A stretch of 64,000 nt of DNA from a virus. Below the pieces are notes generated by a model. That model was not told the DNA's origin. It made no database searches and was given only the letters and a program-made list of their open reading frames with translations. Below are positions 1-64,000 of the stretch, one piece after another (within the stretch, counting starts at the first letter, position 1; the number at the start of each line of letters is the position of its first letter). The DNA lies in the IMG/VR virus record IMGVR_UViG_3300042515_002448, positions 1 through 64,000 of that record; one strand, 5' to 3'. Made by a program: the position numbers and the translations under genes.

Positions 1-408
1 CAAATAGACACTTATCCTAACATAGTTGCTCCTTCTTTCGGTAAGACCACTAGGTTTTGTGCAGGGGTACAAAAACTGATTCAGAAATACGCTATTATTC
101 TGTTAACTAACGTAGGTTCTCAAATAGGGTTCCCTTCTTTTGGGACAACCTTCCTATACTCTATTCAGGAAGGACTGTCTCCTGTAGACACTCTTCGAGC
201 TTCCCAGCTATTTACAATCGCAAGCTACAAAGCCGTAAATACACTGATTGAGTATCAGACCAATAATCCTACAACTCCGACGGATGAGCGGATTGTTTCT
301 GCTGAACTGGTTGACGTGGTATTGGCTTCTGGAGTCGCCACTTTCAGTGTAGAAATTACGACAGAAGCAGGAAGCACCATACCGTTCCTGCTTCCTTTAC
401 CTAAATAA
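1..408 (+). CDS. gp25-like baseplate wedge protein, C-terminal part
   Basis: An open frame enters from the left edge and stops with TAA at 406-408, so only about 135 C-terminal residues are visible. The stretch YAIILLTNVGSQIGFPSFGT matches the gp25/IraD-like pattern (a hydrophobic strand ending L-T-x-x-G, then P-x-F-G-T/S) found in small baseplate wedge proteins of contractile tails. The next gene, 4 bp downstream, is a J/gp6-like baseplate protein. The gp25-J/gp6 order is standard in myophages, which supports the call. The start and full length lie outside the window. Confidence 0.6.
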   Translation, partial: QIDTYPNIVAPSFGKTTRFCAGVQKLIQKYAIILLTNVGSQIGFPSFGTTFLYSIQEGLSPVDTLRASQLFTIASYKAVNTLIEYQTNNPTTPTDERIVSAELVDVVLASGVATFSVEITTEAGSTIPFLLPLPK

Positions 409-412
409 CCAT

Positions 413-2038
413 ATGGCAGAACTTAAACAAGATACCTTAGACAGATTGACTGCGTTCATATCGCAATCTTATGCGGATATAGACACAGGGCCTGGTTCGG
501 TTATTAGTGAGCTTCTTTTGAAGCTAGCGGCAGAAATACAAAATCAGCAGTACAACGAGATTCTAGCTCTTTCGCAGAGTAATTCAATTTCTTCAGTAAT
601 GACGGCTACCTCAGATAGTCGTAGCGTAGCTATGGACTTGATCGCCTCAAACTATAATGTTTCGAGAAGTTCAGGAGTCAAAGTTAAAGGCAAAATAAAG
701 GTCACTGTGAGTGAACCTAACGAATACGTGTTTAGAGCAGGACTAACATTTATACAGCCTGCATTAAATTTGAGCTACTTGCTGGTGGCGGATACACGTA
801 TCAGCCCAACCCCGTCTGCTTTATTTTCTGAAATCCAGCTATATGAGAATCAAGGAATGTACTACTTTTTGCTGGATGTTGAGGCCGAATATTCTGGTGC
901 TGAGTACCAGGTTCCTTCAGGCACCGTATTCAGCCTGAGTGACACGAACTTTATTAACGACTTCGTAGGAGCAGCCGCTTACGGAAATTTTTCTTCTGGT
1001 AGCGCACCAGAGACAGATAAGCAGCTAGTCTCCAAAATAAAATACAGTTTAGGTAGCTCTAGGTTTGAGTCTGCTGCAGGTATAGCTAACCGTCTCCGTG
1101 CAGAGTTTCCTTCCTTCCAGTCTTTATCTGTCTGCGGAGCTAACGACACAGAATTAACCAGGTCGAAACAAAATGTACTTGGACTGGCCACGTTCGGGAA
1201 AGCTGACGTGTATGTTCGTACAAGCGTAGGTCCTGCAATTACTCACATAACCAAACAGGCTAAAAAAGGAAGCAACAATACCTGGACTCTCGAAATGCTG
1301 GGTACCGACATCCCAGGGTTTTATCGCATAATTTCCCTTATTCCTGCTTCGACAGTCCTCAATCTTACAGGCTCTTTAGTTTTTTCTACAGTATACGGTA
1401 AGGCAACTTACCCAAATAGCAGAAATAACGAAATTTTTTCAGTAACCGATGCAAGATTTACCAAGTATCAGACTGCGACCCTCTCATTTACTTATGACGG
1501 TTATCCTTCTGTAGCTCAGGGAGAGTATGCAGATTTTATTGTCGAAGCTTCCTATCAACCCAACATTCTCGAGATTCAAGACTTGCTGCTTTCAGACTCT
1601 GAGAGACTTGCCTGTGCAGATTATCTAGTGAAAGCAGTCACTCCTTGTATGGTCTCTTTAAACATTAACCTTGTTAAGAAGAAACCTACCGACGACGCAG
1701 CTAGCCTAGGACTAGCACAACTCAAGAAAGATATCTTTAATTATATAAACACAATTCCTTTCGGAGGAGAGTTGTATGCATCCACCATTATCGACATGTG
1801 TCATAACTACGACATTAAAAGGGTAGACCTTCCCATAAAGATGTCAGGAGTTATATTGTACGTGAATGACGATGGCACTTCTGGTGCGCAGTACCTGAAT
1901 GATAGCGATGTTCTTTCCATTCCTACCAATCTCTCGAACGGTATATCTCCAAAAACCACAGCCTATTTTATAGATTACTATGACGCCACCAATCCAAACT
2001 CGTCAGTAATAGATAATATAGGTTTGAGTATAGTTTAA
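413..2038 (+). CDS. Baseplate J/gp6-like protein
   Basis: 541 aa. Residues 1-60 show the J/gp6 family opening: a helix with DIDTGPGSVISELLLKLAAE, where D-x-x-x-G-S/T-x-x-x-E/D-L/P is typical. A beta-rich middle follows with 'G.v.V...........AGLTF' near residues 90-125. Proteins of this family form the baseplate ring that holds the wedges. The gene starts 4 bp after the gp25-like gene and ends 4 bp before another large structural gene, so the three were probably translated from one late mRNA. There is no clear Shine-Dalgarno before the ATG (CCATATG). No truncation seen. Confidence 0.7.
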   Translation: MAELKQDTLDRLTAFISQSYADIDTGPGSVISELLLKLAAEIQNQQYNEILALSQSNSISSVMTATSDSRSVAMDLIASNYNVSRSSGVKVKGKIKVTVSEPNEYVFRAGLTFIQPALNLSYLLVADTRISPTPSALFSEIQLYENQGMYYFLLDVEAEYSGAEYQVPSGTVFSLSDTNFINDFVGAAAYGNFSSGSAPETDKQLVSKIKYSLGSSRFESAAGIANRLRAEFPSFQSLSVCGANDTELTRSKQNVLGLATFGKADVYVRTSVGPAITHITKQAKKGSNNTWTLEMLGTDIPGFYRIISLIPASTVLNLTGSLVFSTVYGKATYPNSRNNEIFSVTDARFTKYQTATLSFTYDGYPSVAQGEYADFIVEASYQPNILEIQDLLLSDSERLACADYLVKAVTPCMVSLNINLVKKKPTDDAASLGLAQLKKDIFNYINTIPFGGELYASTIIDMCHNYDIKRVDLPIKMSGVILYVNDDGTSGAQYLNDSDVLSIPTNLSNGISPKTTAYFIDYYDATNPNSSVIDNIGLSIV

Positions 2039-2042
2039 ACTT

Positions 2043-3920
2043 ATGCTTGCTGATTTTTTATCAAAAAATTACCCGTCAGGTGGAGGGGCTATTGACGGAC
2101 AATATCTGTATAGAGCCTTAGGTACCTTTTGGACGCAAGTATTCCAAGATCAGGAAGCCTTGAGAGGCTACACTGCCGGAATGGCGGAGGAACTCATTCA
2201 GTCTTACTATAGACTTACGGAGACAGTAAATTCTCTATCTGTTAAACATATAGATGTTTTTCACACAGTACGCTGGAAGCCTATAGTGATTAAAAAGTCA
2301 GAGTTTAACCGTAGTCCGTTTGTCTTTGAACCAGGCGAGGCAGTCTTTGGTATTCAGCCGCCAGACAATAAAGCTTATGCAGGTCAGTTATTCAGGTTTG
2401 GATTCTCAAAAGAGTCTGCAAACAAAGCGTATTTTAGTTTTACTCCAAAAATCGGTTTACACTCTTTCGGTCTTCTCACGAATAGAATCATATCTCCTTC
2501 CCTTATACTGGTTCCTGGAGTTGATGTTGTTTTTGAGAAAGGTGTAATGTACTTTAACCAGGACCTGTTTAATACTCCCTCATTACCGAAGGCTGCTCTT
2601 TTTGACGATTCAGGAGACAGAGCTACGTATACAGATTCTTCAGGAAAGGTAGTGCAGGACGAATTCCTGATACTCTGGGCCTATACAGCAAAAATAGATG
2701 AGGATCAGCTGTATTTAAACTTCGGACAGTTGTTTGACATAAGGCTTCCTTCGTCAGTGCAGTATAAGCAGCTGCTTGAAACGGTTATGTCCCTTGCTGT
2801 GGGAGGTCCAACAATATCTGCACTGAATGCTGTTTTTTCTATACTCTGTAAGAGTCCTTCGGTGTTGTCTTCCACTGAGACTGTTACAGACATGTATGCA
2901 GACGACATGTATAGGTATGTAATTACCGACAAGAACACCTATAAATATCCAGTTTATGTGGAACCCAATTACTCTATTTCTTTAGGAGATACATTGTATG
3001 CTGGTGAGTGTTTGACTGACTCTGTTAAGTTTGTTGATTCTGTGATAGATCCTGTTTGGTGGCTGCGGGAATTTGAATCTCCTAGAGTGGCTTTGCCGAA
3101 GCATGTTTTTGCAATCGACAATCAACATCAACTACTTTTCGAGAATGCAGAAAATTTTGTAGACTACACCCCGGAAGAAGGATTTGTTTTCCCTGTGGTA
3201 GGCAATCCAGCCGATGTAGCTCTGTTCAATGCGAGGCTCAATTTGCCCGAAAACAAAGAAATTTTGCTGAAGGCTTTGCATCTAGATAAAGACACTCCTG
3301 CAAGGACAGCTATAAATCCTTTAAACTTCGTGTTCTCGAATTTTTTAAAAAATAATACAATCTTGCTGAAGTTGAAGTTTTACTCCGAGGGAGAGCTTAG
3401 TCTATTTTTTGATCTTCTTCCATCAATACAGAGGTTTTTGCCTCCTCATGTTTTTATTTTAGTTAGTGTTGCGTTTCAGTTAGCTACAGACGAACTGTCA
3501 ACTTTGAACAGAGGTCTCACTATTCCTGGCTTTGGTAATCAGCAATTTTGTGCAGACGGCTCCGTAAACATGCCTGTGTATGATCTGTCAGGAAATCTAA
3601 TCAGCAGTCCAGGAGCTCGTCCAGGTAACGTAACAGATAAAAATTATTATAAAGATTACGTGAATAGGCTGTTCTGCATCTCTCTAGGACCATTCAGACA
3701 AGGACAGCCACTCCATGCCGACGGAACAGATAAATTTTCTAATATATCTAATCTCGACGATTTGGATATTAACAACACTAAAACAAAAGGGTCTACAGCT
3801 ACAGGGATAAGAACAGGACTGCTTCGTTCTTATATCCCGAAGATAGTCAATAACCCTGGAGAACCTCCAAGAGGCCCTTCAACCAAAGAAGTTCAAAGTA
3901 TCTTATTAATCGACTTCTAG
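2043..3920 (+). CDS. Large tail/baseplate protein, family not recognised
   Basis: 625 aa, directly downstream of the J/gp6-like gene, in the place where myophages carry tail-protein-I, gp7 or similar wedge genes. The N-terminus (residues 1-70) is helical, with an LYRALGTFWTQVFQDQEALR segment; small tail-attachment proteins often begin this way. The rest mixes strands and turns, with aromatic-rich segments. No catalytic motif, signal peptide or membrane segment is visible. A baseplate wedge or fibre-connector role is inferred from position only. Confidence 0.5.
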   Translation: MLADFLSKNYPSGGGAIDGQYLYRALGTFWTQVFQDQEALRGYTAGMAEELIQSYYRLTETVNSLSVKHIDVFHTVRWKPIVIKKSEFNRSPFVFEPGEAVFGIQPPDNKAYAGQLFRFGFSKESANKAYFSFTPKIGLHSFGLLTNRIISPSLILVPGVDVVFEKGVMYFNQDLFNTPSLPKAALFDDSGDRATYTDSSGKVVQDEFLILWAYTAKIDEDQLYLNFGQLFDIRLPSSVQYKQLLETVMSLAVGGPTISALNAVFSILCKSPSVLSSTETVTDMYADDMYRYVITDKNTYKYPVYVEPNYSISLGDTLYAGECLTDSVKFVDSVIDPVWWLREFESPRVALPKHVFAIDNQHQLLFENAENFVDYTPEEGFVFPVVGNPADVALFNARLNLPENKEILLKALHLDKDTPARTAINPLNFVFSNFLKNNTILLKLKFYSEGELSLFFDLLPSIQRFLPPHVFILVSVAFQLATDELSTLNRGLTIPGFGNQQFCADGSVNMPVYDLSGNLISSPGARPGNVTDKNYYKDYVNRLFCISLGPFRQGQPLHADGTDKFSNISNLDDLDINNTKTKGSTATGIRTGLLRSYIPKIVNNPGEPPRGPSTKEVQSILLIDF

Positions 3921-3944
3921 TGAAATCTTAAATATACTTACTCT

Positions 3945-4511
3945 ATGTCAACATCAGAAATTTTAAGCGTTAATAAAGCTTTAACAGGGTTTATTCAGGT
4001 CTGGAAGCATGATAAGGTTACTGGCGAATCATCCCTAATAGTGGATAAGAATAATACTATCCTGAAAGGCGGAGCAAAACTAATTGCTCGGGCTTTGGGA
4101 GGAGATCCGTCCGCCAAAATATGGGGTATGTATATAGGCTATAACAACTCGGCAGGTACTTTTAACCCTCCAGGTATTGATGTAGATTATTCGGCCCCGT
4201 TCACCAGTTTCTCTGCTCCGTTTGGCTACCTGAGAGAGCCTCTCACCTTTTCTCCTATATATTCCTCTTCTGCAGGCTACGACCAGAATACTGTATTGTT
4301 TTCCACAATGATTACTACAGCTCAAGCAGCAGGAGGAGCGGTATTCGACACCAGCAGTAAGATATACGAGGTCGCACTAGTTTCTGTCTCGGACGAGAGC
4401 AATCCTCTTACTGATACGGTTTTTTCTAGAACTAATTTTACTGCAATACAGTACAACGACAACTACAACTTCACCATTACTTGGGGAGTAAGAACTATTC
4501 TTCCAAATTAA
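3945..4511 (+). CDS. Tail/baseplate-associated structural protein, unknown
   Basis: 188 aa. Glycine-, serine- and aromatic-rich, predicted mostly beta, with no enzymatic motif. The N-terminus (ALTGFIQVWKHDKVTGESSL) followed by an 'ILKGGAKLIARALGG' helix resembles the opening of small phage baseplate or fibre-base proteins. It sits between two large tail genes, with a short A/T-rich leader (AATATACTTACTCTATG) and no Shine-Dalgarno. The role is inferred from position. Confidence 0.45.
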   Translation: MSTSEILSVNKALTGFIQVWKHDKVTGESSLIVDKNNTILKGGAKLIARALGGDPSAKIWGMYIGYNNSAGTFNPPGIDVDYSAPFTSFSAPFGYLREPLTFSPIYSSSAGYDQNTVLFSTMITTAQAAGGAVFDTSSKIYEVALVSVSDESNPLTDTVFSRTNFTAIQYNDNYNFTITWGVRTILPN

Positions 4512-4515
4512 TATT

Positions 4516-6789
4516 ATGAGCTTAACTCCTTGGCTGCCAGTAGTCAGAAAAATAAAAGACGGTGAGGCTGTAGAGCAAGCCACTGTCAATGTACCTATAG
4601 ACCAGTTAACTCAGAGAGATCAGCATCTTTTTGAAAAGTTCGAAGAAGTCGCTGGGAAGTCTGTGTTGATCAGTTTTGATCAGCCTATGCATCCTGATGA
4701 GACTTTTAATGTAGGGGAACTCAGTTTAACCTATTACAAGCAGGATGCTTCCGGAGAAGGGTTGGCTAAAGGCATTTCAGGGTTTAATTCCTCCAGCTCA
4801 TCTTCCATGTTCACTGCGAATAACTCAAATTATTCGTTTGGAATTACTAAAACCATTTATCTGGGTACACGCTCTGCTGATGTTTTTACAGAGGGTTTGT
4901 GTGAGTTTGACGTGGATATAGATGACGCTAAACTAGGGTTATTACAACAAATAAACGGTGTAGTTGAGTCTTTTTCTGTAGGCCCCTATTTCCTATCTTC
5001 TAAATCAAAAGGAAAAATTACCAAAGATCCTTCAGGTATTCCTGTTTATGTGGGCTATGCAGTATCTAAAAGGAAATTTTTATTACATACGGTAGTTCCT
5101 GAGTTTTCTCAATTCTTCATAAATTACCGCTATAATATCCTTGATAGAGTAGCTGGTGTACCAGTCTTAAATACGACATGGAGTATTACTAATCCAGACC
5201 TTACAAAGCTGGGTTGGATACCTGCTGCTTCCGCAGGAGTTTCAAGCATACCTCCAGGAGCATTGTTTTATTACAACATACCTACTCCCGAAGTATTGGC
5301 TACCGATACGGGCCTTTCTATATACGAACGTGCAGAGGCCTCGGAGCTTCTGAAGTATCTGCCTCCGGTACCTTCTAATTTTATTCAACTGTATGTTGAC
5401 GGCCTCTTGAGCAGATTTAAAGATACCTTCGACACCGCAGGAACATACTCAATTAATGAGTATGGGTTGTGGTGGCACTCAAACACAGCCGGAAATCAAC
5501 CATGGTCCTCGCAGTACCCTCAGACCGCACAAACTTTATTGTGGAATCCTTGTTTGCGTTGGAGGTATGTTGGAGATCCTACTTATACCAACGTTATTTG
5601 TACTCTTGATGATATCAGAGGAGCAGACACCAGAGCTGTTGAGTTTTCCTCTGCCGGTGACTACATAATGTGGAGATTTGTAGGATCGACTAAATGGACT
5701 GTGTTACAGGCTATAAACACTTTAGCTGGCTACGATGCAGGCCTGTTCAAGCAAGTTGAAGTTGCCCTGGACTCCACAAGCCTAAAAACTTCGCTCGACT
5801 CCTCAAGGAAGAAAATATTTACCAGCTTTTCTCAGTTTAACCCTGCATTGAAAACGCAGCTAGTTCACTCGCTGCAAACGTCGAACACAGAAGTCAATAA
5901 GTCAGGAAACTTTATTAAGTTTTATAATAGAGACAATCCTACACAAACAGCTACCACGGGAGATCTGGTTGTAGATATAACTCCTGTTTTTGATCATGTA
6001 GGCTATTTGGACACTTTATTTCAAGATGTCGCTCAGTTCCCTGCTTCTCGAACTGGGTCATACGCTACCAACAGAGCTATCGCTGCTCTGGCTTTCCATA
6101 AGCCTTCTGGTACCTTTAAGACAGTTGTTACCCCTGTGGTGTCTAAACTTGTCGGAGTTGGAGGCATTTCCGTTACTGAGCAGGCTGCCGGTACAGGAGT
6201 GTGGAATGTTTCTTACCGAGGTCAAGGGATGTCAGGGCAGGTAGATTCTATAGAGCCTATAAATTCAAGACTGGAGTTTATTAAGCTTACTTCTTATTTA
6301 AAATTGCCTCCGCCATCTCAAACGCCAGTTGGCCTTGTGGGTAAGATCGTTTTACCTAAAGGCTATTCTAACGGCAACCCGTTAAATCTTGTTTTCCATA
6401 TGTTTGGTGACATCGACGGGCTGGCTACATCTCCAAATAGAACAGTGGCGTTTTCGTTCGAGTATTCCGCTGTATCAGCCTATAACGGAGCTTCTCCTAC
6501 TATTTATACTAAAGTAGATAACTTTGTGACATTTACGCCGACAACAAATCCTGTTGAATTTGAGTTAACTCCTTTCGCGGTTGCCTACGCAGCCAATACG
6601 TCCGTTAAGGTAGGCTATACTGAACTCGCAGGATCCCAAGTCCCTCTGTTCAGTATACCTGGGGAATTTATTCACGAAGATACTGTAGTTAATTTTAAAA
6701 TCATGAGGGTGGCCACAACCTTCCCGGCATATTCGTATGTTGGGAACATAGGCATTCTCGGAGTATACTGGGAAATTCCTAACGCTTAA
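4516..6789 (+). CDS. Large beta-rich tail/fibre protein, unknown
   Basis: 757 aa, starting 4 bp after the preceding stop. The N-terminus is charged and probably helical (PVVRKIKDGEAVEQATVNVP, then DQLTQRDQHLFEKFEE). A long beta-rich body rich in Ser, Thr, Tyr and Pro follows. No enzymatic signature seen. Opening with 'TQRD..L......' before a fibre body is common in proteins that attach a fibre to the baseplate. I infer a fibre or baseplate-decoration protein from composition and location. Confidence 0.45.
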   Translation: MSLTPWLPVVRKIKDGEAVEQATVNVPIDQLTQRDQHLFEKFEEVAGKSVLISFDQPMHPDETFNVGELSLTYYKQDASGEGLAKGISGFNSSSSSSMFTANNSNYSFGITKTIYLGTRSADVFTEGLCEFDVDIDDAKLGLLQQINGVVESFSVGPYFLSSKSKGKITKDPSGIPVYVGYAVSKRKFLLHTVVPEFSQFFINYRYNILDRVAGVPVLNTTWSITNPDLTKLGWIPAASAGVSSIPPGALFYYNIPTPEVLATDTGLSIYERAEASELLKYLPPVPSNFIQLYVDGLLSRFKDTFDTAGTYSINEYGLWWHSNTAGNQPWSSQYPQTAQTLLWNPCLRWRYVGDPTYTNVICTLDDIRGADTRAVEFSSAGDYIMWRFVGSTKWTVLQAINTLAGYDAGLFKQVEVALDSTSLKTSLDSSRKKIFTSFSQFNPALKTQLVHSLQTSNTEVNKSGNFIKFYNRDNPTQTATTGDLVVDITPVFDHVGYLDTLFQDVAQFPASRTGSYATNRAIAALAFHKPSGTFKTVVTPVVSKLVGVGGISVTEQAAGTGVWNVSYRGQGMSGQVDSIEPINSRLEFIKLTSYLKLPPPSQTPVGLVGKIVLPKGYSNGNPLNLVFHMFGDIDGLATSPNRTVAFSFEYSAVSAYNGASPTIYTKVDNFVTFTPTTNPVEFELTPFAVAYAANTSVKVGYTELAGSQVPLFSIPGEFIHEDTVVNFKIMRVATTFPAYSYVGNIGILGVYWEIPNA

Positions 6790-6794
6790 TCACT

Positions 6795-7685
6795 ATGCCT
6801 TGGATCGACAGTCTTGATTGGGAATCTATGAACGGATTGAGGAAGTATCCTATCCGAGAAGGCTTGAGCGCGATAAGTGCAGATAGTCTGTTCGCTATTC
6901 CTGATACTTTGATTGTGGACTTTTCTCTCACAGCATCTAGCGATGTTTCCCGAAAGTTCTATGTCTCTAAAGTATTTAATGCCCTCTCGTCTGTAGTCAT
7001 AGAAATTAGCGACACTGCTAATAATGTCATTGTCGGTACGTTTAGCGTAAATAAATCGTCTCATACCACAAACAAAGATTACTATATGACTGCGACCAGT
7101 AGCTATGTCGCAGCCAACGGTAAGATGACTATAGGTACTTTAAACGATCTTATCTACCAACCTGCAGGAGAATTCGTCTTTTTAAGTACAGCTACTGAGT
7201 TTGAGCCTAGAACTATAATTCCAGGACTTAGAGGGATTGATAGAATTGAGTTTGTTGACGAACTAAATGGTGTACGTGCGCTTTCTGGAGATGTAATTCT
7301 TACTGCTAGAAGCAATATGCAGTTCTCCTTTAGTTCAACCGCTAACGAGGTGTTTTTAGATGCTGGAGACAATTTAGGCTTAAGCAAGCAGTGCTCAGTA
7401 AACACATGTATAAAAACTATAAATGGTGTCGCTCCAGACAAAACAAACGGAAACATCAATTTAATAGGTAAAGACTGTGTTAAGCTGTCGAACTCCTCTC
7501 AGTATACTTTAAACCTAGATGATACATGTTGTACGCCATGCTCAGGCTGCAGCGATCTTGAAGAACTTACAGGCAGACTAACTTCGCTTGAAAACAAATA
7601 TTTAGATTTAAAGAGTGGATACAATGGAGTTAATTCGCAGCTAACTACGTATCTGTCTACCATAAACTCTAATTGCTCATGCTAG
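6795..7685 (+). CDS. Tail fibre-type protein, 'N-x-L-x-x-YP' family member 1
   Basis: 296 aa. First of five neighbouring proteins sharing two signatures. The N-terminal one is MNGLRKYPIREG (about residues 12-23). The internal one is INGVAPDKTNGNINLIGKD (about 209-227). Between them is a beta-rich region. The C-terminus has a dense cysteine cluster (CCTPCSGC, about 245-252), a heptad-like helix (LEELTGRLTSLENKYLDL) and a terminal Cys-Ser-Cys. This suggests a coiled-coil trimer stabilised by cysteines or metal. Likely a fibre, receptor-binding or virion-decoration protein. Confidence 0.5.
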   Translation: MPWIDSLDWESMNGLRKYPIREGLSAISADSLFAIPDTLIVDFSLTASSDVSRKFYVSKVFNALSSVVIEISDTANNVIVGTFSVNKSSHTTNKDYYMTATSSYVAANGKMTIGTLNDLIYQPAGEFVFLSTATEFEPRTIIPGLRGIDRIEFVDELNGVRALSGDVILTARSNMQFSFSSTANEVFLDAGDNLGLSKQCSVNTCIKTINGVAPDKTNGNINLIGKDCVKLSNSSQYTLNLDDTCCTPCSGCSDLEELTGRLTSLENKYLDLKSGYNGVNSQLTTYLSTINSNCSC

Positions 7686-7709
7686 CTCAAGCTGCTAAAA
7701 TAAACCTAT

Positions 7710-10700
7710 ATGGCAGCTCTGGAGTATCTAACCGCAAATAGCCTGACCGCGTATCCGTTTAAGGCGCGAGGAGCTACAACCACATCAAGTGTCAATCCTG
7801 TTCAGCAGAATTGGTTTTATGATATTCTATTTGTGTCTTATGCGGACTCAATAAGAAGTGTATACATTAGCAATATAGCTAAGACACAGACAGGAGACTT
7901 GGTGTTAACTTTCTCTAATCTGGAGACAGGTACGCCCATTTCTCCTAGTGTTACAATAGTCTCTGCCGCTTTACAGGACCACAGAGCCAATCTAACGTCT
8001 AGCTTTGTAGGGTTCAGCTACTCTTCATTTTCTGTAAAGTTTGTTTTCGGTGCAGGTATTGTTACTATTCCTTCCGGATTTTCTCAAAACTATACACCGG
8101 AAGAAACCACACTAGCTTCGCCTGCGGTAGTTCTAAAATCTCCGAAGATAAATTCTATCGTTGTAGCTTCGTACACCTCCGATGTCGACCCAGCAGGAAA
8201 AATAAGGCAGTTCGCAGCTCCAGTAAGAAGGTTCTATTACAACTCACCAACAGACTTTTCTCCTACTGCCAGAATACGTCCAAAGTCTAACATTGTGTTT
8301 AGAACAGACACAACCACACAAGGAGAATTGTGGGTTATTAGAGGAGCAGGAGCAGGACTATACGACCCTTGCTCTGTACCTGCGGAAGGATTTTCTGATT
8401 TGTATACTATCAACAATGTAAAGCCAGACAACTCTGGCAGCATGTATTTTAATGTCTCAGGATGCTATACTGCTGATGTTTTGACTGACAATACGTCTGT
8501 TCTGTATAACTCCCTTTCTCCCTCCAACAATCCGTTAACGCCATATAAAGCGTTTACGGTACAGACAAACACAGGAACAAAAAATTTTAACGCTACCTCT
8601 CCAGGCAGTACACTGGTTATTGAAAACTTCTGCACCCCTAGGTGTGCTCCAGAAAATTTGGCTGCTTTTGCACACTACTTAAATCGAGTAAGCGACGGCG
8701 TTATAGAATTAAACAAGATAGCTGCACAAAACACAGAAACGAGAGGCAAAGGAACCGCTACAGGTTTGGTATTTACAGCTAAATCTTTTTGTCTGCAAGG
8801 TAATCCTTTTTACAGAGGTTCTGACAACCCAACAGACCTTAACTACGTTCAGTGTGGAGAAAAATTTATACAAAATTATCACGAAGGCAGACACATCCAG
8901 TTAGCGTACCCCAACGGAACTATCAGAACGCATATGATTGTTTCGTATATATCAGACACTTCTGTACTGCTAGATTCTGCTCCTGCAGCCACAGGAGATG
9001 GAGTGTGGTTTTGTGTTTTAGACAATGGTGCTGTAAGTAATATTAATGTCGCAGTAGCAGACTACAATCTGCTCTCTTCAGGTTTTCTTACTCCGTACTT
9101 TCAAGTCAAATACACAACAACAGAAGGCTATGCCTCAGGAGGTAAATATGTCACATTTCTTGCAGTAGTTGTTGCGGTCTATAATCCTTCAAAAAGTCTA
9201 GTTAAGGTTAAGTCGATATTCGCTAGTGGTAATTTTATACAACAAGGGGTGTTTAAAATTAGAACAGCTTCAGGCATAACTCAGGCCACTGTGCCCGAAG
9301 TTAATATAGGCTGTAATCAATACGCATTTATAGAGGCCGTATACTATATCGAGTGTGGTACTGCCGGGCAGACTTTTACTATAAGTGTTGATGACATTAC
9401 GACGGTACCTCATAAGCCTATAGGAGTGCCGTATGTTTTACCTGGAGTGAATGGTGTTAGCTGTCCCGACCCTACAGGAGATTCAAAGCTATTTAGAGCC
9501 TATCAAGGAAGAGCTTTTCCTTATGCTCAAAGCGTATCAACTCCTACAGCACAGATTACATTATCTACAGGAACAACCCAGTATACCCTGAATGGGAGTG
9601 TTCCAGATTGGTTTAACGTTAATTCTTTATACAACCCCAGTACATATACCTTAACGCTATCCTCCTCACAAATACCGACAAGTAAAGTAAATCAGAGATA
9701 TAGTTTATACTATAAGTCTACTGACGGAGCCGTACCTGGATCTATATATCAGTTCATTATAGACTACGTGGCATTACCTGAAATAACAGCTCCCTTAAGC
9801 GCTACCTACACCAGCAACAATCCTTTACAGATAACTAAAACAGGAGTCTATACCGCTACCTTGCCTATATTTCAAGCTAATGCCACAAATATGTCAAAGT
9901 TGTCTGCGGACTTTTCTCTAGAAGATAATGCTAGTTTCAAATACTCTTTAAAACTTTTTGGCGCTCAAGACAACACATTGCCTGCAGGCCTCTCTTTCGA
10001 CAGAGCTACAGGCAAACTGACTGGTACGCTAGCTCCATCTGTGGCTGTAGGTACACTGTATCGGTTTGTGCTAACTGCAGAAAACCCTGCAGGACAGGCA
10101 ACAAATCCTCAAGATATATATGTTCTTGTGCAGCAAACTTCGAGGCCGGTAGTTACACTATCGAAGCCCTCTCCAGTGACTGCAAACAATATAACTACTT
10201 ACACTAATGACGCTCCTTTAATTGCTTGTACATCGCCAGACATTCCTATTTTTGGTTATACCCTAGTTGTAAAAGCTGGAGTCTTTCCTCCAGGTTTAAC
10301 ATTTAACTCTACTACAGGGAAAATAACCGGAAAAATTACAGCTACTGCTGCAGGATATGTCTCTTGCGAAGTTTACGCAAACAACCCTGCAGGACGTTCA
10401 GAGTTTCCTGAGCCTTTTACTATAAACTACACAACCTTTAATGCTCCTACGTTAACTTCCCCAGCTGCAGGAGCAATAATAACCACCGGTTTTACCACAA
10501 CAACAACAGTCAACTCACCGTTATTTGTTGTGGCTGCCAATGTTGTAGGATCTTTACAAAACACATACAGCTGCACATCAAACAATATTCCTCTAGGTTT
10601 TACTCTAGACTCTAGCTCAGGTAAATTCTATGGTCTGCTAGATCCTTCTCTTGTTCCAACCAACCAATCAATAACATCAGTGTCGTATGCTCTGCGAGTT

Positions 10701-11564
10701 GCTGCAACAAATGCAGCAGGGTCAGTATATAGAGACATATCGATAGTTTTTAGTAGGTCTGTTGCTCCTGTAATAAATAATCTCATTTCAGGAGGATCTA
10801 AGCAGATAGTTAAAAATCAAACCTACTCTACAACAACCCCCCTCATAAAGGTTGAGTCTTCTGGAGCTCCTACCAGTTACGCTTGTATAGGTACTCTGCC
10901 TGTAGGCTTGGTGTTTAACCAGAGTACAGGGGTGTTGACAGGCTCTGTGGCTGATAATGTTGCGGCAGGTCCTTATCAAGTATCATTTACAGCAACAAAT
11001 GCCTCGGGCACGTCTACAGCCGTAGCTTACACGCTGATTGTTCCTATAGCCATCACCGGACCTGCAAATAACAGCTCATATACTCTAACTACAGGTGTAA
11101 ACTACCCAAACATATTTTCTGTGACTACCTCAGGTCTACTTGCTGGGGCGGGAGCAGCAACGGTCACTGTAACAGGACTGCCTACAGGCCTAACAGGGAG
11201 CACAACCATTCAAGGTACACCTACAGTAGCTGGAACATATGCTGTGACCATAACCGCAAGTACAACCAATTACGGAAGCCATACTAGAACAGTAGGTATA
11301 GTGGTGAATCCTGCTGTCACAGCCTATAGTATTTCGGGGAGAGTTGTGGACGCTCAAGGAACTGGTGTTCCTGGAGTGGCTATTTTTGCATACACAGGAA
11401 AATCCACCACCACTGCAGCTAACGGAACATATACATTACCGGCTGTTCCGACAGGAACTTACAATATAACACCGTCTTTTGCAGGTAAAACCATAACTCC
11501 AGCTTACTTGACAGTCACTGTATCAAATACAAACGTAACTGGAATAAATTTCACAAGTACGTAA
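7710..11564 (+). CDS. Giant fibre/adhesin with Ig-like repeats and carboxypeptidase-regulatory-like C-terminus
   Basis: 1284 aa. The N-terminus carries the family motif ANSLTAYPFKARG (about 9-21), and a degenerate INNVKPDNSGS lies near 233. The second half contains at least four cadherin-like/putative Ig repeats with the signature 'P-x-G-L/F-x-h-x-x-x-[ST]-G-x-h-x-G': PAGLSFDRATGKLTG (about 756), PPGLTFNSTTGKITG (about 858), PLGFTLDSSSGKFYG (about 959) and PVGLVFNQSTGVLTG (about 1063). A related repeat follows near 1157. Residues about 1207-1284 (SISGRVVDAQGTGVPGV, then AANGTYTLPAVPTGTYNI) fit a carboxypeptidase-regulatory-like domain. Such domains usually bind carbohydrate or cell surfaces, so host adsorption is the likely role. 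Confidence 0.65.
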   Translation: MAALEYLTANSLTAYPFKARGATTTSSVNPVQQNWFYDILFVSYADSIRSVYISNIAKTQTGDLVLTFSNLETGTPISPSVTIVSAALQDHRANLTSSFVGFSYSSFSVKFVFGAGIVTIPSGFSQNYTPEETTLASPAVVLKSPKINSIVVASYTSDVDPAGKIRQFAAPVRRFYYNSPTDFSPTARIRPKSNIVFRTDTTTQGELWVIRGAGAGLYDPCSVPAEGFSDLYTINNVKPDNSGSMYFNVSGCYTADVLTDNTSVLYNSLSPSNNPLTPYKAFTVQTNTGTKNFNATSPGSTLVIENFCTPRCAPENLAAFAHYLNRVSDGVIELNKIAAQNTETRGKGTATGLVFTAKSFCLQGNPFYRGSDNPTDLNYVQCGEKFIQNYHEGRHIQLAYPNGTIRTHMIVSYISDTSVLLDSAPAATGDGVWFCVLDNGAVSNINVAVADYNLLSSGFLTPYFQVKYTTTEGYASGGKYVTFLAVVVAVYNPSKSLVKVKSIFASGNFIQQGVFKIRTASGITQATVPEVNIGCNQYAFIEAVYYIECGTAGQTFTISVDDITTVPHKPIGVPYVLPGVNGVSCPDPTGDSKLFRAYQGRAFPYAQSVSTPTAQITLSTGTTQYTLNGSVPDWFNVNSLYNPSTYTLTLSSSQIPTSKVNQRYSLYYKSTDGAVPGSIYQFIIDYVALPEITAPLSATYTSNNPLQITKTGVYTATLPIFQANATNMSKLSADFSLEDNASFKYSLKLFGAQDNTLPAGLSFDRATGKLTGTLAPSVAVGTLYRFVLTAENPAGQATNPQDIYVLVQQTSRPVVTLSKPSPVTANNITTYTNDAPLIACTSPDIPIFGYTLVVKAGVFPPGLTFNSTTGKITGKITATAAGYVSCEVYANNPAGRSEFPEPFTINYTTFNAPTLTSPAAGAIITTGFTTTTTVNSPLFVVAANVVGSLQNTYSCTSNNIPLGFTLDSSSGKFYGLLDPSLVPTNQSITSVSYALRVAATNAAGSVYRDISIVFSRSVAPVINNLISGGSKQIVKNQTYSTTTPLIKVESSGAPTSYACIGTLPVGLVFNQSTGVLTGSVADNVAAGPYQVSFTATNASGTSTAVAYTLIVPIAITGPANNSSYTLTTGVNYPNIFSVTTSGLLAGAGAATVTVTGLPTGLTGSTTIQGTPTVAGTYAVTITASTTNYGSHTRTVGIVVNPAVTAYSISGRVVDAQGTGVPGVAIFAYTGKSTTTAANGTYTLPAVPTGTYNITPSFAGKTITPAYLTVTVSNTNVTGINFTST

Positions 11565-11565
11565 T

Positions 11566-12891
11566 ATGTCAATAGGGACACTCACAAAAAACAATCAAAA
11601 CCAGTATAGAAGATACCCCATCAAACAGGGAGGTCTGTTTCAGTCTACTGACGGTTTTATTGTTTCTGATGCTGCCATAGTCAATTGCAGAGTCACCACC
11701 ATTTTTGGAAAACACAGGCTTTATATTAAGCAAATATTTAATAAAAACGGAATAATCAAAATTACTCTCGCCACTATTTCTAGTGTTGCGGAGGATAATG
11801 ATGTGGCTATTGGGGTTTTTTCAGGAGAGCTTACTGATGATTTTATCACACTACCCCTCACTCCGTTTTTGCCTTACGTTTCAGGCACAATAACTTTAGG
11901 GTCTATATCTACCTTAAAAGCGTTAAGTAGAATTATCTTTTTTACTAAAGAAAATACTGAACTAGAAGAGTCTACTATTTTTTGCTATACGAGACCTAAA
12001 GTAACTAGTATACAAGACAATCAAAAAAACAAAATAACAGGACACGTAAATTTTGGCACTCTTACGAATGTGGTAAAGACAACCAACTACGCTGCCGGAG
12101 GCGTACAGTTGGCGGTACAGACTCCAGCTAGTGTCTTTAATCCTGCAGACAAGTCGTCTGCTTTGGGAAATTGCGACAAGCCTGCAATTAAAAATATAAA
12201 TGGCGTACTTCCGTCGCCAGAAAATAAGGACGCAAAAGCAGCGAACGACGGTAACATCTACATTGTAGGTGTAAAGCCGCTACTTTTTTACGGTACTGCT
12301 TCGTTAAACTCTCCTCCGTATACCCCAGGAGTATTATCTGTCGAAACTACTGGAGTTACATTGAGTTCTTTGTGTGCTCAAAAAACGGTGTTATTACCTC
12401 CAGTAAACATAGGAGGCTTCACACTAGACACACCAGAATATCGCGACAAATACTACAGTAAGCCTGCGCTGACGAAGCATGTGGAAGAAGGATATCCGTC
12501 CATCATACCGTCACGCAGGGCAAGTAATTTTAACTCCACCTCAAGGCCTGAGTATTACTATTGGCCTCAGTTTGTTAAAGAAGAGTACTATGCGTATTGG
12601 CCTTTGATTGCTCCCTCAGTTCCGGATATCTTGCAGGCTTCTATAGCCTCAGGCAAACTCACGGTCGTATTCAAAGCACCAACAACAGGAGGAAACTCTG
12701 CAATAGCAAACTATCAATACTCTCTAGATGGAGGAACCACTTACATTACCAGAACTGTCGACTCAGACAATCCTCGACTGACAGACTCTCCTCTGATTGT
12801 GTCTGCGGTCAGTCCAGTTAATTTTACTTTAAGAGCAGTTAACACATCTGGTGAAGTTGGAGCCGCAACAGCTCCTTTAAGAATATCGTAA
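11566..12891 (+). CDS. Tail fibre-type protein with C-terminal fibronectin III-like domain
   Basis: 441 aa. The N-terminus has the family motif in the form NQNQYRRYPIKQGG (about 10-23). A mid-protein INGVLPSPENK...GNIYIVG segment (about 211-235) matches the shared internal motif but with an insertion. The last 90 residues (from PSVPDILQASIASGKLTVVF through NFTLRAVNTSGEVG) look like one fibronectin type III domain. It follows the giant gene by 1 bp and precedes the next family member by 1 bp. Probably a fibre or virion-surface protein. Confidence 0.55.
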   Translation: MSIGTLTKNNQNQYRRYPIKQGGLFQSTDGFIVSDAAIVNCRVTTIFGKHRLYIKQIFNKNGIIKITLATISSVAEDNDVAIGVFSGELTDDFITLPLTPFLPYVSGTITLGSISTLKALSRIIFFTKENTELEESTIFCYTRPKVTSIQDNQKNKITGHVNFGTLTNVVKTTNYAAGGVQLAVQTPASVFNPADKSSALGNCDKPAIKNINGVLPSPENKDAKAANDGNIYIVGVKPLLFYGTASLNSPPYTPGVLSVETTGVTLSSLCAQKTVLLPPVNIGGFTLDTPEYRDKYYSKPALTKHVEEGYPSIIPSRRASNFNSTSRPEYYYWPQFVKEEYYAYWPLIAPSVPDILQASIASGKLTVVFKAPTTGGNSAIANYQYSLDGGTTYITRTVDSDNPRLTDSPLIVSAVSPVNFTLRAVNTSGEVGAATAPLRIS

Positions 12892-12892
12892 T

Positions 12893-13624
12893 ATGGCAAT
12901 TAACGACGCTTTAAACTACCAGAATGAGAATGAGCTATCAGGATATCCTTTACGTCAAGGTCTTGAGGTAGCTAATGTGATTTCCGACGCCAGTTTTATT
13001 CAGTTTGATAACTTTGTTCCTGTCCTTAAAACTATATTAGTTGACGCCGACAAGATAACTGTTTCTGTCTTGTTTGACTCTGGATTGATAGACAATATAA
13101 CTTTCTTAAAGAGCAACTACAGCGAAATTTTAAATTTTGTTAGAGTCTATCAAGTAGATCCCTATAACCCAACAAACATACACTATAGGTTTCTAGGAAC
13201 ACTTACGTTTGGCTCAGGATTACCTAGACTTTGGAGTGCTTATGTGGGCAGGAAGATTGTTTTTGATGTGCCGTTCACCCCTGAGACAGTAAGAAGCATA
13301 CCTTCGTCTGGAGGAGTATATACTTTTGATGGTTGTTACGGAGCCGTCGACCTAGGGAGCACACAGGAAGATTCTTCCATATTCTATAATTCTGTACCTG
13401 CCTCACGAAGCCTGGTGTTCAACGCTGTAGCAGGTCACGTGGTTGAGTCTGTTTCTTCTCCTGGATTAAAAATGATAAACCTGGTCAAACCTCTAAATAA
13501 TAACATAAATATTATTTCTAACGACGTCATTAAATTTAACTCTTTCAATGCAGCCTCACTCACTATTGATCTAGTTGCAGGCAGTCCTAGCGGAGCTTTT
13601 AAATTACCTAACTTGAATAACTAA
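12893..13624 (+). CDS. Tail fibre-type protein, 'N-x-L-x-x-YP' family member
   Basis: 243 aa. The N-terminal family motif reads NENELSGYPLRQGLE (about 11-25), the clearest copy of the consensus. The internal motif is reduced to MINLVKPLNNNINIISND near the C-terminus (about 196-213). It lacks the coiled-coil tail seen in the 6.8 kb member. Its stop codon TAA overlaps the next ATG by one base (TAATG), which points to translational coupling. Probably structural. Confidence 0.5.
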   Translation: MAINDALNYQNENELSGYPLRQGLEVANVISDASFIQFDNFVPVLKTILVDADKITVSVLFDSGLIDNITFLKSNYSEILNFVRVYQVDPYNPTNIHYRFLGTLTFGSGLPRLWSAYVGRKIVFDVPFTPETVRSIPSSGGVYTFDGCYGAVDLGSTQEDSSIFYNSVPASRSLVFNAVAGHVVESVSSPGLKMINLVKPLNNNINIISNDVIKFNSFNAASLTIDLVAGSPSGAFKLPNLNN

Positions 13625-14493
13625 TGAAACAAGTAATTGACTGGTTAAATGCTAACGAGCTGCGGGCCTACCCTTTGGTTAATACATCCTCTAGACCAGA
13701 AGAGTTTAAAGACAGCTTCATATTAGATTTGCAGCTAAACACACAAGATATCGACATCGGCTCTTCAGTCGTATACCTGACTCGTGTTGTTAGCTATCCT
13801 TCAGGAGAAGTTGCTGTAAGCTTCGGTACGCAGACCAAGCAGATAGCATCTTTTCTAATTCCTGGAGGAGAAAAGATATATCCATTATATTTGCGAAATC
13901 CGGACGGCAATCTGGCTGTTTTTGGCTCTGGAGTCATAGACTATATAAACAACACAAGCACAATAAAGACCAAGGATTATCTAATGCCTGTCGAACCTTC
14001 TGTATGTTTCCAGCTTGACGCTATGTGGCTTGGAGTAGATGGCTTCAATATTTCTCCTGAAAAAATAACAGAACCGTCTGGAAACTCTCCAAAACTGCCT
14101 CTACAGAATGCTACAACGCTATCTTATACTCAGGGAGACGTAGTTCTTCAGGAAGGCTACAACTTTAGAGTTAATGCAGCTAAAGGTGTTATAGACTTAG
14201 CTGTAGGAACAAACTACGGCATGAAAATGGGATGCAATACCAACTTCCTTGATCCTGCGCAATGCGACTGCGATACGGTAGTTTCAACCATCAATGGGGT
14301 ACCTCCAGATGTTGCGGGCAACTTTAGGCTTGTGGCGGGTACAGATATTGTTATAACTTCAGGAACATCTGTTTCCACACAATTTCAAGATGCTTTTAAC
14401 GAGACATCTAACAATAACACAATATTCGTAGGATTCTCATTCCAAGCTAATGATCTTTGTGCTCCTCTCAATATAACTCCAACATTACTATAA
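13624..14493 (+). CDS. Tail fibre-type protein, 'N-x-L-x-x-YP' family member
   Basis: 289 aa. The family N-terminus reads LNANELRAYPLVN (about 8-20). The internal motif is a near-perfect INGVPPDVAGNFRLVAGTD (about 224-242), preceded by a CDCD pair. Beta-rich between these points; no enzymatic signature. Motif order and spacing match the 6.8 kb gene, so these two are probably the closest paralogues. Likely part of the virion surface or fibre network. Confidence 0.5.
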   Translation: MKQVIDWLNANELRAYPLVNTSSRPEEFKDSFILDLQLNTQDIDIGSSVVYLTRVVSYPSGEVAVSFGTQTKQIASFLIPGGEKIYPLYLRNPDGNLAVFGSGVIDYINNTSTIKTKDYLMPVEPSVCFQLDAMWLGVDGFNISPEKITEPSGNSPKLPLQNATTLSYTQGDVVLQEGYNFRVNAAKGVIDLAVGTNYGMKMGCNTNFLDPAQCDCDTVVSTINGVPPDVAGNFRLVAGTDIVITSGTSVSTQFQDAFNETSNNNTIFVGFSFQANDLCAPLNITPTLL

Positions 14494-14497
14494 TCTT

Positions 14498-14821
14498 ATG
14501 AGTAATCCTTCAGAAAAAAATTTGATACTGTCCAGCGTCAATCAGGTGTTATCTTTGGTTAAAGGTAATCCTCAGATCGCATCAACTCTTCCAAAACTCG
14601 CTCCTCTGCTTACTTTGGAGGAAGCTAGTACTCCGAACAAGTCTTGTAACTGCTCTATGAACGTTACAACACCGGCAGGCAGCAAGCAGGTGACGGAGTC
14701 CATTTTATCGTCTCTGAATAATGACGATTTCACAGCAATTAAAAACATTTTAGCTTTAGATAAACTGTGTTACTATAAGAGAAACAGTGCTGAGAATAAA
14801 CTAGAGCTAATTTGTGTTTAA
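14498..14821 (+). CDS. Small helical virion-associated protein, unknown
   Basis: 107 aa, 4 bp after the last fibre-family gene. Two helical segments flank a cysteine-containing patch (KSCNCSMNV). 'LPKLAPLLTLEEA' and 'LSSLNNDDFTAIKNILALD' look like interaction helices. No known family recognised. It might be a chaperone or small structural partner for the fibre proteins, from position alone. Confidence 0.4.
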   Translation: MSNPSEKNLILSSVNQVLSLVKGNPQIASTLPKLAPLLTLEEASTPNKSCNCSMNVTTPAGSKQVTESILSSLNNDDFTAIKNILALDKLCYYKRNSAENKLELICV

Positions 14822-14823
14822 TT

Positions 14824-15495
14824 ATGGAAGAAAAAGGACCATCTCAATTCTATACGCCAGCTTCTTCAGGAGATAGCAGGATTGTCTACAAAATCGCTAT
14901 TGACGCACAAGAAACTCTACAGACGTCCCGCATTCGCGCCAGGAATCCTCAGTCCAACTCGATTAATATTCCTTCTCTCACAATAGACGGCATACCTGGA
15001 GTTCCGTTTGAGCGAGGTATTCCTAATCCAGACACCTTCTATCAGGGAGAGGATATTGTCTATGATTTGTTTCTGTACTACGAAGGCGATTATGTGAAGG
15101 CTGCAGACTATGATGTTTTGGTTTCTGTTAAAACTTCGCCAAGAGCATCCAGCGCAGTTTGGACAGGCTCTATAGATAATGGAGTGTATCCTATCCCTAA
15201 CAACGAGGGTTACTTTGAGCTCTGGATCCCTTCGACAATAACTTCTACTTTTTTGGCAGGCTCATATTACCTGGATGTGCTTCTACAAGAACAAATAGGG
15301 CGAGGAAAAGGGAGATACGATCGTAAATACGTTTTGGTACGTACTGCATTTAATATAGAATTTAGCAACTTTTCAACAAATGCTGAGAGTGTTACCAATA
15401 CTACGCTCAGACAAGGAGTCGTGGGAGTGTGGCCTAATACTCCTGACACAATAGGAAGACCTGCTAGCACCCCATCTCTCGATCAGCACGCATAG
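14824..15495 (+). CDS. Structural protein at the end of the tail operon, unknown
   Basis: 223 aa from the ATG at 14824. An upstream in-frame ATG at 14812 overlaps the previous gene's end and is less likely. The sequence has an immunoglobulin-like feel (DTFYQGEDIVYDLFLYYEG, ...WIPSTITSTFLAGSYYLDVL), similar to beta-sandwich 'BppU-like N-terminal' domains of baseplate or fibre-base proteins. It is the last gene before the RNA cluster, so it probably ends the late tail transcript. Function inferred. Confidence 0.45.
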   Translation: MEEKGPSQFYTPASSGDSRIVYKIAIDAQETLQTSRIRARNPQSNSINIPSLTIDGIPGVPFERGIPNPDTFYQGEDIVYDLFLYYEGDYVKAADYDVLVSVKTSPRASSAVWTGSIDNGVYPIPNNEGYFELWIPSTITSTFLAGSYYLDVLLQEQIGRGKGRYDRKYVLVRTAFNIEFSNFSTNAESVTNTTLRQGVVGVWPNTPDTIGRPASTPSLDQHA

Positions 15496-15524
15496 TCGCT
15501 TTTTTAGCTTTTTTGTGGTATAAT
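15496..15524 (+). promoter_or_regulatory. Candidate sigma70-like promoter for the RNA cluster
   Basis: A perfect TATAAT box lies at 15519-15524 with TG two bases before it (TGG-TATAAT), directly after the tail operon and before a structured RNA candidate. The region where a -35 box should be (about 15496-15501, TCGCTT) matches the consensus poorly, so this would be an extended-type or activated promoter. Predicted from sequence only. Confidence 0.4.
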
Positions 15525-15529
15525 ACATT

Positions 15530-15665
15530 GATTAGGATTACTTAGCCTAAACAGCGACGAGTTCTTGCATTCTCGTAAAATAAAATGCAAGTGGTGGAAA
15601 GGTAACGTAATCTAACCATTACGTCCCCAACCCCACACACAGCTAAAAATTGTGTGTGGGGTTTT
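15530..15665 (+). ncRNA. Candidate structured small RNA upstream of tmRNA
   Basis: About 135 nt between a TATAAT box and a strong terminator, with no credible ORF. CTTGCATT (15564-15571) pairs with AATGCAAG (15584-15591). GATTAC (15536-15541) can pair with GTAATC (15607-15612). The second strand overlaps ACGTAAT (15605-15611), which can instead pair with ATTACGT (15618-15624), so two exclusive folds are possible. There is no T-loop or anticodon arm, so it is not an ordinary tRNA. Function unknown; it could be a phage sRNA or a leader. Confidence 0.4.
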
Positions 15666-15666
15666 C
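15631..15666 (+). terminator. Rho-independent terminator after the RNA candidate
   Basis: CCCCACACACA (15631-15641) pairs perfectly with TGTGTGTGGGG (15651-15661) around a 9-nt loop and is followed by TTTT. It separates the small RNA candidate from the tmRNA gene. Confidence 0.75.
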
Positions 15667-15710
15667 TATTACTTGCTTTTTTACCTGTTGGTGTAGTAAC
15701 CTTTCTATAT

Positions 15711-16130
15711 GGGCTCGTACTGGTTTCGACTGAGAGTTGGAATTACGGACCGCACGTCGAGGAAGTCTGGTTGGCCTCGTAAAAACATCTGGACAAAAAG
15801 CAAACGCCAACACTAACATTGTTGACTTCGCTCCTTCGGTTGAAGAAGCTGACGCGATTCTCGCTGCCTTCGGGTACGCAGACGCTGACGCTCTCCTCGC
15901 TGCCTAGGGAGTGCCTGAAGCTGACTGTCTGCTAAGCTTCAGGGTAACACGCAGCGGACTGGTTTGTGAAAGACTTAATCCTGCTTTCACATAACGAGAC
16001 AAATGGATTATCGAGAAAACGTAGCCTGCTTGTTGGCGACGTCTATTTAAACTAAAAAACAAAGCTAAACGTGTAGAAATCTGTAGTGAAGACGTTCAGG
16101 ACAGGGGTTCAACTCCCCTCGAGTCCACCA
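15711..16130 (+). ncRNA. ssrA: Transfer-messenger RNA (tmRNA), one-piece
   Basis: 420 nt. The 5' GGGCTCG pairs with 3' CGAGTCC, including the G3.U pair that alanyl-tRNA synthetase recognises. The 5' side has the tmRNA D-loop signature GGTTTCGAC; the 3' side has T-arm AGGGG-TTCAACT-CCCCT and encoded CCA. The resume codon is probably GCA at 15800-15802. The reading frame runs to TAG at 15905-15907 and encodes a 35-residue tag that starts ANANTNIVDF, contains DAILAA and ends DALLAA. A hairpin or pseudoknot strand pair (CCTGAAGCT / AGCTTCAGG) follows the tag. tmRNA with SmpB rescues stalled ribosomes and tags the product for ClpXP-type proteolysis. No smpB is seen here, so host SmpB would be needed. 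Confidence 0.93.
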
Positions 16131-16150
16131 TTTTCTGGGTGGGTAACAAT

Positions 16151-16194
16151 CTCCCTATCTCACAAGGGGTGTGAGGTAGGGAGAGTCTTTTTTA
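16151..16194 (+). terminator. Terminator after tmRNA
   Basis: A 13-bp stem (CTCCCTATCTCAC, 16151-16163, with GTGAGGTAGGGAG, 16171-16183, one G.T pair) is followed by a T-rich run. The downstream gene is on the opposite strand and ends at 16203, so the hairpin may terminate transcripts from both sides. Confidence 0.8.
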
Positions 16195-16202
16195 CCTGTC
16201 AG

Positions 16203-17477
16203 TTATTCTGCCACTATCTTGACGTTATGGCATGTCAGTTGAATCATGGTCAGCAACTGTTTCACATATTTCTCGTTTATGAAAGGAATGCCTATACCTA
16301 GATTCAAAAACATTTTACGGATTCCTTTTACAAACAAAAAACAAGATGTGAAGTATTTATCTTCAAGCTCAAAAGGGACAGCGTGCTCTTCAAAGTAGAC
16401 CATTCCACACCATATAAAGTCATCTTCATTTTTTTTACGTATCTGCTGTATATCCATTGTAAAGTTAGACAGCTGCTCTTCCTCGTTCTTTTTGATAAGG
16501 AAGTACGCTTTATCTCTTTTTACGTACGTTTTATTCTGTACAGTGAACTGCTGTTCTCGACTCTTCATCCAGAAATCAACAAGTTTTTGACCACTCTTTT
16601 TTTCTAGCTCTTGGACTTGCGTATAATTCAGCATAGGTACGTGGTTCTTCAACTCATCGTTACCTTGCTTGCCTATCATTAGATCTGTTAGATTTTGGAT
16701 AAAATTAGAGTGTTTGGCTTCACTCCATATTTTTATCAACTGTTCAGTGCCCAGGAGATCAGATAGCTGTACGGGTGTTGTATTCCAGTAGTCATTCTTA
16801 TAATTCCACGTATTGCCTATTTTGCCTTTAAGCTCGTTGAAATCCCTGACTATTTGTGTTCCTTGCTTGCCGTACCAGCCAAACTCTCCATTTATGAATA
16901 CTGTCTCTCTTTCGTGAATATCCGACAGCCTTGCCACTTCAAGAGAACATATATGCTTTGGAGAGGCGAATGTTGGTATAAACAGCGTCTTTTTGTATTT
17001 GTACTTGCTGTCTAGTTTTAGGTTAGGAAAAGCTTTAAGCACTCGCTCGTTCAAGTACCCTATTCTGTTACCTATCAAAGTAGGCATGCCTAGGTCTTCC
17101 AAGATGTCTTTGAAGTACATAATCTTGTCGTTATGCCGGGCTCTCGCAGATACCGCCTCCTGCAAGCTCATTATCCAGGCAGATTGAAACTGCATTATTT
17201 TTGCCTGGTCTCTGAAAAGAGTCTTTTCAGCATACTCAGAATATGGTAAATTGAAATCAAAACAGTCGGTGAAGTCTCTGCAGACAATACTGTAAAGCTT
17301 GTTCCAATCTTTAATTGGGAAAAAATCAAAAATATTACCAACGAAATCACTAGCCTTTGCTCTCGCATACCAGCCAAACAATGGAATTCGGACAAACTCA
17401 AAATCTGACGTGTTCGCTCCGAGTTTAGAGACTACGCTAGGTAAATTTATTTTAGAATTGAAAGAATTTAGTAACAT
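16203..17477 (-). CDS. Unknown protein, minus strand
   Basis: 424 aa. One of only two long minus-strand genes in the window. The sequence is rich in aromatics and lysine, with motifs such as IPLFGWYARAK near the start, TLFIPTFASPKHICSLEVAR in the middle, and FINGEFGWYGKQG. I do not recognise the family. The 'lead-in for moving between compressed regions of a template' type of toprim or primase feature was sought and not found. Its ATG lies 14 bp from the divergent 17492 gene, so the two promoters must overlap. Confidence 0.5.
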   Translation of the reverse strand: MLLNSFNSKINLPSVVSKLGANTSDFEFVRIPLFGWYARAKASDFVGNIFDFFPIKDWNKLYSIVCRDFTDCFDFNLPYSEYAEKTLFRDQAKIMQFQSAWIMSLQEAVSARARHNDKIMYFKDILEDLGMPTLIGNRIGYLNERVLKAFPNLKLDSKYKYKKTLFIPTFASPKHICSLEVARLSDIHERETVFINGEFGWYGKQGTQIVRDFNELKGKIGNTWNYKNDYWNTTPVQLSDLLGTEQLIKIWSEAKHSNFIQNLTDLMIGKQGNDELKNHVPMLNYTQVQELEKKSGQKLVDFWMKSREQQFTVQNKTYVKRDKAYFLIKKNEEEQLSNFTMDIQQIRKKNEDDFIWCGMVYFEEHAVPFELEDKYFTSCFLFVKGIRKMFLNLGIGIPFINEKYVKQLLTMIQLTCHNVKIVAE

Positions 17478-17485
17478 AGTATAAT
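17458..17485 (+). promoter_or_regulatory. Sigma70-like promoter, possibly leaderless
   Basis: TTGAAA (17458-17463), a 16-bp spacer and TATAAT (17480-17485) lie directly before the ATG at 17492. With a usual start about 7 nt after the -10 box, the transcript would begin at or next to the ATG. The -35 box lies inside the 5' end of the divergent gene. Confidence 0.5.
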
Positions 17486-17491
17486 GAAATC

Positions 17492-18544
17492 ATGAAAATA
17501 GCATTTGATCAACAAACAGATTACTCAGGCAAAGAAATATTTAACATGTTGTCAGGAGTCAATATTCCAGAATATGTTAAGACTGCCGAAGTCGAAGATT
17601 TGCATGAGTTACGTGACCTGCCGAAGACTGCTTTTGCTGATCCTAACAGAGGGATATATCCTATCAACACCCCAGCCAGGGTGTATGTTAGCAACGCTCA
17701 TTTCATAAACAAGCAGGCAGCCATCGCTAAGCTGTACGGTAAAGAGTACGCTTCGCAGTTAGAAAGCGCTATTAAGCAAGCTGCAGATATTTTTGGTATC
17801 TCAGAAGACTTGGAGGAGTATGGTTCGAGCTTTAACGAAAAACAGGCCTCTGACTATGCGCAGCGCTATATGCTCAACTGGTCGCCAGCTCCGGACAGTT
17901 CTTTTGAGTTGTATCCTGTTAAGACTGCCTCTGATCTCTCTGAAGCGGCCGAGCACTTCACTAAAAATATTTCAAATTTCCCTTTTGAGGTGCGTGTATC
18001 GACCGCTGGAAATTTCTTAAAAGCTGCACAAGAGCTAGGTGTGGACGAGCTTCCTGATCTGCTGGCAAAGTATGCAGGACTGTTTTATCCAGACCTTTCT
18101 AGTCTTCAATCTGAGCTCTGGAGAAGGAGCACGAAGCTAGCTAGCGATGAGCACAAGGAGATTTACAACAAGATCGCTGAAGACTTGCATAACATGACCA
18201 GTGTCGAAGAGGTCATGAAGATTGCCGAGACTTGCTACAATATTGAAAGTATGGAGGGTCTTTACGATAAGACTAAAGTAGCGCAACTTTTAGGTGATCC
18301 TGTAGACTGTATATTTACAGAGCAGATAGTTAAAATCGCTAGTGATCTGAGTTATGTCGAAGTGCATGGAGACAAATATAAACTAGATGATCTCGTCAAG
18401 ATCAGTAAGGAACGCTATGAGGAAGCATTCGGAGATAGTGGTATCGATCCTGCAGACCCTGAAAAGATTGCAGAAATCTTGCCCACAATGCCTCGCAGTG
18501 ATGTAAAACTTCTCGAAGAGTTAACAGGACTGCGCCCAATCTAA
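17492..18544 (+). CDS. Probable virion-associated protein, unknown
   Basis: 350 aa, acidic and mainly helical, with a segment YPINTPARVYVSNAHFINKQ (about 56-75) that looks like a conserved core. Several 'E-x-x-x-K-I-A-x-D/E' helices follow. No enzymatic motif, signal or membrane segment. It heads a small operon with the 18559 gene and is preceded by a good promoter. Large phages often carry such helical proteins inside the capsid or as scaffolding-like genes; that role is a guess. Confidence 0.45.
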   Translation: MKIAFDQQTDYSGKEIFNMLSGVNIPEYVKTAEVEDLHELRDLPKTAFADPNRGIYPINTPARVYVSNAHFINKQAAIAKLYGKEYASQLESAIKQAADIFGISEDLEEYGSSFNEKQASDYAQRYMLNWSPAPDSSFELYPVKTASDLSEAAEHFTKNISNFPFEVRVSTAGNFLKAAQELGVDELPDLLAKYAGLFYPDLSSLQSELWRRSTKLASDEHKEIYNKIAEDLHNMTSVEEVMKIAETCYNIESMEGLYDKTKVAQLLGDPVDCIFTEQIVKIASDLSYVEVHGDKYKLDDLVKISKERYEEAFGDSGIDPADPEKIAEILPTMPRSDVKLLEELTGLRPI

Positions 18545-18558
18545 CAACAAAATAAATT

Positions 18559-19176
18559 ATGAGTGTAGAACAAGCATACGTAGAAGGCTTTATAAAAAGA
18601 GCAAATGAGTACGGGTTTAATAGCCAGGAAGCAGCTTTCCTTCTAAAGAGTGGAGGAGCCATGCATGAGTTGGCTGCCTTGAGAAATTCTGGGCTTAAAC
18701 AAGCTCCGGAAATTGCCGAGCATTTAGCAAATTGGAGGAATTCAGCAGCTGCAGGAGTTAAAAAGCTTAGAAGCCCTGAAGGTCGTGCAGAGATGGAAAG
18801 ACTTTACGGCGAACTTAAAGGCACAGGTTACCGTAAGCTAGACGAACACATGTCCGGACATATCCCAAGATTTTCTCCTCCAGAAAACAGCTCAGAGTTC
18901 CTTGGAGATACAATCAATCGCTACGCACCATCTCAGGAAGGAAAAGAAACTATGCAGCAGTTTATTCAGGCAATGCAATCTGGAGCCTCTGAGGAAGAGC
19001 TGGCTCGGTTAGAGCGCGCCGCTCAACCTGTTATGCGCGAAATAGATAGTCGAATGAAAGGCGGTCCTCTCGGAGGTCTGGTAGGGCAACCGAACTCAAG
19101 CAACTTTAGCGCTTTGAACCCTGATTCTACGCACAAGAGATTGTTAGAGCGATTAGGTAAAGGTTACGATACCTAA
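18559..19176 (+). CDS. Unknown helical phage protein
   Basis: 205 aa. It begins SVEQAYVEGFIKRANEYGFN (about 2-21), then SQEAAFLLKSGG. This 'GFI.RA.E.G.s..EA..LLK' opening recurs in uncharacterised structural or internal proteins of large phages (from memory). The remainder is charged and helical with no catalytic motif. It follows the 17492 gene by 14 bp and is ended by a terminator, so both belong to one short operon. Confidence 0.45.
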   Translation: MSVEQAYVEGFIKRANEYGFNSQEAAFLLKSGGAMHELAALRNSGLKQAPEIAEHLANWRNSAAAGVKKLRSPEGRAEMERLYGELKGTGYRKLDEHMSGHIPRFSPPENSSEFLGDTINRYAPSQEGKETMQQFIQAMQSGASEEELARLERAAQPVMREIDSRMKGGPLGGLVGQPNSSNFSALNPDSTHKRLLERLGKGYDT

Positions 19177-19193
19177 CCAAACAGAGCTAACTA

Positions 19194-19220
19194 ACCCGGA
19201 CTAACCCTCCGGGTTTTTTA
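19194..19220 (+). terminator. Rho-independent terminator
   Basis: ACCCGGA (19194-19200) pairs with TCCGGGT (19208-19214), followed by TTTTTT. It ends the 17492-19176 operon. Confidence 0.8.
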
Positions 19221-19312
19221 TTTTACCACCTCTCCTGCCTACCAACATTTAACTGTACTGCTCTGTTAAAGTTTGCTAAGGTGTATGGCAATATTATTAA
19301 ATACTTTAAGTT

Positions 19313-19411
19313 ATGTGCTATCATCCTCCAGACGACCCTAGATTTGATCTAGACGACTTGCTTGTCGGTTTACTTGTCGGCATCATTTTGGTCAGTCTGT
19401 TCATAAAGTAA
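19313..19411 (+). CDS. 32-aa single-pass membrane peptide
   Basis: ATG at 19313 to TAA at 19409-19411. A short polar N-terminus with several Asp (YHPPDDPRFDLDD) is followed by one hydrophobic segment (LLVGLLVGIILVSLFI) and a final Lys. It sits 2 bp before the next gene, in the same direction. The size and layout would fit a small holin-like or membrane-modulating peptide, but no family is recognised and translation is unproven. Confidence 0.4.
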   Translation: MCYHPPDDPRFDLDDLLVGLLVGIILVSLFIK

Positions 19412-19413
19412 TC

Positions 19414-19971
19414 ATGAGTAATAAAAAAACAATAAAAGAAATATTTGAAGATGAAAAAGCTCCTGTAACCGCTTTGATCTATCTTGTGACAGAGGTTTAT
19501 GGAGCAGAGTCTTATGAGTGGGCTCCTGAAGTTCTGAAGCTTGAAATTAAGCAAGATTATGGGGTAGAGCTATCTGACCTGCAGTCAGACAAAATTCAAG
19601 GAGGTATAACGCTACTTACTACAGATCAGTACGAGAACAGTATCTATGTTTTCGAGACTATCAATTACCTTTTCAATAACCAGCTAGACTACCTCGATGA
19701 AATAAACCCTCTCGAGGCAGAAGAACTGATTTGCGGACTCACAGAAGCCTATTTGATACGAGGAGAGGAACTAGACTTTTCTCCAGAAGTCAGGGTATAT
19801 GCAGGAGCTATCTTTCATGCCTATGGACTACACAAGCCTCCGAATCTTTTCCCTCGAGCTATTATGAGTGAAAGAGAGGGTGATGATACTGAAAAGAACG
19901 AAGCTTTGCAGGAAATATTTGACGAGAAAATTAAAATAACCGAGAGGTACGTAAACGCATGCATCCGTTAA
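19414..19971 (+). CDS. Unknown acidic helical protein
   Basis: 185 aa, acidic, mostly helical (KKTIKEIFEDEKAPVTALIY..., later LEAEELICGLTEAYLIRGEE). It overlaps the following AAA+ ATPase gene by 13 bp, which suggests coupled expression and perhaps a physical partnership with it. No recognised motif. Confidence 0.4.
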   Translation: MSNKKTIKEIFEDEKAPVTALIYLVTEVYGAESYEWAPEVLKLEIKQDYGVELSDLQSDKIQGGITLLTTDQYENSIYVFETINYLFNNQLDYLDEINPLEAEELICGLTEAYLIRGEELDFSPEVRVYAGAIFHAYGLHKPPNLFPRAIMSEREGDDTEKNEALQEIFDEKIKITERYVNACIR

Positions 19972-21098
19972 ACTGCGAATCTACGATAGGACGATCATTC
20001 TTTGCTCCTACCGCAGCCAATCAAGGAATTAATCTGCTGTACCTATTCAATGTAATGTATGGCTACATACCTACTACATTGAATTTCTCTGAAGACTTCA
20101 CCATGTCCTCTCTAGAGGATGTTGGTAAGTACTTCGATTCCTTCAGTTCTTCTTTTACAAAGGTCGGAGAACAACTGTTTGAGGAAGGTATATGGGCTGG
20201 AAAGGCTGGCACCAAGTTCGAAGGAGCTCTATTGTCGGTCTATTTCAGAAGAGGAGACGGAGAAACAATATATCCGTTTAGCGAAGTTCGTCTTTTCTCT
20301 CCAGGCTATCACGACTCCTCGAGCGATGTGTATGTAGGTATCAAAGCAGTCTGTGTTGACAACAATCAAGCCTCAGAGCTTGCAACGCTATTTGATTCCC
20401 ATAAAATTCAACAAAAGAGCAAGATATTCATTTTATCTAGCTCTTATGGTGACCTTGAGTTTACTTCGATACCTACAGAGGATATGAGCACCGATATTGC
20501 TCTAAACTACGGAGATACTTTCGTAGGTATCAGCGAAGAGCTTGTCAATAGCTTGAATACCACCAAATCAGGACTGTATCTTTTTCATGGAGCGCCAGGA
20601 ACAGGTAAATCGTCCTATATCAAATACCTTTGCTCTGGAGTTATTAAAAGGAAACTTGCTTATATTCCTGTAGGCTTGATAGGCAAGCTTGTTTCTCCAG
20701 ATATGATGCCTCTCCTCATGGGAAACAAAGATATTGTTCTTGTTATTGAGGATGCAGAGAAAGCTCTATTAAGTCGTGAGTCAGTAGATAACTCAGATTT
20801 GGTTTCTACTATTTTAAATCTGACTGACGGATTTTTAGGACATGCTCTAAATATCAGTGTTATAGCAACATTCAATACATCGAAAGATAAGATTGATGAG
20901 GCATTACTGCGTAAAGGAAGATTAAAGCTATGTCACGAGTTCAAGGAGCTAGATCGTGCTCAGAGTGTGAAGCTAGCAAAGCATCTGGGGTTAGACCACT
21001 CAGTTATTGAAGAGGGTATGACTTTGGCTGATATATATAATATGGGAGCGAACACCAGATATGAAAAAGAAGAGGTACGCAGAGTGGGTTTCTTTTAG
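19959..21098 (+). CDS. AAA+ ATPase, BCS1/classical AAA-like
   Basis: 379 aa. Walker A GAPGTGKS at about 210-217. Walker B-like LVIEDAEKAL at about 261-270, in which the usual D-E is E-D. Sensor 1-like IATFNTSKDKID, and an arginine-finger/sensor region EALLRKGRLKLCHEF. The N-terminal 190 residues are a beta-rich domain with no clear match and may bind the substrate. The arrangement 'ALLRKGRL' is typical of BCS1-like and related AAA proteins that act on folded protein substrates. The start overlaps the preceding gene; a later ATG near 20056 is an alternative. The 3' end overlaps the convergent terL by 4 bp. Role in phage assembly or remodelling is inferred. Confidence 0.65.
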   Translation: MHPLNCESTIGRSFFAPTAANQGINLLYLFNVMYGYIPTTLNFSEDFTMSSLEDVGKYFDSFSSSFTKVGEQLFEEGIWAGKAGTKFEGALLSVYFRRGDGETIYPFSEVRLFSPGYHDSSSDVYVGIKAVCVDNNQASELATLFDSHKIQQKSKIFILSSSYGDLEFTSIPTEDMSTDIALNYGDTFVGISEELVNSLNTTKSGLYLFHGAPGTGKSSYIKYLCSGVIKRKLAYIPVGLIGKLVSPDMMPLLMGNKDIVLVIEDAEKALLSRESVDNSDLVSTILNLTDGFLGHALNISVIATFNTSKDKIDEALLRKGRLKLCHEFKELDRAQSVKLAKHLGLDHSVIEEGMTLADIYNMGANTRYEKEEVRRVGFF

Positions 21099-22813
21099 CT
21101 CATGTCTTCACCTGCTGTTGAGCTAGGTCCCAGCAACCCGGCGTCGCCTACAGCCATGTAGGCGGCACAAGCAGCAAACACAAGACTGTGCATGGCGTCG
21201 TCTGGCTGTTTTGGGTGGTGGTCGTAAATCAGTTCCTGACCAAACAGTCCGTCTTTTACCTCAATGAATATGTTTAGTATGTCCTGCATGTACTCGTTCA
21301 CATCAGTCCATTGAGGGAATAGGATGTTTCCTGCTTTTAGCTGCCTCATAACTAGCGATATTACGTCAGACCTATGAAGAACCCAACGGTTTTGTCTCCA
21401 ATCATATACTCCAGGCTCAAAATGTTGAATCATTTTAGTTCTTCTATATGCAGCCAACTGAGACCTTTGAGGACTGGTAAGCTCGCATAGTTTGATTCCA
21501 CGAATTGGATCAGGCCCACTGTCACTCACACAGAAAGCTCCAACCATATTGGCTATATCTGCTATCTGTCGTATATGCGCCTCATGATCATGCCCTCTGA
21601 ATATTTTAGCCATGATCACTTCCAATACACCATCATTACGCACACCAATCAAGGTAGCCACTGTTCTAGACTGTGCCATGCTTACACCCCAATCTACCCC
21701 CATTGTGTATTTGATGTATCTGTGTTGGCTGGTAGCTAATATCGGAAGGTCTCTGTGTTCGTCTACCGACCCTGATTGTGGGCCTAGTGTACATAGACGT
21801 ATGAGTTCTTCCTGAGTTATAGGTTTACTTCCTATGTCGTATGATAATCCGAAAGTTTCATTCATAACAACTCGAACCTCGTTCTTGCCGCTATGCACTT
21901 TTTCGTATATTTCTTTCCACTCTTTAGGGTCTTCGTTAAAATGAGGCAATATAGGCTGCGCTAGATGATAGCCTGTAAGCAAAGCTTTTACGGGATTTGT
22001 AGCAACCCATTCCCCATTCCTGGAGTTTAACTGTTTACAGCATTTGCTGCAACTAAACCCGTGAGGCTGAATCATTTTCAGGGGGTCGTTCCCTTCGGTG
22101 AGTGAGTTCCAATGTGTGCAGTATTCGCACTTCATCATCCATTCCAGCTGATTGCTGGTTTTCCAGATTTTATGAATTGTATTGGTTGAGTCTAGCGGAG
22201 TACCTGCAAATATCTCCCGTTTGTATGGAGACATTGCCATAGTTTCTTGAATAATAGGTATCTGGTCGTGCTGTATATCTTGTACTTCATCATACACGAC
22301 ACAATCAATAGCCGGGCCACGAGTTCTGGTGGCATCATCGCTACAATATCTAAACAACACACTACTATGTGTATCATCTAATATTTTTTCAAATACATCA
22401 TTCTTAAACCATCCTTTTAATAAAAGATTTTTAACTTTAGGGCTTTCAAACCTCGGAGGAATATAATTACTAGAAAAATACTTAGTTGTCAGCTCCTGAG
22501 GTCCGACATACATCATCTTATAATAATTAAACCTTATCAAATTTAGACATATAAAATTAGACAATAAAGTAGACTTTAGAGTTTTACGACTACACTTCAA
22601 GATCATTTTCTGAGGCACATTGTCATATATCTGCTTCAGCATCGGGAAAGCTTCCAATGACTGCAATCTACCTTCGTTGTCGTAAAGATAATTTTCGATA
22701 AAGTAGGAGGGAGGAAGTACCGAGAAGGCAAGCTGACGCCCTAGGAACAGTGACTTTGCGTTGTTCCTATGCATCAGCAATTCTACAGTATGTTTAATTT
22801 CATCATGGGTCAT
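21095..22813 (-). CDS. terL: Terminase large subunit
   Basis: 572 aa, minus strand. It packages phage DNA into proheads using an ATPase motor and a nuclease. The ATPase part has SRKTLKS (about 75-81) in the Walker A position, VVYDEVQD (about 172-179) as Walker B and an AGTP coupling motif. The nuclease part has GVDWG (first acidic residue, about 373-377), VSDSGPD and a late QPDDAMHS acidic site, matching the RNase H-like fold. A CxxC...CxxC zinc-like insertion (CEYC, CSKC) lies between. The Walker A glycine before K is replaced by Leu. The gene is convergent with the AAA+ gene and its ATG overlaps a small divergent ORF. Confidence 0.85.
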   Translation of the reverse strand: MTHDEIKHTVELLMHRNNAKSLFLGRQLAFSVLPPSYFIENYLYDNEGRLQSLEAFPMLKQIYDNVPQKMILKCSRKTLKSTLLSNFICLNLIRFNYYKMMYVGPQELTTKYFSSNYIPPRFESPKVKNLLLKGWFKNDVFEKILDDTHSSVLFRYCSDDATRTRGPAIDCVVYDEVQDIQHDQIPIIQETMAMSPYKREIFAGTPLDSTNTIHKIWKTSNQLEWMMKCEYCTHWNSLTEGNDPLKMIQPHGFSCSKCCKQLNSRNGEWVATNPVKALLTGYHLAQPILPHFNEDPKEWKEIYEKVHSGKNEVRVVMNETFGLSYDIGSKPITQEELIRLCTLGPQSGSVDEHRDLPILATSQHRYIKYTMGVDWGVSMAQSRTVATLIGVRNDGVLEVIMAKIFRGHDHEAHIRQIADIANMVGAFCVSDSGPDPIRGIKLCELTSPQRSQLAAYRRTKMIQHFEPGVYDWRQNRWVLHRSDVISLVMRQLKAGNILFPQWTDVNEYMQDILNIFIEVKDGLFGQELIYDHHPKQPDDAMHSLVFAACAAYMAVGDAGLLGPSSTAGEDMS

Positions 22814-22969
22814 AACAGCAGTAAAAAAGCAAAAGAAAGAAAAAAATCAACCAGCCAAGTCTCCGACCTGTTCAGGTTCGTGGACGCTTCACTGTCTATA
22901 TTCACCAGTATCATAGGAAAAAAATCCTCTGGCAAGAATAAAAAATATTATAGGGTCTACAAATACTAA
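22805..22969 (+). CDS. Small basic protein, possible
   Basis: 54 aa from the ATG at 22805. Very lysine-rich ends (SSKKAKERKKS; KKSSGKNKKYYR) flank a short hydrophobic helix (LFRFVDASLSIFTSIIG). It overlaps the first bases of divergent terL by 9 bp. An upstream in-frame ATG at 22769 would extend it deep into terL and is less likely. Real expression uncertain. Confidence 0.35.
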   Translation: MGHNSSKKAKERKKSTSQVSDLFRFVDASLSIFTSIIGKKSSGKNKKYYRVYKY

Positions 22970-22994
22970 CGAGTATGCTATACTTGAAGGTATT

Positions 22995-23162
22995 ATGAGT
23001 AGAACCATAAGAAAATATCAGACCAGAGATAGACGCAATCAGTATAAACGTATTGAGAGAGTAAAACTTGAAAATAAGTACTATACCGACGTAGCAAAAT
23101 CTCATGAGAGAAAAATTAGGAAAAGGGAGCTACAAGAAGAAGACCCAGACAACGTCGAGTAG
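22995..23162 (+). CDS. 55-aa basic protein, possible
   Basis: ATG at 22995 to TAG at 23160-23162. Arg/Lys-rich (SRTIRKYQTRDRRNQYKRIE) with an acidic tail. It overlaps the AT-hook gene by 59 bp in another frame, so at least one of the two starts may be wrong. A weak TATACT box lies just upstream (about 22978). It could be a small nucleic-acid-binding protein; confidence is low. Confidence 0.35.
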   Translation: MSRTIRKYQTRDRRNQYKRIERVKLENKYYTDVAKSHERKIRKRELQEEDPDNVE

Positions 23163-23736
23163 TTCTGCTTGTATCCCTGTTAAGAAAAGAGGACGCCCAA
23201 AAGGATCTAAAAACAAACCCAAAACCGATACAGCTCCAGTATCCCCTGAGCCTGCTCCTATAGCTAAAAAAAGAGGCAGACCGAAAGGGTCAAAGAATAA
23301 GGTTTATGTGCAACCAGAGCTAGCCGCTGCACAACCTGTTGCAGAGGCTAAAAAAAGAGGCAGACCGAAAGGGTCAAAGAATAAGACAACGCTAGCTGCC
23401 GTTATAAAGTCTCACGAGAGCTTAAAGGAACCAGTTACTGTAACAAGAAGACCAATATCGGCTTCTACTGATATAACAACAGTCCATCCAGCAGTACAGC
23501 CTATTGCTGAAGAACACCCTCTTCAGATAGCTGCTTCTTGGATTGAAAAAAATATGCATCCTTCTGAGGTGCAATATTACCGTAGCCGGGCCAACAGGAC
23601 CGGGACTTCGTTGCGCTGTGCAATGATGTCAGACATGCTCGGGTTTTTTAACGTAAAAGACACCGAGATTAACAAGCAAGTAAAGAAAAATAACTTCATA
23701 GTTACACCCATATCATCGCATGGACTTCACGACTAA
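23104..23736 (+). CDS. Triple AT-hook DNA-binding protein
   Basis: 210 aa. Three copies of the AT-hook core KKRGRPKGSKNK lie at about residues 27-38, 55-66 and 82-93, separated by Pro/Ala-rich linkers. AT-hooks insert the GRP core into the minor groove of A/T-rich DNA. Copies 2 and 3 share a perfect 39-bp DNA repeat (23263-23301 and 23347-23385), which shows recent duplication. The C-terminal 100 residues hold a helical domain (LQIAASWIEKNMHPSEVQYY...). The gene overlaps the Ycf46-like ATPase by 17 bp, so the two are probably co-translated. Possible roles are nucleoid or transcription control. Confidence 0.6.
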   Translation: MREKLGKGSYKKKTQTTSSSSACIPVKKRGRPKGSKNKPKTDTAPVSPEPAPIAKKRGRPKGSKNKVYVQPELAAAQPVAEAKKRGRPKGSKNKTTLAAVIKSHESLKEPVTVTRRPISASTDITTVHPAVQPIAEEHPLQIAASWIEKNMHPSEVQYYRSRANRTGTSLRCAMMSDMLGFFNVKDTEINKQVKKNNFIVTPISSHGLHD

Positions 23737-25306
23737 AATACACAACTACCACAAAGCCTGTTACCCTGGTCTATTTGTGCTCACCCACGAAGAAACAAGG
23801 TTTTCAAGAGATCTGCTGACCCTGAGGGAGAGAGAGCCAGGAATCACAATCCATGAATGGGATGCTCAGGAAGGACTGGTGTGCAGAGCAGGTGAAAATC
23901 AGCTCGCCCATCCAGAAGAAACAAGGCAAACGGTAAATCTTTTAGAGTATATTCAGAAGTACAAGCACGCAAACAACATTTTTGTTCTGCGCGACTTTCA
24001 TCTGCACTTCGACAAGGTAATTAACATCCGCTTGCTCAGGAATGCATGGAACAAGCTTAAAAGGCTTCGTAACATGATTATTTTCGTAGGGCATAAGTTT
24101 GCTGTACCAGGAGAGCTTGTTAAGGAAATTCAATTGCTTGACTATACTCTACCTGATTCCGCCTCTATTGAAGAGCGCTTGATGTTTATCAAAAACTCAA
24201 TCAATAAGGAGTTGGCAGAAAGCAATCAGCCGCTGATCGAAATCTCTACAGGTATTGTCGAGGCTTCTGTTGAAGCAGCGAAAGGTATGACTAACATCGA
24301 GGTTGAGAACGCTTTTGCTATGGCCTACATCAGCGCAAAAGCCTTTAATCAGAGGTTTGTAGAGGCGGTCTTTCAAGAAAAAATAAGTCAGCTTAAAAAG
24401 AACGGTCTGCTTACTTATATGGAACCCAACATTTCGTTTGATAATGTTGGCGGCATGTCCGGACTGAAGAAGTGGTTGACCGCCAGGAAAAACGCATACT
24501 CCAAGTCTGCCAGAGACTACAAACTTCCTATGCCTAAAGGTATGCTTCTTGCAAGTGTTCCAGGCACAGGCAAAAGCCTTATTTGCAAGGCTATCGCTCG
24601 AGAGTTTGACTGCCCTTTGTTCTCTCTTGATGTAGGTAGTGTTTTTGATTCGCTTGTGGGTAATAGCGAAAAGAACATGCGGGAGGTTATCAAAACCGTA
24701 GAGTCTATAGGTAAGTGTGTTATTCTTATTGACGAGATTGAAAAGTCTCTAAGTAACAATGCTGTTTCCGGCGGAGGAGACAGTGGGGTAAGCAGCCGTA
24801 TCTTCGGTACGTTCCTGACTTGGCTGAATGACCGCAATAACCCTGCATTCATTGTAGCTACGACGAACAACCATACTCTGCTTCCTGCCGCCCTGATCCG
24901 TAAAGGTCGTTTTGACCAGTTGTTCTGGGTAGATTTACCTAACGCTGAGGAGCGCAAAGAAATCTTCAATGTAGTAATTAAGAAATACGGAAGAAATCCA
25001 AAAGATTTCAGCATAAAGACTCTGGTGACTGGTTCAGATAATTTTACTGGTGCTGAGATTGAAGAAGTTTTTAAAGATGCGCTGTATAAAGCGTTTGATG
25101 TTGGTGAAGAAGTAGCAGATACTCACGTGCTTGAAGTATTGGCTGAGTTTATTCCGTTCGCTACGAGCCATGAAGAAGATTTGAAAATCATGCGCAGACA
25201 GGCACAAGGCAAGCTAGTCATGGTTTCTTCCCAAGGAGACCCTGTAGCAGATGTACAAAAAAACATGAGAAAGTTATCTATCGCCATCAGCAACGAAGAC
25301 ATCTAA
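23720..25306 (+). CDS. Ycf46-like AAA+ ATPase
   Basis: 528 aa. The N-terminal 200 residues (YPGLFVLTHEETRFSRDLL, ..HEWDAQEGL) match the Ycf46 N-domain layout, in which an 'I.T.EE.R' strand precedes 'W....G'. The AAA+ module begins near 235 (ISFDNVGGMSGLKKWL). Walker A is VPGTGKS (about 279-285), Walker B is ILIDEIEKSL (about 334-343), and the sensor/finger region ends with ALIRKGRFDQLFWVDLP. This is a classical FtsH/CDC48-clade ATPase without a visible membrane segment or protease domain. Ycf46 proteins are known from cyanobacteria and plastids, with poorly defined function. It is the first enzyme of a tight operon with DUF3150-, DUF1257- and DUF2997-like genes. Confidence 0.75.
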   Translation: MDFTTKIHNYHKACYPGLFVLTHEETRFSRDLLTLREREPGITIHEWDAQEGLVCRAGENQLAHPEETRQTVNLLEYIQKYKHANNIFVLRDFHLHFDKVINIRLLRNAWNKLKRLRNMIIFVGHKFAVPGELVKEIQLLDYTLPDSASIEERLMFIKNSINKELAESNQPLIEISTGIVEASVEAAKGMTNIEVENAFAMAYISAKAFNQRFVEAVFQEKISQLKKNGLLTYMEPNISFDNVGGMSGLKKWLTARKNAYSKSARDYKLPMPKGMLLASVPGTGKSLICKAIAREFDCPLFSLDVGSVFDSLVGNSEKNMREVIKTVESIGKCVILIDEIEKSLSNNAVSGGGDSGVSSRIFGTFLTWLNDRNNPAFIVATTNNHTLLPAALIRKGRFDQLFWVDLPNAEERKEIFNVVIKKYGRNPKDFSIKTLVTGSDNFTGAEIEEVFKDALYKAFDVGEEVADTHVLEVLAEFIPFATSHEEDLKIMRRQAQGKLVMVSSQGDPVADVQKNMRKLSIAISNEDI

Positions 25307-25328
25307 CAAACACCAACCAATAATAAAT

Positions 25329-26330
25329 ATGTCCGATTACAAACTGTCATCCACACTGCAACAGCACTACAACAAGGTTTTCCAAGATGGGAAACTTATA
25401 AACCTGCATGTCGGTATGTGGGGAATGTCCTATAACTTGACTGAAGGAGACATCAAATTAGATAAGCAACTCCCAGAGACTATTAAACTGGGCAAGAAAA
25501 TGTTGATCAAGCCTTCAGTCTTCAACAAGTTCAAGAATTATGAGCAGAAGGCTAGGAAATACCTCTACGAAAATTCGTTCGCATTTCCGCTGGCTGCTCA
25601 AGCTCACTTCGTACCAAAGACAAAGTTTATTGAAGTGTATAAGAAGTTAAACGAGCTCCGTGCCGGTTACCTGGCTATGGTAGACGAGTTTGTTTTAAAG
25701 TACGAAGACTATAAGCGAGAAGTTATTGAGTACTATAACGCCCATAAAGACACTGTGAGTGTGGATGACTTGAGTTCTTATTATCCCCCTCTCGAAAAGA
25801 TTGCGAAAAAATTCTGTTTCGATATTGTCTCTTACGAGATAGCTCTGCCTACTGAGTTTAATGAGCTGAACCTGCAGGATGAGATTCGTCGTGAAGAAGA
25901 TCATGCCGAAGCAAAGCAGCAGGCTGCTGCGAAGTACCGCCAGGAGTATGCGCAACAGCTAGAGGTGCATTCCTCTAAGCTTAGCCAATTCATGGATGAG
26001 GTTACGCAGACTGTGCGTGGCAAGATTGCCGAGCACTTTAGTGTTGTTCTCAACAAGATTACCAAAAAAGAGCTGGTCTCCGAAGCAAGTATCAGATCAA
26101 TATACAGGCAGATAGAGGAGTTCAGGTCTGCAAACTTTGCAGATGACAAGTCTGTGGAGGCTGAGCTGAGTAAGCTTGAAAATCTCCTTAACGGTAAGCA
26201 TGACTTCGAAGGAAACAAAGACGCCATCTCTCTGCTTAAGACACATCTTAGTAATGTTGTGAAAGCTGCCGAGGACACCTCAGATGTAGCTAACGTCGCT
26301 GGCGAGTATTTCCGTAAATTGAGTGTATAG
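25329..26330 (+). CDS. DUF3150-like protein
   Basis: 333 aa. The opening INLHVGMWGMSYNLTEGDIK (about 24-43) resembles the DUF3150 start, 'I.L....W...+.L...D'. A long helical body follows, with a coiled-coil stretch (REEDHAEAKQQAAAKYRQEY). DUF3150 genes are often encoded next to AAA+ ATPases; here it follows the Ycf46-like gene by 22 bp with an A/C-rich leader. A substrate-adaptor or regulator role for the ATPase is inferred. The family call is from motif reading only. Confidence 0.5.
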   Translation: MSDYKLSSTLQQHYNKVFQDGKLINLHVGMWGMSYNLTEGDIKLDKQLPETIKLGKKMLIKPSVFNKFKNYEQKARKYLYENSFAFPLAAQAHFVPKTKFIEVYKKLNELRAGYLAMVDEFVLKYEDYKREVIEYYNAHKDTVSVDDLSSYYPPLEKIAKKFCFDIVSYEIALPTEFNELNLQDEIRREEDHAEAKQQAAAKYRQEYAQQLEVHSSKLSQFMDEVTQTVRGKIAEHFSVVLNKITKKELVSEASIRSIYRQIEEFRSANFADDKSVEAELSKLENLLNGKHDFEGNKDAISLLKTHLSNVVKAAEDTSDVANVAGEYFRKLSV

Positions 26331-26332
26331 TT

Positions 26333-26629
26333 ATGTATAGCGAAGATAACGACATGATTGACCCTCCTATGTATGACATGCTTAATGTCAAATTTAGGGG
26401 CGATAACCACGAACTTTATCTGCCTTACTGTGAGGTAGCTAATGGAGACGTTATGGATATTGATAAGAATTCTGTAAGTCTCGTTACATTAAAAGATGAC
26501 GGAGAAGAGTCGCTGAAATTATCTTTCAAGGATTTCTTCAAAGTCATCGAAGAAACGTTTGATACAAAAGAAATTGTGGAGCTGTGGCTCCAGAAGGCAG
26601 GCACGTACGAAAAAATCCAAATATCATGA
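26333..26629 (+). CDS. Unknown protein of the Ycf46 operon
   Basis: 98 aa, acidic, alternating strands and helices (MLNVKFRGDNHELYLPYCEV..., LSFKDFFKVIEETFDTKE). Two bp after the DUF3150-like gene and sharing ATGA with the DUF1257-like gene, so it belongs to the same translation unit. Family not recognised. Confidence 0.45.
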   Translation: MYSEDNDMIDPPMYDMLNVKFRGDNHELYLPYCEVANGDVMDIDKNSVSLVTLKDDGEESLKLSFKDFFKVIEETFDTKEIVELWLQKAGTYEKIQIS

Positions 26630-27015
26630 GTCACGCTGTAAACATAACAACACAGTTTAAAAACATTACAAACTTACTGTCTCAGTTTGAGTCGCTGGGA
26701 TGGAAGATTGTACAAAACAGCAAGTGTCGGACATATCACTCAGACCCAAGAAAGGAGGATGTGCATCAGTATGTTGCATTGAACCCCAAGGCTTCTGGGT
26801 TCGATGTAGGTATAAATGTAGACCAGGCAGGTAATGCGTTTTTCGTTTGCGATTTCTTTGATAGCAGCATAGAAAAGCAGCTTGGACCAAAAATGCAAAA
26901 GATTAAACAGAACTACGCACTTACAGAACTCAAGAAGTTTATGTATGACGAAGATCTTACTTATAAGGTTGAGGAATTGGCTACAGGTGAGTTGGTTGTA
27001 ATTGCAGAAAAGTAA
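26626..27015 (+). CDS. DUF1257/Ycf35-like protein
   Basis: 129 aa from the ATG at 26626, which shares ATGA with the previous stop. It begins SHAVNITTQFKNITNLLSQF then ESLGWKIV. The order 'S...I.T...#...L...L..LGW.#' followed by a strand-rich 'FDVGINVDQAGNAFFVCDFF' and a helical 'I.Q.YA...L' is the DUF1257/Ycf35 pattern. The biochemical function of the family is unknown; it occurs near Ycf46 and DUF2997 genes in cyanobacteria (from memory). Confidence 0.6.
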   Translation: MSHAVNITTQFKNITNLLSQFESLGWKIVQNSKCRTYHSDPRKEDVHQYVALNPKASGFDVGINVDQAGNAFFVCDFFDSSIEKQLGPKMQKIKQNYALTELKKFMYDEDLTYKVEELATGELVVIAEK

Positions 27016-27019
27016 AACT

Positions 27020-27313
27020 ATGGAAATTGAACATAAAGAATTCGAATTAATTAAATCAAAGTTGGCTAGGTCAATTAAAGATATTTTGACCAAGGAATCT
27101 GCGACCCCTCCAGGAGAAAAAAATACTCCATGCGAGGTGCATATTCCTTATCATCACATCAAGCCAGTCGATGACGCAGACTCCCCCGACACTGCACAAG
27201 CGACTGTTACCTATGTGGTGAGTTGCCCTATGGAAAAGAAACACACCGTAAGAATTAAATTCAAGTATGACAAGAACGGTAAATTCTTGAGAAATTCGAT
27301 GATTTATGTCTAA
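27020..27313 (+). CDS. Unknown small protein of the Ycf46 operon
   Basis: 97 aa from the ATG at 27020. A charged N-terminal helix (EHKEFELIKSKLARSIKDIL) is followed by a beta-rich second half. It overlaps the DUF2997-like gene by 8 bp. Family not recognised; kept because of its position and tight overlaps. Confidence 0.45.
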   Translation: MEIEHKEFELIKSKLARSIKDILTKESATPPGEKNTPCEVHIPYHHIKPVDDADSPDTAQATVTYVVSCPMEKKHTVRIKFKYDKNGKFLRNSMIYV

Positions 27314-27509
27314 ACAAATTATATTTAAGATAAGCAAAAATGGAGATGTGTTGATTGATAAAGTTGAAGGGTACGGCTCCTCTTGTCTAGAGGCTACAAA
27401 GTTTATTGAAAAGTCTCTGGGTCTTGCGGACGAAAGTACGCGTAGAATGACAGAAGAATACGAGGAGCCTATTTCTCTGGAAATTGATGAGCATCTAGAG
27501 CAGCGATGA
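27306..27509 (+). CDS. DUF2997-like protein
   Basis: 67 aa. The sequence IIFKISKNGDVLIDKVEGYG, then SSCLEATKFIEKSLG, follows the DUF2997 layout: a strand, 'G.v..#..G..G..C...T..#E..LG', then an E/D-rich end. The central Gly-Ser-Ser-Cys is conserved in form. DUF2997 and DUF1257 are small partners that commonly travel together. Stop and next start overlap (ATGA). Confidence 0.6.
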   Translation: MSKQIIFKISKNGDVLIDKVEGYGSSCLEATKFIEKSLGLADESTRRMTEEYEEPISLEIDEHLEQR

Positions 27510-27769
27510 ACGCAACCATCTATATTGATAGAGAAGGAAATGTTCAGTGTCTTGCTAATGATCTGGTAGATAGATTGAACACCCTCGGCGCAAAACAGGT
27601 GACTCGTGTATCTAATGTAGAGTTTGATCACGATCAGCAACTGTGGGTAGCCACAGATCTTGAAGGTAACGTAATTGCCTCCAATCTTGTCCGAGGACTC
27701 GTTATAGATGCTGAAAGAGAATACTTGAATAGAAAAATTGAGGATCAGTTTGCCCTAGCCGCAAGCTGA
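27506..27769 (+). CDS. Unknown small protein, last gene of the Ycf46 operon
   Basis: 87 aa. It starts within the previous stop (ATGA). 'YIDREGNVQCLANDLVDRLN' and 'WVATDLEGNVIASN' suggest a strand-turn-strand unit repeated twice. It is followed within 12 bp by a strong terminator, so it ends the operon. Family not recognised. Confidence 0.45.
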   Translation: MNATIYIDREGNVQCLANDLVDRLNTLGAKQVTRVSNVEFDHDQQLWVATDLEGNVIASNLVRGLVIDAEREYLNRKIEDQFALAAS

Positions 27770-27780
27770 GTACTCCCAAC

Positions 27781-27822
27781 AGCCTCTGCAAGCTCCCCCC
27801 ACTTGCAGGGGCTTTTTATTTT
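27781..27822 (+). terminator. Terminator ending the Ycf46-DUF2997 operon
   Basis: AGCCTCTGCAAG (27781-27792) pairs with CTTGCAGGGGCT (27802-27813), followed by TTTTTATTTT. The next ATG is at 27823, directly after the T-run. Confidence 0.8.
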
Positions 27823-28170
27823 ATGGAAAGAATTAAAACAGAGTTACTCTCTAAAAAGAAACCACGAGCAACTGAGTTTTGTATCTTAGAGCTGTTCTCT
27901 ATAAATGAGCAGTATTACCTGTATATGAGTACAGGGAAAAAAATGACTCGTGAGTTGTTGAAAGTATACGAGTTTCTTCAAGAAGCCGACGAGGACTTTG
28001 AGGAGGCAGTTCTTTCTAAAGTTAATGAAGGGTTTCTCTTTATTGAAGACGGAGAGACCATCAGCATTCCTAGTCAAGTATACGATATACTTACTTCGCA
28101 CATACCATCAAACAGCCAAATGAATAAAGTAGAGGAAGTGAAGGAAGAACACAGAAAATTGATACTATGA
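27823..28170 (+). CDS. Unknown protein
   Basis: 115 aa, charged, helix-rich (RELLKVYEFLQEADEDFEEA). Its ATG follows the terminator T-run without a spacer, so its message probably starts inside or reads through the terminator. It overlaps the phosphatase-like gene by 4 bp (ATGA). Family not recognised. Confidence 0.4.
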   Translation: MERIKTELLSKKKPRATEFCILELFSINEQYYLYMSTGKKMTRELLKVYEFLQEADEDFEEAVLSKVNEGFLFIEDGETISIPSQVYDILTSHIPSNSQMNKVEEVKEEHRKLIL

Positions 28171-28709
28171 TAGCTTCTATAGTTATTACTGATTTAAACA
28201 AAGCAACAGATTTACCATACAAAACTACTATTTTGCAGGATGTATGGATTAGTGCTGTCGATCCTGAGGATAAGCCTAGGGTTTTCAGACTAGGTCAAAG
28301 ATTACAGCGTAAGGGCATATCCCATTTTGCGCAGTATTTTAGAGATTGGAGTGATGAAGACGAAGAACCATTTATTAAGAGTAATATCGAAGAGCAGGGG
28401 CCTCGAGAACAGCACATCAACAACATCATTAGTTTCTTGGATCCCTTTGTCGCTAGCCCTGCATATCATAATCTGGGTGTTAACTGTTTTGCTGGGATAG
28501 CTCGCAGTTCTGCGATAGCTATAATCGCCTGGGTAATGCAAGGATTCTCTGTCGAAGAAGCCTTACAGAAGGTTTTAGCTGTGCGCAAGATTGCCTGGCC
28601 AAACCTGCGTATGTTGAAATTAGCTAGTCCTAGACTAGGCAAGAATGTGATGACTGCGGTGGCTGACTGGAAAATCAAAGAACAAGGAAACATCGTTCGC
28701 GGAACATAG
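28167..28709 (+). CDS. Protein tyrosine phosphatase-like (COG5350-type)
   Basis: 180 aa. VNCFAGIARSSAIAI (about 105-119) holds a CX5R(S) loop, with Cys107 and Arg113, which is the phosphate-binding loop of tyrosine or dual-specificity phosphatases. The His usually before Cys is Asn. Downstream 'A...V...R..AWPNLRMLKLASPRLG' fits the predicted tyrosine phosphatase group COG5350, where 'P.A.PN.r##.lAD..LgR' is typical. It may act on host or phage phosphoproteins or on a phosphorylated small molecule. Substrate unknown. Located between unknown genes and the SbcD gene. Confidence 0.6.
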   Translation: MIASIVITDLNKATDLPYKTTILQDVWISAVDPEDKPRVFRLGQRLQRKGISHFAQYFRDWSDEDEEPFIKSNIEEQGPREQHINNIISFLDPFVASPAYHNLGVNCFAGIARSSAIAIIAWVMQGFSVEEALQKVLAVRKIAWPNLRMLKLASPRLGKNVMTAVADWKIKEQGNIVRGT

Positions 28710-28721
28710 AGTCAAAATAAA

Positions 28722-29810
28722 ATGAAGTTCATAGCATTTAGCGACCAACACCTCGAGAGTAAACTGTACAACATTCCAGAGCTCGAGCAAGATAATCGAG
28801 ATTTATTCAAACTGGCTGTAGCCACTGCAATTGAGTACAAAGTTGACTACCTGGTTAGTGTGGGTGATTTGTTCGACCATAATAAGCCGAGCAGCGATAC
28901 AATCAGCTTCGTAACAGAGCAGATCAATAAGCTTAAAAAACATAGTGTGACTCCTGTTGCACTGGCTGGCGATCATAGCAAGCCTGTAAATGGAGCTACT
29001 TGGGAGACTGTGTGTGGGTTTGACAGCATAAACAGTGTACCTCAGTTTGTAGGGGTAGACTATAGTGATAATCCTGCGGACATTGTAGCTTTGGTGAATC
29101 ATGAGCTCAACAAACGGGACACGAACAGTGTGCACTGGATATTCATGCATCAGCAAATTCCTGAGTTGTGGCCCTTCTGTGAAGATAAAAAGAAAATAAG
29201 CCTGAAGGAACTCGAGTTCGGTAATCAGTGTCGCAGCCTTGAGGGAATTCTGCTAGGCGATATCCATATTCGTAGAACAATGCAGTACTACGATATAAAC
29301 TGTCAGAAGGAGCTGTTTGTTGGTTACTGCGGAAGCCTTGGTGTAACGGCAGGCAACGAAACAAAAAAAGACGGTCTGTACTATTATGATGGAGCTGCTC
29401 TTACTTGCATTCCCTACAAACTGCCTCGAGAATATGTCACTGTTGATGTCGCTGACGAGGATTTGGATAAGTTGACTCCAGAGCTTTTCAAGCGTTACCA
29501 AGGACAAGGAAAGCGCCCTGTATTTTTAGTAAAGATCTACGGAGATGTTCAGATAGGCAACAAACTTAATTTCCTATACGAATTAGGTTTTGTAAAAATT
29601 ACCAAAGTTAAAAAAGACGAGGAGGGTAGAGAGGAGCTGATAAATATTCGATCTGAATTAAAAACAGCAGATAGATTCGGTAGTGTTCTACGAGAACTTA
29701 CAGTAGGCATACCTTATGAAAAACTGGTATATGACACTGCTTATAAGCTGCTGACGTCACATGACCCTAAAGCTGTTTTGGATGAATTTAAAGCGGCAGA
29801 ATTAGTCTAA
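28722..29810 (+). CDS. SbcD/gp47-like recombination nuclease subunit
   Basis: 362 aa, calcineurin-like metallophosphatase. Metal-binding motifs appear in order: SDQHLE (about 7-12), VGDLFDHNKP (about 47-56), AGDHSK (about 86-91, where GNHD is usual), MHQQIPE (about 145) and GDIHIRR (about 181). With SbcC (37889-39931) it should form a Mre11-Rad50-type complex that trims DNA ends in recombination-dependent replication. In many phages the two genes are neighbours; here they are 8 kb apart. The G-N-H-D to G-D-H-S change may alter metal binding. Confidence 0.8.
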   Translation: MKFIAFSDQHLESKLYNIPELEQDNRDLFKLAVATAIEYKVDYLVSVGDLFDHNKPSSDTISFVTEQINKLKKHSVTPVALAGDHSKPVNGATWETVCGFDSINSVPQFVGVDYSDNPADIVALVNHELNKRDTNSVHWIFMHQQIPELWPFCEDKKKISLKELEFGNQCRSLEGILLGDIHIRRTMQYYDINCQKELFVGYCGSLGVTAGNETKKDGLYYYDGAALTCIPYKLPREYVTVDVADEDLDKLTPELFKRYQGQGKRPVFLVKIYGDVQIGNKLNFLYELGFVKITKVKKDEEGREELINIRSELKTADRFGSVLRELTVGIPYEKLVYDTAYKLLTSHDPKAVLDEFKAAELV

Positions 29811-29811
29811 T

Positions 29812-30414
29812 ATGCAAAAATACACAATAACATTACATGGACTAGGCGGAGAGTTCTATATAGGTAAAATAAGCGAGAAAGTATATCGCTACTTTAGTGA
29901 TTCTGGAGATCTCCAAAGTTACATTTCCGAAGAAGCCCAGGCTCCTGCCGAGATTGAAGAAGAGTTTCCCAAAAATAGTCTGCATGAGCTCGATGACATA
30001 GCTCATCAGTTTGGACCTTTCGTAGATTCAAATACATTCATAGAGGTGAAGAATGAGGCTGGAGAAGTGGTACATTTGTCAGCTCTAGACGAAGACGAAG
30101 TAACGAGTACCTGGGGAGAAGTATTGGATATTTTTGATATTGATGAAGACTTCGTATTTTCTGGTCTCGACATACAGAAAGGTGTCTTTGGTGTGTATGA
30201 GCTATATACAGATTTTTTCGATGTGACCTGTCTCAGCTTCACCCACTCTGTGTATTCTGATGATTCTTTTTCCGACGATGTCATGATTATGGATATTCAT
30301 AGTCTCCGATATAATGACAGTGAGCTTAAGTTAATCGAGGAACACTCTACCTTTGGTAAGAGTGCGGTGTGGTCTTTATACAATACAAAAACTAACGAGT
30401 GTATATCTACGTAG
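29812..30414 (+). CDS. Unknown acidic protein
   Basis: 200 aa, strongly acidic (for example LSALDEDEVTSTWGEVLDIF and DIDEDFVF). It starts 1 bp after the SbcD stop. Strand-rich with many Asp/Glu; such acidity would fit a DNA mimic or calcium binding, but neither is shown by a motif. Family not recognised. Confidence 0.4.
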   Translation: MQKYTITLHGLGGEFYIGKISEKVYRYFSDSGDLQSYISEEAQAPAEIEEEFPKNSLHELDDIAHQFGPFVDSNTFIEVKNEAGEVVHLSALDEDEVTSTWGEVLDIFDIDEDFVFSGLDIQKGVFGVYELYTDFFDVTCLSFTHSVYSDDSFSDDVMIMDIHSLRYNDSELKLIEEHSTFGKSAVWSLYNTKTNECIST

Positions 30415-30433
30415 CATTCAACTTACCAGCAAC

Positions 30434-31252
30434 ATGAACAAGAGAGAAATTGCAAAAAACATTAAAGACAAAATAGGCGCCTGGACCTCTCATATCGGTA
30501 ACAAGCAGCTTAGAGACGAGGTACGAAAAAATGTGATTGTTTCGGGAGGATGTATAAGCAGTATGCTCCTCGATGAACCTGTTCACGATTATGATGTATA
30601 TCTTAGTGATGTGCGCACAGCCTTTAAATTGGCTAGGTACTACGCAGACTTGACTGGGAATCAACATCACTCTTTGGAGCTTGTCGACAACGGTGTACGT
30701 TTTGCTGCTCCTATAGCTCCTTCTATCATAGGGAAAACAAAAGAGAAGTTTTCTGTGGTTACAAACGAAAACATGTTTCAACCGATAAACTTCTCTATAA
30801 ATGCTATAACCCTATCGTCAGGCATTCAGGTAGTAATTAGGTTTTGCGGATCAGTCGAAGAAATTCATAAGACTTTTGATTTTGTTCACAGCAAAAACTA
30901 TTATACTCCAGATAACCTTGTGTTGAATGCAGATAGTCTCGAAGCCATTCTTGCGAAAGAGTTGCGCTACGTAGGCAGCGGTTTCCCTTTGTGTGCATTG
31001 TTTAGAGTAAATAAGTTTCTAAAGCGAGGATGGAAAATTTCTCCGAACGAGCTTTTAAAAATTTCCTACGACATCGGACGCATTAATTTTGATGATCCTG
31101 AGTTTTTAGAAGAGCAGCTTAGTGGACCTTACGGACAAGCTATTGCATACGCTGTCGAAACCAACGAAGGCAAACTCACAAGAGAAAAATTCTTTGAGTT
31201 TGTAGATACTTACAATCCCATACACCCTGATTTATATGAGCAGCTCGACTAA
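30434..31252 (+). CDS. Nucleotidyltransferase superfamily protein
   Basis: 272 aa from the ATG at 30434 (GCAACATGAAC). An upstream in-frame ATG at 30353 overlaps the previous gene. VSGGCISSMLL (about 37-47) followed by HDYDVYLSD (about 51-59) is the G-G/S...D-x-D signature of Pol beta-type nucleotidyltransferases, the superfamily of CCA-adding enzymes and poly(A) polymerases. Because the window's tRNAs already encode CCA, a tail-repair role is possible but not required. Its own substrate is unknown. Confidence 0.55.
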   Translation: MNKREIAKNIKDKIGAWTSHIGNKQLRDEVRKNVIVSGGCISSMLLDEPVHDYDVYLSDVRTAFKLARYYADLTGNQHHSLELVDNGVRFAAPIAPSIIGKTKEKFSVVTNENMFQPINFSINAITLSSGIQVVIRFCGSVEEIHKTFDFVHSKNYYTPDNLVLNADSLEAILAKELRYVGSGFPLCALFRVNKFLKRGWKISPNELLKISYDIGRINFDDPEFLEEQLSGPYGQAIAYAVETNEGKLTREKFFEFVDTYNPIHPDLYEQLD

Positions 31253-31493
31253 TTTGCTAAACGACAAATCCTGCTTTTGCTGGGCATACAGAAGCAGGAA
31301 AACTCCTAATGAATGGCTTCACATCGATCCTCTGTACCTAGGACAGCATTGCGTGTTCATAGGCTATCATGACGACGTGCTGCAGGACGATAAGGAGCAT
31401 CTTGAGGAAGAGTTCAGACTCACACACCTCAGTCCAGCCGACTGGCAACTTGTGAAGATTAAAAAGCATCACGAAGTTGTTTCCGAAAATTAA
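31236..31493 (+). CDS. Unknown small protein
   Basis: 85 aa, overlapping the nucleotidyltransferase gene by 17 bp. It carries 'CFCWAYRSRKTPNEWLHIDPLYLG' and a charged middle. No family recognised. Confidence 0.35.
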   Translation: MSSSTNLLNDKSCFCWAYRSRKTPNEWLHIDPLYLGQHCVFIGYHDDVLQDDKEHLEEEFRLTHLSPADWQLVKIKKHHEVVSEN

Positions 31494-31534
31494 CTTATTG
31501 TCAGGGGGTGCGCATCTTTCACGCACATTTTATA

Positions 31535-31810
31535 ATGAAACAATGGCCTAGAAAAGGAAGCAAAATTGAGTTTATAGGTGTTCGGCCTTTCTGGTTTAAA
31601 AATATTATTGAAAGTGCTGAAACCCTACTAGAGGCAGGAAAGGAGTATACTGTGGCTAAACTTCATATAGCTAGCAGCTGGTGTGGAGTGGAAGTAGAGG
31701 AGTTTCCTGGAGTTGAATTTGCTCTGGGATTCTTTAAACACCCTAAAGAATTAACTACCTCGGAAGTTAGAGAAGAGGAGGAAAGAACCTATGACAGGTC
31801 GAGAGATTAA
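31535..31810 (+). CDS. Unknown small protein
   Basis: 91 aa from the ATG at 31535. 'GSKIEFIGVRPFWFKNIIES' then 'GKEYTVAKLHIASSWCGVEVEEFPG' forms a strand-rich body, similar in feel to short phage proteins that carry a KOW- or SH3-like 'G..Y.V' strand. It lies after a short GTGCG/CGCAC hairpin. Overlaps the next gene by 20 bp. Function unknown. Confidence 0.4.
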   Translation: MKQWPRKGSKIEFIGVRPFWFKNIIESAETLLEAGKEYTVAKLHIASSWCGVEVEEFPGVEFALGFFKHPKELTTSEVREEEERTYDRSRD

Positions 31811-32162
31811 CGAAGCGATTGCAGAATGGTTTGGTGTGTACATGGAGGATCATGTATATGTGTGGGCCTACGGAGGAGTAGACTGGACATCGTGGGAACT
31901 GCCCTCTTTCTGCGACGATCTAACCGTAATACATCAGGCGGAACAGCTACTAGACTATGAGCAGGGTATGCTGTTTGAGGAAGAGCTTTGCTCTATAGTT
32001 AAAAAAGAAAACGAGGAGCGCGAATATCCCTATTATTGGAGGTTTGCAGTTTGTCACGCAACAGCCAGACAGAGAGCAGAAGCTCTTTTAAAAACCCTAG
32101 GTAAATGGAGGCACACCGAATCAAACAATGAAGAAAATAAAGATAATACAGCGAACATATAG
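31791..32162 (+). CDS. Unknown phage protein
   Basis: 123 aa. The start has one of the few clear Shine-Dalgarno sequences here (AGAGGAGGAAAGAACCTATG). 'REINEAIAEWFGV', 'PSFCDDLTVIHQAEQLLD' and a late 'ATARQRAEALLKTLGKW' fit a family of small phage proteins built on 'N.AIA...GW...PDF..DL.A'. This type is common but of unknown function. Confidence 0.45.
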   Translation: MTGREINEAIAEWFGVYMEDHVYVWAYGGVDWTSWELPSFCDDLTVIHQAEQLLDYEQGMLFEEELCSIVKKENEEREYPYYWRFAVCHATARQRAEALLKTLGKWRHTESNNEENKDNTANI

Positions 32163-32391
32163 CTACGAGTGTGGCGATGGTTGCTGTACAGAGCTAGGAA
32201 CGGATTGGTTTATAAATAACGGTGAAACTGAGTTACACCACGTTCACAGTAGTCCTTGTGAAGATAGTGGCTGGCTTGCTGTATTGTCGGCTTTGGGCAT
32301 TGACGCTGAAATAGACTATCTTGATGCGGAAGGTGATGAAGTAGCCTCTCTAGCCGGACCAGACGAGAGGAGAACATACACTCAAAAATGA
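32128..32391 (+). CDS. Unknown cysteine-containing small protein
   Basis: 87 aa, overlapping the previous gene by 35 bp. 'RTYSYECGDGCCTELGTDWF' holds three close cysteines, and acidic strands follow. It resembles small phage proteins with a 'Y.CGDGC#..G' opening. Function unknown. Confidence 0.4.
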   Translation: MKKIKIIQRTYSYECGDGCCTELGTDWFINNGETELHHVHSSPCEDSGWLAVLSALGIDAEIDYLDAEGDEVASLAGPDERRTYTQK

Positions 32392-32418
32392 CTGATTTTG
32401 GAATTTAAATAACTTACC

Positions 32419-32652
32419 ATGAAAACTCCTGACCAAATCCTCATCAACTCACTCTATATCTTATCTCAGGACATCCAGTCAGACGACGGAGTAGCTAACG
32501 CTTGCGTAGCAGAAGCTGCGACAAGAATATCCGAGCTGGTGCAAGGCATAAGAGAGGTATTGCTTGATAATCTTCACCTTGCAGACGGAGAAGACTGTAC
32601 GCTTATTAAGCTTAAAAAATTGATTAAGTTTGTTGAACCTTTCGAAGAATAG
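32419..32652 (+). CDS. Unknown small helical protein
   Basis: 77 aa, preceded by an A-rich leader (AATAACTTACCATG). Helical, with 'ACVAEAATRISELVQGIREVL'. No family recognised. Confidence 0.35.
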   Translation: MKTPDQILINSLYILSQDIQSDDGVANACVAEAATRISELVQGIREVLLDNLHLADGEDCTLIKLKKLIKFVEPFEE

Positions 32653-32653
32653 T

Positions 32654-32941
32654 ATGACCAATAAAATTCCTGAAGTCGTTAATCTTGCAGCATATCCTTT
32701 AAGTAAGTTGTTTCCAGAAAAATGGAAGAGCTGGATATTTGACGCACTCTCTGACGACGCGCCTTTTAGCTGGGGAGACAATGACCATACCCTGGTGACA
32801 ATAGCTAGATTTAGATCATGGCTAGAGGAGGTAATGGATTGGGTAGATTTCGAGCAACACAATGACGAGCTTACGCTCGAGGTTTACGAAAAATTAAAGC
32901 AACTAGAACAGCAAGAAGCGTTCATCGACCTCGATAATTAG
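32654..32941 (+). CDS. Unknown small protein
   Basis: 95 aa from the ATG at 32654, directly after the previous stop (TAGTATG). Aromatic-rich in the middle ('FPEKWKSWIFDALSDDAPFS'), then a helix 'FRSWLEEVMDWVDFEQHND'. Its TAG stop is followed immediately by the next ATG. Family not recognised. Confidence 0.35.
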   Translation: MTNKIPEVVNLAAYPLSKLFPEKWKSWIFDALSDDAPFSWGDNDHTLVTIARFRSWLEEVMDWVDFEQHNDELTLEVYEKLKQLEQQEAFIDLDN

Positions 32942-33148
32942 ATGAATATATCCAACATAGACACTACATACGGAAGATATACACTCAAAGATGAGCTACA
33001 AAGAACATCTGAGATGGCTGTTGAGCTGGCAGCTACTCAAGGAGTGTATTACGCGTTTGCTTTATTGTATGATACGCAAAGACAGCTGGACAAACAATTC
33101 CTAGCTATTCTAGAGGAAGTAGAAGGAGCAATCAAAAAAAAGAAATGA
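32942..33148 (+). CDS. Unknown small helical protein
   Basis: 68 aa, starting on the base after the previous stop and overlapping the next gene by 4 bp (ATGA). Charged helices with a Lys-rich end (IKKKK). Family not recognised. Confidence 0.35.
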   Translation: MNISNIDTTYGRYTLKDELQRTSEMAVELAATQGVYYAFALLYDTQRQLDKQFLAILEEVEGAIKKKK

Positions 33149-33681
33149 ATAAAAAATTATTTAAAAGCAAAGAGGAACACTGGCTCTGGGCTTGGAAGAA
33201 TTACATCAGTCTATACGGTAAGATTAACGAAGAAGGGGACTGGGAAGAGTCAAGCATTTGGGAGGAAGAGGATCTACCTAAACTAGAACCTTTCCTTGCC
33301 TGGAGCAGACTTTCCAGGAGCGATAAGGGAAACATGCCTCCTGACGTGAAAGAAAGCTTCGATTATTACATGACCGTGCATGAGGCAGCAGGAGAAAAGA
33401 GAGATCGAAAAGAGATATGTGATGAGGTTGAGCAAGCCAAACTCGTAGAGGTTTTAGGCTTTAAGTCTCTTGAAGCTACAGAGGAACACGAGGATGACGT
33501 CACATATATTCACAACCCCAAGTACTCAGCTGATGTGGAGTTGGAATTAAATGAAGATTATGAAATCAGCTATCCTTGCGTAATGGTCTATTATCTAGAA
33601 ACTGGGTTTGATCGTAATGGAAAATTCACGCTTTCGTTTGTAGATTTTGTATCTTTGTCAGAATTCGACGAGAACATTTAA
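33145..33681 (+). CDS. Unknown acidic protein
   Basis: 178 aa. The first half is Trp- and Glu-rich (EHWLWAWKNYISLYGKINEE). The second half is strand-rich and acidic. It starts in the previous stop. No family or enzyme motif recognised. Confidence 0.4.
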   Translation: MNKKLFKSKEEHWLWAWKNYISLYGKINEEGDWEESSIWEEEDLPKLEPFLAWSRLSRSDKGNMPPDVKESFDYYMTVHEAAGEKRDRKEICDEVEQAKLVEVLGFKSLEATEEHEDDVTYIHNPKYSADVELELNEDYEISYPCVMVYYLETGFDRNGKFTLSFVDFVSLSEFDENI

Positions 33682-33699
33682 ATTCTGTAGTTTATTAAC

Positions 33700-33918
33700 A
33701 TGTCTGACGACATAAAACCATGCCCTTTTTGTGGCGGTAACGATCTAACCGTTCAGCACAGCACAGAAGATAGAGAAGGAATACCTGCTAATGTTATTTG
33801 CCAAGGCTGTGGATGTGCTGGCCCCTGGGATTATATTAGATCAGAAGTCCTAGAGAGTGCTTTGAACAAAGATAGAATTCCTGTTAGGTTGATCAATATC
33901 TGGAACGAAAGGAAATAG
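33700..33918 (+). CDS. Lar-like zinc-ribbon protein
   Basis: 72 aa. CPFCGGNDLTVQ (about 7-18) and CQGCGCAGPW (about 36-45) are the two CxxC halves of a zinc ribbon in the Lar/restriction-alleviation layout 'PCPFCG......V.C..CG..GP', ending in 'A...WN.R'. Rac prophage Lar reduces restriction by EcoK. Many phage proteins share the fold without proof of that activity, so anti-restriction is possible but not shown. Confidence 0.6.
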   Translation: MSDDIKPCPFCGGNDLTVQHSTEDREGIPANVICQGCGCAGPWDYIRSEVLESALNKDRIPVRLINIWNERK

Positions 33919-33947
33919 AATGACAGCTGGGGAATAAGGAAGTAAGT

Positions 33948-34235
33948 ATGAAGAAAATCTATAAGTACCCTATAAATTGGAGCAGATCTCATGACGCTCC
34001 GCACGAAGCAAGTGTTGAACTGCCTCGCTGGGCTTGGGAAAATATTATCGACATCGAATTCCAAGGGTCTGAGCTGTATCTTTGGGCGGTTGTAGATCCT
34101 AGCGAACCTACAGAGAAGATTAACCTCGAAATTTACGGTACAGGTTGGGAGATTGAAAATGCTGACCAGCTGACTCATCTAAAGACTATACATGTGAACG
34201 GTTTTGTTTGGCATATTTTTATAGGAAAAAGTTAA
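33948..34235 (+). CDS. Small phage protein, 'KxIYKYPx...GTG' family
   Basis: 95 aa. 'KKIYKYPINWS', 'LYLWAVVDPSEPTEKINLEI' and 'YGTGWEIE' followed by 'VWHIF' match a widespread short phage protein family ('IYKY.#...#P..A......Q...#.lWA.VD......r.f...GTG') of unknown function. Preceded by AAGGAAG (weak Shine-Dalgarno). The following GTG start is 1 bp after its stop. Confidence 0.5.
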   Translation: MKKIYKYPINWSRSHDAPHEASVELPRWAWENIIDIEFQGSELYLWAVVDPSEPTEKINLEIYGTGWEIENADQLTHLKTIHVNGFVWHIFIGKS

Positions 34236-34236
34236 C

Positions 34237-34557
34237 GTGAAAAAATTATACAAAGTGCATTTAGATGGGGTTGTGGCAGCAGACGACTCAGGTACTGCTG
34301 GATTAATTGTGAGTGCGGTTTGTGGAAACAAATGTACAGTGTTTTCTGTGCACGAGATAATTCGCAAAGAAGACCTGCCTGCGAATTGGTGTATCGACGC
34401 TTATCCAATTAGAAGTATCTGGAAAGATGAGACGATAGGCGACATTCTTGACGCTAGACAAATAGAAAGACAAAAAACCCTCGATAAAGTGCATGTACTA
34501 AAGAGGCAGATCGCTACTCTTCAAAAAGAAGTCGATGAACTTAGTAAAGGTATTTAA
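34237..34557 (+). CDS. Unknown protein with C-terminal coiled coil
   Basis: 106 aa with a GTG start. The first 65 residues are strand-rich (YKVHLDGVVAADDSGTAGLI). From about 72 a heptad helix (IERQKTLDKVHVLKRQIATL) suggests dimerisation. Family not recognised. Confidence 0.4.
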   Translation: MKKLYKVHLDGVVAADDSGTAGLIVSAVCGNKCTVFSVHEIIRKEDLPANWCIDAYPIRSIWKDETIGDILDARQIERQKTLDKVHVLKRQIATLQKEVDELSKGI

Positions 34558-34559
34558 AC

Positions 34560-34634
34560 ATGGCTCACAAAGAACTAATTAACATCTCAGCTAAAGAGGC
34601 TTTTCTGCGTATACTAAGCAAATGGGAGGATTGA
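34560..34634 (+). CDS. 24-aa micro-ORF
   Basis: ATG 34560 to TGA 34632-34634. It encodes AHKELINISAKEAFLRILSK and a short WED end, a single amphipathic helix. Its last codons carry GGGAGGA, which gives the next micro-ORF a strong Shine-Dalgarno sequence, so one use of this ORF could be to couple its neighbour. Very short; low confidence. Confidence 0.3.
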   Translation: MAHKELINISAKEAFLRILSKWED

Positions 34635-34635
34635 T

Positions 34636-34731
34636 ATGAAAGAGCGCCTATTATTTATCGCCACCACAATTATCTGTTCAATTACTTTTATAATATCTGT
34701 CATCCTGCTAATAGCAACCATCTTAAGATAA
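34636..34731 (+). CDS. 31-aa single-pass membrane peptide
   Basis: ATG at 34636, 8 nt after a strong Shine-Dalgarno (GGGAGG). It reads KERLLFIATTIICSITFIIS then VILLIATIL and ends in Arg, i.e. almost wholly a transmembrane helix. The clear RBS, rare in this window, supports translation. Could modulate the membrane or act as a small holin or toxin-like peptide. Confidence 0.45.
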   Translation: MKERLLFIATTIICSITFIISVILLIATILR

Positions 34732-34739
34732 TCAGTGAT

Positions 34740-35102
34740 ATGCGCACGTTGAAATTTAGAGTCTATATTCCAGAGTTTGGCCGATTTACTCATTTTCAAT
34801 TAGGCTATTTTGATTACTCTGATCGCTATTTAGATCAATATGATAATCCTGTTCAGCAAAGCACTGGACTAAAAGACTCAAGAGATACCGATATCTACGA
34901 AGGGGATCTGTTAGAGTTTGCTTATAAAGATGATGGCGTGAAGTTTGTTGGCGAAGTGCAATATAGCGAAAAGTTTGCTTGTTTTGTTGTAGTTATCGCT
35001 AATGCGTTTGAAACATTCAGTGATCTAGCAGATTACGCAGCATCTTTTAAGGTAGTCGGTAACACAACCGAGAGTAAAAAATCAAAATATGGACAAACAT
35101 AA
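34740..35102 (+). CDS. YopX-like protein
   Basis: 120 aa. 'KFRVYIPEFGRF' and the hallmark 'QSTGLKDSRDTDIYEGDLLE' (about 40-59) match the phage YopX family ('Q.TGLKDKNGKEIYEGDI'), followed by 'G.V.Y......F'. Function unknown though common in phages. The next ORF, in another frame, begins inside its last codons. Confidence 0.7.
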   Translation: MRTLKFRVYIPEFGRFTHFQLGYFDYSDRYLDQYDNPVQQSTGLKDSRDTDIYEGDLLEFAYKDDGVKFVGEVQYSEKFACFVVVIANAFETFSDLADYAASFKVVGNTTESKKSKYGQT

Positions 35103-35223
35103 ATTTGCAGAAATATTATTTATAATTACTTGCTTGGTAGTTATCACCTGCGGAGGCTTCTATCTGCAATCCAAGCTGGCTGGTTGTTCGACAGGAACGC
35201 GTTGCGAGTGCCTTAAAAAATAA
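35089..35223 (+). CDS. 44-aa membrane peptide with Cys-rich tail
   Basis: ATG at 35089, overlapping the YopX-like gene by 14 bp. After DKHKFAEI comes a hydrophobic segment LFIITCLVVITCGGFYL, then a tail with several cysteines (AGCSTGTRCECLKK). One transmembrane helix with a cysteine tail is a plausible small membrane protein. Not in any family I can name. Confidence 0.4.
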   Translation: MDKHKFAEILFIITCLVVITCGGFYLQSKLAGCSTGTRCECLKK

Positions 35224-35224
35224 T

Positions 35225-35518
35225 ATGCTGATATCTAATCAAGTTGCTGTTGAAAAATTTACAGTGGCAGCAGGATTCAATCTATATCCTGAAAAGTTCC
35301 TTGAAACGCTCACAATTCAAAGCGGAGATACACAAGTAAAATTAAGCAGGGAAGAGTGTGAGGAGCTTATAGCTGTTCTTGACGGGAAACGCCACAGAAT
35401 ATATGCCTATGAAGATTCGGAAGGTTATGAGCCGCACTCAGTAATTCTTTGCTCTGTGCTAGGAGAAACAAGAAAAACAATAACGCTGTACACATCAGAA
35501 CCAATATCCCGGTTTTAA
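35225..35518 (+). CDS. Unknown small protein
   Basis: 97 aa, starting 1 bp after the previous stop. Strand-rich, with 'VKLSREECEELIAVLDGK'. No family recognised. Confidence 0.35.
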   Translation: MLISNQVAVEKFTVAAGFNLYPEKFLETLTIQSGDTQVKLSREECEELIAVLDGKRHRIYAYEDSEGYEPHSVILCSVLGETRKTITLYTSEPISRF

Positions 35519-35546
35519 TCTAGACAAATAATTTAATTAAAAATCT

Positions 35547-36131
35547 ATGTACTACAAATACCAACAAAATAACTCAGGAGGAGACTATATCCAGAATGAA
35601 GACGTTGACGAGGTAGTAATCATTGAAGCTAGCAGCGCTGAAGAAGCAAATAGCATCGCAGAGAGTGTGGGTATATACTTTGATGGCTGCGCTACAGACA
35701 CAGATTGCGCTTGCTGTGGAGACAGGTGGTATAGGACTTATGAAGACGACGGATTGGAAGACCTTGAAGTGTTTCTGGAGAACTTCCAAGGCAAGCTTTA
35801 CATATATACGGAAAAAGGTAAAACCAAAGCGTCACTCACTCTAACATTCCACACAAAGCCAAAAAAACAAAAGCCTTTAGAGGAGGAGCATGTCTCTGAA
35901 CCTACGGTGTCTGTTGTTCCGGCATTAACACAAAGTCAGTTAGAGGCAGCTAGAGTATATAACGCACTCATAAACGCGGTATCTCTGCCCGCTATCTTTG
36001 GTAAAGAAAGTATCGCCATAGTGCTCAGTACGCTAAAGGCAGATCTAGCTCGTACGTTCGATAGAGATGAAGAAGATGAACGCAGGATAATGGAAGCTTT
36101 TGTTGAATATCTAGAAAAGCTTAAAAAATAG
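35547..36131 (+). CDS. Phage protein with 'SGG..IEA..AEEAN...YFDGC..DC.CCGDRW' N-terminus
   Basis: 194 aa. Residues 8-63 read NNSGGDYIQNEDVDEVVIIE then ASSAEEANSIAESVGIYFDG, then CATDTDCACCGDRWYR. This is a recognisable small phage family with conserved 'iGiYF.GC..G.DC.CCGDRW'. The cysteines could bind metal. The C-terminal 110 residues add a helical domain (QLEAARVYNALINAV...), so this may be a fusion of the small family with a second unit. Function unknown. Confidence 0.5.
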   Translation: MYYKYQQNNSGGDYIQNEDVDEVVIIEASSAEEANSIAESVGIYFDGCATDTDCACCGDRWYRTYEDDGLEDLEVFLENFQGKLYIYTEKGKTKASLTLTFHTKPKKQKPLEEEHVSEPTVSVVPALTQSQLEAARVYNALINAVSLPAIFGKESIAIVLSTLKADLARTFDRDEEDERRIMEAFVEYLEKLKK

Positions 36132-36173
36132 CGAAACAAAACGCTATTGCGCTTGTTGATAACATTTTTAAAA

Positions 36174-36365
36174 ATGACAAAAATTGATCAAACTAAAATA
36201 ACTCCACAGATCCAAAGAAAAATCAAGGAAGTCAATGATGAGGCCGGCTACAGAACTTATCTAGAAGTTCCAGAAATGATTCGTATTATTTGTGAGGTTG
36301 TAGAAGCAAACTACAGTATTGATCATAGGGATGAGCAAAACCAAAATAGAAACAATTATTTGTAA
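36174..36365 (+). CDS. Unknown small protein
   Basis: 63 aa from the ATG at 36174 (TTTTTAAAAATGAC). Helical, with 'IQRKIKEVNDEAGYRTYLEV'. Its last base is shared with the next ATG (TAATG), coupling it to the UV endonuclease gene. Family not recognised. Confidence 0.4.
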   Translation: MTKIDQTKITPQIQRKIKEVNDEAGYRTYLEVPEMIRIICEVVEANYSIDHRDEQNQNRNNYL

Positions 36366-37288
36366 TGATTCGTAATAGAGGTGTGTGTTGTATTGTTCTT
36401 GAACTGGAAGAAAATGATCCTCCGCTTAAGTTTAAAACAATGACTTATAAACGCTTCAGTTCTCTAGAGAGAGCGGAAGCTTTGGTTAAGCTAGGAGATG
36501 TTATACTAAATAATCTTCTTGTAACTCAAAAAGCAATCGAGTACTGCGGAGTTAGAAATCATAACTACAGGTTAAGCAGCAATATATTCCCGCTAATGAC
36601 CTATGAAAAAGCTCACATAGTGTTTGAGGAATTTCCTCAAATAGATGAGATTGTTGAAGGTTTTGATAAAATTAAAGAGACTCGAGAAACTTACAAAGTA
36701 AGACTGAGTAGTCACCCAGATCAATTCAATGTATTGGCTAGCGAGAATAGTGATGCGGTGATTAGAACAGTATCCGAGCTCGATTTTCAGGGATGGTTTA
36801 TGACGAGAATAGGCTGCCCTCTCAGTAAAGAATCTCCGATAAATATCCATGTTAATCGTAGTGCAGTCTCTGACGATCAAAGAAAAGCTGTCCGCGATCT
36901 GTTCTATAGTAATATGAGCCGCTTGTCTGAAAATGTTACGAGTCGTTTAGTTTTGGAGAATGACGACAAGCCGGCAGGTTGGACAGTAGCGCAACTGTTT
37001 GATTATTTTGATAGTCCTGAAATACCGATAACGTTTGATTATCTGCATCATAAATGTAATCCAGGTGCAGGGTATTTCGCGCAGGAAGCGCAGGCTTTTC
37101 TGCTGGCTCACGATACCTGGAGAACCAAACCGTACGTGCCGTTGTTTCATTATAGCGAAAGCATTCCTGGAAATAAAAATCCTAGAAAGCATAGCGATTA
37201 TGCAACAAAACTGCCTGACACCTACGGTCAAACGATTGACCTAGACTTTGAATTCAAGATGAAAGAGAAGTCGTTTGAGCTGTTATGA
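36365..37288 (+). CDS. UV damage endonuclease (UvdE/UvsE-like)
   Basis: 307 aa. The series 'NIFPLMTYEKAH' (about 77-88), 'YKVRLSSHPDQFNVLASEN' (about 111-129), 'INIHVNRS' (about 158-165), 'LVLENDDKPAGWT' (about 196-208), 'ITFDYLHHKCNPG' (about 221-233) and 'PLFHYSES' (about 254-261) is the UvdE/UVDE TIM-barrel metal-site set (H, E, D, HH, H). Such enzymes nick 5' of cyclobutane dimers and other lesions, starting alternative excision repair. Normal family length. It protects phage DNA against UV and suggests life in a lit or oxidising setting. Confidence 0.85.
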   Translation: MIRNRGVCCIVLELEENDPPLKFKTMTYKRFSSLERAEALVKLGDVILNNLLVTQKAIEYCGVRNHNYRLSSNIFPLMTYEKAHIVFEEFPQIDEIVEGFDKIKETRETYKVRLSSHPDQFNVLASENSDAVIRTVSELDFQGWFMTRIGCPLSKESPINIHVNRSAVSDDQRKAVRDLFYSNMSRLSENVTSRLVLENDDKPAGWTVAQLFDYFDSPEIPITFDYLHHKCNPGAGYFAQEAQAFLLAHDTWRTKPYVPLFHYSESIPGNKNPRKHSDYATKLPDTYGQTIDLDFEFKMKEKSFELL

Positions 37289-37602
37289 ATCATTTAAACT
37301 ATACTACCGTAAGGTATCATATAGCTTTTAGAACAAAGGTGCTCTCTGTTCAATACTCTGAGCTGCCAGCTACATCCACAGACTCTCGTGGACGAGAGAT
37401 TCTCTCAGAGACATTCACTCCTTGGAGGCTGTATTCAAGGCATTCAGGTGTCTTTCGTCTACGGTCAGGCGCATATCCAGATTACGCTCTGCCTGCGCTT
37501 AACGATAAAATAAAAAAATTAAGCAAACGTCATCCTAAACGAGAATACAAAATCGTAGAAGTGACTGAACTAAGAAACGTAGTAAACATTACCGAAGAAT
37601 AA
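37285..37602 (+). CDS. Unknown small protein
   Basis: 105 aa, overlapping UvdE by 4 bp (ATGA). 'SRGREILSETFTPWRLYSRH' is the most distinct stretch. Basic. No family recognised. Confidence 0.35.
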   Translation: MNHLNYTTVRYHIAFRTKVLSVQYSELPATSTDSRGREILSETFTPWRLYSRHSGVFRLRSGAYPDYALPALNDKIKKLSKRHPKREYKIVEVTELRNVVNITEE

Positions 37603-37605
37603 AGT

Positions 37606-37902
37606 ATGAGTAAATATAAACTGTATAAAATCACTGTAGAAAAAGAATTTATTGTTGCTGCTCCTGAGGAAGATTCTTTGCAGACTGTGGAAAACACCGT
37701 AAACAGCATCATGTGCATTCATGCCGACAGCATGCGTAGTGAGGCTCCTACACATGTAGTTGCAGAGGAATTACATGATCTTGGAAATCTTCCAAAAGAA
37801 TGGGACGGTAATTGTCTTCCGTATACGAATCATCATCCTGCAACCATGCCTAGGGAGTTGATCAATACATCTATCCAAGAAATATTCGATGGAACTTACT
37901 AA
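37606..37902 (+). CDS. Unknown small protein upstream of SbcC
   Basis: 98 aa. Begins KYKLYKITVEKEFIVAAPEE, a strand pair; ends with 'DGNCLPYTNHHPATMPRELI'. It overlaps the SbcC gene by 14 bp, so it is probably co-expressed with it. Family not recognised. Confidence 0.4.
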   Translation: MSKYKLYKITVEKEFIVAAPEEDSLQTVENTVNSIMCIHADSMRSEAPTHVVAEELHDLGNLPKEWDGNCLPYTNHHPATMPRELINTSIQEIFDGTY

Positions 37903-39931
37903 ACTGGTACTTAAAAATTTCCGGTCGCACCGCAGCTCGGTGTTCGAGTTTGCTTCTGGAGTGACTGGAATTGTTGGAGGTAATGGTAGCGGTAAGAGCA
38001 GTATTGTCGAAGCTATCATATTTCTTCTTACTGGCGAGGGTTACGGCAAGACAAAAGCCGACATGCTCACTGTAGGACAGACAAGCGGATATGTTATAGG
38101 TCACCTGCTGATTGACGAAAAGGAAGCAGTGCTGGAACGACATATAGACTCAGCCAAGGTAAATTTTATGTATGAAGGTAAAACATACAAAAAATCTTCC
38201 GAAGTTAATGAGATATGGGACAATCTCTTTCAGATAGATAAGAATATCGTTCAAAACGTTATTGTGTCCAACCAGGGAGAAATTGCTTTGCTGTTTAACG
38301 GTGACAACAGCACCAAAGAAAAGCTATTTCAGAAAATATTCATGGTTCCAAACACAACCAAGCTCAGGGACACTATCTGGAATGGATATATAAAGGATGC
38401 TCCTCCAGAGTATCCTGTTAAAGATCTTGTGACACTTAACAGTGACCTGCAATGTCTAGAGAAGCTGGTGGAGCTAGGGCAGGAGCAGATTGCTGAGTAC
38501 GATATCGACGATAACCTATACGACTCTTATATTGCGAGAAGAGCCTATCTAGCTAAAGTAGAAGAATCTGGAGAACTACAATCTGCACTAAGCAAGCAGC
38601 TGGAGGAAAGTCTAGAGCAGCGCAAGCTGTTGAGTGGAGCGGCGGACGCTATCAAGAGCAAGATGCAGCTCATAACCATTCAAGAGTATCGTGATTGTGT
38701 TGCCGAACAAAAGGCTGCAAAAAGCTTACATGAGGCAAGACAAAGTTGGCAGTCTAAGAAAGACGCTCTTGTAAAGCCTGCGGTAGCTGTAGATAAGGAG
38801 CAAGTTCAGGAGCTTAGGCAAAAAGAGCTGGAGCTTGAAGCTGCACTGAAGGCCAAGCGAAGCAGTGTTGTAGAATTAAATAAGAAAATTGAAGAGTATG
38901 AAAAATCAGGACTAGCTTCAGGAGTATGCCCTACATGCGGAACGAAAGTTGAAAATATAGCAGCGCTAGTGGCTCATGTAGAAAAAGAACGCGAACCTAT
39001 CATCGCAGCAGGACAGAAGCAAAAAGCAGAACTGATTTCTGTACAGCTTGAGTTAAAAGATAGAACAGCCTATCTGTCTGCTTGGGAAGCTTACGAAAAC
39101 TCTTTACAGACTATAGAAAATGCCTTGAACAGCTACTCGGACGTGTCATTCGATCAAGAGGCTTACGATTTGTGTGAGTCTGTTATTGCAAAATACTCTG
39201 CATGGGAGAGCAAGCTAAGCTTGCTAAATAATGAGATCTCCGGAATTGACGACGATACACACAAGCTGAGGATACAGCTAGCAGGATTAACCGCTTACGA
39301 CAAGGATTCTTCTCAATTCGCTGCAGAGCAACTAGACATACGCACAAAAATCGAGGAGTTTCAAAAAGCCAGAGAAGCGGTCAAAAAGCTTGAAATTGAA
39401 ATTGCTGAAAACAATAGAGAGATCAAGGTCATCAAGCAGGAGCTGAAGGACAGTAACTTAAATGCTGAGAAGAATAAAAAGCGCAATCAGTATGTCAGTA
39501 TTTTAAGGAGTGTGTATGATTTGTTTCATACAGGCAAATTCCCTAGAGCACTTATCCAGACATACAGTTCGACTGTATCAGAGTACATGAATGAAGTACT
39601 CGCCAGCTTCGACTTTCCATACACTGCAAAGGTGAATGAAACCTTCGGTATTGATGTTTTTAATGCTGAGGGCCTCCAGCTGCCTGCTATATCAGGCGGT
39701 CAGCAAGTTATGGTAGGGTTTAGCTTGCGTTTAGCATTACATAACATGTTTGTCGGAGCTTTTCCGTTTATGATTATTGACGAAGGCAGCTACGGGTTGA
39801 ATAACGAAAATGCTAAAAAATATTTCGAGATCATCAAGACCCTAGGCAAGAGCAGCAAATTTAAACAAGTCATTGTGATTGATCATCACAGCGAACTGAG
39901 TGAGTACGTCGACAACACAATCAATCTGTAA
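37889..39931 (+). CDS. SbcC/Rad50/gp46-like ATPase
   Basis: 680 aa. Walker A GGNGSGKSS lies near residues 30-38 after 'LKNFRSH'. A long coiled coil is interrupted by the zinc hook CPTCGTKVEN (about 347-356). The C-terminal half has the ABC signature region (AISGGQQVMVGFSLRLAL) and Walker B FMIIDEGSYGL (about 627-637), then a D-loop/H-loop (VIDHHSE). Shorter than bacterial SbcC (about 1000 aa) but normal for phage gp46. With SbcD it processes DNA ends during recombination-dependent replication. Confidence 0.88.
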   Translation: MELTKLVLKNFRSHRSSVFEFASGVTGIVGGNGSGKSSIVEAIIFLLTGEGYGKTKADMLTVGQTSGYVIGHLLIDEKEAVLERHIDSAKVNFMYEGKTYKKSSEVNEIWDNLFQIDKNIVQNVIVSNQGEIALLFNGDNSTKEKLFQKIFMVPNTTKLRDTIWNGYIKDAPPEYPVKDLVTLNSDLQCLEKLVELGQEQIAEYDIDDNLYDSYIARRAYLAKVEESGELQSALSKQLEESLEQRKLLSGAADAIKSKMQLITIQEYRDCVAEQKAAKSLHEARQSWQSKKDALVKPAVAVDKEQVQELRQKELELEAALKAKRSSVVELNKKIEEYEKSGLASGVCPTCGTKVENIAALVAHVEKEREPIIAAGQKQKAELISVQLELKDRTAYLSAWEAYENSLQTIENALNSYSDVSFDQEAYDLCESVIAKYSAWESKLSLLNNEISGIDDDTHKLRIQLAGLTAYDKDSSQFAAEQLDIRTKIEEFQKAREAVKKLEIEIAENNREIKVIKQELKDSNLNAEKNKKRNQYVSILRSVYDLFHTGKFPRALIQTYSSTVSEYMNEVLASFDFPYTAKVNETFGIDVFNAEGLQLPAISGGQQVMVGFSLRLALHNMFVGAFPFMIIDEGSYGLNNENAKKYFEIIKTLGKSSKFKQVIVIDHHSELSEYVDNTINL

Positions 39932-39946
39932 CAAAATACACTAACT

Positions 39947-40165
39947 ATGGGAGACGAAAATAAAAACAACGCTATCATTCCAGGTTTGTTGGCCGGAGCA
40001 GCTATATATTTTGGGCTAACAAATAACGCTGGACGTTTAGCAGATTTAGCTCAGTCTGCTATGTCCAGAGTCATCAGCGATCAAATGCCTAGAAATAGTG
40101 CAGGGCAATTGCAAGGAAACAGACACGGACGCAAAAGGAACAAAAGACAGGCTAACTTAAAATGA
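39947..40165 (+). CDS. Small protein with N-terminal hydrophobic helix
   Basis: 72 aa. 'IIPGLLAGAAIYFGLT' may span or touch the membrane; the C-terminus is strongly basic (GNRHGRKRNKRQANLK). It lies between the SbcC and helicase genes, overlapping the latter by 4 bp (ATGA). A membrane anchor with a nucleic-acid-binding tail is possible. Family not recognised. Confidence 0.4.
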   Translation: MGDENKNNAIIPGLLAGAAIYFGLTNNAGRLADLAQSAMSRVISDQMPRNSAGQLQGNRHGRKRNKRQANLK

Positions 40166-41622
40166 AAATAACAGTAACCAGGTTTGATGGAGGCATCAAG
40201 GTAAACCCTTGTCCTATTTACCTCAGTAAGTTTCTGCGGTACCATCATAGAGAGATGCGAAGCATTCAGTATCGAAGAGAATGTGTTTTTGTAGAGAAGT
40301 TGCTTTACGCCTCTGATAGCGACGGGTCAATATATACCCTACCTGGTTTCTATCACGATATTGTAGGGCTGATAAATAAAAATATGGACGTAGTGGAGCA
40401 CGAAGACCTTCGTACTCCTATGCCTGATCCGGACTGGAAGGCTGTTAAAAAAATCAAGCTTAGAGATTATCAGCAACAACCTGTTATAGACCTCCTGTTT
40501 AAGGGAGCAGAAGAGAGTGGAGTAATTAACGCCACGGGAGGTTTTGGCAAGACTCATATCCAGGCAGTGACTTACGCTGCCTGGAACAAACTTAACACCA
40601 TTCTTGCTATTCCTCTCAAGCAGGTTGTGCTTCAGACATACCAAAAGTTTAAGGAGTTTTTTCCAGAAAAACACATAGGTATTGTCGGAGACGGTAAAAA
40701 TGATATCAGTTCCGACATAACGATTACCACGTTTCGTTCTCTCCAAAACTGTGCTCTTGAGAAATGCCAGCTCCTGCTTGTTGATGAGATGCAATCAGCC
40801 GGACAAGACACATTCCAGAATGCGCTGAAGACACTGAAACCTGTCAGGATGTTTGGGTTCAGTGCCACTACAGAAGGTATTTTTAATAATACCGACAAAC
40901 TACTCAAAGGACTGTTCGGAGAAGATTTGATTTATTTTCCATACGAGGACGCTGAAGGTGCAGGGGCCGTTGTTCCTGGCATGGTATATATGGTCAGAAT
41001 GCCTGAAAACTTGTTTATTGAAAATTACAACAGCTTTGAGAGCAAACTAAAGTATGGGATCAAGACATGCAACAAGAGGAATGAGATTATAGGAAAGGTA
41101 GCTTCTCTCGTTCCTTCCTCTTGGCAGACGATCATATTCATAGATCATGTCAAAGATCATCTTATCCCCATGTACAAATACATGCCAAACGATACAAAGT
41201 ATCTGCATAGAGAATCTAGCAAGAAAAATGTTGGATCTTTTGCGTTGAGCTCATCACAGCAAAACAAAACAATTCAAGAGTTTAGTAATAATGAGTTTCA
41301 GATACTTATAGCCAGCGACGCTTTCCGTGCAGGTGTAGATATTCCTAACTGTCGAGTAGTTATTCAGGCTTCTGGAGGTAGCAGTAAAGTTGAAGTGCTG
41401 CAAGAGGCATATAGAGGTAGTCGGATACTCACAAAAGAACAGAGAGAAAAGTTTAATCTCCCTGAAAAAACGCACTTTGTGCTTGTCGACTTTATGGACA
41501 ACCATGACCCTACACTGGAAGGTATGGCTAAAAAGCGTATGAAGTACTACGAGGAACAAGGATGGACAGTGAACGTCGTGGATAGTCCTGAACAAATAGA
41601 TTGGCAAAAATACACAAAGTAA
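40162..41622 (+). CDS. UvsW-like SF2 helicase
   Basis: 486 aa. Motif Q/I region: LRDYQQQPVIDLLFKGA (about 98-114), then NATGGFGKTH (about 122-131, Walker A). Motif II is LLVDEMQSAG (about 205-214), with DEMQ replacing DEAH. Motif III is FGFSATTE. Motifs V and VI lie at 'LIASDAFRAGVDIPNCRVVIQ' to 'EAYRGSRI'. The fit is to T4 UvsW-like or related SF2 ATPases that unwind branched DNA and help change from origin- to recombination-dependent replication. It belongs to the replisome operon. Confidence 0.75.
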   Translation: MKITVTRFDGGIKVNPCPIYLSKFLRYHHREMRSIQYRRECVFVEKLLYASDSDGSIYTLPGFYHDIVGLINKNMDVVEHEDLRTPMPDPDWKAVKKIKLRDYQQQPVIDLLFKGAEESGVINATGGFGKTHIQAVTYAAWNKLNTILAIPLKQVVLQTYQKFKEFFPEKHIGIVGDGKNDISSDITITTFRSLQNCALEKCQLLLVDEMQSAGQDTFQNALKTLKPVRMFGFSATTEGIFNNTDKLLKGLFGEDLIYFPYEDAEGAGAVVPGMVYMVRMPENLFIENYNSFESKLKYGIKTCNKRNEIIGKVASLVPSSWQTIIFIDHVKDHLIPMYKYMPNDTKYLHRESSKKNVGSFALSSSQQNKTIQEFSNNEFQILIASDAFRAGVDIPNCRVVIQASGGSSKVEVLQEAYRGSRILTKEQREKFNLPEKTHFVLVDFMDNHDPTLEGMAKKRMKYYEEQGWTVNVVDSPEQIDWQKYTK

Positions 41623-41901
41623 ATGCGTAACGAACAAACAAAACGACAAAAAGAAGAGTTTGCACGTAATCTAGAGTACGTGGAGAGCACCTTGGCAGAT
41701 TTGCGAGAATACTGGCTTGCAAGACCTCATTTACGCCTAGGTCAGATTGTCAGTAACTCTTGGCGAATCCATCCAGACTACAAACGTAATCCAGAGCCTG
41801 AAATCAATGATATCTATTATCTTACTGACGGAAAGTTCCGGGAAGGTTTACTAGAGTTAATTGAAAATGAATCAAAAGATTCTAGAACTGTTAAAGAATA
41901 A
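41623..41901 (+). CDS. Unknown small protein of the replication operon
   Basis: 92 aa, starting on the base after the helicase stop. Basic N-terminus (RNEQTKRQKEEFARN), then a helix and 'LGQIVSNSWRIHPDYKRNPEP'. That middle part resembles small phage proteins with 'R#.QI#.N'. It overlaps the primase gene by 35 bp. Function unknown. Confidence 0.4.
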   Translation: MRNEQTKRQKEEFARNLEYVESTLADLREYWLARPHLRLGQIVSNSWRIHPDYKRNPEPEINDIYYLTDGKFREGLLELIENESKDSRTVKE

Positions 41902-42787
41902 GTTTGGTAAGGTCAAGCCAGTGTCGGGAGGGAGTTTTCGTATTCCCTGCCCGACCTGCGACCCTACACACAGCAAGAAGATGAAAAGGTACGTCAGTCC
42001 AGGATGGGACATCAGTCGATGCTTTATCTGCGAACAGACGCTACCGATTAAAGAGCTGCTAGGAGACAATGTAGAGTTCGAGAGAGCTGTTGGAGATGTG
42101 TATGAGGTTGAGTATCCTCATGCGACAATTGTTCCATACTCTAAGGCAGATTTACTTCAGGATTTGACTCCTCCAAATCACCCTGCACTAGACTTTTTAA
42201 GTAAAGATCATCTGCATAACCTAAGCTATTATGACTCTCTAGGTGTTCGTTACATACCTGAAGGAGGAGGAATTAACATACAGTTTGATAGTGGATTTAC
42301 TGTAAACACTAGCGGAAGCTTGTTTTTCCCTATTTTCTCCAAAGACTCGTCGTATGCTGGATGGCAGGTTAGGTTTATACCTGGAACCTGGAACGGAGAC
42401 CGATTCCAGTTCATGCGATATATGCACCTGTTTCCGAAGGGCGATCATCTGTTCAACTATCACGGAGCCAAGCAGCACGAGTCTGTGGTAGTTGTCGAGG
42501 GAGTCAAAAAAGCCTTGAAGCTTGCTAATAGTGTGGCTACCTTGGGTAAAGGTATATCTGAAAAGCAAAAGCAGCTTATTCAGGAATGGAAACATATAAC
42601 TCTAATCCTTGACGGCGAAGATGATACACAAACACTTGCCAGAGAGATTCAACGAGAGTTCGTTATCAACGGCAGGCGGTGTCTGAACATCGACCTTAGA
42701 GATTACGGGTTTGAGTCCCCTGACGATACTACTAGTGAGCAGCTATTCAGTATAATTAAACAAGAACATGAGAAATCCTTAAGATGA
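41867..42787 (+). CDS. DnaG-type primase (zinc-binding and Toprim domains)
   Basis: 306 aa, ATG at 41867 (TTGAAAATG). Zinc motif: CPTC (about 27-30) and CFIC (about 51-54). Toprim motifs: VVVVEGVKKAL (about 207-217) and LILDGEDD (about 246-253). Between them is 'GSLFFPIFSKDSSYAGWQVR', the RNA-polymerase-like 'a..i.fpi.d..g...g..gR' region. Shorter than cellular DnaG; no C-terminal helicase-binding domain seen. It primes lagging-strand synthesis with the DnaB-type helicase encoded 0.6 kb downstream. Confidence 0.82.
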   Translation: MNQKILELLKNKFGKVKPVSGGSFRIPCPTCDPTHSKKMKRYVSPGWDISRCFICEQTLPIKELLGDNVEFERAVGDVYEVEYPHATIVPYSKADLLQDLTPPNHPALDFLSKDHLHNLSYYDSLGVRYIPEGGGINIQFDSGFTVNTSGSLFFPIFSKDSSYAGWQVRFIPGTWNGDRFQFMRYMHLFPKGDHLFNYHGAKQHESVVVVEGVKKALKLANSVATLGKGISEKQKQLIQEWKHITLILDGEDDTQTLAREIQREFVINGRRCLNIDLRDYGFESPDDTTSEQLFSIIKQEHEKSLR

Positions 42788-43401
42788 GTGAGGAACAAAC
42801 TAAAGACGTCGCTAAGCGTAAAAAAGCAGCGCAAAGGAAAGAGTTCGCAGACCCTTCAATTGTAGAAGACCTGGTGCATTACTTCTGCGAGAAAAAAAGA
42901 TTAACGATAAAAAATTACACGTATAATCCCTCTAATACCTGGGACGACTACTTCAAAGAGGCTGCTGTGTTGTGTGCAGACTATGAGCTGCCTCCATCCA
43001 CATACATACAAAAAATGTACGAGAGGATGGAGCCTAAAGTACAATTCTTCACTCCAGAGCATATCCGAGGAGAAAAAGTTGAGGCTCTCTTGAAGTCCTG
43101 GCAATCTCAAGGCGAGACTAGCTACGTGGTAGAAATAACAAACGCTAATCTAGATTATAGAGATTTATGGGAGCATCAAGAAAACCTGGCTCGTAGACTT
43201 TTGCGTCCTGATGAAACATACGAGGAGCTTATGCTCGACAGCTCATTGAAGTTCTTTGGCTGGTTCAGAATTCTCAGCACAGAAGAACGCAATATGAAAA
43301 TTATAGAAAAATATCGTCATATTGCCAGGAAAGAAATGACCCAGGCTTTGAAGGACTTTATTGTTCAAAACGGACTTGATTTGGATCGCTTTTCAATATG
43401 A
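42784..43401 (+). CDS. Unknown protein between primase and helicase (possible helicase loader)
   Basis: 205 aa, helical and charged. It shares ATGA overlaps with both neighbours: primase upstream, DnaB-type helicase downstream. No ATPase motif. The position suggests a loader or adaptor such as T4 gp59 or a DnaB partner, but no sequence signature supports that. 'YRDLWEHQENLARRLLRPDE' is the most distinct stretch. Confidence 0.4.
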   Translation: MSEEQTKDVAKRKKAAQRKEFADPSIVEDLVHYFCEKKRLTIKNYTYNPSNTWDDYFKEAAVLCADYELPPSTYIQKMYERMEPKVQFFTPEHIRGEKVEALLKSWQSQGETSYVVEITNANLDYRDLWEHQENLARRLLRPDETYEELMLDSSLKFFGWFRILSTEERNMKIIEKYRHIARKEMTQALKDFIVQNGLDLDRFSI

Positions 43402-44825
43402 GTAATAATGCAGATATTTACAATAACGCAGATTATATAGAGTTAGTTATCCGTTGTCTGTTTCTAGATAGGCAGGTGATGCAGAAAGCTGTAGACCTTC
43501 AGGTGAAACCTGAGGATTTTGGTACGATCAATATTTACCGTGCTTTTGTATCTGCTGCACTAGCTGTAGGCGTTGCCCCTATCAACAGTCAACTGTGTCT
43601 GGCTCATCTACAATCAGCGCTAAAGACACACGGGGTTCTGGATGCAGACAAACCTAATGTGGTAGCGTTCTGGGAAAACATATACAGCGGAGAGCCTACA
43701 AATGCTGAGTATATTCGTGAAAATCTTGCAGGGTTCATAAAGGCAAGACGCTATCAGGTGATGAAGCTTGATAAGTTGAATAGCCCTGAGGAACTCCTAA
43801 GCGCTGCAAGCAAGCTACTCGGAGATATTGAGATAAAAGATAGTAAATCTCATATCAAAGAGTTTAGCCCCTTCTCCGAGCTTGTATTGGTTGAACACAG
43901 GGAAAGTTTGCTTACAGGCTTTGCTGCTGTAGACACAGCCTCCAGAGGTTTAAATTACCAGGAAATGGGAATCATCCTTGGACACTCAGGCAGCGGGAAA
44001 ACTGCAGTAGCCACCTACTCAGCCATACAAAACGCTAAGATGAGAAAGAAAGTTTTGTACCTATCTTTGGAGGAACCTGCACAAAATATTTGTAGTCGAC
44101 TCTATAGTAATGTGTTCAGAATACCGTACACCGATCTACACAAAGGAAATTCCATAATTCAGAGAGATTTGCAAGATTCTTTCCAGTACATGGATTGTCG
44201 TACAAGAGAAGGGTTACAGGACAACATCAAGGTACACGACTTGCGTGATGCGACACCCTTGACAGCTAAATTTATAGCTAACTACCTGGATAGATTGTAT
44301 GAGGAACAAGGGTACCACCCTGATCTGGTATACATTGATCAGATGGACTACATGACCACCAACGAAAAATATGATGCAGAGTGGCAGAAGTATGCGAAGG
44401 TATCTTTTGAGGTCGACGATCTGAGCAATCATTTGATTGGTGGAGTGCATCCTTTCTCTGTATGGCTGCTTCATCAGGCAGGCGGCAAGATGACAAGGAA
44501 ATTCACGAATGCAGAAATCTCAGGATTCAAAGGTATATTAAAGCCTGCTGATATGGTGTTGGCTATTGGACGTGATAGTGCCCAAGACTCTATCGTCAGT
44601 ATATTCAGTCTAAAGTCTCGTCATGCTAAGAATTTCCAGTTTGATTATTTTGCTGAGCTAGAGTTCATGAATTTTGAACAGCACGACAAAGCAGCAGAGG
44701 ACAGAATCAAGGAGGAAGACAAGGACAAGAAAAACAGTCAGCAGAGAAGTAACTTCAAAAATATTCCTCCAAAGAAAGTCAGCCTGTTGCCTTCAGCAAA
44801 AACAGGGTTTCATAGTAAAGAATAA
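43398..44825 (+). CDS. DnaB-type replicative helicase
   Basis: 475 aa. The N-terminal 120 residues match the DnaB N-domain ('FLDRQVMQKAVDLQVKPEDF'). The RecA-like core begins 'LLTGFAAVDTASRGLNYQEM', with Walker A GHSGSGKT (about 194-201), motif H1a 'VLYLSLEEPAQ' and Walker B LVYIDQMDYM (about 309-318). H4 is in 'DLSNHLIGGVHPFSVWLLHQAGGK'. The C-terminus is charged (DRIKEEDKDKKNSQQRS) and may contact primase. Length is normal for the family. Confidence 0.85.
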   Translation: MSNNADIYNNADYIELVIRCLFLDRQVMQKAVDLQVKPEDFGTINIYRAFVSAALAVGVAPINSQLCLAHLQSALKTHGVLDADKPNVVAFWENIYSGEPTNAEYIRENLAGFIKARRYQVMKLDKLNSPEELLSAASKLLGDIEIKDSKSHIKEFSPFSELVLVEHRESLLTGFAAVDTASRGLNYQEMGIILGHSGSGKTAVATYSAIQNAKMRKKVLYLSLEEPAQNICSRLYSNVFRIPYTDLHKGNSIIQRDLQDSFQYMDCRTREGLQDNIKVHDLRDATPLTAKFIANYLDRLYEEQGYHPDLVYIDQMDYMTTNEKYDAEWQKYAKVSFEVDDLSNHLIGGVHPFSVWLLHQAGGKMTRKFTNAEISGFKGILKPADMVLAIGRDSAQDSIVSIFSLKSRHAKNFQFDYFAELEFMNFEQHDKAAEDRIKEEDKDKKNSQQRSNFKNIPPKKVSLLPSAKTGFHSKE

Positions 44826-44827
44826 TT

Positions 44828-47542
44828 ATGTCAGAAAAAATTAGAGTAGCTCCGTTCAGACTAGACGACAGCAAGCCTGAATTGATGATTGTATTTAGTC
44901 ATCCAAACAAAGACGATTTGGAGGCTAAATCTTTCGGTAAAGCAGGTATGAGTGCTGACGAGGTGTTGTCTGCCTTGGAACTAGCGGGAATTCCCCTAGA
45001 TAAAGTGTATATGACCGCTACAGTAAAGTACGGTATAGGCAGCAAACCAAAACCTACTGCGGAAGATATAGAATATTGGCGAGCTGAGCTTGATGCTGAA
45101 ATCGAAGAAATAAAGCCTAAGCTCATCATGCCTATGGGTGCAGAAGCGTTCAAAAGAATCATGCGCACCAATATCAAGATGGGCGACTATCTTGGAGAAA
45201 CTGTAGATACTCCGTACGGGAAGGTTGTCGCTAACTACGCACCTGGGATGATTGTTGCTATGGATCCTACCAAGCGCCCAGAGTTCAGAGATGTTTTTGT
45301 GTTCGCTAAGAAAGTTATGGCGAACGATGTCAATTACGACAGATACCAGTACCTAGTCATAGACGACCCTGCAGAGAACACAAAAATGCTGCAGAAATAT
45401 ATCAACCAAGGTATGTTTGATATAGGTTATGACGCCGAGTGGTTTGGCAACAAATACACCGACGACGAGGTTATGTATGATTTTCAGTACTCTTGCGAAA
45501 AAGATATAGCGATAGTATTAAATATCAGCAAAGACGGGGTAACTGAGAATCGTGAGCTTCTGAATACTATGAAGCTGATGCTTGAGCATCCTCAAGCAAG
45601 GCGTATGGGCTGGAATATCCGCGTTGACGATCTGCGACTCAGACACAGAGGCATTCATCCTCCTGATGAAACACTAGCCTTCGACGGTATGAAGGCTGTT
45701 GCTTTCTTCGACAGCAGACTGCCCAAAGGGTTGGAGACAGGCATCAAAGCCTTCACCAACTATGAGCCGTACTATACTGCCTTGAATAGAAAGATGAAGG
45801 AACATAAACTAGCCAAGAGTGAGATGGCTAAGATGAAGTTTCTTGAGCCTGATATATACTATCACTACTGTGCTGGTGATGCGGTAAGTCACAGAGAGGC
45901 TTGCTTGAATATGATGGAAGCGTTCCCTAAAGAGTTACGCAGCTATTATTACGACATCTATTTACCACTAACTCACTATCTCACAGATATGGAGATGACT
46001 GGCATTGGTGTGGATAAGCAGGTTCTTGAAGAGATTACGGTGAAATATACTGAAAAGTATGAAGAGTTAAAACAAGAGCTTGTAGCTTTCCTCAGTGAAA
46101 GATTTGGAGTAGAAGATTTCAATCCAAACAGTGCTCCTCAGAAAAAAGATCTGCTCTACAAGACTTTGATGGTTGAGCCTGCCTATTACACTAAATCAGG
46201 CAAGAGTCCTAAGAGTAAGGCTTGGTACGATAAGCAAAAGCCTCAAACTCAAAAGATGTATGAGCCCTCAACAAACGGCAAAAGTTTATCGACTATTAAA
46301 TTTCAACTTGAAGAAGCTATCTTTAATAACGATATGCTCCTTCCGGAAGATAAACGAGACCCTGAGACTTTGGAGGCCGCACATAAAGCAATCACACTTC
46401 TGTTGAATGTAAGCCGTGTCGGGGTATTTGCTACAAAATTCTTGAGCAAGAAAGGCATTGCTGCTGACGCCGATTCTGACTTTGACGAAGATACAGATGA
46501 GCCGTTAAAGCAGAGCTACTGGGCAGCCATCTGTAATGATGGTAGAATTCATGCAAGTTTCTTCGAGTGCTTGAAAAACTTTAGGGCAAGCAGTAGTCCT
46601 AATGTACAGAATCCTGCTTCAAAAGTTTTGGCCTATATTCCAGACATCTTTGTTCCGGGATATAGTAAGTTTGATTCTGACGAACAGAAAAAGGTTTCTC
46701 ATCTTATTCCAAAAAATATCAGGAATATTTTCTGTACAGGTATGGAAAACTACCACTGGCTGGAGTTGGACGTTGCTGGTGCAGACCTGGCAATCATGGC
46801 CTTTCTGTCTAAAGACCCTGACTTTATTCACGACATTCGTGCAGGTAATTTTCACCAAACGAAAATGCGTGAGTATTTCAACGATGCGACACTAACAAAA
46901 AAAGATGTTAGTAAATATGTTATTGCGAAGAGCATCACGTTCAGAGTTTCCTATACGTCAGGACTTATGGGAGCCGCTATACCTATTCAAGCGGACATCT
47001 ATGCTGAGAACGGATTGAGTGTTTCTCTAGGAACTATCGAGTATGCGCTAACTACCTGGAAGAGGTATGAAAGATATATGCTATACAGAGACCAGTGCAC
47101 AAACGAGGTAGAATCATTCAAGAGAATTACCAACGCCAGAGGACAAGTTTTGACATATGAAGAAACTGACAACTTTGGTATCTTAGCTGGCTGGAAGAAC
47201 GAGGCTCTAGCTTTTCCTGTAGCGAGTGAGCTAGCTAACTTTATGTGGCATGCGTCTGTTAATCTCAAAGCTATCCTTAAAAAGGAAAATCTATGGATGA
47301 ACTATGTGCTGCCTGTGAATACGGTACATGACGCCATTTACTTGGCGGTGCACAAAGATCTATTAAAAGACAATTATATTCAAGAGATGATGAAGTACGT
47401 TTTTTGCGATCATACACGATTAGCCACAGGAGACAGTGTGGGTTGCGAGATAGTTATATCAGATCGCTGGAAAGGTCCGAAGATATTTGAGAAAGAAACC
47501 CAATGGAACTTTGAACAAGAACGCTGGGATTGGAAAGATTAG
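44828..47542 (+). CDS. Family A DNA polymerase with N-terminal uracil-DNA-glycosylase-like domain
   Basis: 904 aa. Residues about 1-150 follow the UDG family 4-like scaffold (AGMSADEVLSALELAGIPLD, 'VYMTATVKY', then 'E...W...L...I..#.PKLIMPMGAEA'). The usual GEAPG catalytic loop is replaced by SHPNKDD, so glycosylase activity is doubtful. The 3'-5' exonuclease has GYDAEW (about 199-204) and YCAGDAVSHR (about 346-355). Polymerase motif A is DVAGADLAIMAFLSKDP (about 646-662), motif B 'AKSITFRVSYTSG' (about 696-708) and motif C TVHDAIYLAV (about 833-842). Motif A has Asp where Glu is usual and motif C has Ala after HD. A UDG-like N-domain on PolA is known in SPO1-type phages. Confidence 0.85.
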   Translation: MSEKIRVAPFRLDDSKPELMIVFSHPNKDDLEAKSFGKAGMSADEVLSALELAGIPLDKVYMTATVKYGIGSKPKPTAEDIEYWRAELDAEIEEIKPKLIMPMGAEAFKRIMRTNIKMGDYLGETVDTPYGKVVANYAPGMIVAMDPTKRPEFRDVFVFAKKVMANDVNYDRYQYLVIDDPAENTKMLQKYINQGMFDIGYDAEWFGNKYTDDEVMYDFQYSCEKDIAIVLNISKDGVTENRELLNTMKLMLEHPQARRMGWNIRVDDLRLRHRGIHPPDETLAFDGMKAVAFFDSRLPKGLETGIKAFTNYEPYYTALNRKMKEHKLAKSEMAKMKFLEPDIYYHYCAGDAVSHREACLNMMEAFPKELRSYYYDIYLPLTHYLTDMEMTGIGVDKQVLEEITVKYTEKYEELKQELVAFLSERFGVEDFNPNSAPQKKDLLYKTLMVEPAYYTKSGKSPKSKAWYDKQKPQTQKMYEPSTNGKSLSTIKFQLEEAIFNNDMLLPEDKRDPETLEAAHKAITLLLNVSRVGVFATKFLSKKGIAADADSDFDEDTDEPLKQSYWAAICNDGRIHASFFECLKNFRASSSPNVQNPASKVLAYIPDIFVPGYSKFDSDEQKKVSHLIPKNIRNIFCTGMENYHWLELDVAGADLAIMAFLSKDPDFIHDIRAGNFHQTKMREYFNDATLTKKDVSKYVIAKSITFRVSYTSGLMGAAIPIQADIYAENGLSVSLGTIEYALTTWKRYERYMLYRDQCTNEVESFKRITNARGQVLTYEETDNFGILAGWKNEALAFPVASELANFMWHASVNLKAILKKENLWMNYVLPVNTVHDAIYLAVHKDLLKDNYIQEMMKYVFCDHTRLATGDSVGCEIVISDRWKGPKIFEKETQWNFEQERWDWKD

Positions 47543-47543
47543 T

Positions 47544-48269
47544 ATGCACTATCAAAGCTTTAAATTAACCAATAATAGCAAGGTAAGATTCTCTCCAAAA
47601 CACAACAACACATTTAGTCTGACTCAAGGTCCGCCCGAGGAGGGAGGCACTTGTCCTATGGCTACTGAAGGTCCTGAAGGATGTCTCGAGGTTTGCTATG
47701 ATAAAAATCTGCGTAAACTGTACAAGGCCTATGCCGCTGTAGAGGACTTCAATACTTCTTTGGTTTTAGGTAAGACCAAAGAAGAAATGTTTTGTGTGAT
47801 AGATAATACTGTGTCGAAATGGCTATTAACTGGAGGAGACAAAGATCCTTATTTCCGCATACATACAGGAGGAGACTTTTTCAATAAAACGTACGCCTCT
47901 GCCTGGAAAGATGTAATGTTGAAGTATCCTTCTGTAAAGTTCTGGGCCTATACAAGAAGTCTGTTCGCTGTACCTGTTTTGCTGGAGGCTGCGAATTTAA
48001 CTTTGATGCTAAGTTGTGATCCTGTAAACAAGGATAAGGTATTGAAGACTTACGCTGAACATAAAGACAATCCTAACCTCGGTATCGCTTGGATGGGAGA
48101 CAACATGCCTGAGGAAATTAGCGATCGTGCCGTGCTTGATTGTCCTGAGGTTACAGGCAAAACAAAAAATACAAAACAGCTAGGAGCATGTGCGAGATGC
48201 CGAGTATGTATAGATAGAAAATTAAAAACAGGGAAAATTAGACACGTTCGTTTTCCGATTCACAGATAA
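47544..48269 (+). CDS. GP88-like phage protein
   Basis: 241 aa from the ATG at 47544, 1 bp after the polymerase stop. 'GTCPMATEGPEGCLEVCYDKNLRKLY' (split by the 20-residue rule as GTCPMATEGPEG and CLEVCYDKNLRK) and 'FRIHTGGDFFNKTYASAW' followed by 'VKFWAYTRS' match the phage GP88 family: 'CP.....C...C', 'R.h..GDF.s..Y...W', 'F.aYTks'. A C-terminal CxRCRVC pair adds cysteines. The function is unknown. The cysteines suggest a metal or Fe-S site. It closes the replisome operon. Confidence 0.65.
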   Translation: MHYQSFKLTNNSKVRFSPKHNNTFSLTQGPPEEGGTCPMATEGPEGCLEVCYDKNLRKLYKAYAAVEDFNTSLVLGKTKEEMFCVIDNTVSKWLLTGGDKDPYFRIHTGGDFFNKTYASAWKDVMLKYPSVKFWAYTRSLFAVPVLLEAANLTLMLSCDPVNKDKVLKTYAEHKDNPNLGIAWMGDNMPEEISDRAVLDCPEVTGKTKNTKQLGACARCRVCIDRKLKTGKIRHVRFPIHR

Positions 48270-48288
48270 CTACACACAAAACAAAAAC

Positions 48289-49104
48289 ATGAATACACTA
48301 TCAAAAGTAATCTATAGAGCATCACATACAAAAGTTAACGGATTCAGCTGCCGTACGGTAGAAATCCGGGGATCAAAATATCTTGTATTGCATGATCTGA
48401 TCGCAGCCTTCGGAAGAAAGTTTGTAAACTTCCTTCTAATTCCTCCTATTGTCGCTCGCGTTTCGGACGGTTCAAACAGCCAGGACAGGAGACTTGTGAC
48501 CATCACACAGTTCAGGAATGCTCGTAATCTGCAGATGGAAAGCAAGGATAAGAAAATCGCTGCAAGAGCATCCAGGAACACTGCAAAGCCGGGCAGGGTA
48601 GAGGCAGAACAGCACCTGTTTCCTTTTGAAACACTTGGAGATTTGAGAGCAAAAGAAACCAAGAAAGTTGAACCTAAAGAGTTCGACCTTTCTAAAATTA
48701 CTATCGACCCGTCAAGTGTTCGTAAGCCTGGGCAGGATGCTCCTAAGGAAGCCAAGCCAGCTCCTTCTCCTGAGCAGGTGCTAAGAACAAGAATCAATTC
48801 TCTTGTAGATAATTTTGCTATCGTCACAGCCCTAGAGGAAAACCGCACAGATGATGTGGAATTTGGTCGTATTAAAGGGCGAATGTATACAGCCATGTAT
48901 GAGGAGTTCGATAGACAAATCGCCTCTGCTCTGGAAACCTCCGGCAAGCAGCTGTCAGATTATGGTCTCGGGCTTGAGGCCAGAATCAATCTAGCTCAAA
49001 AAGCCAAAAAAGGCTGCAACTATATGGCAGTTATTGAAAAGCTCGGCTGTCTCCCTCAGTTGCTGGTTGTAGCAAAACAAATGTTTGAGTCTCAGACCAA
49101 ATAG
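48289..49104 (+). CDS. Unknown protein, possible BRO/KilA-type N-terminus
   Basis: 271 aa with an A/C-rich leader (ACACAAAACAAAAACATG). Residues 15-85 (NGFSCRTVEIRGSKYLVLHD, LIAAFGRKFVNFLL..., ending 'RRLVTITQFRNARN') have the strand-strand-helix order of phage Bro-N/KilA-N DNA-binding domains, but the match is weak. The middle is Lys/Pro-rich and flexible; the C-terminal 100 residues are helical and end LPQLLVVAKQMF. A DNA-binding regulator is possible. Confidence 0.4.
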   Translation: MNTLSKVIYRASHTKVNGFSCRTVEIRGSKYLVLHDLIAAFGRKFVNFLLIPPIVARVSDGSNSQDRRLVTITQFRNARNLQMESKDKKIAARASRNTAKPGRVEAEQHLFPFETLGDLRAKETKKVEPKEFDLSKITIDPSSVRKPGQDAPKEAKPAPSPEQVLRTRINSLVDNFAIVTALEENRTDDVEFGRIKGRMYTAMYEEFDRQIASALETSGKQLSDYGLGLEARINLAQKAKKGCNYMAVIEKLGCLPQLLVVAKQMFESQTK

Positions 49105-49156
49105 ATATAGAATAGTTTTTCCCCTCAGAACATTTTTTATTAAAAATTAGATAATT

Positions 49157-49489
49157 ATGAGCGACTCAACACCAAACAAAGATACAAGCATTACAGTAGA
49201 AGCCTCAATTGAAAGTGTTTTAGATACACAAACCGATACGACTGTAGAGGTGTATGAGTCTGTGGCTGTCTATGATCCGTTTTTAAAACCTTCCGAGAAT
49301 GTTATTCCTCTGACAGGAGATCAGGATCTATTAAGGCAGCAACAATTAAGCGCAGCTCAAGCAGCTGAAGAGGGTATGACCGTTATGAAGCCAATAGAGC
49401 ATTATGATGAGGAAACTGGTACCCTTATTAGATTAGTTCCGATTCCAGAGAGTGAGTTTATCACTGATATGGTAGTTTTACCTGAGTAA
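49157..49489 (+). CDS. Unknown acidic protein
   Basis: 110 aa, acidic and Thr/Ser-rich (SITVEASIESVLDTQTDTTV), preceded by a T/A-rich leader. No cysteines, no membrane segment, no family recognised. Lies just upstream of the GGG-tailed protein, in the same direction. Confidence 0.35.
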   Translation: MSDSTPNKDTSITVEASIESVLDTQTDTTVEVYESVAVYDPFLKPSENVIPLTGDQDLLRQQQLSAAQAAEEGMTVMKPIEHYDEETGTLIRLVPIPESEFITDMVVLPE

Positions 49490-49523
49490 GTGTAGAGTAA
49501 CAAACCAAAACAAAAAAACAGCA

Positions 49524-49859
49524 ATGAACAACAACATCATCTCCTCCGAAATCAACAACTCCACCTCTATCGAAGCAACCTCCTCTATTATCATGAACAA
49601 CTACAAAGTAGAAATCGCAGATTCCACAGGCCACACCACTCTTGCAGATCTTTCCATGGAACAAGCCACGGAAAACATTCTTGACCGTGTGGAAAAGAAG
49701 GCGCATTGGGTGTACATCAACGGCACTCCGTTCCAGTTCGAAGGAAGCAATGTACGCACAGAAGCCAATCAGCAAAAGCTGCGTCAGGCGCTTGTTAACA
49801 ACCCTGCAGCACAGGTAATGCTCACTGGTGTTGTGATGGGCGGGGGTCTGCTGAACTAG
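49524..49859 (+). CDS. Small protein with C-terminal GGG; candidate ubiquitin-like modifier
   Basis: 111 aa, or 88 aa from the in-frame ATG at 49593. After a low-complexity N-terminus (NNNIISSEINNSTSIEATSS) comes a strand-helix-strand unit: YKVEIADSTGHTTLADLSME, then a helix 'QATENILDRVEKK' and 'AHWVYINGTPFQFEG', then a helix 'QQKLRQALVNN' and a last strand AAQVMLTGVVMGGGLLN. Ending in GGG plus a short LLN tail is what a modifier processed by a JAB peptidase would look like. JAB and E1-like genes lie 2.8 kb downstream. Codons are strongly biased to C-ending forms (AAC, ATC, TCC), unlike neighbours. The gene has its own A/C-rich leader and terminator, so high expression is likely. The beta-grasp fold is unproven. 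Confidence 0.4.
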   Translation: MNNNIISSEINNSTSIEATSSIIMNNYKVEIADSTGHTTLADLSMEQATENILDRVEKKAHWVYINGTPFQFEGSNVRTEANQQKLRQALVNNPAAQVMLTGVVMGGGLLN

Positions 49860-49886
49860 TCGACTCGCTCACGCAGGTTTAACCAT

Positions 49887-49926
49887 AACCCTCCAGGGCC
49901 ACGTGCTCTGGAGGGTTTCTTTTTTT
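49887..49926 (+). terminator. Strong terminator after the GGG-tailed gene
   Basis: AACCCTCCAGGG (49887-49898) pairs with CTCTGGAGGGTT (49906-49917), followed by an extended T-run. It isolates the 49524 gene from the 49934 gene. Confidence 0.85.
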
Positions 49927-49933
49927 AAACACC

Positions 49934-51991
49934 ATGAATCTTTCCGTCGCTGAATTTAAGAACATCACCAAGAAGTTTCTCGAGGTTTCAAAAAACGTAG
50001 CCTCAGGCAATATTCAAATTTCATCTACCCACGGACCAAATTGGAGCTGGGTATATTCATTAAAGTATAGTCAGCTCAAGTTTAAAAACTGCAGCAAGTT
50101 TCATGCATGCTCAAAACTAATAAATGTTCCTACCTCAGGATTGAGTGTACCTGTTCCATTCAGTGCTTCAGAGGCGTTTAATAACGCCTGTCAGGCTGCT
50201 CATATTACAGCCAGAGGCATTATGAAGGACGATCCAAAAACATTTAAAACTCTAAAACTTATTCCGGAAGACATTTCCAGTGAATACAGACCTCTAGTTA
50301 TCGCAAACGTTCCTGTAGAGTATACCGACTCTGGTAAAACATACAGACTGGTAACAAAGTTCGCCGACAACTCAGCCAGCGTAGAGACAGCTGTTGTAGC
50401 GCACAGCGAAGAGGACATATACGACTATCTGGATCAGGGGTTTTTCTTGATGAGTATTCCTCACAAGAACAAACTCAAAAAGGACGAGACGTTACATGTC
50501 GTAGCTAATGCTTATGACATCAATACCGCGCACGTCTTTGCTATGTGTAAGCTTCAGCCTGAACTGACGTCTTTTCTTAAAAACTCTTGCTTCATCAATG
50601 TTTATGATGCCGAAATGATCAGACTCAGAATGAATAAGAAGCTGTCTGAGGCTAATAAGTTAAAGTACTCTCCGATATCTGCTTTAATTGATAGCGACTA
50701 CAAGAAAAATACCACCCTGCTGGTGCTTGGTAAGCTGCTAAACAACGAGATCGAAAAGACTACAATTCAGAACATCACTCTGTCGAAAACCAGTGCTACT
50801 TACGAACAGGTACATATCGTCAGCCCTGGCTTGCTGTCGTTGCTGTACAACATGCTTAACTTTAACGGCGAGTTTGACATTTATACTATTGCAAATATCC
50901 TAGCTGCGTCTTTACAAAGGGACGTAGACTCTGAAGCAGACAGGGTATCACATGCTCGAGTAGATGAGCAAGTGATAGGCACTCTTCCAGAAGTCTCGAT
51001 CAACGGTATACCCATATCTGTTTCTGTTTCGGACACAGGGCAAAGGTATATCAACAAGGTGAGAATAAATAAAGATGAGATTGCTCAAGCTATCTACAGG
51101 GCTAGCTGTCACCACGACGAGAAAGAGTACAAGCTATTCTTAAAGTCTATCAGCCGGATGAGTCTCAAATACCACGACATTATCGCCAATGGTTTGAAGG
51201 TAAAGATTCATAACATGACTTCGAATGAGTTGAGAGAATCCACTCCAGGGAATGGTGCCCCTGCGATAAAGTTTAGGATCGACTCAGAAGACAAGCGAGT
51301 AAAGCTGGAGATCAGCGATAATCGACTAGTTCGTGTAAACCTGGGCAGATTGATACAGCGTGTAGACACGATTAACAAGAAAACCGACGGTCGCTGGTAT
51401 TCCAGACACAACGCTGCCGGGGTATACAGGACAGGGTACAGAAACGATACATGGGCAGCAGAAGAAGTTGTCGACGCGTTGCTATCATGCACCACATTCG
51501 AAGTCGAGCGTGTTGCTGAGGATGGAACGAAGACTAACCACAAGGAGACGCTGATTACGAAACAAGACATTGTGGCTCTGCTCGAGGTTGTAAACAAGGT
51601 AAAGAATGAAGCTATCGAGAGAAGCAAGCAGTTCTTGCAAACCGCAGTAGATCTAACCAAAGCTGAACGGGTAGATTTCATGGGCAAGCCTGCGTACAAG
51701 GTTACAGGCGCACTGCGAACTTATGCTGTGGTTATTGAAAACGCTAAAGTTTATGACTTTGATACAAAACAATATCGCTGCATTGTAAATGATAGACACT
51801 ATGAAGGTGCAGGCTATGACGATGTAGCCACTCGACTACTGGCACTGAAGAATGACAGCGTGATGCAGGAATCTATCTCTACACTAAAAGGTGTGGCTCA
51901 ACCTCAATACGAAAACGCACATAACTATACTCCTGACAGAGACAACACAGTAAACCTAGAAAACATTGTAGACAACGTACTAGCCCGATAA
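49934..51991 (+). CDS. Large unknown protein
   Basis: 685 aa, no recognisable domain. The N-terminal third mixes strands and helices; the middle holds 'GTLPEVSINGIPISVSVSDT'; the C-terminal third is charged and helical ('AAEEVVDALLSCTTFEVERV', 'VNKVKNEAIERSKQFLQTAV'). It starts 8 nt after a terminator T-run. It is the first gene of the unit that includes the exonuclease-like, JAB and E1-like genes, 3 bp before the exonuclease-like gene. A substrate or ligase-like partner in that module is only a guess. Confidence 0.4.
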   Translation: MNLSVAEFKNITKKFLEVSKNVASGNIQISSTHGPNWSWVYSLKYSQLKFKNCSKFHACSKLINVPTSGLSVPVPFSASEAFNNACQAAHITARGIMKDDPKTFKTLKLIPEDISSEYRPLVIANVPVEYTDSGKTYRLVTKFADNSASVETAVVAHSEEDIYDYLDQGFFLMSIPHKNKLKKDETLHVVANAYDINTAHVFAMCKLQPELTSFLKNSCFINVYDAEMIRLRMNKKLSEANKLKYSPISALIDSDYKKNTTLLVLGKLLNNEIEKTTIQNITLSKTSATYEQVHIVSPGLLSLLYNMLNFNGEFDIYTIANILAASLQRDVDSEADRVSHARVDEQVIGTLPEVSINGIPISVSVSDTGQRYINKVRINKDEIAQAIYRASCHHDEKEYKLFLKSISRMSLKYHDIIANGLKVKIHNMTSNELRESTPGNGAPAIKFRIDSEDKRVKLEISDNRLVRVNLGRLIQRVDTINKKTDGRWYSRHNAAGVYRTGYRNDTWAAEEVVDALLSCTTFEVERVAEDGTKTNHKETLITKQDIVALLEVVNKVKNEAIERSKQFLQTAVDLTKAERVDFMGKPAYKVTGALRTYAVVIENAKVYDFDTKQYRCIVNDRHYEGAGYDDVATRLLALKNDSVMQESISTLKGVAQPQYENAHNYTPDRDNTVNLENIVDNVLAR

Positions 51992-51994
51992 CAC

Positions 51995-52669
51995 ATGAAA
52001 AAGACATACATTATCCATATCGAAACTCAGCCACTCACTCTTACTGAGTTGCTTGCGAAAGCTCCTGATTTTAAAGCTGCATCAAATTTAAAAGATCCTG
52101 CTAAGATCGCTGAAGATATTGAAAAGAAAAAAAATAAATATATTTCTGAGGCACAGTTTAACGACAATACCTGTGAAGTCTGCGCTGTAGGTCTCACAAA
52201 TCTAGAGACAGGCACGCAGCGGATAGTGGGTTTGTATGGGGGTGATGCCCTTGTGGAAGACGAACACGATATTTTTGAGTGGTTGCATGACAACCTCAAG
52301 AGTAACGAGGATCCAAACGACCCCTGGACAGACACGATCACATTCAGAGGAGAAAAATTTATATATCCTTTGCTTGCACGTAAAGGAGCCAGGTACGGGT
52401 TCCCTTTCTTTTCTGCCTTTTACTCACCAGCAGCCACAGGCAGGTTGAAGGACTCTAATCACTTCGATATAGCGAAAAGGTGGGCTTGTGGAAGCCTGAG
52501 TCACCCCGAAAATCTGCAGGAAGTTGCCCGCATGCTAAGCATTCACCATGTGATTTCGAACGTGCCTTACTACAAGCTAGCTCAAGAGAATTCTGACGAG
52601 GCCGAAGCTTATTTTCTGAATACGCTTGACGCGCTTGAAGAGATATACAACACCATCAAATCGGTATGA
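51995..52669 (+). CDS. DEDD-type 3'-5' exonuclease-like protein
   Basis: 224 aa. 'YIIHIETQPLTLTEL' at the start stands where DEDD exonucleases have 'DIET', with His for the first Asp. 'ITFRGEKFIYPLLARKGARY' (about 115-134) is the 'sFNG..FD.p.L..RA' step, and 'NHFDIAKRWACG' (about 154-165) the 'hiDl...' step. The layout matches PolB-like predicted 3'-5' exonucleases, but two metal-binding Asp positions look changed, so activity is doubtful. It shares ATGA with the JAB gene. Confidence 0.5.
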   Translation: MKKTYIIHIETQPLTLTELLAKAPDFKAASNLKDPAKIAEDIEKKKNKYISEAQFNDNTCEVCAVGLTNLETGTQRIVGLYGGDALVEDEHDIFEWLHDNLKSNEDPNDPWTDTITFRGEKFIYPLLARKGARYGFPFFSAFYSPAATGRLKDSNHFDIAKRWACGSLSHPENLQEVARMLSIHHVISNVPYYKLAQENSDEAEAYFLNTLDALEEIYNTIKSV

Positions 52670-53094
52670 TGTCTTCAACCAACTTCTCTAGAGTTATACT
52701 AGAGGCTGCGGAGATTTGCGGAGGTTCTGATGAGGAGAAAGGAGGCGTGATTTTAGAGAAGGACGACAGCTTCCTTTTTGTGCCTCTAAGAAACGACCAC
52801 GCAGGAACACATACAGCAATCGGGCTGTATGTTGCTAATCGAGCAGAGTTGGGAGAAAAGATAATTGAACGCATCAGAGAAGGATGGAGACTGTTTGCTA
52901 GTTTCCATACGCATCCATCCTTCTCTGCCACCCCCAGCCAGCTAGACCTTACTGTGTTGTTTAGAGGATTCAAACACAACGTTATTTATTCGGCAGCAAC
53001 CAAAACGTTCTCATATTCTACCTGGAGAAATGAGCAATCTGTAGCCACATATACCAGTCTCGATACGGTTCTGAGCACAAGTCAGTCAAAGTAA
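52666..53094 (+). CDS. JAB/JAMM metallopeptidase
   Basis: 142 aa, one domain. 'SDEEKGGVIL' (about 21-30) has the upstream Glu. HTHPSFSATPSQLD has His81 and His83, then Ser91 and Asp94, i.e. the JAMM zinc motif HxHPx(6)SxxD. Such enzymes cut isopeptide or peptide bonds next to a C-terminal Gly-Gly of ubiquitin-like proteins. It shares ATGA with the exonuclease-like gene and precedes an E1-like gene by 7 bp, so processing of a modifier is likely. All catalytic residues are present. JAB/E1 pairs also occur in PRTRC and other phage or plasmid systems. Confidence 0.8.
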   Translation: MMSSTNFSRVILEAAEICGGSDEEKGGVILEKDDSFLFVPLRNDHAGTHTAIGLYVANRAELGEKIIERIREGWRLFASFHTHPSFSATPSQLDLTVLFRGFKHNVIYSAATKTFSYSTWRNEQSVATYTSLDTVLSTSQSK

Positions 53095-53101
53095 TATCAA
53101 C

Positions 53102-53698
53102 ATGAACGTGAAAAAAGTAGCAATCGCTGGGGCAGGAGGCATCGGTAGCAACCTTCTAGCCATCTTTTTCGACTATGGCTTTAATCGCAAGCAGTTCAAT
53201 TATGCGGATATTGTTGTTGACCTATTTGACGACGACACGGTAGATGTAAAGAACCTACTTCATCAAAATTTTAAGCTCGATGATATCGGTAAGTACAAAG
53301 TAGAAGTTCTTGAAGATAAGTACGTTGTCAACGGACACAAAAGAAGAATGACCGAGAGTGACTTTAAAAACTACGATTTGATCTTTTGCTGTGTTGACAG
53401 CATGACCTTTCGTAAGGCACTGTATGAGTATGGCTGGAATAAAAAAGACAGCGGGTTGTTCTGGATTGACGGAAGGTGTACAAGTAGGCAAGGTTGTTTG
53501 TTCAACAGCGACATTCCAAAAGAACAGCTGCTTCCATATATTAACGACAGTAAAGAGGAAGCTGGGTGTCTCTTAGCTTATGAGAAGACAGAAAATATCA
53601 GCCACACACTACCTACTATTGTGGCAGGTATGATGGTACAGACATTTTTGAACAAGCTTCGTGGGCATACCACGTTTAAAAATTTGTTCATGATCTAG
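53102..53698 (+). CDS. E1/ThiF-like adenylating enzyme
   Basis: 198 aa, a single short Rossmann domain. GAGGIGSN (10-17) is the nucleotide loop; 'LFDDDTVDVKNLLHQNF' (41-57) is the E1 motif 'D.D.V...NL.RQ', with His where the usual Arg stands. 'CCVDSMTFRKAL' (96-107) is the 'TD....R' step, and Cys156 (GCLLAYEK) is a possible thioester cysteine. Family members activate the C-terminal Gly of ubiquitin-like or sulfur-carrier proteins by adenylation. It follows the JAB gene and precedes SSB. The Arg-to-His change might reduce activity or reflect a different modifier. Confidence 0.75.
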   Translation: MNVKKVAIAGAGGIGSNLLAIFFDYGFNRKQFNYADIVVDLFDDDTVDVKNLLHQNFKLDDIGKYKVEVLEDKYVVNGHKRRMTESDFKNYDLIFCCVDSMTFRKALYEYGWNKKDSGLFWIDGRCTSRQGCLFNSDIPKEQLLPYINDSKEEAGCLLAYEKTENISHTLPTIVAGMMVQTFLNKLRGHTTFKNLFMI

Positions 53699-53747
53699 AC
53701 AAGAAATCAAAAAAAACAAAATACACTAACACACTAATTAAACTATT

Positions 53748-54812
53748 ATGGCAATTATCAAACCGTCTCTTAAGTTCGAAGGCAGTGAGCTCAACCTCAC
53801 GTTCTCCAGCACCCCATACATCAAGGAAGGTGTACGCAAAGCTGTATTCAACAAAACCACAAATCCTGAGGGCGCGTATCTGTTCTTCTTGCCTGCTTAC
53901 AGGGCTGACTCTGCAGGTAATGGTGTCTGGTTCAAAAAAATCTCTGTTCGCGATAATTTTGGTACCAACTTCAAGGAAAAGTATTATGTACCTAACAGGG
54001 CAGCAGACCCTGCCGAGTACTTCGCGAACAACTTCCGCGTGCTGTACAATGAAGAGTCCAAGGTTACCGACCAGGAAGTCAATGGGAAGAAGTTTAAAAA
54101 GTATCCAAGCTATGGGCGTGTGACTGACCGTGTCGTATACAACGTAGCGTTCTCAGAAAATCTCGCCACAGGAGCCCATGTATTGGACCTTCCATTGCGG
54201 AACGGTGCAGACATTCTCATGAACTGGCTTGATAGCAAAGACCGCTCCGGACGGGCAAGGCTTCCGATCAATGATCCAGACCGTTGCTTGCCTGTTTTCG
54301 TTAAGCTCAAAGAAAACAGCGCAAATCCGTGGATGATTCAGGTAGAAAATGATGAACCTTCACAACTACCTAGAGAACTCGCTGACAGTGACTATCTCTA
54401 TAACCTGGATGATATCTTCACCATCAAAACTAAGGATGAGATTATTGCGAAGCTTCGCGAAATGTTCAGCACTGAAGTTTTTGATAATTGTATGAACGGT
54501 TATCCCGGTCTTACGAAATCGAATGTTTCAGCTCCCAGGAAACCTGCAAACTATGATGAGCATGACGATGATGATATCCCCATGCATGATGAGCCTGTAG
54601 CCAAACCACAGATTCCTAAAGTTATGAATATTCCTAGGGCTGTCATAGCTCAAACACCAACTAGCTCAACTGTGCCTGTGGCTGCTCCTGTAGCAGCAGT
54701 TAATGTTCCTGTTGCAGCTCCTGCAGTAAACCTGGCTGCGCTCCCTCCAAACCCTATGGCGGCTGGGCGTATGTCTAGGGAAGAAGCACTACGCTTCATT
54801 AACGAAAACTAA
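53748..54812 (+). CDS. Probable single-stranded DNA-binding protein (gp32-like)
   Basis: 354 aa. The core 'YLFFLPAYRADSAGNGVWFK' then 'RDNFGTNFKEKYYVPNR' resembles the phage gp32-type OB core, where '#.FLP' is followed by a Zn- or loop-containing segment, but no zinc Cys are seen. An acidic patch (DEHDDDDIPMHDE, about 272-284) and a Pro/Ala/Val linker lead to a short C-terminal helix MSREEALRFINEN, as expected for partner-binding tails. Long A/C-rich leader and C-rich codon choice suggest strong expression. Directly upstream of RecA. Confidence 0.6.
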   Translation: MAIIKPSLKFEGSELNLTFSSTPYIKEGVRKAVFNKTTNPEGAYLFFLPAYRADSAGNGVWFKKISVRDNFGTNFKEKYYVPNRAADPAEYFANNFRVLYNEESKVTDQEVNGKKFKKYPSYGRVTDRVVYNVAFSENLATGAHVLDLPLRNGADILMNWLDSKDRSGRARLPINDPDRCLPVFVKLKENSANPWMIQVENDEPSQLPRELADSDYLYNLDDIFTIKTKDEIIAKLREMFSTEVFDNCMNGYPGLTKSNVSAPRKPANYDEHDDDDIPMHDEPVAKPQIPKVMNIPRAVIAQTPTSSTVPVAAPVAAVNVPVAAPAVNLAALPPNPMAAGRMSREEALRFINEN

Positions 54813-54817
54813 AATAA

Positions 54818-56020
54818 ATGGACTTCGAATCATATATAGGTAGCATCAAAAAAAACTTCGGCAAGACATTCAAATCTGAGGCGGTTAACCTCGAGTTGAA
54901 TACAGTAGACAAGGAGCTTCCTCCTACTGGTATTGTCGTAGATAACCCTCTGATGGAATATGCACTCGACCGGCGCTTCATGGCGTACGGTCGGTGCTAC
55001 CTTCTATACGGTAAGAAAGGTTGCTCTAAAACAACATTGCTGTTCGATCTGGCCAAGGTTTTTCAGAAGGCTGGAGGCAAGATGTTTTGGATCGAGACCG
55101 AGAACGCTCCAGACTTCCGCTATATGGAGCTTCAAGGAGTCGATCCTACAGGAGTGATATATCACAATCCCAAGAGTCTTGAAGAAGCTCTTACTTTGTG
55201 TAAAATCACAATTGAAAACTATGCCAAGTTCAGTGACGGCAAAACGCCGATTCTTGTTGCTCTGGATAGTATAGCTGGCGGCAGCACAGAGTATGAGCAG
55301 GATCAGGAAGTCATCGGTCAAACAAAAGTAGGCGAGCATGCTAAGTTGATGAGTGCTTTCTACAGAAATATTATTCCGCACCTAGAGTGTGAGAATATGG
55401 TTTTTGTAGCGACAAACCAGTTAAAAGAGCAGATCGGAGGCATGACAGGGTTTGGGCAGGAGAAGCCTGAAGCCTTGATTGGCGGCGAAGCTCAGAGGTT
55501 TAACAGCACATATCAGTTTAAGGTTGCGCGTACAGCAGATATTCTGCAGGAAGACGCCTACGGAGTTAAGAGGAAAGCTGGATCAACACACAGCCTTACC
55601 GTAAAACGCAACAAGCTTGGTCGTGAGGGCAACAGTCAAAAGATTGAGTTTGATATCTATATCAATGGAGGTATTGACTGGTACAGTCCTCTTGTTCGCT
55701 TGCTCGGTAAAGACTATCCTGGTCTTGTGAAGAAAACAGGCGGCTGGTACAACTGGGGTACTGAAGGAGTGGAAATGATCTACTCTGACGGAACCACAGG
55801 ACATATTGATACAGGAAAGAAATACCGTGAGGATGAACTCGGCAGAGTCATCAACAGCAGTCCTCATGCAAAAGAAATAATCAGGACAGCCTTCGGTATT
55901 CCTGACATGCCTCCTCCTGAGGTGGAAGAAGAGATAGCAGAAGTAAATAAAACAAAACGTAAAAAGAGAAGTGAGCTGGACCTCAGCGATTATCCTCAAA
56001 CAAAAGACAACGATGAGTAA
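54818..56020 (+). CDS. RecA/UvsX-like recombinase
   Basis: 400 aa. The P-loop reads YGKKGCSKTTLL (about 63-74), with Ser where Gly normally precedes Lys. Walker B is ILVALDSIAGG (about 144-154). 'ATNQLKEQIGGMTGFGQEKP' then 'LIGGEAQRFNSTYQFKV' is the L2/filament region. 'VDNPLMEYALDRRFMAYGRC' forms the N-terminal approach. The C-terminus is basic then acidic (KTKRKKRSELDLSDYP). It catalyses strand exchange for phage recombination and repair. T4 UvsX also lacks the P-loop glycine (from memory), so activity is still likely. Overlaps the next gene by 8 bp. Confidence 0.8.
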   Translation: MDFESYIGSIKKNFGKTFKSEAVNLELNTVDKELPPTGIVVDNPLMEYALDRRFMAYGRCYLLYGKKGCSKTTLLFDLAKVFQKAGGKMFWIETENAPDFRYMELQGVDPTGVIYHNPKSLEEALTLCKITIENYAKFSDGKTPILVALDSIAGGSTEYEQDQEVIGQTKVGEHAKLMSAFYRNIIPHLECENMVFVATNQLKEQIGGMTGFGQEKPEALIGGEAQRFNSTYQFKVARTADILQEDAYGVKRKAGSTHSLTVKRNKLGREGNSQKIEFDIYINGGIDWYSPLVRLLGKDYPGLVKKTGGWYNWGTEGVEMIYSDGTTGHIDTGKKYREDELGRVINSSPHAKEIIRTAFGIPDMPPPEVEEEIAEVNKTKRKKRSELDLSDYPQTKDNDE

Positions 56021-56498
56021 AAAAAATTGTGAGTTGTACACCTGGGAATATAACGAAGTTCTCGGGACAGTAACAAAAACAGAAATTGCTACAGGCAACA
56101 ATTGGGTTTGGGTACCAAAGCCTAGGCCGTCAAAAGCTGTCTGTGCTCCAAATAATCATATTTCTGTTGCGCAGCTGGCGGAAGCAGGAAACAAGGTACG
56201 TGTGAGGCATTTCCGGTGGGCCTATTATCTGCCTCACGGAGAGTACATGATTAAAAAAGATGGAGAAACGTACCACAGGCTTATTGTTGTTCCCTCCTCT
56301 TATCGAAGAGACCCAGCCTATGCTCTGTATCCTAAGGGAGGATATACACACATCACAGCTAAAACAAAGACTGGAGACTATGTGTGTGCAAGCAGTGATT
56401 GCTCGATCGAAGACGCTTTCTGCTACCGTAAGGGTGTAGAAAAAGCTCTTGAACGCCTAAGCAGCTATGATTTGGCAATCTTGGGAATCATGCGCTAA
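56013..56498 (+). CDS. Unknown protein downstream of RecA
   Basis: 161 aa from the ATG at 56013, inside the RecA 3' end. Aromatic-rich (NNWVWVPKPRPSKAV; FRWAYYLPHGEYMIKKDGET). 'EDAFCYRKGVEKALERLSSY' near the C-terminus is helical and conserved in feel. No family or active-site motif recognised. Likely part of the recombination unit. Confidence 0.4.
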   Translation: MSKKNCELYTWEYNEVLGTVTKTEIATGNNWVWVPKPRPSKAVCAPNNHISVAQLAEAGNKVRVRHFRWAYYLPHGEYMIKKDGETYHRLIVVPSSYRRDPAYALYPKGGYTHITAKTKTGDYVCASSDCSIEDAFCYRKGVEKALERLSSYDLAILGIMR

Positions 56499-56514
56499 AT
56501 AACTAGTCAGTTAA

Positions 56515-56703
56515 ATGAGCTCTGAATATCAACAAAGTTTGATTGAAGTAGAAAAGCTTATAGCTAAGATGGACCTGCCTCTTCACCGTAAGAGCGTCAA
56601 ACATAATGACGATCTTCGTTGGTTGAAAAACAATCTAGAGGCAAGAAATTCGAAGAATAAAAACTTCGAACAAGTTATGAGCCTGCTGCGCAAACTTATT
56701 TGA
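56515..56703 (+). CDS. Small helical protein
   Basis: 62 aa, mainly two charged helices ('YQQSLIEVEKLIAKMDLPLH', 'LKNNLEARNSKNKNFEQVMS'). Followed 7 bp later by a terminator. Family not recognised. Confidence 0.4.
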   Translation: MSSEYQQSLIEVEKLIAKMDLPLHRKSVKHNDDLRWLKNNLEARNSKNKNFEQVMSLLRKLI

Positions 56704-56710
56704 ACTTATA

Positions 56711-56747
56711 GTGCGGCTGTATACAACAATACGGCCGCACCTTTTTT
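56711..56747 (+). terminator. Terminator ending the SSB-RecA unit
   Basis: GTGCGGCTGTAT (56711-56722) pairs with ATACGGCCGCAC (56729-56740), followed by CTTTTTT that runs directly into the next ATG at 56748. Confidence 0.85.
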
Positions 56748-57251
56748 ATGACTATATATGTAGGAATTGATAATGGTGTTACCAACAACGGTATAGGTGT
56801 TGTAAACACGGCAGGACGAGCTGAACTCTATAAGCTCCCGATCAAAAAAGAACTCAGCTATACAAAAGAAGCAAAAAATATATCCAGGATAGATTACCCT
56901 GAATTGCTTCTGTTGTTTGGAGAGATCGTGGGCGACTTTGACGCTATTGAGGTAAAGGTAGGTCTTGAGCGCCCTATGGTGAACAGTACCAGGTTTAACG
57001 CTACCCTGAGTGCTATTCGAGCTCTAGAGGCTACCTTGATTGCGCTAGAAGAGTCTCAATGGGCTTACGAGTACATTGACAGTAAAGAGTGGCAAAAATC
57101 GCTACTGCCTAAAGGATTAAAAGGCAGTGAGGAACTAAAGAAAGCCAGTCTCGACGTAGGCAAAAGATTGTTCCCGTCTCTAGATATCAAGAAAGACGCA
57201 GACGGGCTGCTTATTGCAGAATATCTTAGAAGGAAAAATGTTAGAGCTTGA
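56748..57251 (+). CDS. RuvC-like Holliday junction resolvase
   Basis: 167 aa. YVGIDNGVTNNGIGVVN (4-20) has Asp8; 'VGLERPMVNS' (71-80) has Glu74; 'KKDADGLLIAEYL' (148-160) has Asp150 and Asp152. These are the four acidic residues of RuvC-type RNase H-fold nucleases. It would resolve recombination junctions before packaging. Its ATG follows a terminator T-run directly. It overlaps the glycosylase-like gene by 4 bp (ATGA). Confidence 0.75.
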   Translation: MTIYVGIDNGVTNNGIGVVNTAGRAELYKLPIKKELSYTKEAKNISRIDYPELLLLFGEIVGDFDAIEVKVGLERPMVNSTRFNATLSAIRALEATLIALEESQWAYEYIDSKEWQKSLLPKGLKGSEELKKASLDVGKRLFPSLDIKKDADGLLIAEYLRRKNVRA

Positions 57252-58009
57252 TGCAGTTAAATTTCCTAACAGGATATGATAACGAATCAGCCTTAATTGA
57301 TCGTACCGAAATTCAATCCCAGTTCTGGGACGGTGAATTTAAATTAGAAAAACTCAAGAAAAAACCTTATTACAGAAATGTAGAAGAATTTTTCACAGAG
57401 CTAGACTATTCGCTAGCTCCTAGCTACATAGATTATTGGGCAAGTATAAAGCCTAAAAATGACAGCCAGCTATTTCAACGCTGGCTGTTTGCTTTTATGA
57501 GTGTACACACCAGTTGGAAAGCCAACATCGTAGGGTACAACGCAGTAAAAGACTGGTGGCTCTGGTTAAACGACTGGACCAATTTAAAAGATAGGATAGA
57601 AAATAGCAGGGTAGGTATGCAAAATAACAGAGTAAAGTATCTCTCTACGTTTGCACATAAGTTTTGGAGTAACCCTGAAGAGTATAAAAAGAAAGACGGT
57701 GAATCTTGGCATACTCTGCGCGACAGACTAAAAGATAAGATACTGGGATTAGGAGCAGCAAAGACAAGCTTTGCTCTCGAGATGTGCTATCCTATAGAAG
57801 CTAAGGTGGTATGCCTTGACACTCATATGTTTCAAGCCTACAAGCTAGACCAAACAAAAGATGCTCGTATGTACTCTTCGATAGAGCAGCACTGGATAGA
57901 TATGTGCTCTATGTGGCGCGTCCCGCCATACATAGCTCGTTGTTTATATTGGGACATCAAACAAGGATACTCTGATAGTCGTTATTGGAGTAAAGTATTA
58001 GAAACATAA
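57248..58009 (+). CDS. HhH-GPD-type DNA glycosylase-like protein
   Basis: 253 aa. 'DKILGLGAAKTSFALEMCYP' (163-182) is a helix-hairpin-helix with Lys172, and 'VVCLDTHMFQAY' (187-198) has Asp191. These match the catalytic Lys and Asp of bifunctional glycosylases such as endonuclease III ('GVG+KTA ... VDTHV.R'). The protein lacks a C-terminal Fe-S cluster and its N-terminal half is unlike known members. It would remove damaged bases and nick abasic sites. Co-translated with RuvC; together with UvdE it makes a DNA-repair set. Confidence 0.6.
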   Translation: MMQLNFLTGYDNESALIDRTEIQSQFWDGEFKLEKLKKKPYYRNVEEFFTELDYSLAPSYIDYWASIKPKNDSQLFQRWLFAFMSVHTSWKANIVGYNAVKDWWLWLNDWTNLKDRIENSRVGMQNNRVKYLSTFAHKFWSNPEEYKKKDGESWHTLRDRLKDKILGLGAAKTSFALEMCYPIEAKVVCLDTHMFQAYKLDQTKDARMYSSIEQHWIDMCSMWRVPPYIARCLYWDIKQGYSDSRYWSKVLET

Positions 58010-58016
58010 TAACATC

Positions 58017-58370
58017 ATGTCAAACAAAGCAAAACTCAGCGAAACTAACGAAGAACAAGTCCTCCGCGTCCTTGAAGCTATGGTAGCTTCTGGTGAGGTA
58101 ATCAAGCAATACGTTGACGGAGAATTCAAGTATAGTCTCGCACCTAAAACAAGAACAGCAAAGACTTTCTCAACCAAAGCAAAGGTAACCAAAGTCAAAA
58201 CCAAAGCTAAGAAAAAGAATAAGGCAAACCTAGAAAGCCTTGCTTTTACGCGAAGCCAAGCAGCGGTAAAAGCTTGGAAGACACGCAGGGCGATCTATTC
58301 TGAAGAAGAACTGTTTAATATTCAAAGCAAAGCAGCCAAGAAGGCTTGGGAAACTATGCGTGGTTATTAG
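58017..58370 (+). CDS. Lysine-rich, possibly DNA-binding protein
   Basis: 117 aa. Residues 1-40 hold a helix (EEQVLRVLEAMVASGEVIKQ) and a strand. The middle is Lys/Thr-rich (TKAKVTKVKTKAKKKNKAN), like histone-tail or H1-like proteins. Two copies of a 'AA.KAW.T.R' helix follow (QAAVKAWKTRRAIY, KAAKKAWETMRGY). 'S..A..KAW.TRR' helices recur in nuclease-associated modular DNA-binding units. Function inferred from charge and motif. Confidence 0.45.
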   Translation: MSNKAKLSETNEEQVLRVLEAMVASGEVIKQYVDGEFKYSLAPKTRTAKTFSTKAKVTKVKTKAKKKNKANLESLAFTRSQAAVKAWKTRRAIYSEEELFNIQSKAAKKAWETMRGY

Positions 58371-58407
58371 ACTTTACTTTCTAAGGCAAACACGCAATCA
58401 TGTTTTG

Positions 58408-58644
58408 ATGCACGAAGAAAACGAAAATTCTTGGAGTGACGAACAGCCTGATGACGAAGCAAAGCTCAACATGCAAAAGATGTTGAACGAGCTGCAAAAA
58501 AGAACCGATACTGCTATGAAGTATTTGCTAGCGGAAGGCTTCGTAGAAGCTTCGGATACTCCTGGTGTGTTTAAGTATACGCCAGAAGGATACGTACTAG
58601 CGCAACAACAATACGAAGCGCTCAAAAAGCAAGGGCTGATTTAA
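58408..58644 (+). CDS. Small winged-helix-like protein, possible
   Basis: 78 aa from the ATG at 58408; the upstream in-frame GTG region overlaps the previous gene. 'MLNELQKRTDTAMKYLLAEG' then 'FVEASDTPGVFKYTPEGYVL' suggests a helix followed by a beta-hairpin wing, in line with a DNA-binding or adaptor fold. Weak family evidence. It is followed by a strong hairpin. Confidence 0.4.
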   Translation: MHEENENSWSDEQPDDEAKLNMQKMLNELQKRTDTAMKYLLAEGFVEASDTPGVFKYTPEGYVLAQQQYEALKKQGLI

Positions 58645-58646
58645 AT

Positions 58647-58688
58647 GATACAGAGCCCTCCGATAATTGGTCGGAGGGCTCTTATCAA
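58647..58688 (+). terminator. Long perfect hairpin, probable terminator
   Basis: AGAGCCCTCCGA (58652-58663) pairs with TCGGAGGGCTCT (58671-58682), extended by GATA/TATC. No strong T-run follows, so it may act on either strand or as an RNA-processing or stability element before the tRNA locus. Confidence 0.6.
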
Positions 58689-58744
58689 AGTTTTAGTCTA
58701 ATTTTGTTTACCTGCCTAGAATTTGTAGATATAAATAAACAAAT

Positions 58745-58835
58745 GCCTTGTTGACCCGAATTGGCTAAGGGCCTCGATTTGTAATCGAGTATGAAGGAAA
58801 CTTCTTTGTGGGTTCGAGTCCCACACAAGGCTCCA
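58745..58835 (+). tRNA. tRNA-Thr(UGU) with long variable arm
   Basis: 91 nt. The acceptor stem GCCTTGT/ACAAGGC is perfect, with U73 and encoded CCA. The D-arm is 3 bp (CCC/GGG). The anticodon arm is CTCGA-TTTGTAA-TCGAG, giving anticodon TGT (Thr, ACA codons). The T-arm is GTGGG-TTCGAGT-CCCAC. An 18-nt variable arm with GAAG-GAAA-CTTC makes it class II. Class II is normally Leu, Ser or Tyr in bacteria, so the identity conflicts with the anticodon. It lies downstream of the 58.6 kb hairpin. Confidence 0.85.
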
Positions 58836-58853
58836 TTTTAAATACTTATCGTA

Positions 58854-59522
58854 ATGAAATCGTTAGATGCGTTGGCTTTAGAAAGAAATACAGACAAAGG
58901 ATCAAGGACGCATAATTATTGTACAAAATACGAAAAGTACCTTCCTTTCAAGAGAGACTCCTATATCCGCATACTTGAGATAGGTGTAGCAGCTGGAGGC
59001 TCACTAGATATGTGGGCTGCGTATTACCCCAACGCGATCTGGGTTGTAGGGATGGATATAAATCCAGACTGCAAGAAATTTGAAAATCCAGAACAAAAAA
59101 TATTTATAGAGATCGGCTCACAAACAGACGAATCCAGGTTGCTAAAGATTATTTCTGACTATGGAGGAGGGTTTGATTTGATTATTGACGATGGGTCTCA
59201 TCAGCAGAATGACATGTTGCAGACCTTTAAGGTACTGTTTCGATATTTGAATCCGCAGGGTGTATATATCCTTGAGGACACATGCTGCGCCTACTGGCCT
59301 GAGTACGGGGGAGGATTACACAACAAAAACTCAATTATCGAGCACCTGAAGCTCTTGGTAGATGATGTCAATTTTCTAGGTCAAAAGCTAAAAAATCATC
59401 AGCCAAATCTAAGGCGAGAAGATTTACATATAGAACAAGTAAAAAACGAAAATTTGGAAATACGTACAGATATAGAGTCTATTAATTTTTTAAACTCTAC
59501 AGTACTTGTTACCAAAAGATAA
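58854..59522 (+). CDS. SAM-dependent methyltransferase-like (TylF/CmcI-type)
   Basis: 222 aa. 'NTDKGSRTHNYCTKYEKYLP' then 'IRILEIGVAAGGSLDMWAAY' (about 38-57) is the SAM-binding opening 'ILEIGv..GgSl..W...fp.a'. 'GFDLIIDDGSHQQNDMLQTF' (about 103-122) and 'GVYILEDTCCAYW' (about 136-148) complete the pattern. This group modifies sugars or small molecules in surface-glycan clusters and is frequent in large phages. A role in modifying virion or host glycans is plausible. It sits between tRNA genes. Confidence 0.65.
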   Translation: MKSLDALALERNTDKGSRTHNYCTKYEKYLPFKRDSYIRILEIGVAAGGSLDMWAAYYPNAIWVVGMDINPDCKKFENPEQKIFIEIGSQTDESRLLKIISDYGGGFDLIIDDGSHQQNDMLQTFKVLFRYLNPQGVYILEDTCCAYWPEYGGGLHNKNSIIEHLKLLVDDVNFLGQKLKNHQPNLRREDLHIEQVKNENLEIRTDIESINFLNSTVLVTKR

Positions 59523-59547
59523 CCAGCAGTAATAAGAGTAAAATAAT

Positions 59548-60087
59548 ATGGCACATCCTCAACAACAAAGGTACGTCTCATCTGTTAAAACAAGGTTTCC
59601 ACATTTCTTTAAAAATGGAAGAGTTCTTGATGTAGGCTCCCTAGACATCAATGGGAATAACCGAGGGTTTTTCTACAACTGCATCTATACTGGGCTTGAT
59701 ATTGCACCAGGACCTAATGTTGATGTGGTGTCTCCTGCTCACGAGTACAAGTCGCAGGAAAAGTTTGATACGATCATCAGCACAGAGTGTCTAGAGCATG
59801 ATAAGTTTTACGAACTAACACTCAAAAACTGTGTGGATATGCTGCGCTCTGGAGGCTTATTCGTGTTTACCTGCGCAACAACAGGAAGACCAGAGCATGG
59901 CACAAGAAGGACAGATACCTATTCATCTCCACTAACCTGTCGTTTGGATGACTGGGGTGATTACTATAAAAATTTGACAGAAGAAGATATCAGGAAAGCT
60001 CTCGATATTGCTGGCCTGTTTTCTTCACATGAGTTTATGATCGGATATGAAAACAACGACCTGTATTTTTACGGGATCAAGATTTAA
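59548..60087 (+). CDS. SAM-dependent methyltransferase
   Basis: 179 aa. 'GRVLDVGSLDINGNNRGFFY' (about 24-43) is the SAM motif; 'YTGLDIAPGPNVDVV' (about 47-61) the acidic-loop step; 'FDTIISTECLEHDKFYELTL' (about 73-92) and 'GGLFVFTCATTGRPEHGTRR' (about 101-120) complete a class I methyltransferase (Methyltransf_11-like). It follows the other methyltransferase by 25 bp. Substrate not evident; a glycan is likely, and a tRNA is possible given the flanking tRNA genes. Confidence 0.65.
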   Translation: MAHPQQQRYVSSVKTRFPHFFKNGRVLDVGSLDINGNNRGFFYNCIYTGLDIAPGPNVDVVSPAHEYKSQEKFDTIISTECLEHDKFYELTLKNCVDMLRSGGLFVFTCATTGRPEHGTRRTDTYSSPLTCRLDDWGDYYKNLTEEDIRKALDIAGLFSSHEFMIGYENNDLYFYGIKI

Positions 60088-60091
60088 ATAT

Positions 60092-60200
60092 TCATCAAAT
60101 AGTGTTGCTTTCATAGGCTAAATATCAAATAATTGATGAAGCTGATCTACCAAGTGTAGACACAGTTACCAGTCCCGTTATGCGGGACCAGCTTTTGTTC
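60092..60200 (+). ncRNA. Structured region before the tRNA-Met gene
   Basis: TCATCAA (60092-60098) pairs with TTGATGA (60133-60139). AAGCTG (60139-60144) pairs with CAGCTT (60189-60194), enclosing CTAC/GTAG (60147-60150 / 60156-60159) and the stable GTCCCG/CGGGAC hairpin (60172-60177 / 60183-60188). A short T-rich run follows, so the last hairpin may also be a terminator. No coding frame. Function unknown. Confidence 0.4.
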
Positions 60201-60214
60201 TTTAACATTTTAAT

Positions 60215-60288
60215 CGCGGGATAGTGAAGTGGTAAAACGTCAGTCTCATAAGCTGAAGTCCCAGGTTCGAACCCTGGTCCCGCAACCA
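60215..60288 (+). tRNA. tRNA-Met(CAU), initiator-like
   Basis: 74 nt. CGCGGGA pairs with TCCCGCA except for position 1, leaving a C1.A72 mismatch, which marks bacterial initiator tRNA. Anticodon arm TCAGT-CTCATAA-GCTGA with CAU; T-arm CCAGG-TTCGAAC-CCTGG; A73 and CCA encoded. It lacks the three G-C pairs usual in the initiator anticodon stem, and the D-stem is weak. Elongator Met or Ile(CAU) remains possible. Confidence 0.8.
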
Positions 60289-60290
60289 AT

Positions 60291-60369
60291 TTCTTAGCAA
60301 CCACAACCCCACTGGTATGTAGGTATGGACAGTGATTGGAAAGTAGCGTCCTGTAAATCCTGCTAAGAA
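60291..60369 (+). ncRNA. Structured tRNA-sized segment of unknown type
   Basis: TTCTTAGCA (60291-60299) pairs perfectly over 9 bp with TGCTAAGAA (60361-60369), closing a 61-nt interior with a GGAC/GTCC pairing. No T-loop, anticodon arm or CCA, so not a normal tRNA. It begins right after the tRNA-Met gene. Confidence 0.35.
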
Positions 60370-60373
60370 TTGC

Positions 60374-60435
60374 GACACATGCCCCCTGAACGATTCGGGG
60401 TGAATGGACCGGGTACTCGGTCGCTAAGTTGTGTG
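60374..60435 (+). ncRNA. Structured segment with two hairpins
   Basis: ACACA (60375-60379) pairs with TGTGT (60430-60434) around two hairpins: CCCC/GGGG (60382-60385 / 60397-60400) and GACCG/CGGTC (60407-60411 / 60418-60422). No coding frame and no tRNA signature. Confidence 0.35.
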
Positions 60436-60460
60436 ACACTGGGAGAGACTAGTCATTTCA

Positions 60461-60560
60461 TTCTCAGTAGCTCAGAGGTAGAGCGATCCCCCCTCATGGT
60501 GAAGGACCTAAATGCCGGGATATGGGATCGGCCGTTGGTTCGAATCCAACCTGAGAACCA
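60461..60560 (+). tRNA. tRNA-like gene with enlarged anticodon region
   Basis: 100 nt. Acceptor TTCTCAG/CTGAGAA, D-arm GCTC-AGAGGTA-GAGC, T-arm GTTGG-TTCGAAT-CCAAC, A73 and CCA are all canonical. Between ATCCC (60486-60490) and GGGAT (60524-60528), where a 7-nt anticodon loop belongs, there are 33 nt. These can fold internally (CATGGT with ACC/ATG around a bulge). No anticodon can be read. Either the RNA carries a short insert or intron, or it is a tRNA-like RNA with another use. Confidence 0.6.
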
Positions 60561-60564
60561 TTGA

Positions 60565-60640
60565 CGTGATGTCGCCTAGCGGCTATGGCACCTGCTTTGG
60601 GAGCAGGGTATCGAGAGTTCGAGTCTCTCCATCACGACCA
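60565..60640 (+). tRNA. tRNA-Pro(UGG)
   Basis: 76 nt. Acceptor CGTGATG/CATCACG, D-arm GCC/GGC, anticodon arm CCTGC-TTTGGGA-GCAGG (TGG, Pro), variable GTATC, T-arm GAGAG-TTCGAGT-CTCTC, A73 and CCA encoded. All arms pair perfectly; 4 bp after the preceding tRNA-like gene, so both are probably processed from one transcript. Confidence 0.93.
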
Positions 60641-60718
60641 TTTCATAAGTTAAAGATTTGCCTGTTCAGACGCTGTACTTGATGCTAGTCTTGGAAAACA
60701 TCCGAAGATTAGCAGCCC

Positions 60719-60997
60719 ATGGCAAAAAAATATGAAGAACTAAAAGGTAGAGTGACGATGATACACAATAACAATAAGTGTAGAGTTTTTGATGTATCGT
60801 CAGATTTAGGAGACTTCAGAGTCATGGATTACTCTTACGATCCTCTGGATCGGGAAGTTTTTTGGGTTAGAGATATCAGAAGAATACATGCTGGCTGCGA
60901 AGAATACGACGTGGCTAGTGCTCTAGCTAACGCTTACATATATACTGTTTACGATAAATTAAGTGCCGCAGATAAAAAACATTGGCCTTTGGTGTAA
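60719..60997 (+). CDS. Unknown small protein
   Basis: 92 aa, starting 78 nt after tRNA-Pro with an imperfect hairpin (GCTAgTCTT/AAGAtTAGC) just before the ATG. The middle reads DYSYDPLDREVFWVRDIRRI. Helical end. Family not recognised. Confidence 0.4.
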   Translation: MAKKYEELKGRVTMIHNNNKCRVFDVSSDLGDFRVMDYSYDPLDREVFWVRDIRRIHAGCEEYDVASALANAYIYTVYDKLSAADKKHWPLV

Positions 60998-61045
60998 AAT
61001 ATGTTATTTGTAGTTTCCCTCAGAGCACCGAACCTACAAAAAAAT

Positions 61046-61285
61046 ATGTCAAATCCTATTACTCCAATCGCCGCAAGCACACAAGTAAGCAACTATTCTA
61101 ACATGGTGCCGTTAATGGCTTCTCTACGAGGCTCTAACGACAGTATGCCTAAAACAGGTCTGCCTACAGAAGATCCCGGTACAGTACAAGCTAACACACA
61201 ACTGCTACCCAAAGTTACAATCTACACAGATCATGGAAAGATTGCAGCCTCCAAAACCCCAGGGAAGCTGCTAGGTTACGCGTAA
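61046..61285 (+). CDS. Unknown small protein
   Basis: 79 aa from the ATG at 61046 (AAAAAAATATG); an upstream in-frame ATG at 61001 is possible. Ser/Thr/Pro-rich, no helices of note, ends GKLLGYA. Followed by a terminator. Codons are C-rich, so it may be well expressed. A small virion or decoration protein is possible. Confidence 0.4.
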   Translation: MSNPITPIAASTQVSNYSNMVPLMASLRGSNDSMPKTGLPTEDPGTVQANTQLLPKVTIYTDHGKIAASKTPGKLLGYA

Positions 61286-61303
61286 AACATAACAACATCA
61301 GTG

Positions 61304-61341
61304 AAAGGGGTGAGAGAATTAATTTTCTCTCACCCTTTCTT
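61304..61341 (+). terminator. Strong terminator
   Basis: AAAGGGGTGAGAGAA (61304-61318) pairs with the TTCTCTCACCCTTT arm (about 61325-61338), followed by CTTTG. Confidence 0.8.
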
Positions 61342-61346
61342 TGCGT

Positions 61347-61538
61347 ATGAATGACGAAGCAAACACAACACAACAAGAACTGGACGAGATGAAAGGCGTC
61401 TGCAAGAATCTAGATGCCATACTAGAAACGCTTATTGACTCAGCAAGGCCGAAAGCAGATATGGCTTCTGAAAGTAAATTTTACTGCGCTCTAGCTTTTC
61501 TTGAGCCTGTAATTAAAAACATTAAAAAATTCATTTAA
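61347..61538 (+). CDS. Small helical protein
   Basis: 63 aa from the ATG at 61347 (the TTG at 61341 is in the terminator arm and is less likely). Two helices ('QQELDEMKGVCKNLDAILET', 'FYCALAFLEPVIKNIKKFI'). Family not recognised. Confidence 0.35.
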   Translation: MNDEANTTQQELDEMKGVCKNLDAILETLIDSARPKADMASESKFYCALAFLEPVIKNIKKFI

Positions 61539-61539
61539 T

Positions 61540-61737
61540 ATGGCTAGCACCGGATTCCCTGGAGACAGTGACCCCAGAGACGAAGAACCAGAGTTTGACT
61601 GCCCTATGTGCGGAAACACAATGGACAGTGGAAAATATTGGGTTAAATGCGAAGAGTGTGGATTTTCAGATGAAGCAGACGTTGAGCCTCCTAGTTATAG
61701 TGATTATTCCGGGCCTTATCCTGGAGACGACAGATAA
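61540..61737 (+). CDS. Small zinc-ribbon protein
   Basis: 65 aa. CPMCGNTMDSGKYWVKCEEC (about 21-40) is a two-CxxC zinc ribbon; the ends are acidic and Pro/Tyr-rich (PPSYSDYSGPYPGDD). Starts 1 bp after the previous stop. Such small ribbons often bind RNA polymerase or nucleic acid; role unknown. Confidence 0.5.
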   Translation: MASTGFPGDSDPRDEEPEFDCPMCGNTMDSGKYWVKCEECGFSDEADVEPPSYSDYSGPYPGDDR

Positions 61738-61741
61738 ACTT

Positions 61742-62080
61742 ATGTCTAAATATATTAAAAAACCAATACCTGTTGAAGCACATCAATGGTATCAAAACGG
61801 AGACCATCCAGAAGATAAATCAGAGGTGGTTTTTCCTGCGGACGGCTCTGCACCATTCCTGGGTGAAGGAGAGGTCGTCATGTTCTTGCGTAGCGAGAAG
61901 GCTACAGATACATGCAAAGAGTGTTCCATGTTTTACGAAGATCATGGATGGATAAAGACGCTGGAAGGCGGCCACATTGTGTGTCCTGGAGACTGGATTA
62001 TCACAGGAATTAAAGGAGAAAGATATCCCTGTAAAAAAGAAATATTCGAAATGACCTATGAAAAAATACCTGGAGAATAG
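61742..62080 (+). CDS. Common phage protein, 'PGDWIITGIKGE.YPCK...FE.TYE' family
   Basis: 112 aa from the ATG at 61742. 'KYIKKPIPVEAHQWYQNGDH' opens it, 'GWIKTLEGGHIVCPGDWIIT' and 'GIKGERYPCKKEIFEMTYEK' close it. This conserved set ('kkP#.VeA.q....D.w#.t.eG...v.pGD#I#.G#kGE.YPCkpdiFe.tYe') is found in many phages and prophages. Function unknown. A longer upstream reading (from 61568) overlaps the zinc-ribbon gene and is unlikely. Overlaps the DUF3310 gene by 23 bp. Confidence 0.65.
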   Translation: MSKYIKKPIPVEAHQWYQNGDHPEDKSEVVFPADGSAPFLGEGEVVMFLRSEKATDTCKECSMFYEDHGWIKTLEGGHIVCPGDWIITGIKGERYPCKKEIFEMTYEKIPGE

Positions 62081-62321
62081 TCAAGTTGTAAAACCAAACC
62101 ACTACAATTGGTTGCCTGGTGTTGAATGTATCGACGTGGCAAAACATTTTTGCTTCTGTCTCGGGAATGTTTTGAAGTATGTTTGGAGAGCAGGTAGAAA
62201 GTACGAAGATGAGCAAAACAGACTAGAGAAAAAACTAGAAGATCTTGAAAAAGCTCAAGAATACCTACAGCAAGCAATAGCTGACACAAGAAATCAATTA
62301 ACTGGAGAGCTTCTAAAATGA
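62058..62321 (+). CDS. DUF3310-like protein
   Basis: 87 aa. 'VKPNHYNWLPGVECIDVAKH' then 'CLGNVLKYVWRAGRKYEDEQ' matches DUF3310: 'V..P.HY....G#E.id......F..GN..KY.wRag.K......DL.KA..Y#'. A C-terminal helix 'DLEKAQEYLQQAIADTRNQL' completes it. Often called SaV-like or nucleotide-kinase-like in phages, without proof. Four-bp overlap with the next gene. Confidence 0.7.
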   Translation: MKKYLENSQVVKPNHYNWLPGVECIDVAKHFCFCLGNVLKYVWRAGRKYEDEQNRLEKKLEDLEKAQEYLQQAIADTRNQLTGELLK

Positions 62322-62539
62322 GCCGGGAAGTTTGTCAGCATTTTATACCTCTAGACGAGCTGTGTGAGCAGTGCGACAGCATCTATTATGGTAATCTTCT
62401 TGGAAGTCTACGAGGATACAAAGAGCTGGTTGACGAAGCGGCCATTTTTATTGAGTCGTACAAACCAGAGTCTCCAGCAAAAAGTAAATGGAAAGACGAA
62501 TGGCTTTCCAGAACAAACAAACTAAAACAAATAAAATAA
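62318..62539 (+). CDS. Unknown small protein with CEQC
   Basis: 73 aa. 'VCQHFIPLDELCEQCDSIYY' has a C-H-C-C set that might bind zinc. The rest is helical and basic. It starts in the previous stop. Family not recognised. Confidence 0.4.
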   Translation: MSREVCQHFIPLDELCEQCDSIYYGNLLGSLRGYKELVDEAAIFIESYKPESPAKSKWKDEWLSRTNKLKQIK

Positions 62540-63031
62540 ATGAAGCAAATATACTCATTAGCGTGTTTAATTCCTTGCATAGCTCTGGCAGGAATCCGTG
62601 CAGAAAATTCTCCTACCGGAGGTCTTGCTCTGCGTCTAGATATTGAGGATTTTTTGACTGATCAGCAAGGGGTGGTCTCTCCTGAGCGTATAGCCAAGAC
62701 TCAAACAGGACGACTTGTCTCAATATATAGAACAGATGGATTTTGCTATAAAGGACAGATTACCTCAATAGAAGAAGGAGAGGGTTATCTCAAGGTGTTT
62801 GGTAATGTAGTGAATTCTTCAGATATCTCGTTCGGATTCTACCTGGTTAAGGGAGGTCATTTTGCCGGAGCGATATTAGACAAGAAAGAAAATATTACCT
62901 ATGTGCTGGAGTTCAGTGCGGCACACAAAGGTTATATCTTCGTAAGAAGCACCAAGTATGATAAGCCGTCGCCAAGCTCCGGGAAAAGCAGCATCTATGA
63001 TGACTGCTCTAGTCTGTTTAAATTAACATAG
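62540..63031 (+). CDS. Possible exported protein
   Basis: 163 aa. The N-terminus KQIYSLACLIPCIALAGIRA looks like a signal peptide, with a possible cut after GIRA. The body is strand-rich with a small SH3/OB-like unit (QTGRLVSIYRTDGFCYKGQI). It starts on the base after the previous stop. An outer-membrane or envelope role, for example a superinfection block, is possible. A cytoplasmic protein with a hydrophobic start is the alternative. Confidence 0.4.
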   Translation: MKQIYSLACLIPCIALAGIRAENSPTGGLALRLDIEDFLTDQQGVVSPERIAKTQTGRLVSIYRTDGFCYKGQITSIEEGEGYLKVFGNVVNSSDISFGFYLVKGGHFAGAILDKKENITYVLEFSAAHKGYIFVRSTKYDKPSPSSGKSSIYDDCSSLFKLT

Positions 63032-63032
63032 T

Positions 63033-63428
63033 ATGCCTGCACAATATAAAAAAATTCGTGTGACTGCAGATTTACTCAACGCAGATCCTTCGGCTTATTT
63101 TATATTTGGAGATAATGCTGCGCTTCAAGGAACAGTAGGAGGATCGGAACTGAGAAGTCACCCAAGAGCAATAGGGTTTGCTACAAAAAAAGCTCCTGGG
63201 TCGAAACCTTCCGAGTGTTTTCATGCTAATGAGTATTGCAAACCCTTTTTTGCACAACTGAAACAACTGAGTAACATAATCAAGGGTAATCCTCACCAAA
63301 AGTACTATATCAGTAGACTCGGGGGAGGAGCCGCCAACAAATACTATATATGGCAACTATTGATCAAACACAATCTTGAAGAAGAGTACGGAGATTGTGA
63401 CAACGTTATATTCTGTTGGGAGAAATAA
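63033..63428 (+). CDS. 'FGDN...G..GG' phage protein
   Basis: 131 aa. 'AYFIFGDNAALQGTVGGSEL' then 'RSHPRAIGFATKKAPG' matches a small phage/bacterial family with 'a.fvFGdN..r.G.GG.a....  .aiGi.TKk.P'. A late 'KYYISRLGGGAANKYYIWQL' fits. The layout recalls a macro-like or nucleotide-binding pocket but activity is unknown. It starts 1 bp after the previous stop. Confidence 0.5.
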   Translation: MPAQYKKIRVTADLLNADPSAYFIFGDNAALQGTVGGSELRSHPRAIGFATKKAPGSKPSECFHANEYCKPFFAQLKQLSNIIKGNPHQKYYISRLGGGAANKYYIWQLLIKHNLEEEYGDCDNVIFCWEK

Positions 63429-63436
63429 TAAAACAT

Positions 63437-63628
63437 ATGGCAATACTTGGAAAACAAGGAGTAGAAAAGGATCACAAGTTCGTTTGCGTTGATTGTAACG
63501 ATGTAGTTACTGGCGCAGATGTACTCAACGGAGAATATCTATACATTGTATCTAAAAATTTAGAAAATCCAAAGAACTCGCAATTTCGTTGTGAGTGCTG
63601 TCAGGATGATCTTGATGATAGAGAGTAG
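63437..63628 (+). CDS. Small zinc-finger-like protein
   Basis: 63 aa from the ATG at 63437 (ACATATGGC). FVCVDCNDVVTGADVLNGEY then 'CECCQDDL' gives two CxxC pairs for a zinc site. Acidic tail. Function unknown; may be a cofactor for the RNA ligase downstream (8 bp away). Confidence 0.45.
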   Translation: MAILGKQGVEKDHKFVCVDCNDVVTGADVLNGEYLYIVSKNLENPKNSQFRCECCQDDLDDRE

Positions 63629-63635
63629 GCAAACC

Positions 63636-64000
63636 ATGAATAATAAACTAGCAGTAATCGCCCAGATATTGGCTCTCAATCCTATTGAGGGTGCGGATAG
63701 GATAGAAAGAGCTACTGTGCTCGGATGGCATGTAGTCGTAAAAAAAGGAATATATAAACCAGGAGATCTTGCTGTGATGATTTTCCCTGATTCGTATGCT
63801 CCTAAATCCTATGTTGATGAAACCTATACTGGCTCAGAAAAGGTACGAATCAAGACAGTTAAAATGAGAGGGCAGTATAGTGCGGGACTGGTTCTTCCTG
63901 TCAGCGAGGTATACGCTGCAGCCGAACGCAAGGGACATCCTTCAAAGGTTTGGGAGGAAGGAGAGGAAGTCAGCGTGTTGCTTGATGTCGAGAAGTGGGT
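63636..64000 (+). CDS. RNA ligase, DRB0094-like, N-terminal part
   Basis: Runs off the right edge; 121 residues visible. 'NKLAVIAQILALNPIEGADR' then 'IERATVLGWHVVVKKGIYKP' and 'GDLAVMIFPDSYAPKS' is the N-terminal OB-like domain of DRB0094-type RNA ligases: 'a.#..I..#.pI.gADrIe.a.V.GW.vVv.kg....GD.vv#...DS.#P'. The catalytic KxDG motif lies beyond the window. Such ligases seal nicked RNA, for example tRNAs cut by host anticodon nucleases. The gene fits the nearby tRNAs and tmRNA. A small zinc protein precedes it. Confidence 0.7.
   Translation, partial: MNNKLAVIAQILALNPIEGADRIERATVLGWHVVVKKGIYKPGDLAVMIFPDSYAPKSYVDETYTGSEKVRIKTVKMRGQYSAGLVLPVSEVYAAAERKGHPSKVWEEGEEVSVLLDVEKW

Follow-up and report, generated by a model that had tools for sequence, protein, structure and literature searches.

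A phage-encoded one-piece tmRNA with a 33-residue tag and a conserved, apparently phage-specific internal tag module

The window analysed here is a stretch of 64,000 nucleotides (positions 1 to 64,000) of the virus record IMGVR_UViG_3300042515_002448, which is 70.8 kb long in total, and it contains a tmRNA gene together with an upstream promoter and with hairpin structures on both sides. All coordinates refer to the window unless a related record is named, and the evidence for each feature is given in brackets.

15516-15525, + strand: extended -10 promoter TGGTATAATA, without a second exact copy in the window (sequence; the box also precedes the tmRNA of most relatives)
15629-15663, + strand: terminator-like hairpin between promoter and tmRNA (fold)
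15711-16130, + strand: tmRNA (ssrA), one-piece form (ARAGORN; Infernal RF00023, 149.9 bits)
15711-15731, + strand: 5' half of the tRNA-like domain, acceptor strand GGGCUCG, CUGGUUUCGAC (RF00023 alignment; sequence)
15758-15794, + strand: pseudoknot 1, CGAGG/CCUCG and GUCUGG/CUGGAC (sequence reading; conserved in relatives)
15806-15907, + strand: reading frame of the tag, opening with the resume codon GCC 15806 and comprising 33 codons and a TAG stop, ANTNIVDFAPSVEEADAILAAFGYADADALLAA (ARAGORN; comparison with relatives)
15830-15877, + strand: conserved tag core APSVEEADAILAAFGY, residues 9-24 (alignments; position-3 excess)
15842-15868, + strand: first repeat copy, EEADAILAA (22 of 27 matches)
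15878-15904, + strand: second repeat copy, ADADALLAA (22 of 27 matches)
16104-16130, + strand: 3' half of the tRNA-like domain with T-arm, acceptor CGAGUCC with U70, and encoded CCA (RF00023 alignment; sequence)
16150-16184, + strand: terminator hairpin with a T run, directly 3' of the tmRNA (fold)

The tmRNA gene at 15711-16130 is genuine. ARAGORN and Infernal assign exactly the same boundaries and strand, and the match to RF00023 covers the full length of the model (positions 1-374) with an E value of 5.8e-59, its score lying well above the gathering threshold of 47 bits. The acceptor stem (GGGCUCG/CGAGUCC-ACCA) contains the alanine identity element G3.U70, both bases of which were also read from the sequence ends of the intact relatives in phage group I, the CCA is encoded in the gene (16128-16130), and a pseudoknot region is present 3' of the tag frame. 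The initial annotation, which described a phage tmRNA complete with G3.U acceptor, T-arm, CCA, TAG-ended tag frame and a later pairing element, is confirmed by both programs. A two-piece (permuted) tmRNA is ruled out by the ordinary order of the halves and the full-length RF00023 match.

The tag had been read as 35 residues starting from a GCA codon, but the resume codon is GCC 15806, and the tag therefore has 33 residues. The resume site aligns without gaps to that of the relative L057, the window reading GCAAAC-GCC (GACAAAAAGCAAAC-GCC) and L057 reading CTAAAC-GCA (GACAAAAACTAAAC-GCA). GCC 15806 lies 11 nt from pseudoknot 1, in keeping with a spacing of mostly 10-12 nt among the relatives compared, whereas the alternative GCA, six bases further upstream, is 5 nt from it; furthermore, the base at position -4 before GCC 15806 is an A, as it is in every relative. 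The corresponding spacing in E. coli tmRNA is 12 nt, and A86 at -4 is its frame-setting base (PMC2481249).

A tag of 33 residues is exceptional. In an unselected scan, in which viral contigs were searched for a pattern of the 5' part of tmRNAs and which represents a sample rather than a census and relies on tag calls by ARAGORN that can be misplaced for long tags, the 81 viral-contig tmRNAs among the matches listed had tags of 9-29 residues with modes at 10 (25 tags) and 14 (15 tags), and tags of 10 residues are also the most frequent ones in the tmRNA database (PMC11915505). ARAGORN misplaces the resume codon in several long-tag tmRNAs, such as that of L055 (called AASLLAGQDLG) and the family B loci, and long tags are therefore probably under-reported in annotations. 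The unusually long and acidic tag of a phage-encoded tmRNA, as first noticed, is thus borne out at a length of 33 residues; the core of the long-tag members contains on average 5.3 D+E versus 0.4 K+R.

Relatives were collected with the large terminase of the window (GpA-type, 21095-22813), which retrieved 42 IMG/VR records with a largest size of 204 kb. A tmRNA match is present in 22 of them (20 above the RF00023 cut-off), including all nine of at least 100 kb, and their tags of 30-33 residues align well. This set was chosen independently of the tag and is the only one free of tag-pattern bias, as members retrieved by a pattern necessarily agree at the positions which that pattern specifies. 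Across 18 distinct tag frames, the differences at codon positions 1, 2 and 3 amount to 0.27, 0.24 and 0.56, with a pN/pS of 0.41, and none of 100,000 column permutations gave as large an excess at position 3 (p about 1e-5). As judged from these comparisons, the tag is selected as a peptide and is under protein-level purifying selection; the codon-position bias and the low pN/pS also suggest, indirectly, that the frame is translated. The tail-neighbour protein did not lead to any relatives, no DNA match to the window was found in 50,697 phage records, and tblastn with the window tag gave no match in this collection.

Alignment of the tags reveals a constant internal module, A-[PM]-[ST]-[VL]-x-E-A-D-A-x-L-xxx-[GE]-[FY], with five invariant positions (A, E, A, A, L), flanked by variable residues at the start and at the very end of the tag. 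The window tag carries this module (profile match at 15824-15904, E 6.6e-15). Of the 71 viral stretches located with a degenerate version of the core pattern, 70 are short frames that terminate in the manner of a tag. Among 50 additional records carrying the pattern, 48 score above the RF00023 cut-off. The carriers belong to at least six phage groups that have few neighbour genes in common; the terminase of the window was not found in the other long-tag groups, and those terminases that were seen there represent different families. The tags of one large group end in LELV, those of smaller groups in QLAA, QMAA, LAAA, LVIA or VLV, and the tag of the window itself in an LAA-type sequence. Matches of the LELV tag in phage records (E 6-8) were rejected, as the genes into which they fall are annotated as tail, structural, hypothetical or terminase genes and none of them as a tmRNA. 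Between the groups, the tag core (identity 0.59-0.68) equals the universal tRNA-like domain (0.62-0.77) in conservation, compared to 0.29-0.58 for most of the remaining tmRNA and about 0.3 for the later pseudoknot region.

Each of the 24 phage records tested contains exactly one match to the core profile, invariably within the tmRNA, and no match occurs as a tag in any of 1,086 bacterial genomes (396 Actinomycetota, 398 Pseudomonadota, 292 Cyanobacteria). A single profile match in one of the 396 Actinomycetota genomes is located inside a frame of 276 residues and is not a tag. The core module is absent from nine bacterial tmRNAs, eight of which have ordinary short tags, the ninth call being apparently misplaced, and the matches listed for the tag pattern in genome contigs contain no tmRNA tags and are mostly Nocardioides coding DNA. 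Searches of the tag against Pfam, PHROGs and PDB returned nothing, and the family searches gave no support to a supposed likeness between the core and the starts of some phage head proteins (SVAEADAYxxxxG), which was therefore dropped. The distribution of the core suggests that phages may have evolved their own way of marking unfinished proteins.

A second family of long tags, EAEYIFNNADEFL, was recognized in 48 stretches, with 43 of the 48 records above the tmRNA cut-off; its members have about 32-35 residues (e.g., AEDNTSDLLAEAEYIFNNADEFLGGVEEESYALAA) and end mostly in LAA. The two families meet in record L052, whose terminase is 80% identical to that of the window and whose neighbourhood is of the window group type (13 shared proteins), yet which carries a different tag of 32 residues belonging to the second family. 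The 5' domain, pseudoknot 1 and the 3' domain of its tmRNA are closer to the window group, whereas the tag is closer to the second family (0.66-0.77 versus 0.42-0.54). Since a second-family tag is thus found on a window-type body, an exchange of the tag cassette between tmRNA bodies is likely to have occurred in this single case.

The reading we prefer, with modest confidence, is that the phage uses its own tmRNA to add a phage-specific composite tag of 33 residues, the internal module of which would dock to a host AAA+ protease or adaptor, leading to destruction of the products. The tmRNA would probably be charged with alanine by the host, as expected from G3.U70, and would work with host SmpB, which is needed if the tmRNA functions because no SmpB was found in 60 phage records, many of them fragments. 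During infection, it would enter ribosomes stalled on broken mRNAs and add the 33 phage-specific residues to the unfinished proteins, and the truncated products would then end in ...VEEADAILAAFGYADADALLAA. The tag itself appears to be composed of a variable N-terminal spacer, a constant capped helix/turn (S/T-V/L-x-E-A-D-A-x-L-xxx-G-F/Y) and a short hydrophobic C-terminal end. Of these parts, the constant internal module would most likely be bound by a conserved AAA+ protease of the host or by the adaptor of that protease, and the C-terminal end may engage the unfolding pore. Degradation of the tagged proteins would either bypass the ordinary short-tag route of the host or run alongside it. 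An AlphaFold2 model of the tag contains a helix at residues 12-21, a turn at GY and another helix at 27-32, its mean pLDDT of 76 being only indicative for such a short peptide. Because a conserved capped helix adjoins a variable end, the model suggests that a docking site and an engagement end may be combined in the tag. Among the phage genes, only those for generic PhoH and ribonucleotide reductase were found to be common to groups I, II, III and B (four large genomes compared), with a deaminase and an unknown short protein being partly shared, and a conserved host factor is therefore the likelier partner. The conservation of the tag fits the earlier idea that the products are directed to a chosen partner. 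What speaks against the preferred reading is that the tags of the LELV group do not have the LAA end, so that their degradation by ClpXP-like routes is not assured. It is quite conceivable, if tentative, that tag cassettes confined to phages are shared and exchanged among several unrelated lineages of them and are recognized via the internal helical module rather than via a C-terminal LAA, and that ribosome rescue is thereby rewired to a partner of the phage's choice.

An LAA-type end is the usual ClpX signal in bacteria, and the variation of the tag ends bears on a different explanation, by which the long tag would replace the degradable short tag of the host and would be protective or diverting: host proteases would handle it poorly, or the products would go elsewhere, and truncated phage proteins would survive or the host proteases would not be flooded. 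This is unlikely, but draws on the end not being fixed, with a whole group in LELV and others in VLV or LVIA, unlike the common LAA, as well as on the strong acidity of the core. It is opposed by the LAA-type ends of most members, including the window, and of most tags of the second family. That two sequence-distinct families both keep about 29-35 residues might alternatively mean that length alone matters, the tag providing a long initiation stretch for AAA+ proteases and the shared sequence reflecting common descent and composition instead of a docking motif. This seems rather improbable, since five invariant core positions across very divergent tmRNA bodies and protein-level selection on the tag exceed what length requires. 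It is very improbable that only the rescue of ribosomes counts and the tag peptide is passive: a phage depending on tmRNA in E. coli does grow without a functional tag (PMC2481249), but purifying selection on the tag as a protein makes this unlikely here, and tag exchange would be unexpected for a passive tag.

The weakest explanation concerns the internal repeat and the start of the tag. DAILAA and DALLAA are both present in the window tag, as pointed out initially together with a duplication as a possible cause of its length, and they belong to a real internal repeat with an offset of 36 nt: its copies agree at 22 of 27 positions, a value equalled in none of 1000 codon shuffles. Among the records compared, only the window and its sister L045 show this repeat clearly; at the position of DAILAA, other relatives of nearly equal tag length have DAVLAT, DAFLKA, DALLNS, DAILES or DAILAK, and no second LAA-like end is present in those with the first four of these. 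A doubled degron end is therefore no family feature, and the part of the claim that does not hold is a recent lengthening; an old duplication before the spread of the family is possible. The likeness of the tag start (ANTNIV.F) to cyanobacterial tags is unsupported and most likely due to chance, because the N-terminal part varies in the relatives (VNNIDF, ANENSF, AESNFDF, ANTNMY) and the profile matches in none of the 292 Cyanobacteria genomes. It is hence hardly credible that the tag owes its length to a recently duplicated short degron or that the gene was acquired from a cyanobacterial host, the nearly constant length of all relatives, most of them without the repeat, refuting a recent origin.

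The tmRNA of the window resembles the bacterial one-piece tmRNAs (RF00023) in its tRNA-like domain with G3.U70, its pseudoknots, the A at -4 and a tag frame with stop codon, and differs from them by the 33-residue tag with its conserved internal module. Phage tmRNAs are already known (PMC4131195, PMC7162821, PMC9004378), and calling them uncommon was fair, as they occur in 402 of 18,146 phage genomes (PMC9004378). Those of the cluster C mycobacteriophages (Bxz1 and kin) also code for a long acidic tag of 25 residues, ATDTDATVTDAEIEAFFAEEAAALV, which ends in ALV (annotation in PV105552) and differs in sequence from the window tag. The marine phage Melnitz likewise represents an aquatic phage with a tmRNA, but its tmRNA is two-piece and permuted and is associated with a riboswitch (PMC9004378), while that of the window is one-piece with a long tag. 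The ssrA tag of Mesoplasma florum, which is unusual in length and sequence, is read by a dedicated Lon instead of ClpXP (PMC8138137); this system is bacterial and has another tag sequence, but may by analogy be regarded as a precedent for a tag designed for one protease.

The literature searched, which did not include most subscription journals, yielded no account of tag exchange or of a conserved tag module restricted to phages, and a phage-specific, separable tag module appears to be new. Among the reasons proposed for phage tmRNAs are that they maintain the machinery taken over by the phage and that they help to break down the proteins of the host (PMC9004378). A tag that is under selection and apparently exchanged, and is phage-only among the genomes searched, makes the question of their purpose testable, with its conserved positions pointing to the residues to change. 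Such a tag may also reveal a docking site of an adaptor or protease and may supply degrons orthogonal to the bacterial ones.

The surroundings of the tmRNA genes show further RNA elements. Between the promoter and the tmRNA of the window, positions 15528-15672 are structured (fold z-score -5.1) with the terminator-like hairpin at the end; no Rfam family was found above threshold in this stretch, which is possibly a small RNA or a tmRNA attenuator. L045, L056 and L050 have a common element upstream of the tmRNA, GTAACCAC..AACCCA.TGGTA..TAGGTT..TGTAATTGGAA.GTAGCA, for which no Rfam match was seen. A group I intron (68.7 bits) directly follows the tmRNA on its 3' side at L045:1931-2140 and L056:1146-1355, apparently within a tRNA-Met gene. 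L065 and L066 contain a long-tag tmRNA near 1501-1904 on the - strand, the T-arm of which is split by an insert with group-I-like features and without an Rfam intron call. Pistol ribozymes (about 60 bits) occur near the tmRNA in one subgroup (L064:291-359, L065:3063-3131, L066:3066-3134, L081:2145-2212).

Among the other genes of the window, a JAB-domain protein (52666-53094) and a ThiF (E1-like) protein make ubiquitin-like chemistry in the phage possible. An AAA ATPase followed by a DUF3150 protein (23720-26330) is conserved in the relatives, and a tRNA of 98 nt at 60461-60558 was recognized by Rfam (50.6 bits) and missed by ARAGORN. The DNA repair genes of the window comprise one for UvdE, a UV-damage endonuclease (36365-37288), and one with a weak match to 8-oxoguanine glycosylases (57248-58009).
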